DNA of 22,895 bases. Origin: a virus. How positions within the stretch are numbered: the stretch's first letter is position 1; each line of letters opens with the position of its first letter. The DNA lies in IMG/VR virus record IMGVR_UViG_3300037108_000111, positions 1-22,895 of that record; one strand, given 5' to 3'. The notes under the pieces are model-generated. The model made no database searches, had not been told where the DNA came from, and was given only the letters and a program-made list of their open reading frames with translations. Positions 1 to 22,895 of this stretch are shown here, piece after piece. Made by a program: the position numbers and the translations under genes.

Positions 1-32
1 CCTGACCCCTGACCCCTGATCTCTGACCCCTG
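1..32 (-). repeat. Heptamer repeat block a (GGGGTCA type, read on minus strand)
   Basis: About four 7-base units of CCTGACC/CCTGATC type start at the window edge, with one degenerate unit in the middle. It lies just beyond the stop codon of the last early gene and matches eight other blocks in the window. On the minus strand it gives three runs of four G separated by TCA or a longer loop. The block may extend leftwards outside the window. Confidence 0.8.
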
Positions 33-35
33 TCT

Positions 36-182
36 TCATGGCCGCACCCCCTGCGGCATCTGCGAGGCCAGCCAGAGCAGCAGACCCGCGGCCGAGCCCA
101 GCGCCCCGACCCAGAGTGTGAGGAAAAAGATTGTGAGGAAGCCGCCGAGGCTGTCGATGGCATTTTGGTTGCGGTTGGTCAT
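36..182 (-). CDS. Small membrane protein, last gene of early operon
   Basis: This 48-residue protein starts MTNRNQN and has one long hydrophobic stretch from about residue 14 to 40 (FLTIFFLTLWVGALG onward), rich in Gly, Ala and Leu, so it is probably an inner-membrane protein with one long or two short helices. The start at 182 is chosen because a GGGGAGG ribosome-binding site lies about 8 bases upstream and the ATG overlaps the stop of the preceding gene as ATGA. A longer frame from 257 exists but would ignore that site and bury the gene before it. It is the third of three consecutive tiny membrane genes downstream of the MuB-like gene. It could be holin-like or a superinfection-exclusion factor, but no family was recognised. 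Confidence 0.6.
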   Translation of the reverse strand: MTNRNQNAIDSLGGFLTIFFLTLWVGALGSAAGLLLWLASQMPQGVRP

Positions 183-310
183 CGCGCGCCTCCCCAGGTG
201 AGTCTGTCGGGCGGAAAAGAGCAGCCGGAAAGATTGACAAGATGCACGATGATGCAAACCAGGGCGGCAAAGACCAGGGCTACTAGGGCGTACTTCAGAG
301 ACGTCTTCAT
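179..310 (-). CDS. 43-residue membrane peptide
   Basis: A short frame (MKTSLKYALVALVFAA...) encodes one transmembrane helix at about residues 6-26, followed by a short polar tail with Cys and Pro (NLSGCSFPPDRLTW). Its ATG overlaps the stop of the upstream gene (ATGA at 310-307), and its own stop overlaps the start of the next gene (ATGA at 182-179), so both ends are fixed by translational coupling. No ribosome-binding site is needed beyond coupling. The sequence also resembles an uncleaved signal anchor. Function is unknown. The chain of exact overlaps is the main evidence that this very short frame is a real gene. Confidence 0.6.
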   Translation of the reverse strand: MKTSLKYALVALVFAALVCIIVHLVNLSGCSFPPDRLTWGGAR

Positions 311-615
311 CGCGCGCCTCCGATCCATCCCGGGCCGTAAGGAAGAAACACCTTGGCGAAGCTGAGCAGCAGATAGAGCACGGCCAGCACCACGGCCGTT
401 TTGAGCAGGCGATCGGCGACCGGCGCGGCGCGCATCAGCCAGTCAGTGAAGCTGTCCAACTGGCGATCGGTGGGCGTCCAGCGCATCAGGCGCTGCCACC
501 AATCGGGCGCGGCATCCTGATGATTGCGGCTACTGACTATCAGATCGCCGCGTCCGGGGAAGTCCGGACCGGGCTGGTAGTAGAAGGGATTCGGTTTCTC
601 GTTGGGCAGGTTCAT
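307..615 (-). CDS. Hypothetical single-pass membrane protein
   Basis: This 102-residue protein begins MNLPNEKPNPFYYQPGP. It has a polar, proline-rich N-terminal half and a transmembrane helix near residues 71-93 (LLKTAVVLAVLYLLLSFAKVF), ending in a short GWIGGAR tail. The start at 615 is chosen because it overlaps the stop of the preceding gene as ATGA. The longer frame from 714 would read through that gene's coding sequence as Arg-rich nonsense. Topology is likely cytoplasmic N-terminus with a C-terminal anchor. The gene belongs to the early operon. The family was not recognised. Confidence 0.65.
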   Translation of the reverse strand: MNLPNEKPNPFYYQPGPDFPGRGDLIVSSRNHQDAAPDWWQRLMRWTPTDRQLDSFTDWLMRAAPVADRLLKTAVVLAVLYLLLSFAKVFLPYGPGWIGGAR

Positions 616-995
616 GGCCGCGGCCTGCTTTCCCGCTGGAAGTTGAGGGCTTCGCGGCGTCCCTGATCCCAGGTGCCGTTCAGGCTGCCGTCGTCGGCCA
701 CAATCCCGTGCCACGTTGCGCGCAGCGCGGGGACGCGGAAGCTGAGCGCGCGGCCGCTGCGCTCAAAGTCGGTGCACTGGATGCCGGCGCGATCTCCAGC
801 TCCGGGCGTGGCCAGCAGCCCCGTCAGGCCGCTTTGGGCGCGAGGCAGCGGCAGGATCTGCAAGGTGATGTGCAGGGGCCCAAGCATTCCGGCATAGCTG
901 CCGGTAATCTCCGGTTTCTGCTGCGCGTGGGCGTCCGTGGCGCAGATGGCCGCCGCTATGAGGATCAGTGCGATGGATTCAAGAAGCTGCTTCAT
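612..995 (-). CDS. Secreted small beta-domain protein (hydrolase-associated domain type)
   Basis: Starting at 995 the product has 127 residues with a clear signal peptide (MKQLLESIALILIAAAICATDAHAQ, cleavage after AHA or AQ). The mature part follows the pattern ITGSYAGML...L.I.L.I...GLTGLLATPG...I.C..F...GRALSFRVP....W.GIV..DGSLNGTWDQG....LNF.R. That pattern resembles the beta-rich domain found N-terminal to secreted alpha/beta hydrolases in Acidobacteria and relatives, where it also occurs alone. No hydrolase domain follows here. A start at 1019 (MSRKQSPQ) is possible. The gene overlaps the end of the MuB-like gene, and its stop overlaps the next start as ATGA. A secreted protein in a transposition operon is odd; it may alter the envelope of the lysogen or infected cell. 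The domain match is from memory of the family pattern. Confidence 0.6.
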   Translation of the reverse strand: MKQLLESIALILIAAAICATDAHAQQKPEITGSYAGMLGPLHITLQILPLPRAQSGLTGLLATPGAGDRAGIQCTDFERSGRALSFRVPALRATWHGIVADDGSLNGTWDQGRREALNFQRESRPRP

Positions 996-1953
996 TTGTG
1001 GGGACTGCTTTCTCGACATCCGTCCGGGCTGCAAGCCCTTCGCGGATCTCGCGGATTTGGGCCATAATGCGGCCCATGCTGATGTAGCTGCGCGACTTCT
1101 TGTCAACGCGCACGCTGATGGTTGCCCCGGCGATCTGTTCGCGGATGAGGGCGTTGTCGAGGGCGAAGGGCGCCAGCTCGCTGCGCAGGATGCCGGCAGC
1201 CTCCTCGGCGGTGATTGCCGGTAGCGTCACCTTGTCGGTGATGCGGCGCTGGAGCTGCTCAAGCGTCCCGGCAAACTTGGCGAAGGTGCGGTCGAGTTCG
1301 TGGCTGCCCGCAAAGCACAGTGAGAAGCGCGGATCTTCGTCGAGCAGCTCGCGCACGGTTTCAAAACAGTCGATCGACAGGTGCTGGGCTTCGTCGAAGT
1401 ACAGCAGCACGCGCGCGCCCTTGAAATCCCACCTCAAATTGCGGATGGCGCGGTCGATGGCCGTGTTGGCCTCCGTTCCGCAGGCCGCGCTGATGCGCCG
1501 CATCAGGTCGCGCGGGCGGATGCAGCTCCGGCAGTAGACGCGGAAGATGAAGCGCATGTCGCCGGCGGCGCGCCCGGCGTTGTGCTGGTTGATGAGGTGG
1601 CGCGCGATGTCCGTCTTGCCCGAGCCTGGCGGCGCGTAAACCAAGTAAACTTGGGGGCGTTCGAGAAGCCGGGCGAAGACGCCGCGCATCACTTTCACCG
1701 CGCCGGTCTCGTAGATGTTCCCCGTCCAGGCATCCTCCTCGACGGGGTACTTCTCGATGAAGCTGAGCGCGGCCTCGGCGACCTTGTCGATATGGGGCGT
1801 GATCTGGCCGTATTTACCCGCTAAGAAGAGGCTCACTGTCGGGTGGCTGTAGCCGATCCTGCGGGCGAAGTCCACGGCGGACATGCCGCTGCGGTTGATA
1901 TACTCCTGCGCCAGCTTCTGCACGCGGTCGGGGGCTGTCAGGCGGTCTGTCAT
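979..1953 (-). CDS. MuB-like transposition target/activator AAA+ ATPase
   Basis: This 324-residue protein has an N-terminal helix-turn-helix at about residues 11-60 (FARRIGYSHPTVSLFLAGKYG). An AAA+ core follows, with Walker A APPGSGKT at 107-114 and Walker B VLLYFDEAQ at 182-190, then a sensor-like FAGSHEL. This is the architecture of Mu B and of TniB/TnsC-like ATPases, which bind DNA as ATP-dependent filaments, select target DNA and stimulate the transposase. Mu B is 312 residues, so it is full length. Its ATG overlaps the transposase stop (ATGA at 1953-1950), and a GGAG site lies about ten bases upstream. The transposase directly before it is the expected partner. The C-terminal region beyond about 250 is helical and probably contacts DNA or the transposase. 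Confidence 0.93.
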   Translation of the reverse strand: MTDRLTAPDRVQKLAQEYINRSGMSAVDFARRIGYSHPTVSLFLAGKYGQITPHIDKVAEAALSFIEKYPVEEDAWTGNIYETGAVKVMRGVFARLLERPQVYLVYAPPGSGKTDIARHLINQHNAGRAAGDMRFIFRVYCRSCIRPRDLMRRISAACGTEANTAIDRAIRNLRWDFKGARVLLYFDEAQHLSIDCFETVRELLDEDPRFSLCFAGSHELDRTFAKFAGTLEQLQRRITDKVTLPAITAEEAAGILRSELAPFALDNALIREQIAGATISVRVDKKSRSYISMGRIMAQIREIREGLAARTDVEKAVPTNEAAS

Positions 1954-3809
1954 TGCGACACTTTCTCCAAAAAGAGCCGGGCCACTTGGGCCGGCGTAGC
2001 GGGTTGCGCGGGCAGTTCCGCCGCCTCGCGTTTGGGTTTACGTTGGGTAATCACGTCCGCGCCGGTTTCGCCAGAGCTGAGGCGCAGCCTGCCGGCCATG
2101 GCTTCGAGCGGCGATTGCGCGCCCATGGCGCGGGCGGTTGTTGCCACCAGCTCGATGGTTTGCCGGTTGCCTTTTTCCAGCCGCCGCCGGATCTGCATCG
2201 ACTCCGCGATCCGCGCTTGCGTTTCCGGCTCCCAGGGCGCGAACTTGACGAGCTGCTCGGCCTCCAGCCAGGCCAGAAAGTTGCCGTCCTTATCGAGCGC
2301 GGCCACGGCGTCGAGGTCGGCCGAGTCGTAGGCCACAATCACCTCGCGCTCGTTGTATTCGTGCATCGCCCCCCAGCCGGCTGCGTCTACCGGCGTGTAG
2401 CGATGCTTGGCGACGGTGACCGCGCACTCGCGAACCCGGCGGGTTTCGTGCTCGGCCATCAGAAGCGATAACGTCGCGTGGTCCGGAGCGGGCTTCTGGT
2501 TGGGGTTGCGATTCTGCTCGAAGACCTGGCGCGGGGATTGGCCGTCCAGGCCTTCCCCTTGGTGAGGGGTATCCGCGTACTCCTCAAGCCAGGCCAGGCA
2601 CGCCAGGATAAAGCGGCTAGCCAGCGGATGCTTGCTCTCGGCCACGCGCCCGGCCTTGAGCAGCCGCCGGTGGGCCATCATGGCGATCTCGGTTGACTCT
2701 GGCCGCGTGAAAGGGTCGCCGCTGGTGTAGGTGGGCCAGACCGAATCGAAGCGCTCATGCACCGTGCCGAAGAAGCGCTCGATGGCCTTCGACTGTGGGT
2801 GATGCGGAATTGCATGGGTTACCGCGATGCCCAGCCGCGCCATGAAGCCGGTAGCCTCGATCGAGGCCAGCTCCGCCGCGGCCCAGTTGGGCTGCGCGGG
2901 CGTCTCGGCACAGCAGCCGCGCTGCGCGCCTTTGGCCGCCTTGCGATAATCTTTGCCGTTGTCAACGTAGATATGGTCCGGAGGCCCGAACTTCGTAATG
3001 CCGCGGCGCATACACGCGGCGATCGAGCGGCTGGAACCCTCCCAACAAAACGTGGCCCCGGTCACCATGCGGCTGCGGTAGTCGATGAACGCCGAGAGGC
3101 GCACGCGAATGGGCGCGCCCCACTCCACGTTCTCGAAGCAATCGTTGGCGACTTCGACATCATGCAGGGCATGATCTCCGATCCAGACCTGGTTGCTGTA
3201 AACGTCCGTGCAGCCGCGCTTGAGGTACGGACTCATGCGCTCGCGATAAGCCTTGCGACCTTCTCGCGCATACACGGTGAGGCTGCGCGGAAGCGAATTG
3301 AGATAGGCGCGGACGCACGAGTAACTGGGCGCATCCTCGGCGGGCACCTCGACCATGTCGAGGTTCGCAAGCAGGCTTTCGTGGCAGACGGTAACGCTGG
3401 CCTTGCATTCGGGATCGAGATAGAGATAATCCGCCAACCACGCCGCTCTCACGTACTTCTTGAAAAAGCGGCTGTGGTTTTTGTCGGCGCGCATTTTGTC
3501 GGCGAGATTCGCGAGGCCCACTTCATGTCCACTCTCCCAACGCTTGAGCCAGCGGTATAACGTAGGCACGCTCACACCGCTGGACTCCGATGCCCATTCG
3601 ACCATGCGCGTCAGGCCATTCACCCGCGAGCCGTCCTTGAGCAGCAGATGGCCGAAGCGCTCCGCATCGGCCTTGTAAATCAAAATTGGATTGATGATGT
3701 TCAGGCGCTCAGTGGCTGTTTGCTGGTCCGAAGGGTCAGGAAGAAGAACCCGTTGCGGCGCTTCAATCGGCGCCGGAAGGGCAATAGCCAAAGCCATTTG
3801 CGCGCTCAA
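1950..3809 (-). CDS. MuA/TnsB-like DDE transposase
   Basis: This 619-residue transposase performs strand cleavage and transfer at the phage ends for integration and replicative transposition. An N-terminal HTH-type segment lies near residues 62-92 (VEWASESSGVSVPTLYRWLKRW). The integrase core begins about residue 200. The catalytic triad is visible as D212 (WIGDHALHD), D283 (YVDNGKDY) and E344 (SKAIERFFGTVHERF). The spacings of 71 and 61 residues are close to those of MuA (D269, D336, E392). The beta-barrel region follows with GQSPRQVFEQN, and a charged C-terminus probably contacts the MuB-like ATPase. Mu A is 663 residues, so the length fits. It overlaps both neighbours as ATGA and so is coupled to the upstream regulators and downstream ATPase. 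Phage end-binding sites cannot be placed because the ends are outside the window. Confidence 0.95.
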   Translation of the reverse strand: MSAQMALAIALPAPIEAPQRVLLPDPSDQQTATERLNIINPILIYKADAERFGHLLLKDGSRVNGLTRMVEWASESSGVSVPTLYRWLKRWESGHEVGLANLADKMRADKNHSRFFKKYVRAAWLADYLYLDPECKASVTVCHESLLANLDMVEVPAEDAPSYSCVRAYLNSLPRSLTVYAREGRKAYRERMSPYLKRGCTDVYSNQVWIGDHALHDVEVANDCFENVEWGAPIRVRLSAFIDYRSRMVTGATFCWEGSSRSIAACMRRGITKFGPPDHIYVDNGKDYRKAAKGAQRGCCAETPAQPNWAAAELASIEATGFMARLGIAVTHAIPHHPQSKAIERFFGTVHERFDSVWPTYTSGDPFTRPESTEIAMMAHRRLLKAGRVAESKHPLASRFILACLAWLEEYADTPHQGEGLDGQSPRQVFEQNRNPNQKPAPDHATLSLLMAEHETRRVRECAVTVAKHRYTPVDAAGWGAMHEYNEREVIVAYDSADLDAVAALDKDGNFLAWLEAEQLVKFAPWEPETQARIAESMQIRRRLEKGNRQTIELVATTARAMGAQSPLEAMAGRLRLSSGETGADVITQRKPKREAAELPAQPATPAQVARLFLEKVSQ

Positions 3810-4345
3810 GCGGAGGCCTCGGTCTTTGCGGCGATTTGTGCATCAACGCGGGCCATTTCGGCGCGGAGGGCGGTTAGGACTTTTAGGCCGCGGCGGCCGC
3901 CGCCATGAATGGCCTTGGTACCGGCGCTTTTGCTTAATCCGAGAGACTGGGCGGTTCGTGAGCCAAGCCCAAAATATCTGCCGCCCCGCTTGAATTGAGA
4001 AATTTGCCCCGCGGTCAACGGCGCAGGCCTGTCAAGAAATTCGGCGTCCATCTTCGCCATTTCGGCGCGAAGCTCTAAAGAAACTCGATTCGATTTCTGC
4101 CAACCTTCTCCTATGGCGGTCACATAACGCCGCGTCAAGCCCATTCTTTCCGCCACGCGCTTATAAATGCCGCTGTAGCGTTGGTTCATCCGGAACAGAC
4201 GTGGATCCACCCCCTGAAAAACGCTTCGCTTCGCGCGGATTTCAGCCGGACTTAATAGGAGATCGCTTGAGCCGCCCGCAATGACGGCGATCATTACTGT
4301 CAGGAGTTTGCCGAGCTGTTCTAGCCGGGACGGTCGCTTACTCAC
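3806..4345 (-). CDS. Early regulator with two tandem HTH-type domains
   Basis: This 179-residue basic protein contains two copies of a roughly 45-residue helical domain, at about 57-100 (YSGIYKRVAERMGLTRRYV) and 122-169 (GRYFGLGSRTAQSLGLSKS). Each ends in a LRAEMAKMD or LRAEMARVD helix. The same domain makes up the preceding 81-residue gene. The pattern Y..VA..LG.....V..........S..V...L..E... is that of small HTH proteins frequent in Acidobacteria, so DNA binding is inferred. It may act like Ner of Mu, shutting early or repressor transcription, or it may help target binding. The first copy keeps the HTH consensus better than the second. The gene overlaps the transposase start and the upstream gene stop as ATGA. 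Confidence 0.75.
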   Translation of the reverse strand: MSKRPSRLEQLGKLLTVMIAVIAGGSSDLLLSPAEIRAKRSVFQGVDPRLFRMNQRYSGIYKRVAERMGLTRRYVTAIGEGWQKSNRVSLELRAEMAKMDAEFLDRPAPLTAGQISQFKRGGRYFGLGSRTAQSLGLSKSAGTKAIHGGGRRGLKVLTALRAEMARVDAQIAAKTEASA

Positions 4346-4587
4346 GCTGCCTTTTTTCTGAGCTGTTTAATCCGCTTGCTCGGGCCTCTCGCACCCCGGG
4401 ATGCGCTGATGCGCTTGATCTCCCGTTTCAGAGCCAAGGCAACGCGCTTCGAAGAGCTGATCCCGTTTGCGACCTGGCGAACAATCTGGGGAGAGACGCC
4501 AAGTTGCCGCGCGATCCGGCTATACATACCCCGGAAAAGGGAAACGCGCCCGATTTCCGGTAATATGGGTTTGGGATGCGCTTTCAA
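4342..4587 (-). CDS. Small HTH-type DNA-binding protein, first early gene (TTG start)
   Basis: This 81-residue, strongly basic protein has one HTH-type domain at about 21-60 (YSRIARQLGVSPQIVRQVA, then SSSKRVALALKREIKRI) and a Lys/Arg-rich tail. The start is TTG at 4587. A GGAGGT site sits five bases upstream on the minus strand and no ATG is available. It is the first gene after the divergent control region, the place of ner in Mu, and is transcribed away from the repressor. A Ner/Cro-like role on this control region is therefore likely by position. Its domain is shared with the following 179-residue protein, which carries two copies. The stop overlaps the next ATG as ATGA. Confidence 0.75.
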   Translation of the reverse strand: MKAHPKPILPEIGRVSLFRGMYSRIARQLGVSPQIVRQVANGISSSKRVALALKREIKRISASRGARGPSKRIKQLRKKAA

Positions 4588-4608
4588 TTGAAACCTCCGC
4601 GAAAAGAC

Positions 4609-4637
4609 AAGGTAGCACGGAGAAGTTCCCGAAGCAA
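4609..4637 (-). promoter_or_regulatory. Candidate early promoter (leftward) in divergent control region
   Basis: On the minus strand, TTGCTT (4637-4632) and TACCTT (4614-4609) are separated by exactly 17 bases and lie just upstream of the TTG-started first early gene. They look like sigma70-type -35 and -10 boxes. The wider region 4588-4710 is the only space between the divergent early operon and the repressor gene, so both promoters and the operators should be here. A CCGTC...GACGG pair flanks an A/T-rich tract around 4651-4683 and could be part of an operator. No convincing rightward promoter was seen. Confidence 0.4.
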
Positions 4638-4710
4638 GGAAAAAATGCGTGCCGTCTAAGTTTTTTTACATGCCTCCTGACGGTTCCATTTTGGGAAGAC
4701 GGGCTAGAGA

Positions 4711-5169
4711 GTGGAAGTCGCAAAGAATGTGTGGGATGCCCACGCCGCCGGGAGCCGATTGCGCGCCTTCCGGGAGAGTCTTTCCCTGTCCCAACCCCAA
4801 CTGGGGGCTGCTGTCGAAGGCACAAAGCGGGCGATCCAAGACAACGAACTGGGGAAAACTTCACCCAACAGTCGCCTTCTCTTCGCTCTCGCCCAGTTGG
4901 GCCTCAATGTCAACTGGCTCTTGACGGGCGATGGCCCCATGGCCTTGGCGGACCTGGCAGTCCGGGATAAGCAGACACAGCCCATCGACGAGGATCTCCT
5001 GATCTATGTGATAGAAGCGCTGGACGCGGAGCTTAAGAGAAAAGGGGCGGACTTCACCCCGCGCAAGATGGCGGAGATGGCGGCCTTTCTTTATGACCAG
5101 GCGAAGGAGGCTGGCCAGCGCGACCGTTCAATGGTGGCGCGGCTGGTGAGGATGCAGGGGGAACTTTAA
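4711..5169 (+). CDS. XRE-family phage repressor (c-like)
   Basis: This 152-residue protein has an N-terminal XRE helix-turn-helix at about residues 14-75 (GSRLRAFRESLSLSQPQLGAA, then AIQDNELGK, LNVNWLLTGDGPM). The last motif is typical of Cro/CI-like phage repressors. The C-terminal half (about 90-152) is helical and charged and has no LexA/S24 peptidase motif, so RecA-stimulated self-cleavage is not expected; Mu c also lacks it. Transcription diverges from the transposition operon, so repression of the early promoter in 4588-4710 is the probable role. The start is GTG at 4711, with only a weak purine-rich site upstream; a second in-frame GTG at 4729 is an alternative. It could instead be a Ner/Cro-type regulator. 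Confidence 0.82.
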   Translation: MEVAKNVWDAHAAGSRLRAFRESLSLSQPQLGAAVEGTKRAIQDNELGKTSPNSRLLFALAQLGLNVNWLLTGDGPMALADLAVRDKQTQPIDEDLLIYVIEALDAELKRKGADFTPRKMAEMAAFLYDQAKEAGQRDRSMVARLVRMQGEL

Positions 5170-5224
5170 CGTGCCGGCTTGGCGCGGCTCGGCCCCGCGC
5201 CACCGATCAGAAAGTGAAGGACAG

Positions 5225-6106
5225 ATGGCGAAGTGCAGGTATTGCGGCAAGTGGGCAGGCTTATTCCAAGCCGTTCATCCAGGGTGTGGAGATGCGCACA
5301 AGAGGCAAGAGGGGGAGCGGGTTGCCCGCGAATCAGTAGAAACGCGGGCCGTTGAACAGCTTCGCGCCGTTCTGATTTCCCTGCCGTTGAAAGCGACCGC
5401 CGGGGATGAAATAGCCGCCTCCCTCGATCCCCTGGCTAAGGAGAGCCGCGATACTCTGCTCCGGGCTGTCGCGGCCTGGCTCTGCTATCTCGTGAAGGAA
5501 ATGGGTTCGGACGGCGTCTCACAGGAGCAGGTCGAAGCGACAGTCCGGCTCGTGTTGGACCGTTATGGTATCGATCCAACGGGGCTCGCGGATCGAGCTT
5601 GGGGAAAGTTTGTAAGAGCATGCGCCTGCGGGGATTTGGCTCGCGGGGTTCTACCATCTAGGGTCAAGATTGCAAGTGACCTCCCATTCAACTTTGAAGC
5701 CGGGGAAATAACTGTTTGGGCTTTTCCGGGAGCTGAGTATCTGGAGGACAAGACGGTCCGTTCACCCTCTCGGGGCTACGCAGGCGTGAGTGTGAGAGTG
5801 GTCCCCGGCGTGTATGCGCACATGGGGGAATCCAGGCCGACGGATATTTCGGAAGGCTTTTTCTCCATCGACAAAGGGTTGCTTGTTTTAACCGACCGGG
5901 CTATTCTTTTCAGCGGCGCCCACAAGGCCCTGCGGATCAAGTACAAGGAGATCGTCTCATTCACGCGCTTCGATTACGGTTTTGCGGTTTGCAAGGGGAA
6001 CCAGACCGCCCGAAACCAAGGGTTTGAAATACAGGACGATCTGCCGGGGTTCCCTTTTGTTTTGATTGAAGGCTTGGCGAAATTGAAGGCCGCCGGAAAA
6101 ACTTAG
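5225..6106 (+). CDS. Hypothetical zinc-ribbon and PH-like domain protein
   Basis: This 293-residue protein starts MAKCRYCGKW, with AAGGA about 5 bases upstream; the frame extends upstream to 5171 but without a comparable site. Residues C4, C7, H18 and C21 form a CxxC...HxxC zinc-ribbon-like N-terminus. Residues about 30-150 are helical. The C-terminal part (about 220-285) includes a stretch of IDKGLLVLTDRAILFSG type followed by IKYKEIVSFTRF, which resembles bacterial PH-like domains that describe a gene-expression- or membrane-linked barrel. It lies directly downstream of the repressor, probably cotranscribed and thus expressed in lysogeny. It reads as less GC-biased than the structural genes, consistent with a recently acquired accessory gene. 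Function is unknown; immunity or host defence is a guess from location. Confidence 0.6.
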   Translation: MAKCRYCGKWAGLFQAVHPGCGDAHKRQEGERVARESVETRAVEQLRAVLISLPLKATAGDEIAASLDPLAKESRDTLLRAVAAWLCYLVKEMGSDGVSQEQVEATVRLVLDRYGIDPTGLADRAWGKFVRACACGDLARGVLPSRVKIASDLPFNFEAGEITVWAFPGAEYLEDKTVRSPSRGYAGVSVRVVPGVYAHMGESRPTDISEGFFSIDKGLLVLTDRAILFSGAHKALRIKYKEIVSFTRFDYGFAVCKGNQTARNQGFEIQDDLPGFPFVLIEGLAKLKAAGKT

Positions 6107-6107
6107 C

Positions 6108-6129
6108 CGATGTAAATATATTTACATCG
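6108..6129. promoter_or_regulatory. 22-base perfect palindrome after the repressor transcript
   Basis: The half-site CGATGTAAATA is followed without a spacer by its exact reverse complement. It is AT-rich in a GC-rich setting and begins two bases after the stop of the zinc-ribbon gene. There is no T-run, so it is a poor intrinsic terminator. It looks like a dimeric regulator's operator, or an imperfectly terminating hairpin. It appears only once in the window. Confidence 0.6.
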
Positions 6130-6134
6130 CCCGG

Positions 6135-6160
6135 TCCCTGATCCCTGATCCCTGACCCCT
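6135..6160 (-). repeat. Heptamer repeat block b
   Basis: Four tandem units (TCCCTGA TCCCTGA TCCCTGA CCCCT) belong to the family of blocks scattered through the window. The minus strand holds four runs of three or more G with loops of TCA or ATCA, matching the standard G-quadruplex pattern. It lies six bases after the palindrome. Confidence 0.85.
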
Positions 6161-6394
6161 ATCTTTTAATTTATCCGCTTTGTCCGCGCTGTTGACGTTA
6201 TAGGGCAGCGCCTCGAACTCCCCCGCTAATCTGGCATCTATAGCTGGCCGGCCGGAAGGTCGCGATCCACGCCATCCACGAAATTGGAGGAGGTGGAGTT
6301 GCCAGAGCGGAGCGGCGCCGCGCGACTTAACCTCCCGCGCGGCGGTGCTTCTGGGACAGTGGTCAGTGGTCAGTGGTCAGACGGGGGAGCAGCC
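6161..6394 (+). other. Intergenic region upstream of the lysis cassette
   Basis: No convincing gene lies in this stretch. It should hold the promoter for the lysis and late genes. The segment 6167-6209 (TTTATCCGC, TTTGTC, GTTATA, CAGCGC in order) shares its words with 15364-15397 upstream of the protease gene. A GGAGGAGGTGGAG tract at 6286-6298 precedes an in-frame TTG at 6299 that would add 32 residues to the endolysin; it could be a leader or an alternative start. Heptamer block c sits inside this extension, which argues against it being functional protein. Confidence 0.4.
6357..6380 (+). repeat. Heptamer repeat block c (GGTCAGT variant)
   Basis: Three tandem GGTCAGT-type units lie just before the endolysin ribosome-binding site. 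The unit differs from the other blocks by T in place of G, so it has only GG runs. It is inverted relative to block b, and together they bracket the 6161-6356 control region. Confidence 0.8.
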
Positions 6395-6850
6395 ATGCAG
6401 ACGAGCGCGGCGGGGATTGAGCTTATCAAGCGCAGCGAGGGCTTTGCCGATAAACCCTACCCCGACGCCGGCGGCGTCTCCATCGGCTACGGCCATCACA
6501 TCCTGAATCAGGTGCCCGATTGCTGGGCGCAGGGTATCGACCTGGCTACGGCCGAGCGCATCCTCACCGACGATGTCGAGTCCGCCGAAGACGCGGTGGG
6601 CCGCCTGGTGAAGGTGGCGCTCACTCAGGGCCAATTCGACGCCCTTATCGACTTCACCTTCAACCTGGGATCGGGCAAATTAGCCGGCTCGACACTGCTG
6701 AAAAAGCTGAACGCCAAAGACTACGACGGCGCCGCCCAGCAGCTCCTGCTATGGGATCACCTGGGCGCTGGGCCCAATGCGCCGGTAAGCCCCGGTCTGA
6801 AAGCGCGCCGCGAACAGGAATTCGCACTGTGGAAGGGCCAGCCCGCATGA
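6395..6850 (+). CDS. Phage endolysin, GH24 lysozyme
   Basis: This 151-residue muramidase cleaves the peptidoglycan glycan strand at the end of infection. The catalytic pattern is E15 (KRSEGF), Y22, D24 (YPDAGG), S29 and the GYGH motif at 31-34. The E-to-D spacing of nine residues equals that of T4 lysozyme, with Ser in place of its catalytic-site Thr. NLGSGKLAGSTLLKKLN and the C-terminal LWDH...R..E..LW are also typical of the family. There is no signal peptide, so release should need a holin; the holin-like gene at 8308 is a candidate. The start at 6395 has GGGGGAG eight bases upstream. The stop overlaps the next ATG as ATGA. Confidence 0.93.
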   Translation: MQTSAAGIELIKRSEGFADKPYPDAGGVSIGYGHHILNQVPDCWAQGIDLATAERILTDDVESAEDAVGRLVKVALTQGQFDALIDFTFNLGSGKLAGSTLLKKLNAKDYDGAAQQLLLWDHLGAGPNAPVSPGLKARREQEFALWKGQPA

Positions 6851-7320
6851 AGACTCTCCTCCTCGTAATCGCTCTCTTCATCTCGCTGGCAGCCCAAGCG
6901 CAGGCGCCGGTGCAGAATCTTTACGCCATCGGCGGCTCATACAACATCAACGCCCGGCCCAGCGTGGCGGGCACCGCGCTCTACGCGCACTACGTGGCGG
7001 GGCCGGGGACTTATGCTTTCGCGGCGATCGACGCGCTGCCGGGCACCATCAAGCCATTCGCCGTGACCAGCAACGTGGGCGCGGGCGTGGCGCAAAAGCT
7101 CTTCAGCGTGGGCCGCGTGGGGCTGTACCTGCCCACGGCGGCGGGCATCAGTTGGACCGGCGCGAATACCGGCTGGCAGTGGAGCGGCGGCGCGGCGGTG
7201 ACGGTGAGGCTGAAAGGCAGCTTCGGCGTGATGCCCACGGTGCGCTTCCTCAAATCGAGTGTCTCGGGCGGATCCGGGTACCAGCCGGTGATCGGCCTGC
7301 TGTTTTCGTTTGGAAAGTAA
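6847..7320 (+). CDS. Predicted outer-membrane beta-barrel-like protein
   Basis: This 157-residue protein has a signal peptide (MKTLLLVIALFISLAAQAQA). The mature part consists of alternating hydrophobic and polar strands rich in Gly, Ala, Tyr and Thr: VQNLYAIGGSYN, YAHYVAGPGTYAFAAI, VGLYLPTAAGISW, WQWSGGAAVTVRL. It ends in a Phe-containing strand (VIGLLFSFGK), as in small outer-membrane barrels. It is translationally coupled to the endolysin (ATGA). Phage-borne outer-membrane proteins can block receptors or protect the lysogen; that role is inference. A part in outer-membrane disruption at lysis is also possible. No specific family was recognised. Confidence 0.65.
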   Translation: MKTLLLVIALFISLAAQAQAPVQNLYAIGGSYNINARPSVAGTALYAHYVAGPGTYAFAAIDALPGTIKPFAVTSNVGAGVAQKLFSVGRVGLYLPTAAGISWTGANTGWQWSGGAAVTVRLKGSFGVMPTVRFLKSSVSGGSGYQPVIGLLFSFGK

Positions 7321-7349
7321 CGCGGTTGAACCTGAAAAGGAGCATTCTC

Positions 7350-7946
7350 ATGAAAAACGTTTGGACTGTAACCATCGCCCTGCTGTGCTGCACGCTAGCC
7401 CTCCCCCTGACGGCCTGCTCGCCCTCGCAGGCCAAGATCAACAGCGTCGTCCAGCAAATCGATACCTGGACCGGCGTGCTGGCCCCGGACGCCACTGCGC
7501 TGCTCACCGACATTGCAGCCTTCGACCCCGGCGACGCGGCTGTGCTACAGAATGCCGTCACGCTCATCAACACCGATGCGCCGCTATTAGAGGCCGCCTG
7601 CAAGCAATACCTCGCCGCGCCCTCCGCCTCGACGCTGGCGCAGATTACGGCCTTCGTGGGCGAGCTGGCCACGGCCGACAGCGCCGGGCTGCTGCAGGTG
7701 GCCCAGGTCAAGAATCCGAATTCGCAAAACACCGCCAAGGAGATACTGACCACGATTGCCTTGGGACTCACCATCGCCAGCGGCCTGCTACAGACCATCA
7801 ATCAAGCGCCGACGGTGCAAGTGAAGGTCTCGCTGAATAACATGAAGCCCTTCCTCGACCGCGCCAAGGTGGAGCAGGCCTTCCAGATGGAGAAGGATCG
7901 AGGCCTGCTGCCGCGGGGGTTGACGCTTCGAGAAGCTGGTTTTTAG
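7350..7946 (+). CDS. Predicted phage lipoprotein
   Basis: This 198-residue protein has a lipoprotein signal: MKNVWTVTIALLCCTLALPLTAC, with lipobox LTAC and lipidated Cys at 23 followed by Ser, which predicts outer-membrane sorting. The mature part is mostly helical and Ala-rich (SVVQQIDTWTGVLAPDATALLTDIA...), with a hydrophobic stretch near 135-150 (TTIALGLTIASGLLQ). An AAAAGGAG site lies eight bases upstream of the ATG at 7350. Its place between endolysin and holin-like genes hints at a spanin-like or envelope role, although it is longer than usual outer-membrane spanins. Superinfection exclusion is an alternative. Heptamer block d begins right after its stop. Confidence 0.7.
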   Translation: MKNVWTVTIALLCCTLALPLTACSPSQAKINSVVQQIDTWTGVLAPDATALLTDIAAFDPGDAAVLQNAVTLINTDAPLLEAACKQYLAAPSASTLAQITAFVGELATADSAGLLQVAQVKNPNSQNTAKEILTTIALGLTIASGLLQTINQAPTVQVKVSLNNMKPFLDRAKVEQAFQMEKDRGLLPRGLTLREAGF

Positions 7947-7949
7947 GGA

Positions 7950-7980
7950 CTGATCCCTGACCCCTGATCCCTGATCCCTG
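7950..7980 (-). repeat. Heptamer repeat block d
   Basis: Four tandem CTGATCC/CTGACCC units follow the lipoprotein stop. The minus strand matches the G-quadruplex pattern, with four G runs and loops of three or four bases. Its reverse complement is nearly identical to block e, so the two form an inverted pair around the 85-residue gene. Confidence 0.85.
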
Positions 7981-7998
7981 TTTTGCGGAGCAAACCCC

Positions 7999-8256
7999 AT
8001 GTGCCATCCCGTCACCTTCAAGAACGTCTCGCCGCGCGCCTTCCGCGCCATCGTCGCGCGGATCAGGGCGCAGGCTGAGGCCACGGAGGAGACGGGCGGC
8101 ACGGGCACGGCCAGCGGCGCGGGCTTTGCGGCGCGCTGGACCTATGAATCGAAGGACGGCACGCTGCTGATCCAGTGCACGCGCAAGCCGTGGTACGTGG
8201 CCGAGAGCCTGGTCGAGGGCAAGATTCGATCGCTGGTGGAGAGCGTGAAGGTTTAA
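7999..8256 (+). CDS. Hypothetical 85-residue protein
   Basis: This small soluble protein (MCHPVTFKNVSPRAFRAIVAR...) has an N-terminal helix, a Gly/Thr-rich linker at about 33-45 (GGTGTASGAGFAA), then strands (WTYESKDGTLLIQCT) and a C-terminal helix (IRSLVESVKV). GCGGAG lies about ten bases upstream of the ATG. It has no signal peptide or membrane segment. The family was not recognised. It is bracketed by two inverted heptamer blocks and looks like a single-gene insertion between lipoprotein and holin-like genes. Confidence 0.6.
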   Translation: MCHPVTFKNVSPRAFRAIVARIRAQAEATEETGGTGTASGAGFAARWTYESKDGTLLIQCTRKPWYVAESLVEGKIRSLVESVKV

Positions 8257-8259
8257 GAG

Positions 8260-8290
8260 CAGGGGTCAGGGATCAGGGGTCAGGGATCAG
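8260..8290 (+). repeat. Heptamer repeat block e
   Basis: Four units of AGGGGTC/AGGGATC type lie between the 85-residue gene and the holin-like gene. The plus strand, hence the mRNA, fits the G-quadruplex pattern with four runs of three or four G. It is inverted relative to block d. Confidence 0.85.
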
Positions 8291-8307
8291 AAAAGCGGAG
8301 GTGTGAA

Positions 8308-9282
8308 ATGGCGAGCATCATAAGTGAAGTGCTGGCCTGGTGGCAGGGCAAGAAGACGATTGTCGGCGGCCTGCTGGTGATGCTGGCGGCGGTATGGGCG
8401 GTGGCCGCGGGCGTGCTGGACGCGCAGACCGGGCTGGCGCTGCTCGGCGTCGGCCTGGGCATCGCCGGCATGGCGGCCAAGGCCGAGCGCCACCAGGCCG
8501 AGCTGCTGGCCGTGTTGCAGGGTGTGGCTCGGGCGGGCGTGGATTACCGGGCGGGCGGCGGAGCGGGGGCCGCGATCGCGGATATGGAAGCCACGGCGAA
8601 GGCTGAGCTGCCCGCGGCGCTGAGTGCCGAGATTGCGCGGATGGATGCGCTGAGACGAGGGATCAGGGATCAGGGGTCAGGGGTCAGTGGCCCCAGCGTG
8701 CCTCCGCCTTCGCCGGGCTGGGATGGTCCCAGGCGGCTCTTCGGCGTGCTGCTGGTAACTCTCTTCTGCGCCGGGGCGCTCATGGCCCAGGGCACGCTCT
8801 ACTCTCCCGGCCGGAGCCTGGAGAATATCGACTCCCTAGAGATCGGCCTGGCCCAGAAGTCGGTGGACCTTGCGGCATATTCTTTGACGGACCGGGCGGT
8901 GGTTGAAGCTCTGGCCGATCGCGCCAGGCATGGAGTTACCATCAGAATCTATCTCGACCGGGGTGAAGTGGAGTCCGAGTGCCGGGCGGACATAAATTGC
9001 GCCCGAATTTCCCTTCATGAACTTATCGGATTACCTGGCGTCGAGATACGGGTGAAGTACTCGAAAGTTCTGATGCACCTGAAGAGTTACTGCGTCGATG
9101 GGAAGGCGGTCCGCGACGGCAGCGCAAATTTCAGCGAACAGGGTGAGGGCCGGCAGGACAATTCCGCCACGTTTTCCACCGATCCGGAGGCGGTCCGGGA
9201 GTTCCAGGCGAAGTTCGCCGAGATGTGGCTCCGGCCGGACAACCTGACGGTGGCGGAAGCGGTGGCCGGGGCGAAGAAGTAG
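8308..9282 (+). CDS. Holin-like protein fused to an exported PLD-family nuclease domain
   Basis: This 324-residue frame has two parts. Residues 1-115 look like a phage holin: WWQGKKTIVGGLLVMLAAVW..., two membrane helices at about 17-36 and 42-57, then a charged tail. Residues about 143-324 begin with a second signal-like segment (RRLFGVLLVTLFCAGALMAQG), followed by a Nuc-type phospholipase D domain. Its active-site motif is H257-x-K259-x4-D264, with GSANF at 271-275, as in single-HKD endonucleases. Residues 118-128 between them are encoded by heptamer block f. A GTG at 8698 with AGGGG upstream could start the nuclease separately. The nuclease could degrade DNA in the periplasm or outside the cell, for example against superinfecting phages. 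The fusion may be real or may reflect two genes joined by an in-frame repeat. GGAGGTG precedes the first ATG. Confidence 0.75.
   Translation: MASIISEVLAWWQGKKTIVGGLLVMLAAVWAVAAGVLDAQTGLALLGVGLGIAGMAAKAERHQAELLAVLQGVARAGVDYRAGGGAGAAIADMEATAKAELPAALSAEIARMDALRRGIRDQGSGVSGPSVPPPSPGWDGPRRLFGVLLVTLFCAGALMAQGTLYSPGRSLENIDSLEIGLAQKSVDLAAYSLTDRAVVEALADRARHGVTIRIYLDRGEVESECRADINCARISLHELIGLPGVEIRVKYSKVLMHLKSYCVDGKAVRDGSANFSEQGEGRQDNSATFSTDPEAVREFQAKFAEMWLRPDNLTVAEAVAGAKK
8659..8688 (+). repeat. Heptamer repeat block f, inside a coding frame
   Basis: Four tandem GATCAGG/GGTCAGG units read in frame as RGIRDQGSGVS and join the holin-like half to the PLD half of the gene at 8308. Four runs of three or four G with TCA or ATCA loops lie on the coding strand. 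All other blocks in the window lie between genes or in 5' leaders. Confidence 0.85.
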
Positions 9283-9395
9283 AGAAACGCGCTGGCGCTG
9301 GTTCTAGGCGTCCGGTGAGATTTTGGCTGGGGTAGGGGCACAGGGGTCGAGAAAACGGCTGGAGCGTGCGGGAAAGTGGCAAGAAATCGATTTTA

Positions 9396-9427
9396 GGGGG
9401 TGAGCCGACCCCCGCGAAGCGCTTTTT
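9396..9427 (+). terminator. Weak candidate terminator in the 9283-9464 gap
   Basis: A perfect six-base stem (GGGGGT at 9396-9401 with ACCCCC at 9408-9413) is followed by a CGC-GAA-GCG mini-hairpin and five T at 9423-9427. It could end the lysis transcript. The remaining 9283-9464 sequence is G-rich and shows no gene. Confidence 0.35.
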
Positions 9428-9464
9428 GGGTTGAGGACGGGTCAGGGAGGGGAAAACGGCCGCG

Positions 9465-10043
9465 ATGACAAGTTTGGGATTGGGGCAGGGCGGGGCGCCG
9501 AAGATGGTGCCGGAAAGGGTCTGGCTGACGAGCTTTCTGCGCAATGGCGGCATCCTGCTCGGGGGAGCCGGGATGCTGGCCGTCGTGGACGGCGCTTACC
9601 AGGTGTTGAAGGCCGAGCCGGAGCAGGGCTTCAAATTACTGGAAGCCTGGGGTCCGGCCTTCCTGATTTCCATCGTCGCTATCTTTGTGATGGGGAAATT
9701 CCTTGAGGGCATTAACGTGACAGTTAGCCGGAGCTTCGAGGCGCTAGCTCAAGGAGTTAGCACCAGCGCGGAGGCGGCGGGGAAGACCGCCGAGGCACTT
9801 ACCATGCTGGCCGACCAGGGAAGCCGCCAGGCCGAGGAGACCAGGCGGCTGGTGCTCTACGCCGCCCAGGAGTTTCCCCCATTGTACGAGCGCCTCGACC
9901 GCCAGGACGAAGCGATGCGGCAACAGAGCGAGGCGCTGAAGGAATTACGGCAAGGCGTGCAGACCCTGCACTCGATGCTGAGCGCCGAAAAGACGGCTCT
10001 GAATAAGAAGGAACGCGAGACGGAGGCCTCCGATGGAAGCTAA
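9465..10043 (+). CDS. Membrane-anchored coiled-coil protein
   Basis: This 192-residue protein has two predicted membrane helices at about 26-46 (NGGILLGGAGMLAVVDGAY) and 62-80 (WGPAFLISIVAIFVMGKFL). A long heptad-rich helical tail follows from about 83 to 185 (TAEAALTMLADQGSRQAEETRR-like pattern, then ERLDRQDEAMRQQSEALKEL), ending in Lys/Glu. An internal Met at 14 (MVPERVW) is another possible start. The layout of a short membrane hairpin plus coiled coil is reminiscent of phage holin-associated or i-spanin-like proteins, but no family is recognised. It precedes and overlaps the winged-helix-like gene by 11 bases and sits just ahead of the packaging genes, the position of Mu genes gp24-gp26. 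Confidence 0.6.
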   Translation: MTSLGLGQGGAPKMVPERVWLTSFLRNGGILLGGAGMLAVVDGAYQVLKAEPEQGFKLLEAWGPAFLISIVAIFVMGKFLEGINVTVSRSFEALAQGVSTSAEAAGKTAEALTMLADQGSRQAEETRRLVLYAAQEFPPLYERLDRQDEAMRQQSEALKELRQGVQTLHSMLSAEKTALNKKERETEASDGS

Positions 10044-10356
10044 TTTGCAGCAGTTGGCACAATACAGAACCCGCGCGGCTTTCGTGCTGAAGCAGATCCG
10101 GATCGGCCATGAAAATCAGCTTCACCGGCTGACCGATCTGGAGCTGACGGCGGTGATGCAGGATTCGGGCTTTCATATCAGCCTCTTCCAGGTGCGCACC
10201 CTGCTTCAGGATTTGAAGCAGGTGGGCTATATCGACTTCAGGGAAGAGTTCAACGAAGACGCCGGCTGCATGGCGATCCGCGAGATCGTTCTCTCGGCCG
10301 AGGGGCTGCGTTTCTATCTGCGGCGCAAGAGCAACGACCTTGTGCGCTTCGACTGA
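10033..10356 (+). CDS. Winged-helix-like small protein
   Basis: This 107-residue protein has an N-terminal helical segment (LQQLAQYRTRAAFVLKQI), an HTH-like middle (LTDLELTAVMQDSGFHISLFQ and VRTLLQDLKQVGYIDF), and a beta-rich wing-like end (CMAIREIVLSAEGLRFYLR). This resembles winged-helix proteins that sit before the small terminase in Mu-like phages. A DNA-binding role in packaging or late regulation is inferred from fold and position only. GGAGG lies six bases before the ATG, inside the end of the previous gene. It was considered as a substitute for the missing late activator, but there is no direct evidence. Confidence 0.6.
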   Translation: MEANLQQLAQYRTRAAFVLKQIRIGHENQLHRLTDLELTAVMQDSGFHISLFQVRTLLQDLKQVGYIDFREEFNEDAGCMAIREIVLSAEGLRFYLRRKSNDLVRFD

Positions 10357-10370
10357 AAGGAGCCAACACC

Positions 10371-10586
10371 ATGATTATTCCCAGCGCGGAGATGATCGAG
10401 CAGGCGCTCGACCAGGTTGCAGAGCTGGACGCGGCGCACCACGACAAGCAACTGAATGAGCTAGGCGAAGCGCTCGGGGAGCATGCCACCAGCGATATTC
10501 AAGTCGGCTACCTGCTGGGCGTGCAGACGGCGCGCGTGCTGCTGGCGGGGATGCCGGCGGCGATTATCGCCAAGGTGCAGATCTGA
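10371..10586 (+). CDS. Hypothetical 71-residue protein before terminase
   Basis: This small acidic, mostly helical protein (MIIPSAEMIEQALDQVAELD...) ends in a hydrophobic segment (VQTARVLLAGMPAAIIAKVQI). A strong AAAGGAG site lies eight bases upstream. It is spaced 14 bases after the winged-helix-like gene and two bases before the small terminase gene, so all belong to one transcript. No family was recognised. Small uncharacterised genes in this position are usual in Mu-like phages. Confidence 0.6.
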   Translation: MIIPSAEMIEQALDQVAELDAAHHDKQLNELGEALGEHATSDIQVGYLLGVQTARVLLAGMPAAIIAKVQI

Positions 10587-10588
10587 CG

Positions 10589-11323
10589 ATGAAACCCAAG
10601 CCAAAGACCGGAGAGCCGCGCAAGGCGCATCAGCCGCTTAAGATCGATCGGCTGCCCGAGGCGGCGCGCGAGGCCATCAAAACCCTCTACGCGCGCGGCC
10701 GGACGTGGGTCGAGATCGAGGAGCAGTCGGCGCGGCCCTACAGCGCGGAGTGGGAGAAGGACGGCGGCGGCTTTATCGACTGGGTTGCGGTGGATGCCGG
10801 CGCGCTCGATCTCTTCCCCGGCCTGCGCCTGGCGAAGAGCAGCTTACAACGCTGGTTCGATATTCGCGTGAATCAAGTCCGCGCCCAGGTGATGCGCGAG
10901 AGCGCCCAGGCGCGGGAGTGGGCGGCGGCCTTTGCCTCGAAGACATTGCCGGACTCGAACGCGGCGGTGATGAACGCCATGCGCGACCAGGTCTTCACGC
11001 TGATGCGCAACGTGGGGCCCGGCGACCAGGCCAAGTTTCTCGACGGGCTGAACGCGCTCTCGCTCACCATGAGCCGCCTGCAGCGCGTGGATCTGCAAGC
11101 CAAGCGCGTGGATGTGGATGAGCGCAGAGTGAGGATGCTGGAAGAGCGCGAGCGCCAGGCCCGCGAACAGGTTGACCAGGCTACGCAGCGCGTGGCTAAG
11201 GGCAGCGGGCAGTTCTCGCTGGAGGACATCAATCTGCTGCGCGAGCGCACCTTCGGGCTGCCGCCACTACGCCCCGTCGAGGTGGACCTCTCGCCGGGGG
11301 CCCCGGTGACCGCTCATGATTGA
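10589..11323 (+). CDS. terS: Small terminase subunit, Mu gp27-like (DUF3486)
   Basis: This 244-residue protein matches the DUF3486/Mu gp27 type. It has a basic N-terminus with IDRLPEAAREAIKTLYARGRTWVEIEE (HTH-like), SLQRWFDIRVNQVR, a long helical middle (AMRDQVFTLMRNVGPGDQ), and a C-terminal FSLEDINLLRERTFGL motif near 215-230. The small subunit recognises phage DNA and recruits the large subunit at the start of headful packaging. The next gene is the large terminase, whose ATG overlaps this gene by eight bases, as expected for a coupled pair. The coiled-coil stretch (VDERRVRMLEERERQAREQ) likely mediates oligomer assembly. Confidence 0.85.
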   Translation: MKPKPKTGEPRKAHQPLKIDRLPEAAREAIKTLYARGRTWVEIEEQSARPYSAEWEKDGGGFIDWVAVDAGALDLFPGLRLAKSSLQRWFDIRVNQVRAQVMRESAQAREWAAAFASKTLPDSNAAVMNAMRDQVFTLMRNVGPGDQAKFLDGLNALSLTMSRLQRVDLQAKRVDVDERRVRMLEERERQAREQVDQATQRVAKGSGQFSLEDINLLRERTFGLPPLRPVEVDLSPGAPVTAHD

Positions 11324-12746
11324 GGTTCTCGATCACGAGATCAAGCTGCCGGCCGTGCTGCAGATGCGACCCTATCAGCAGCGCTGGATCGACGACGACG
11401 CCCGCTTCAAGTGTGCGGTGAAGGCCGCGCGCATCGGCTTCTCTTTCGCCACCGCCTATCGCCGCGTCGAGATGTCGATGCGCGTTCCAGGCCGCACGAC
11501 GACTGTTCTCTCGGCCTCGAAGGCGCAGTCGATCGAGTTTGTTGAGACCTGCGCCAAGCTCTGCCAGCTCATGGGCGGAACGGCGCGCATGTTCGCCGAC
11601 GAGGACTTTGTTGACGCGCTGGGCCGCATCGAGGCTATCCAGAGCCGCATCGCGTTTCCCAATGGCTCGCGCATCATCGCTCTGCCCGCCAACCCGCGCA
11701 CGGCTCGCGGCTATCCCGGCGACGCGGTGCTCGACGAATTCGCGCACCACGAAGACAGCTACGCTATCTTCGCGGCCGTCTTCCGCCAGGTGGCGCTCGG
11801 TAACTCGCTCGAAGTGCTCTCCACCCCCAACGGCGAGCAAGGCAAGTTCTACGACATCGCCCGCAACCTCGGGCTGGAGATGGGTGTCGCGCCTGCGGGG
11901 CTGCCCGTCAAGCGCGACGGATGGAGCGGCCACTGGGTGGACGTTCACCTAGCCGTGGCCGAGGGCTGCCCCATCGACATCGAGGAGATGCGCCGCGGCC
12001 TGAACGACGAAGACACCTGGAACCAGGAGTTCTGCTGCGTCTTCCTCAAATCCACCGGCGCCTGGCTGCCGCTGGAGTTGATCGCCGCCTGCGAGGATGC
12101 GGGCGCAACCGTCGATCTGCCTCCAGACTTTCATCCCCGAGGGCCGCTGCATCTGGGCATCGACGTGGGCCGTGTCCACGACGCCACCTGTGGCTGGCTC
12201 GACGAGCAGATCGGCGACGTGGCCTGGACGCGCGCGGTGATCAAGCTGCACGCCATGACGTTCCCTGACCAGGCCAAACGGCTGAATCCCATCGTGCGCA
12301 TGACCAGCAGGTCAGCCATCGATATGACGGGCATGGGCGTGGGCCTCTATGACCTGCTCAACCTGCAAAACGAAGGCCGGCTGATGGGCGTGAGCTTCGG
12401 CGGCTCGAACGACAATGGCGTGAAGATGAAGACGGACCTGGCCATCCGCATCAAGAAACGCATGGAGCAGCAGCGCAGCCGCATTCCCTACGATCCGCAG
12501 ATCCGCGCCGAGCTGATGGCCATCAAGCGCCAGGCCACGCCCAGCGGTGTTACCTTCGACGCGCCGCGCATCGAGGTGGACACAGCCGTCGCCGGCGGAG
12601 AAAAAAGGAAGCTCTTCGCCCATGCCGACGCATTTTGGGCCAAAGCGCTCGCCGATCTGGCCGCCGACGGGGGCGCGTTTGTTCTCGCCGGCGTCGAGGC
12701 CAGTGAGAAGCCCACCTCCTACGCCCAACTGAAAGGCTACCTGTGA
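11316..12746 (+). CDS. terL: Large terminase subunit, Mu gp28-like
   Basis: This 476-residue packaging motor has an N-terminal ATPase and a C-terminal RNase-H-fold nuclease. The ATPase shows a degenerate Walker A region VKAARIGFS at 35-43 and a Walker B at 136-141 (DAVLDE, followed by FAHH). STPNG at 169-173 is the coupling motif. Nuclease acidic residues include D283 (LGIDVGR) and D336 (AIDMTGMG). Lack of a canonical GKT loop is usual for the Mu gp28 group. It cuts the packaged DNA, in Mu together with short host flanks, and pumps it through the portal encoded by the next gene. The ATG overlaps the small subunit's end by eight bases, and the stop overlaps the portal ATG by one base. Confidence 0.93.
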   Translation: MIEVLDHEIKLPAVLQMRPYQQRWIDDDARFKCAVKAARIGFSFATAYRRVEMSMRVPGRTTTVLSASKAQSIEFVETCAKLCQLMGGTARMFADEDFVDALGRIEAIQSRIAFPNGSRIIALPANPRTARGYPGDAVLDEFAHHEDSYAIFAAVFRQVALGNSLEVLSTPNGEQGKFYDIARNLGLEMGVAPAGLPVKRDGWSGHWVDVHLAVAEGCPIDIEEMRRGLNDEDTWNQEFCCVFLKSTGAWLPLELIAACEDAGATVDLPPDFHPRGPLHLGIDVGRVHDATCGWLDEQIGDVAWTRAVIKLHAMTFPDQAKRLNPIVRMTSRSAIDMTGMGVGLYDLLNLQNEGRLMGVSFGGSNDNGVKMKTDLAIRIKKRMEQQRSRIPYDPQIRAELMAIKRQATPSGVTFDAPRIEVDTAVAGGEKRKLFAHADAFWAKALADLAADGGAFVLAGVEASEKPTSYAQLKGYL

Positions 12747-14197
12747 TGGCCGACAAAAAGATTCCCGCCGTTCCCGCCATGCCGCCCAGGGGCGAGATGC
12801 TCTCGTCCAGCAGCCTGTACATGCAGCAGATCTCGCTCTACCGCAACACGCTGGCCTTCGGAGGCACGCGCAACCCCAGCGAGATATGGGCGGCCATGAC
12901 TTATAACATGAGCCAGACTATGGCCTACTTCCGCGAGCTGGAAGACAAAGACGAGGATGTGGCCAACTGCCTGGATACGCTCAAGCTGTCGGTTCTGGAG
13001 CGCGATCGCAGTGTGCTGCCCGCGCCGCGCGACGAATCCGCCCAGGCCCAGGAGGTGAAGGAGTTTATCGAGGCCGAACTGGGCAAGCTGGACTTTCATG
13101 CCGTGCTGGATTGCGTGCTCGATGCGCCCGGCTACGGCTTCAGCGTGCAGGAGCTGGTCTTCGATGCCTCCATGGGCCAGGCTTCGCTGCTGGCGATCAA
13201 CGACTGCCCGCAAGAGTTGTTTCTCTTCGGCAACCGCTTCTATCCGCAGGTGGGCAACCTGCAGTTGCTCGACAATCCCTATGCCTCCTCCGGCGCCGAG
13301 GTTCCGGAGCAGAAGTTTCTCATATTCAGCTATCGCAAGCGCAGCCGCAACCGCATGGGGAGGCCGCTGTTGAAGGCGGTCTTCTGGCCGAGCTGGTTCA
13401 AGCGCAACGTGCAGCGGCTGTGGATGCAGTTTGCCGAGAAAGGCCCCGGCACGGCCGTGGTGCATTACAACGATGCCGACAATGCCAGCGAGCGCAAGCG
13501 CGCCGTGGACATTGCCCAGGCGTTGGTTGACAGCGTGGCCATCGCCGTCCCCAAAGGCTTTGAGTTTGAGGCTGAGCTCCTCAAAGTGGCCCGCGCGCAG
13601 AATCCCGATGTCTACGAGCACTTCTTCCAGGCCATGCAATACTCCATCGCGCGGAGGACGTTGGGCGAGACATTGACCAGTTTCGGCAACGAAGGCGGCG
13701 GCGGCTCGAAGGCGCAGGGCCAGACCCACGCCGACACGCTGGATAAGCGCAGCGTCGAGCTATGCCGCAGTCTGCAATCGGTGGTCAACGATCAACTCAT
13801 CAAGCCGCTGGTGCTGTGGAACTTCGGCCCCAGCGCGCCCATGCCGGTGTGGCAGTTCGACCTGGAAGAGGCAGAGGACTTGGGGCTGGCGCTTACGGTG
13901 GACAGCGGCCTGCAGCGCATGGGCAAGAAGTTCACCGTGGGCTACATCGCCGATCGCTATGACCGGCCCATCACGCCGGGCGAGACTCCAGATCAGGAAA
14001 TAGTGCCCAACGTTACCGCGCCAACCGTGGCGCTGCGCGATAGTACGACATCGACCTTCGCCGAGAAGACGGCGGAAGCGGCGATGCGGCGCGAGATGAA
14101 GCAATACGATCAGCTCTTTGCGCAGGAGCAGGCTGCGGGCAGGAAGATCTTCGCGCGGCGGATCCGCGAGATCGCGGACTCCGCTGTGGCGGGGTAG
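12746..14197 (+). CDS. Portal protein, Mu gp29-like (DUF935)
   Basis: This 483-residue portal subunit forms the dodecameric ring at the capsid vertex. Typical DUF935 features are visible: an N-terminal RNPSEIW-like segment, LEDKDEDVANCLDTLKLSVLERD, the DAPGYGFSVQEL region, FLIFSYRKRSRNRMGRPLLKAVFW, and a helical crown containing GSKAQGQTHADTLDKRSVELC. The ATG at 12746 shares one base with the terminase stop; an alternative GTG at 12743 would add one residue. Heptamer block g follows its stop. The neighbours (terminase before, MuF two genes on) agree with the role. Confidence 0.92.
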   Translation: MADKKIPAVPAMPPRGEMLSSSSLYMQQISLYRNTLAFGGTRNPSEIWAAMTYNMSQTMAYFRELEDKDEDVANCLDTLKLSVLERDRSVLPAPRDESAQAQEVKEFIEAELGKLDFHAVLDCVLDAPGYGFSVQELVFDASMGQASLLAINDCPQELFLFGNRFYPQVGNLQLLDNPYASSGAEVPEQKFLIFSYRKRSRNRMGRPLLKAVFWPSWFKRNVQRLWMQFAEKGPGTAVVHYNDADNASERKRAVDIAQALVDSVAIAVPKGFEFEAELLKVARAQNPDVYEHFFQAMQYSIARRTLGETLTSFGNEGGGGSKAQGQTHADTLDKRSVELCRSLQSVVNDQLIKPLVLWNFGPSAPMPVWQFDLEEAEDLGLALTVDSGLQRMGKKFTVGYIADRYDRPITPGETPDQEIVPNVTAPTVALRDSTTSTFAEKTAEAAMRREMKQYDQLFAQEQAAGRKIFARRIREIADSAVAG

Positions 14198-14208
14198 GGG
14201 TTAGAAAA

Positions 14209-14241
14209 CAGGGGTCAGGGGTTAGGGGTCAGAGGTTAGGG
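14209..14241 (+). repeat. Heptamer repeat block g
   Basis: About four and a half units of GGGGTCA/GGGGTTA type lie between the portal stop and the Acb2-like gene. It is G-rich on the coding strand. Its sequence is almost the reverse complement of block h on the other side of that gene. The TTA-containing units occur only in these two blocks, tying g and h together. Confidence 0.85.
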
Positions 14242-14256
14242 AAAGGCGGAAGAAGC

Positions 14257-14478
14257 ATGGCGATCACAAAAGCGAATCTCAAAGACGTTTTCAGCTATCA
14301 TGCGCCCTTGGTAACACAGCTCGATCAGTACAGCGCGCTGCGCACGGCCGCGCGCGATTTTGCCGAGACGATCCTGGACAACACACCAACCTGCGCGGAT
14401 CAGCAGGCGGCGCTCCGCCACGTTCGCGAAGCTGTGATGACCGCTAACGCCGCAGTTGCATTAAAGGGCACGGTTTGA
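14257..14478 (+). CDS. acb2: Acb2-like anti-CBASS cyclic-nucleotide sponge
   Basis: This 73-residue, two-helix protein matches the Acb2/Tad1-type hairpin family pattern. An N-terminal F12-x-Y14-H15-x-P17 is followed by Q21, Y25 and R29, helix one (ALRTAARDFAETIL), a loop with N-T-P and A-D-Q (42-49), and helix two ending REAVMTANAAVAL (57-69). Family members form hexamers that bind cyclic di- and trinucleotides. They thereby stop CBASS effectors from being activated during infection. AGGCGGAAG precedes the ATG. It sits between the portal and MuF genes, a place where Mu has no such gene, and is bracketed by inverted heptamer blocks, as for an inserted accessory gene. The family assignment rests on motif recognition; the spectrum of bound nucleotides cannot be predicted. 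Confidence 0.8.
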   Translation: MAITKANLKDVFSYHAPLVTQLDQYSALRTAARDFAETILDNTPTCADQQAALRHVREAVMTANAAVALKGTV

Positions 14479-14509
14479 CTAACCCCTAACCCCTGATCCC
14501 TAACCCCTG
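14479..14509 (-). repeat. Heptamer repeat block h
   Basis: Four units (CTAACCC CTAACCC CTGATCC CTAACCC) begin directly after the Acb2-like stop codon. The minus strand gives four G runs with TTA or ATCA loops, a full G-quadruplex pattern. It is the inverted partner of block g. Confidence 0.85.
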
Positions 14510-14527
14510 TTCGCCGGAGGCGAACGT

Positions 14528-15349
14528 ATGACCGACTATCGCGAAGCGCAGGCCCAGCTCGGCGACATGCTGGCGGAGCACCTGGCCGCGGCCAACCTGC
14601 TGGGCCGGCTGCATATCGCCCGGTTCGCTATATCGAAGACAGGCAAGCCGGCGCGCCTGGCGCTCACCTCGCATCATGGGGTAAGTTTTGCGGATGACGA
14701 TCACAATGCCGCCGGCGACACGCTGGGCGTGGGTTTCAGCTTCGATCTGCCGCCCACCGGCGCAATCGAGTATCTGCGCAACCTGACGCCGGTAACCCGC
14801 CACCTCTTCGACGGGCTTACCTCGCAGTACCGCCGCGACGCCTTCACCGTGGCCGGTGTGAGCGACCAGCGATTGATTGCGAAGATCCGCGACACGCTGA
14901 GCGAGACGCTGGCCAAGGGCGGCACGGCGCGCGACTTCCGCGCCCAGGTTGACCAGCTATGTACGGAGGAGGGCGTGCAGAAACTCACCGCCTTCGAGCT
15001 GGACACCGTCTTCCAGACCAACAGCGGCAAAGCCTACTCAGCCGGGCGTCTGGAGCAGATGCGCGAGCCGGCTACGATGGACGCGCTGCCCTACTGGCAG
15101 TACTGGACGGTAGGCGACGCGCGCGTGCGGCCGGCTCATGCTTCGCTCGACGGCTTCTGCGCGCGGGCCATCGATCCCGTATGGCGGAAGATCTATCCGC
15201 CCAACGACTATAACTGCCGCTGCTCGGTGATCCCCGTTCCGGAGGACGAAGCTCCGGAGGGCAGCGGCGAAGGCGGCATTGAACGGCTGCCGCTGCTAGC
15301 CATCGCGGGAGTGCCCGCGCATGGCTTCCACACGCTGATGAGTCCGTGA
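14528..15349 (+). CDS. MuF-like minor head protein (Mu gp30 type)
   Basis: This 273-residue protein ends in the MuF domain. Recognisable parts are the helical N-terminus, LTPVTRHLFDGLTSQYRRDAF, TARDFRAQVDQL, ELDTVFQTNSGKAYSAGRLEQM, YWQYWTVGDARVRPAHASLDG and the signature IYPPNDYNCRCSVIPV near residues 221-236. Mu gpF is a minor head component required for head morphogenesis, probably acting near the portal and injected DNA. CCGGAGGCG lies upstream of the ATG at 14528. The C-terminal tail after about residue 240 is short, with no toxin domain attached as in some MuF polymorphic-toxin-like proteins. It sits two genes after the portal, the intervening gene being the Acb2-like insertion. Confidence 0.9.
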   Translation: MTDYREAQAQLGDMLAEHLAAANLLGRLHIARFAISKTGKPARLALTSHHGVSFADDDHNAAGDTLGVGFSFDLPPTGAIEYLRNLTPVTRHLFDGLTSQYRRDAFTVAGVSDQRLIAKIRDTLSETLAKGGTARDFRAQVDQLCTEEGVQKLTAFELDTVFQTNSGKAYSAGRLEQMREPATMDALPYWQYWTVGDARVRPAHASLDGFCARAIDPVWRKIYPPNDYNCRCSVIPVPEDEAPEGSGEGGIERLPLLAIAGVPAHGFHTLMSP

Positions 15350-15351
15350 CG

Positions 15352-15400
15352 ATCTATTCTTTCCGTTTTATCCGCCTTGTTTGAGTTATACGACAGCGCG
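15352..15400 (+). promoter_or_regulatory. Candidate shared control motif upstream of protease gene
   Basis: The short gap before the protease gene contains TTTTATCCGC, TTGTTT, GTTATA and CAGCGC in order. The same words occur at 6167-6209 upstream of the lysis genes, with nine extra bases before GTTATA. It may be a promoter or activator site for late units, or a chance or intergenic-repeat similarity. There is no proof of promoter function. Confidence 0.25.
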
Positions 15401-15426
15401 GGAATTGAAGGCGATAAGGTGACTGC

Positions 15427-16557
15427 ATGGCTCAGGAGAAGACGGTCGGCGGCAGTGAACATGGCGAAGCGCCGCGCCCATGGATCGAGATCTTCCGCGC
15501 CGGCGATTATTCCAAAGCGGGCAAGGGAGTTATCACTCCCGACGATCTGCGCCGCGTGGTGCGCAACTACGACCCTAGCTATCACGAGGCTCCGGAGACG
15601 CTGGGCCACACGGCGGACGATCAGCCTGCCTATGGCTGGATCGATGCGCTCATGCTCGACGGCGACAAGTTGCTGGCCCGCGAGAGCAAGGTGGATCCCA
15701 AGTTCGAGGAGGCTCGCAAGGCGGGCAAGTTCAAAAAGCGCTCGGCGGCGTTCTATCAGGACGATGCCGGCAATGTTACCGGCCTGCGCCACCTGGCGTG
15801 GCTGGGGGCGGGCATTCCCGAAGTCAAGGGTCTGCAAGACATCGCATTCGACGATCACGGCCAGAAGTTCATCAGCGTGGACTTCGGCGAGGAGGAAACT
15901 GTGTCTGCTGACAACAAAACCGGATTCGAGCAATTCAAGGCATTCTTTGCCGAGCTGCTCAAGGGCGGGTCGCCCGAGCCCAAAACCTTCAGTGAAGACG
16001 ATGTCAAGCGCATTGCGGCCGAGGCCGCGACCGCTGCCGCCGCGCCGCTCACGGCCAAGATCGCCGCGCTCGAAACCGACTCCGCCGCGCAGAAAACCCA
16101 GTTCGCCGAGCGCGAAGCCGCTCTCGCCGGCGGCGAAGTGAAGCAGCGCGCCACCGCGGCCGTTGCGCGATTGAAGACCGCGGGCAAGTGGATCCCCGCC
16201 TTCGACAAGATGGGCCTGGGGCCGATCTTCGAGGAGCTGGCCGCATCCAAGCTCACCGTCGAATTCGGCGAGGGTGATAAGAAGAAGCAGGTCACGGCGC
16301 TGGAAACGCTCACGCTCTTCCTCGAAGGCCTGCCGAAGATCGTTCCCGGCGGCAAGATCGTCGAGTTCGGCGCCGCCCCGGCTGCGCATGGCGCCTCCAG
16401 CGGCGATCCGCTCACCGACGCGGCGCGCGCCCGGCAAAAGGAGCGCAAGGCCGACAACGGCGGCAAGGGCATCAGCTTCGGCGAAGCTCTGGCTGAGGTT
16501 GCGCACGAGCATCCCGAGCTGACCCAGGCCGCGGCCTCCACCGGCGGCGCGGTCTAA
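15427..16557 (+). CDS. Head maturation protease with C-terminal scaffold, Mu I-like (gp32 type)
   Basis: This 376-residue protein has an N-terminal protease part (about 15-155) with the conserved gp32/COG4388 stretches: IFRAGDYSKAGKGVITPDDL, PETLGHTADDQPAYGWIDAL, LLARESKVDPKFEEARKAGKF and KKRSAAFY. The C-terminal part (from about 159) is Ala/Glu/Lys-rich and predicted coiled-coil (AAEAATAAAAPLTAKIAALE...), which suits a capsid scaffold cleaved during maturation. In Mu, the scaffold Z is the separately started C-terminal part of I; the same arrangement seems present here. The ATG at 15427 is preceded by AAGGTGACTGC, a modest ribosome-binding site. The next genes are decoration and capsid proteins. 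Confidence 0.88.
   Translation: MAQEKTVGGSEHGEAPRPWIEIFRAGDYSKAGKGVITPDDLRRVVRNYDPSYHEAPETLGHTADDQPAYGWIDALMLDGDKLLARESKVDPKFEEARKAGKFKKRSAAFYQDDAGNVTGLRHLAWLGAGIPEVKGLQDIAFDDHGQKFISVDFGEEETVSADNKTGFEQFKAFFAELLKGGSPEPKTFSEDDVKRIAAEAATAAAAPLTAKIAALETDSAAQKTQFAEREAALAGGEVKQRATAAVARLKTAGKWIPAFDKMGLGPIFEELAASKLTVEFGEGDKKKQVTALETLTLFLEGLPKIVPGGKIVEFGAAPAAHGASSGDPLTDAARARQKERKADNGGKGISFGEALAEVAHEHPELTQAAASTGGAV
15901..16557 (+). CDS. Nested in-frame scaffold protein (Mu Z-like)
   Basis: An in-frame GTG at codon 159 of the protease gene is preceded by GAGGAGG with a five-base spacer, a stronger ribosome-binding site than the one before the parent gene. Translation from it would give a 218-residue scaffold (VSADNKTGFEQFKAFF...), exactly at the border between protease domain and coiled-coil domain. 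Mu I/Z is the known precedent. The signal is seen in the sequence; actual use of the start is inferred. Confidence 0.7.
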   Translation: MSADNKTGFEQFKAFFAELLKGGSPEPKTFSEDDVKRIAAEAATAAAAPLTAKIAALETDSAAQKTQFAEREAALAGGEVKQRATAAVARLKTAGKWIPAFDKMGLGPIFEELAASKLTVEFGEGDKKKQVTALETLTLFLEGLPKIVPGGKIVEFGAAPAAHGASSGDPLTDAARARQKERKADNGGKGISFGEALAEVAHEHPELTQAAASTGGAV

Positions 16558-16566
16558 CAAATCACA

Positions 16567-16587
16567 GCATCCGCCCTGGCGGGATGC
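16567..16587 (+). terminator. Hairpin after the protease/scaffold gene
   Basis: GCATCCGCC pairs with GGCGGGATGC around a two-base loop with one bulge, ten bases after the stop codon. Only a short TTCC follows, so termination is probably partial; it may protect or process the mRNA. The gap 16588-16668 shows no other gene. Confidence 0.5.
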
Positions 16588-16668
16588 TTCCGGAGCAGCG
16601 GCGGGGAAAAAGCTGAAGAGCTGCTATTCCTTCAGCAAGAATTTGAAGCACAGCCCAAGGAGGGCACG

Positions 16669-17718
16669 ATGGCGAACATTTACACGGAAGCGAAGGGGCC
16701 GCAAGGCGTGCAGGCAAAGGAATCCCTGCTGCCCACGGCCGTCACCGGCTACTCTCGCGGGCTCGCGGTCAGTTACGGCGCGGATGCCTACCATGCCACG
16801 CTGGCCTCCGCGGCCGGCCAGCTCTGCGCGGGCATTCTCGAAGAGGACGCGCTGAACCTCAACAATCCCTGCTCCGTCATCGAATTCGGCCAGGCGATTG
16901 CCAAGATCGGCGCCAACGTGAGCGCGCTGCAGGCGCTCAGCGTGAACGCCGCGGGGCAGTTGATCCCCGCCACGCCCGGCACCGCGGTGCTGGCCGTCGC
17001 GCTGGAATCGCAGACCTACGTCTCTCCCGGCAGCTATGCCAACGTCTTCGTGCTTGGCCTCTTCGGCTTCCTGGCGGCGAATACCGTGGTGCCCACCTTC
17101 GCGTACACGCACGTCGTCGCCTCGGACGCAATTCCGGTAGTCTCCGGAACTTACGGCCTGGGCAGCGGTGGCGCGCTGGCCATGACGCTGGCCACGCCCA
17201 GCAGCCCGCAGGATGGCACCGTGCTTACCATCACCGCCGAGACGGCGCACGCCCACACCATTACCACGGCCGGCAACAAGATCAACGGGACCGGCCATGT
17301 GGTTACGTTCCATCAGCAGGGCGACACTGTCGTCTTGGTGGCCATGGCGGGCATCTGGAACGTCGCGGCGCTTGTCGGCTCCGCAACGCTCGATAACTAC
17401 ACGAGCCTGGGCCCCGTCACGCACCTGACCACCTCGACCGCCATCCCAGTCGTATCCGGCACTTATGGCCTGGGAACCGGCGCCGCTCTGGCGGTGACGC
17501 TGGCCACGCCGACGGCGGCGCAGGACGGCACCAAAATCTACATCGTGGCCGAGACGGCGCACGCTCACACCGTGCAGGTTGGCGCGGGCATCATCATCGG
17601 CGCCACCACGGGCTACGCCACCTTCGCCGCCATCGGCGACGGCATCCAGCTTGAGGCGGTCGCCCAGAAGTGGATGGTGAAGGGACTCACCGGCCCGACT
17701 CCGGTCATTCTCTCGTAA
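16669..17718 (+). CDS. Head decoration-type protein (DUF2190-like) with two repeated beta domains
   Basis: This 349-residue protein has an N-terminal part (about 1-148) resembling DUF2190/decoration proteins, with short strands and turns (LLPTAVTGYSRGLAVSYGADAY; SVNAAGQLIPATPGTAVLAVAL). Two homologous domains of about 90 residues follow, at 148-237 and 252-341, each with the pattern (A)IPVVSGTYGLG.G.ALA.TLATP..(A/P)QDGT....AETAHAHT. This beta domain is a common add-on of phage virion proteins and probably displays on the capsid surface. It lies between scaffold and capsid genes, as decoration genes do. AAGGAGG lies seven bases upstream of the ATG. Assignment to capsid surface is inference; a fibre-like role cannot be excluded. 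Confidence 0.75.
   Translation: MANIYTEAKGPQGVQAKESLLPTAVTGYSRGLAVSYGADAYHATLASAAGQLCAGILEEDALNLNNPCSVIEFGQAIAKIGANVSALQALSVNAAGQLIPATPGTAVLAVALESQTYVSPGSYANVFVLGLFGFLAANTVVPTFAYTHVVASDAIPVVSGTYGLGSGGALAMTLATPSSPQDGTVLTITAETAHAHTITTAGNKINGTGHVVTFHQQGDTVVLVAMAGIWNVAALVGSATLDNYTSLGPVTHLTTSTAIPVVSGTYGLGTGAALAVTLATPTAAQDGTKIYIVAETAHAHTVQVGAGIIIGATTGYATFAAIGDGIQLEAVAQKWMVKGLTGPTPVILS
17131..17691 (+). repeat. Intragenic tandem domain duplication
   Basis: Two diverged copies of a beta-domain coding unit begin at 17131 and 17443, 312 bases apart (104 codons). They share the residues IPVVSGTYGLG, QDGT and AETAHAHT. Third-base differences are frequent, so the duplication is not recent. Confidence 0.8.
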
Positions 17719-17730
17719 CGGATTTCAACC

Positions 17731-17749
17731 GGGCGGCCACGCGCCGCCC
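17731..17749 (+). terminator. Hairpin between decoration and capsid genes
   Basis: GGGCGGC (17731-17737) and GCCGCCC (17743-17749) form a perfect seven-base stem with a five-base loop. No T-run follows. It is one of a series of intergenic hairpins in the head module and is probably an mRNA processing or stability element, or an attenuator. A CCGCCGCGGCGG palindrome follows at 17775-17786. Confidence 0.45.
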
Positions 17750-17803
17750 GCGCACCGCAACTGACGATTTCACTCCGCCGCGGCGGACGAGGAGGAAGAA
17801 GCA

Positions 17804-18880
17804 ATGGGCGGTTATGTTGGCCTGGCACCAGCAGGGTTTCCGAATGTAGCCCTGAGCAACTACGCGAAGGAATTCGCCGATGACCAGGTTCCGCTGGTCG
17901 GCGACATCTTCTGCCCGAAGGTTCCTGTCGAGCGGCAGTCCTTCCCTTACCTGATCTGGGATCGTCAGAACCTGATTATTCCCGGATCGACGCTGCGCGC
18001 TCCCAGCGCCGGCGCGGGCACCATCCGGCGCTCGTACTCCACCAGCAACTACTTCTGCCGGTCGCACGCCCTCAAGGGCTCGGTGGCCTTCGAAGAAGAG
18101 GCTTACGGCCTGGGCCTGGGCTTCTCGACGAAGCAGCACCTCACCGGCGACCTGATCGGGCGCATCCGGCGCTCGCGCGAGAATGAGATCGCCACGCTGC
18201 TGCTCTCGCTCTCGAACTTCCCCAACGGCGTCGATCTCTCGTCCGGATCGAACAATCAGTGGGACGTGTATCCCGCCGTGCACGACGAAGGCACTGACGG
18301 ATCGCACCCCATTGTGCAGGTTGAAGAGGCCAAGGAGTTGCTCCGCCAGGCCGGTATCGCCGACGACCAGATGGTGCTGGTTCTCAGCTCGCCCTGCGTG
18401 GTCGCGCTCAAGAACCATCCGGACATCATCAACCGCTTCATGTACACCAACGCGCTGGGCATCATCGACATCGACAAGCTGAGCAGTGTCTTTGGCGTCA
18501 AGTGCGTGCGCGCCGGAGCCATCAAGGCGTCGCAGAACATGACATCTTCGTGGATCTGGGGCAGCAGCGCCTTCCTGGGCTACGCCAGCCCCAACGCCAC
18601 CCGCGACGACGTGAGCTGCGCCAAGACCTTTGTCTGGGCGGGCGGCCAGATCCCCGGCAACGATGGCGGCAATATCTCCATGCCGGCCGCGCCGGGCACC
18701 ATCGACGGCTACGGCGTTCTGGAGTGGCTCGATCCCGAACTCGACAAGAAGACCTACTGGCAAAGCGTGGACTGGTACTACTCCATCCAGGCCACGGCGA
18801 CGGAGACGGGCTTCCCGTTCCTCAACTGCCTCAAGACCGCTCCCACCATGGTCACACTCCCCGGCCTGCTCGAAGGCTAA
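17804..18880 (+). CDS. Major capsid protein
   Basis: This 358-residue protein has the position and composition of a major capsid protein. An N-terminal segment (VALSNYAKEFADDQVPLVGDIF) leads to VPVERQSFPYLIWDR, a long middle domain with a helix (GRIRRSRENEIATLLLSL), DDQMVLVLSSPCVVALKNHP as expected for the core of an HK97-like fold, and a C-terminus with sheet-forming stretches (WQSVDWYYSIQATATE). It follows scaffold and decoration genes, has a strong GAGGAGG site, and is followed by hairpins that could set its level. It does not resemble Mu gpT, so this capsid gene seems to come from a different phage lineage. The fold call is inference. Confidence 0.82.
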   Translation: MGGYVGLAPAGFPNVALSNYAKEFADDQVPLVGDIFCPKVPVERQSFPYLIWDRQNLIIPGSTLRAPSAGAGTIRRSYSTSNYFCRSHALKGSVAFEEEAYGLGLGFSTKQHLTGDLIGRIRRSRENEIATLLLSLSNFPNGVDLSSGSNNQWDVYPAVHDEGTDGSHPIVQVEEAKELLRQAGIADDQMVLVLSSPCVVALKNHPDIINRFMYTNALGIIDIDKLSSVFGVKCVRAGAIKASQNMTSSWIWGSSAFLGYASPNATRDDVSCAKTFVWAGGQIPGNDGGNISMPAAPGTIDGYGVLEWLDPELDKKTYWQSVDWYYSIQATATETGFPFLNCLKTAPTMVTLPGLLEG

Positions 18881-18901
18881 GGGGCGGCATAACCTGTTCG
18901 A

Positions 18902-18939
18902 CAAAAGAGGCGCGCTTCCAACCAGGGCGCGCCCTTTTG
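18902..18939 (+). terminator. Terminator-like hairpin after the capsid gene
   Basis: CAAAAGAGGCGCGC pairs with GGCGCGCCCTTTTG around a loop of about ten bases, with four T in the right arm. It is a good candidate for partial intrinsic termination just after the capsid gene. It is nearly identical to the hairpin at 19135-19169 on the other side of the next small gene. Confidence 0.7.
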
Positions 18940-18964
18940 AACCAAGGAACCAAGGAGAAGGACA

Positions 18965-19111
18965 ATGGACAGCACCCGCACCGAAAAGACCACTGAAACC
19001 CACGCCGACTCGAAGCCCGAGACGGACACGAAGACCACAGAAGTCCACGCCGACGCGAAGCCCGCCGAGGCCGCCAAGGACACGAAGACCACCGAGATTC
19101 GCGAGAAGTAA
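18965..19111 (+). CDS. 48-residue Thr/Lys/Glu-rich repeat peptide
   Basis: This very short frame starts at ATG 18965 with AAGGAGA seven bases upstream. It encodes MDSTRTEKTTETHADSKP..., made of three copies of a TKTTE-[VT/TH]-type unit (KTTETHADSKP, TKTTEVHADAKP, TKTTEIREK). It is highly charged and probably disordered, with no hydrophobic core. The repeats and strong ribosome-binding site between twin hairpins suggest it is a real gene. Function is unknown; a virion-associated or chaperone-like linker is possible. Confidence 0.5.
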   Translation: MDSTRTEKTTETHADSKPETDTKTTEVHADAKPAEAAKDTKTTEIREK

Positions 19112-19134
19112 GCCGCGCGTTTCTCAGGAATTAC

Positions 19135-19169
19135 CAAGAGGCGCGCTTTCAACAAGGGCGCGCCTCTTG
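19135..19169 (+). terminator. Second terminator-like hairpin, twin of 18902-18939
   Basis: A perfect 12-base stem (CAAGAGGCGCGC at 19135-19146 with its complement at 19158-19169) encloses an 11-base loop TTTCAACAAGG. The loop and stem are nearly the same as in the preceding hairpin. Only a weak T content follows, so partial termination or transcript processing is likely. Confidence 0.65.
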
Positions 19170-19199
19170 CAATCTGAAACCGAAATGAAAGGATTCCCG

Positions 19200-19355
19200 A
19201 TGGCCGCCGAAAAAGAGCCTACCGAAAACCTCCACACCGTGCTGAGCAACTTCTTTCACAAAAGCAAGCTGCTGGTGCGTGGCCAGGTCATTTCGCTCAC
19301 CGCGAAAGAAGCCGCCCCGCACGTCGCCGCCAAGCTCATCACCCCAGCCAAGTAA
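19200..19355 (+). CDS. Small head-module protein (51 residues)
   Basis: Starting at ATG 19200, with AAAGGA about six bases upstream, the product is MAAEKEPTENLHTVLSNFF...; an upstream in-frame ATG at 19185 would add five residues. It contains a short strand pattern LVRGQVISLTAKEAAPHVAAKLI, resembling small phage proteins of the type 'G..i.Lt..eA..L...g.I' found between capsid and connector genes. It is too short for the family to be certain. Heptamer block i follows within 15 bases of the stop. It is presumably cotranscribed with the head genes. Confidence 0.6.
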   Translation: MAAEKEPTENLHTVLSNFFHKSKLLVRGQVISLTAKEAAPHVAAKLITPAK

Positions 19356-19369
19356 CTGGCGGCTGATAA

Positions 19370-19393
19370 CTGACCCCTGACCCCTGACCCCTG
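19370..19393 (-). repeat. Heptamer repeat block i
   Basis: Three exact CTGACCC units lie between the small head protein gene and the DUF1320 gene. They end only six bases before the next ATG and leave no clear ribosome-binding site for it. The minus strand has three GGGG runs with TCA loops. Confidence 0.85.
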
Positions 19394-19399
19394 GCGCCC

Positions 19400-19840
19400 A
19401 TGGCCTACGCGACTCAATCCGACCTGGTCCCCCTTCGCCTCACCGTGAAGGATCTGACCGAACTCACCGACGACGATAACAGCGGCGCCATCAACACAGC
19501 CGTTGTGGCCGCCGCGCTGGAAGAGGCTTCGGGCCGCGTTGAGAGCTACTGCCGCAACCGCTACATCACGCCGTTGCAGCAGTCGGACGATGTGAAGTCG
19601 CTCACCCTGGACATCGCCGTCTACCTGCTCTTCAGCCGGCGGCGCGAGACCAACGTGGGCGAGACGGTGAAGGATCGCTTCGACCAGGCGATCGCGTTTT
19701 TGAAAGACATCGCCAACTCCAAGGCCTCGCTCGACCAGCCCTCGGGCCAGCAGCCGCAAGCCTCGCTGGGCGGCCCGGAGATCTCCAGCAAAGACCGTCA
19801 CCTGCGCTTCGGCGACCGCGATCTGGAGGGCTTTGTATGA
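19400..19840 (+). CDS. DUF1320 head-tail connector protein, Mu gp36-like
   Basis: This 146-residue protein begins MAYATQSDLVPL, the DUF1320 hallmark. It continues with a helical core (AALEEASGRVESYCRNRYITPL, SLTLDIAVYLLFSRRRETN, VKDRFDQAIAFLKDIA) and a Gly-containing C-terminal tail (DRHLRFGDRDLEGFV). Family members act at the head-tail connector. The stop overlaps the next start as ATGA. The ATG lacks a visible ribosome-binding site because heptamer block i sits there, so initiation may be weak or coupled. The neighbours gpG-like and DUF1834 agree. Confidence 0.9.
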   Translation: MAYATQSDLVPLRLTVKDLTELTDDDNSGAINTAVVAAALEEASGRVESYCRNRYITPLQQSDDVKSLTLDIAVYLLFSRRRETNVGETVKDRFDQAIAFLKDIANSKASLDQPSGQQPQASLGGPEISSKDRHLRFGDRDLEGFV

Positions 19841-20508
19841 GCGAAGTGATCCAGATCGACAGCAGCCACACCCGCGTGGCCCTGGGCAAGTTCCGCGCAT
19901 CGCTCGCGGAAAAGGGCGAGCTGATGCGCCAGATCGGCCTGCTGATGCTGAAGAGCATCTATCAGACCTTTCGCGACGAAGGCTCGCCGCAAGGCTCCTG
20001 GCCGCGACTTGCGCCATCAACCGTCGCCAAGGATGCCAAATACTACGGCGCGGGGCACAAGCTGCTGATCGGGCGCGGCACGCTACGCAACTCCATCCAC
20101 GCGGCGAATACCGAGAACGAAACCACGATCGGCACTAATCTGATCTATGCCGCCGTCCACCAGTTCGGCTCGCGCGATCGCGGCTCGGTCTTCGGCCCGC
20201 GCACGGCCGCCATGGAAGCGGCGACCGCCAAGGTCAAGGCCCACACGCGCACAAGGCTTTCCTCCGGCCTGGGCGTGGGCCGCATGTCCATCCTGAACAA
20301 GATGGGGCGTCAGCAGATGCTGCGCCGGCGCATCGCCGGGCCGCGCAATCAGCGCGTCGAGAGCGTCTCCGCGCATACCCGCCACCAGAACATTCCCGCG
20401 CGGCCTTACGTTGTCTTTCGGCCGGAGGATCCCGGCCGCATTGAAGGCCTGGTGAGCGCATGGGTGAAGAGCAAGGTGCACGCCGCCGGATTGGAGCCGG
20501 GACGATGA
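19837..20508 (+). CDS. Phage virion morphogenesis protein, Mu gpG-like
   Basis: This 223-residue protein shows the virion-morphogenesis/tail-completion pattern: FRASLAEKGELMRQIGLLMLKSIYQTFRDEGSPQGSWPRLAPST, a KLLIGRGTLRNSI motif near 74-86, YAAVHQFGS at 105-113, and a C-terminal NIPARPYVVFRPED at about 186-199. This is typical of Mu gpG and P2 gpS relatives, which finish tails or join them to heads. The stretch between about 115 and 180 is a longer Arg-rich insertion than in many family members. It overlaps both neighbours as ATGA. Confidence 0.87.
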   Translation: MSEVIQIDSSHTRVALGKFRASLAEKGELMRQIGLLMLKSIYQTFRDEGSPQGSWPRLAPSTVAKDAKYYGAGHKLLIGRGTLRNSIHAANTENETTIGTNLIYAAVHQFGSRDRGSVFGPRTAAMEAATAKVKAHTRTRLSSGLGVGRMSILNKMGRQQMLRRRIAGPRNQRVESVSAHTRHQNIPARPYVVFRPEDPGRIEGLVSAWVKSKVHAAGLEPGR

Positions 20509-21029
20509 GCGGCTCTCCATCGCAGTTCCAGATCGCGCAGGTCGAAGCGGCTCTGATCGAGCTGCTCAAAGCCACGATGCCCGCGGCCTATGGCACGGTG
20601 GACGCGCCGGCGCTTATCGACATCGACTCCGTGGGCACGCGCGACTTCAACGCCGCGGGCCAGCTCGCCATCAAGCCGCCCTCGATGCGCGTGATGTTTG
20701 CCGGGGTGAAGTATGCCAACCTGCGCGACAATCAGCGCCTCACCTACCAGGGCGCTTTGAGCTTCGAGGTGATGTGCTTCGAGCAGAACCTGCGCTCCAA
20801 GGCGGACGAGCGGCTGAAGACCCTTGTCTTAGTGGGCGTGGCTCTGAATCAGCTTGCCGGCGCGCGCCTGGCGCTGGCCGATGGCACCAGCTCCATGCCT
20901 ATCGAACTCGAAGGCGTGCAGCTCGTCATCCCCGGCGACGGCGGCCCGGTGGATCAGTTCTTTTCGATCGCTCTTACCGTCGAGGGCATTGCACAGTTCA
21001 ACGGCCCGAATGCGAGGTTTGGATTATGA
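20505..21029 (+). CDS. DUF1834 protein, Mu gp37-like
   Basis: This 174-residue protein starts MSGSPSQFQIAQVEAALIELL. It contains strands such as MRVMFAGVKYANLRDNQR and LSFEVMCFEQNLRSK, then a helix (DERLKTLVLVGVALNQLAG) and a terminal IELEGVQLVIPGDGG. DUF1834/gp37 is a tail-terminator or connector-type protein in Mu-like phages. The ATG at 20505 overlaps the gpG-like stop as ATGA; a longer frame from 20460 lies in the previous gene's sequence and is less likely. Its stop overlaps the next start as ATGA. Confidence 0.85.
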   Translation: MSGSPSQFQIAQVEAALIELLKATMPAAYGTVDAPALIDIDSVGTRDFNAAGQLAIKPPSMRVMFAGVKYANLRDNQRLTYQGALSFEVMCFEQNLRSKADERLKTLVLVGVALNQLAGARLALADGTSSMPIELEGVQLVIPGDGGPVDQFFSIALTVEGIAQFNGPNARFGL

Positions 21030-21343
21030 GCGCGGCGGCTCCCGATTTCGTTCAGGTGCAGCTCACCGCGGCGGGCGTGGCCTTTGCCGGCGCGGGCGGG
21101 TATGTGCGCATCGCCAACGGCCACTTCGCCTACACCTTCACAGCCGTGCAGCCCGTGCGCGTGCTCAGCAGCGAATGGGCGAGGATGCTATCGCGGCAAT
21201 GCGCCGGCGGCGCTCCTATCCTCCAGCTTGCCGTGGCCGCGGCCAAAGCGGCATCTACAGGCAAGCGCGTTATCAAAGTTCCCGCGTCGCACACCGACGC
21301 ACCCCAGAGTCCCGTGGTTCAACCGACAAGCGAGGTGAAGTGA
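21026..21343 (+). CDS. Hypothetical 105-residue connector-region protein
   Basis: This protein (MSAAAPDFVQVQLTAAGVAF...) has a strand-rich N-terminal half (VRIANGHFAYTFTAVQPVRVLSSEWARML) and an Ala-rich helix followed by a proline-rich tail. The WARML and FTAVQPVRV stretches resemble small proteins encoded next to gp37 in other Mu-like phages. The start overlaps the gp37-like stop as ATGA, and its stop shares one base with the tail tube ATG, so expression is coupled. Function is inferred only from place, between gp37 and tube. Confidence 0.65.
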   Translation: MSAAAPDFVQVQLTAAGVAFAGAGGYVRIANGHFAYTFTAVQPVRVLSSEWARMLSRQCAGGAPILQLAVAAAKAASTGKRVIKVPASHTDAPQSPVVQPTSEVK

Positions 21344-22662
21344 TGGCCGGTCCTTACAACTTTCTCTCCCAGTGGAAAACACTCCGAAACCTGGTGCTCA
21401 GCGCCAACTCGCAGGCCGCCTGGAACACAGCGCTGGCCGATGCGAACCTGACCCGCCGCCAGCGCTTCGACGGCGCGGCGGCTTTGGAGCGCACCATCAC
21501 GCGCCGCTCCGACATTGCCTACGCGGGCAAGGGCACCGCCTTCGCCACCAATGGGCAGATCACGGCCTACGACACCAAGTTCGGCGGCTTCAAGGCGGAA
21601 CTCTCGCCCTGGCTGGCAGGCTGGATGCTGGCGCTGCTCAGCGGTGTTGACGTGGTTACGACGGGCGAGACTCCGCCGGTTCTGGCGTCGCTCGCGGGGA
21701 CTCTTGCCGTGGCCAACGCCACTGACATCCTCATCGGCACGCTCAGCGGCGTAAAGGGCGACGGCGTCACCGCCTACAGCATCACGCTGGGAACTCCGGG
21801 CACCACGGACACGATGGCCAACCTGCTGCACAACATCAACGTGACCAACGCCAGCTATGGCATCACGGCCGCGCTGAACCTGGCGGGAACGCAGATGACC
21901 TTTTCGGCCACCAGCGGAGACACGGGCGCGCCGACGATGGTGGGCACGGATCTCGCCGACGCCCTGGCGCCCGGCATCTACACCCACACCTTTGCCTTCG
22001 ACGAAACCACGCGCACGGCGGTGCCCACGACGCTCTATGTCGAAGACACCGAAGATCTGCATCACACCTACCCCGACATGTGCATGGACGAGGTGACGCT
22101 CACCATCAATGACATCGGCGCCATCATGGCGGAGATGAGCATGGTGGGCACCGGCCGCGAGATCGCGCACACTATCAACGCCATGCCCACCGCCCCCACC
22201 GAGAGCTATTTGCTCGGCTCCGATGGCGCACTCTCTTTCGGCCCCGTGGGCACGCCCGTCAGCTTCATCGGGCGGCACATGAATACCACCCTCAAGCTGT
22301 CGAATCAGCTTCAGGTCCACAAGGCGCCGGGCGGCGGCCTCTACGGCATCTTCGTGCGCAAGGGCAGCCCGAAATTCTCGTTGTCGACAACGTTTGCCGC
22401 CAAGGATACCGACGACATCTACACGCTCTTCGCCAACGACACGGCTGCCGATTATGCTTTGACCGTCAACTCCGGCGCGGCCGCGCAGATGACCATCTCC
22501 ATCCCGGCCATGCACCTTAAGACCACCAAGCTGGGCTTCGATGGCGATATGACCGTCTGGCAGGTGGAGAACGACGAAACCACCAACTACCAGGCGGCCG
22601 GCACGCCGCCCATCACGTTGACCGTAACCAACGCCATCGCGGCATACCTCGTCGGCGCTTAA
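21343..22662 (+). CDS. Phage tail tube protein with an inserted domain
   Basis: This 439-residue protein has a tail-tube-like beginning (GPYNFLSQWKTLRNLVLSA, TRRSDIAYAGKGTAFATNGQ, FGGFKAELSPWLAGWMLALL) and end (FSLSTTFAAKDTDDIYTLFA, MTISIPAMHLKTTKLGFDGD). Residues about 105-210 form a separate domain rich in Thr, Ala and Gly (TLAVANATDILIGTL, TMANLLHNINVTNASYGIT). That part resembles the repeat domain of flagellar hook-associated proteins or Ig-like display domains. A tube protein directly after gp37 with no sheath gene before it suggests a long, non-contractile tail. GAGGTGAAG lies upstream of the ATG. A well-formed terminator follows. Confidence 0.8.
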   Translation: MAGPYNFLSQWKTLRNLVLSANSQAAWNTALADANLTRRQRFDGAAALERTITRRSDIAYAGKGTAFATNGQITAYDTKFGGFKAELSPWLAGWMLALLSGVDVVTTGETPPVLASLAGTLAVANATDILIGTLSGVKGDGVTAYSITLGTPGTTDTMANLLHNINVTNASYGITAALNLAGTQMTFSATSGDTGAPTMVGTDLADALAPGIYTHTFAFDETTRTAVPTTLYVEDTEDLHHTYPDMCMDEVTLTINDIGAIMAEMSMVGTGREIAHTINAMPTAPTESYLLGSDGALSFGPVGTPVSFIGRHMNTTLKLSNQLQVHKAPGGGLYGIFVRKGSPKFSLSTTFAAKDTDDIYTLFANDTAADYALTVNSGAAAQMTISIPAMHLKTTKLGFDGDMTVWQVENDETTNYQAAGTPPITLTVTNAIAAYLVGA

Positions 22663-22674
22663 GACGTTTCTCCT

Positions 22675-22708
22675 GGGGAGACGGCGTGGGGCTTCTCCCC
22701 TCTTTTTC
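22675..22708 (+). terminator. Rho-independent terminator after the tail tube gene
   Basis: GGGGAGA (22675-22681) pairs with TCTCCCC (22694-22700), enclosing a loop of 12 bases, and is followed by CTTTTTC. It is the best intrinsic terminator in the window. Tail tube genes are often followed by a partial terminator that keeps tube levels high relative to downstream tail genes. The rest of the gap up to 22841 shows no gene. Confidence 0.75.
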
Positions 22709-22841
22709 TGTAGCGCCCGCGGCACCCCTTCGCCGCGGTTCGAACTCCGCATGGGCTGCGCGGGGTTCAGGCAAGGCCGGGTTCTCCACCTGGTGCGTAA
22801 AAACGTTGTAATGCGATAACGACCCTCCCGAGGAGAATCCC

Positions 22842-22895
22842 ATGCCCGTAATCGAACTCAAAGCGCCTCGCATATTGGCCATCGCCGATCGCAAG
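22842..22895 (+). CDS. Partial gene, probable tail protein (start only)
   Basis: An ATG at 22842 with GAGGAGAA six bases upstream starts a frame of 18 codons (MPVIELKAPRILAIADRK) that runs off the window edge. It is the gene after the tail tube, where tail assembly chaperones are usually encoded. The visible part is too short to identify. Whether a programmed frameshift is involved cannot be seen. Confidence 0.5.
   Translation, partial: MPVIELKAPRILAIADRK

Follow-up and report, generated by a model that had tools for sequence, protein, structure and literature searches.

The stretch of viral DNA analysed here (the window) is a virus record of 22,895 nucleotides that carries Mu-type genes, namely those for a transposase, portal, F protein, Gp27, Gp36 and Gp37. 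Positions 8308-9282 of the plus strand hold an intact open reading frame of 324 amino acids, with an ATG start and a TAG stop; the initial annotation had described it as a single in-frame ORF, and it is indeed open throughout. It joins a holin-like N-terminal half (HOL) to a PLD domain. The features of the locus are as follows.

7999..8256 (+): o85, a conserved 85-aa gene (tblastn map, junction comparison)
8235..8241 (+): GGTGGAG at the end of o85, in the place of the PLD Shine-Dalgarno of unfused relatives; no PLD start follows (compared by eye with L019, L046 and L056)
8260..8290 (+): heptamer array 1, (CAGGGRT)n, right after the o85 stop; stop-free in all three plus-strand frames
8308..8657 (+): HOL half, a membrane protein resembling holins; the model has helices at residues 2-36 and 39-76; strong Shine-Dalgarno, -10.8 kcal/mol
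8658..8690 (+): heptamer array 2, which forms the joint; oriented like array 1, without stops in all three frames, encoding residues ~117-127
8698..8700 (+): in-frame GTG proposed as a separate start; Shine-Dalgarno no better than background
8737..8793 (+): hydrophobic helix of signal type after an RR pair, residues 144-162; ends in a possible site for signal peptidase I, between ALMA and Q (cleavage site by eye)
8794..9279 (+): PLD domain, probably nuclease-type, residues 163-324 (Pfam, PDB sequence match, model, fold match)
9076..9132 (+): catalytic signature HLKSYCVD-GKAVRD-GSANF (sequence alignment; signature as in PMC5714352)
9465..10043 (+): tmc, a conserved downstream gene with two hydrophobic segments, which bounds the module on its right side in nearly all relatives

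The gene o85 matched no Pfam or PHROG family and is flanked by arrays of opposite orientation (7950-7981, minus; 8260-8290, plus). Further upstream, the ORF at 7350-7946 is lipoprotein-like, with the lipobox LTAC and a second hydrophobic stretch at about residues 133-151, and recalls one-protein spanins. The ORF at 6847-7320 encodes an exported protein of about 157 aa that has a signal peptide and whose Gly/aromatic pattern hints at an outer-membrane barrel; it has no Pfam match.

The PLD and holin-like halves

The C-terminal half matches Pfam PLDc_2 over residues 179-307 (E=3.8e-19, one such stretch per chain). It also matches the phage PLD family phrog_12711 over residues 146-307 (E=6.7e-14), a range that includes the signal helix, and the profile of that family is without the HOL part. 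The closest solved structure by sequence is the endonuclease Nuc (1byr, E=9.6e-7). The initial annotation had pointed to an HKD motif, and H257, K259, D264 and GSANF (271-275) lie where it placed them, with the exact spacing H257-x-K259-(x)4-D264-(x)6-GSAN of the HxK(x)4D(x)6GSxN signature that PMC5714352 describes in NucT, Nuc and Zucchini. The same annotation had named lack of conservation of this motif among homologues as evidence against its reading; alignments of 12 and 22 sequences show the catalytic residues to be invariant. In the AlphaFold model the PLD domain is confident (pLDDT mostly >90), the N-terminal helical hairpin less so. The domain matches NucT best by fold (VIA Z 19.3 over 147 residues, rmsd 2.1), followed by Nuc (Z 17.3), Zucchini (16.4) and the two-HKD Streptomyces phospholipases (about 11-12). 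A BFVD structure search returned distant PLD proteins and nothing closer, and a search of an annotated phage collection gave a single match, at 24% identity, in an unannotated record. Since the nuclease subfamily is closest in both sequence and fold, the PLD half is probably a single-HKD nuclease of the NucT/Nuc type. Members of this subfamily act as homodimers that share one active site and cleave nucleic acid independently of metal. The window PLD deviates at none of the 50 sites otherwise invariant in the sequence set, and the enzyme half looks maintained; its long terminal branch in the PLD tree (0.43) counts against this picture.

The likeness to NucT (Helicobacter pylori, PDB 6ehi) and Nuc (Salmonella/pKM101, PDB 1byr) extends to the single HKD domain, the signature, the fold and, as a prediction, export, at 21-22% identity. 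NucT is membrane-associated in the periplasm (PMC5714352). Unlike either enzyme, the window PLD follows a holin-like hairpin, with a repeat-encoded linker between the two, in a phage lysis-module context.

Whether the N-terminal half is a holin, as first proposed, finds less backing in its sequence than in its genomic context. HOL is a small protein with one strong and one weak hydrophobic helix, encoded between the lysozyme and terminase genes, and so resembles holins in size, in having one to three membrane helices and in lying in a lysis module. The window HOL had no match when compared with holin families, and so none above a curated cut-off. Three of 13 aligned HOL proteins match Phage_holin_3_2 (PF04550, best E=0.0018) and one matches the holin family phrog_175 (E=0.0073). 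A match of HOL to PF02812 (E 0.034) was judged to be chance, and no fold match was obtained for the HOL part searched within the full-length model, where its pLDDT is about 60-75. The context is more telling. Among the loci that show both places, none has HOL together with another, unrelated two-TM gene that lies upstream of o85 (HB): 11 loci have HOL only, nine HB only and one neither (Fisher P=3.4e-5, uncorrected for kinship). Because the two are never found together, we suggest that they fill the same role, which makes HB a candidate alternative holin. HB lies at 4429-4710 in L050 and 4892-5158 in L056, is also present in L027, L034, L038, L042, L046, L053 and L102, and gave no match to protein families. 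The window HOL deviates at four of 20 otherwise invariant sites, the most of 20 HOLs, although these numbers are small, and the activity that defines a holin, timed lethal permeabilisation of the inner membrane, may be lost.

The initial annotation also noted that a signal-like helix restarts near residue 143, and a second strong hydrophobic helix is present at 144-162 (KD 1.97). This helix after RR is a putative signal for export across the inner membrane, as in NucT and Nuc; the lipobox of most relatives is not kept in it (LFC instead). Charged residues surround the membrane segments: KK precedes helix 1, AKAERH follows helix 2 and RR precedes the third helix. Their placement fits a predicted HOL hairpin with both ends inside and the PLD domain outside. 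The second HOL helix is weakly hydrophobic, and a single membrane pass would put the PLD on the cytoplasmic side. Most likely the product is a polypeptide anchored in the membrane, its nuclease lying outside the inner membrane and perhaps freed by signal peptidase I. Human PLD3 and PLD4 are membrane-anchored by an N-terminal helix and then released by cleavage. They are PLD-fold nucleases (Z 12-15 to the window domain) that differ in having two HKD motifs and in belonging to the eukaryotic lysosome, and they serve as an analogy only.

Gene order and kinship in related phages

Viral contigs were scanned three times and genomes once, which yielded about 40 distinct related Mu-like phage contigs. 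Three of these are Acidobacteriaceae MAG contigs, none of them fused, and as these carry PLD relatives the probable host is a bacterium of the Acidobacteriota living in soil or peat. The initial annotation had called for relatives with the halves apart, and HOL and PLD are two genes in every relative that has both, in different frames or with stops between. It had also named a stop codon within the block in related phages as evidence against its reading; this is not what they have, the genes being separate and mostly in reverse order. The conserved order is o85 > PLD > HOL > tmc > o107 > gp27 > terL, and HOL precedes PLD only in the window and in L017/L100, where, in L017, the ATG of the PLD gene follows the HOL stop by two bases. 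The fusion of HOL to PLD is confined so far to one phage, the window being the only copy among the roughly 40 distinct contigs. An ancient bifunctional gene was ruled out, as no second such fusion exists in this set.

The two halves have different nearest kin. In the HOL tree (FastTree) the window groups with L017/L100 (0.91), which share with it both HOL kinship and the HOL-first order. In the PLD tree it groups with L023, L002, L003, L007, L021 and L024 (support 97/88), so that L017/L100 were ruled out as the source of the whole ORF. Differing kin are expected from recombination at the joint, although other recombination could give the same.

PLD has also been joined to a different membrane protein. 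In ten relatives, nine of them distinct (L002, L016, L017/L100, L042, L048, L053, L058, L059 and L102; L017 and L100 are near-identical), it is fused to an N-terminal TM segment plus coiled coil, a module that is a stand-alone gene in L050 and L056 and weakly matches three Rz-like spanin families (E 0.04-0.1). These proteins, of which that of L017 was modelled, resemble the window product in that the same PLD comes after a membrane protein at the N terminus and another hydrophobic helix lies just before the domain; they differ in their unrelated partner and in a joint without heptamers. Mapped on the tree, this fused state requires about five changes, of which well-supported branches force at least four, with gains and losses not told apart. 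Such recurrent change suggests that attaching this PLD to a membrane is tolerated, if not favoured, and the recurrent fusion to another membrane protein makes a genuine bifunctional membrane nuclease, as the initial annotation had considered, more plausible.

Heptamer arrays at gene boundaries

The joint was said to be encoded by a repeat block, and the period-7 array at 8658-8690 does encode GIRDQGSGVSG (residues ~117-127). The array units in the window are CAGGGRT and CAGTGGT, with CAGTTNT-type units in some relatives; arrays in the opposite orientation carry TGA in every frame. Seven of the eight other arrays fall within the tested span 982-22662, and all seven are wholly non-coding, where the non-coding share of the span is 6.8% (P ~9e-10 under random array placement). 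Because all seven are intergenic, an array within an ORF probably marks a former gene boundary. Arrays 1 and 2 share 20 identical bases.

The relatives show where that boundary may have lain. Their PLD start usually overlaps the o85 stop (typically ATGA), and a GGTGGAGGCG-type Shine-Dalgarno often lies inside the end of o85, serving PLD. In L019, L023, L046, L056 and L062 an array starts at about codon 3 of PLD, right after the o85/PLD overlap; the repeat is less regular in L062 than in the other four. In the window the order is instead GGTGGAG, o85 stop, array 1, HOL, array 2 and PLD signal helix, PLD being without its own start and HOL without its own stop. The PLD array of L019 shares 27 identical bases with the joint array and 20 with array 1. 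We set this identity aside as proof of origin, since unit differences limited to A/G allow chance and L019 is not the nearest PLD. A search for arrays in L017 found none.

In the three Acidobacteriaceae MAG genomes, CAGGGRT-type arrays numbered 23, 9 and 1, against 2, 0 and 5 for a reversed-pattern control, an excess well above the control in two genomes and absent in the third. The TAACTGA heptamer arrays of Beggiatoaceae and Cyanobacteria are stop-free one way and have stops in all frames the other way (PMC4679880, MacGregor 2015). The window arrays are like them in being tandem, of period 7, of few copies, at gene starts and open in one orientation only. They are unlike them in unit (CAGGGRT, with neither TAACTGA nor TCAGTTA), in host group (Acidobacteriota) and in that one array lies inside a phage ORF.

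Arrays also border a small gene elsewhere in the window. A 73-aa ORF at 14257-14478, between the portal and MuF genes, matches Acb2_Tad1_hairpin (PF24729, E=8.5e-10), an anti-CBASS/anti-Thoeris sponge family, and is flanked by opposite-orientation arrays (14208-14242, plus; 14479-14510, minus). L053 has a homologue near the lysozyme gene, L056 has one upstream of o85 and L083 one before HOL. The portal/MuF gap is about 45-70 bases in many relatives and holds other small ORFs in L016 (6257-6469, between opposite-orientation arrays) and L048 (8130-8310, with one array). Bordered by arrays, this gap is a possible hotspot of small accessory genes.

A proposed fusion and its alternatives

With moderate confidence we read the ORF as a repeat-mediated, lineage-specific fusion of two genes from the lysis/accessory module in a Mu-like phage of Acidobacteria. 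A repeat-mediated merging of two genes, one of the options first raised, is supported by the separate genes of the relatives, the array at the 5' end of unfused PLD and the differing kin of the halves. HOL would have come to sit inside the heptamer array that marked the o85/PLD boundary, which would leave it between two direct arrays and deprive PLD of the ribosome-binding site and start that relatives have at the end of o85. As the array is stop-free in any frame and HOL lacks a stop, ribosomes from the strong HOL site would run on into PLD. The predicted product is the HOL hairpin with both ends cytoplasmic, a cytoplasmic Gly/Ser/Pro linker, the third helix and the NucT/Nuc-type nuclease, which would face outward from the inner membrane, either still tethered there or set free by signal peptidase I. 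The sequences themselves show the separate genes of the relatives, the array positions, the missing PLD start, the open frame and the conserved active site, whereas the direction and order of events, the topology, the cleavage, the nucleic-acid substrate and the role are inferred. The change of gene order may predate the array event or be independent of it, since L017 shares HOL kinship and order and is without arrays.

The halves might instead be fused on paper only, PLD being exported separately from an internal start (ATG 8641, GTG 8698 or GTG 8746), perhaps coupled to HOL translation, and HOL being made either alone or with a PLD tail attached. Starting at GTG 8698, the codon suggested in the initial annotation, the product would have a normal n-region that carries RR ahead of the hydrophobic helix and is about as long as in unfused relatives, and separate expression is the state in all relatives. 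Yet the Shine-Dalgarno energies at the in-frame ATG and GTG codons of the joint (8641, 8698, 8746 and 8782) run from -3.0 to -5.8 kcal/mol and do not pass the background 10% quantile of -5.9, whereas HOL has -10.8 and the PLD start of many unfused relatives -9.3; GTG 8698 itself scores -5.4. Some true genes score weakly too, among them the PLD starts of several other relatives (-2.8). Because no stop ends HOL, some read-through is unavoidable. A separate PLD start is not supported by these signals, and we regard this reading as unlikely. Equally doubtful to us is that PLD acts on membrane phospholipids as a lysis factor, disrupting the outer or inner membrane with spanin-like partners. The gene does lie between those for lysozyme and terminase, and most unfused relatives have a lipobox-like Cys before the domain; the other fusion partner recalls spanins, but its Rz-like matches are below any reliable threshold, and the nearest sequence (Nuc) and fold (NucT) belong to the nuclease subfamily rather than to the two-HKD phospholipases. 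That the joint is an assembly chimaera at the repeat, or the gene a decaying one without maintained function, seems very improbable. A single fused copy is known, and arrays 1 and 2 share a repeat of a kind that the Acidobacteriaceae MAG genomes also contain; this shared repeat is, however, shorter than ordinary reads, both flanks keep their conserved neighbours o85 and tmc, and the invariant PLD sites are intact.

Beyond the repeat-mediated fusion itself, we offer as a tentative and rather speculative idea that the heptamer arrays found across Acidobacteria and their phages act as frame-neutral joints for gene fusion, one orientation being open in all three frames and the opposite one stopping all of them, and that with the other fusions they repeatedly tether an exported PLD nuclease (or phospholipase) to lysis-module membrane proteins, giving a lysis-linked surface enzyme not yet described. 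The literature on phage PLD in lysis cassettes or superinfection exclusion yielded nothing relevant. The enzyme could digest DNA in the periplasm at lysis, or the DNA of superinfecting phages. In this locus a short intergenic repeat would have turned coding and merged two phage genes, and the unfused states in relatives make the step visible. A conserved, uncharacterised and probably exported PLD protein, a putative nuclease, is found in the lysis region of Acidobacteria Mu-like phages, several times coupled to membrane proteins, with nucleic acid digestion at lysis, superinfection block and membrane attack as its candidate roles.
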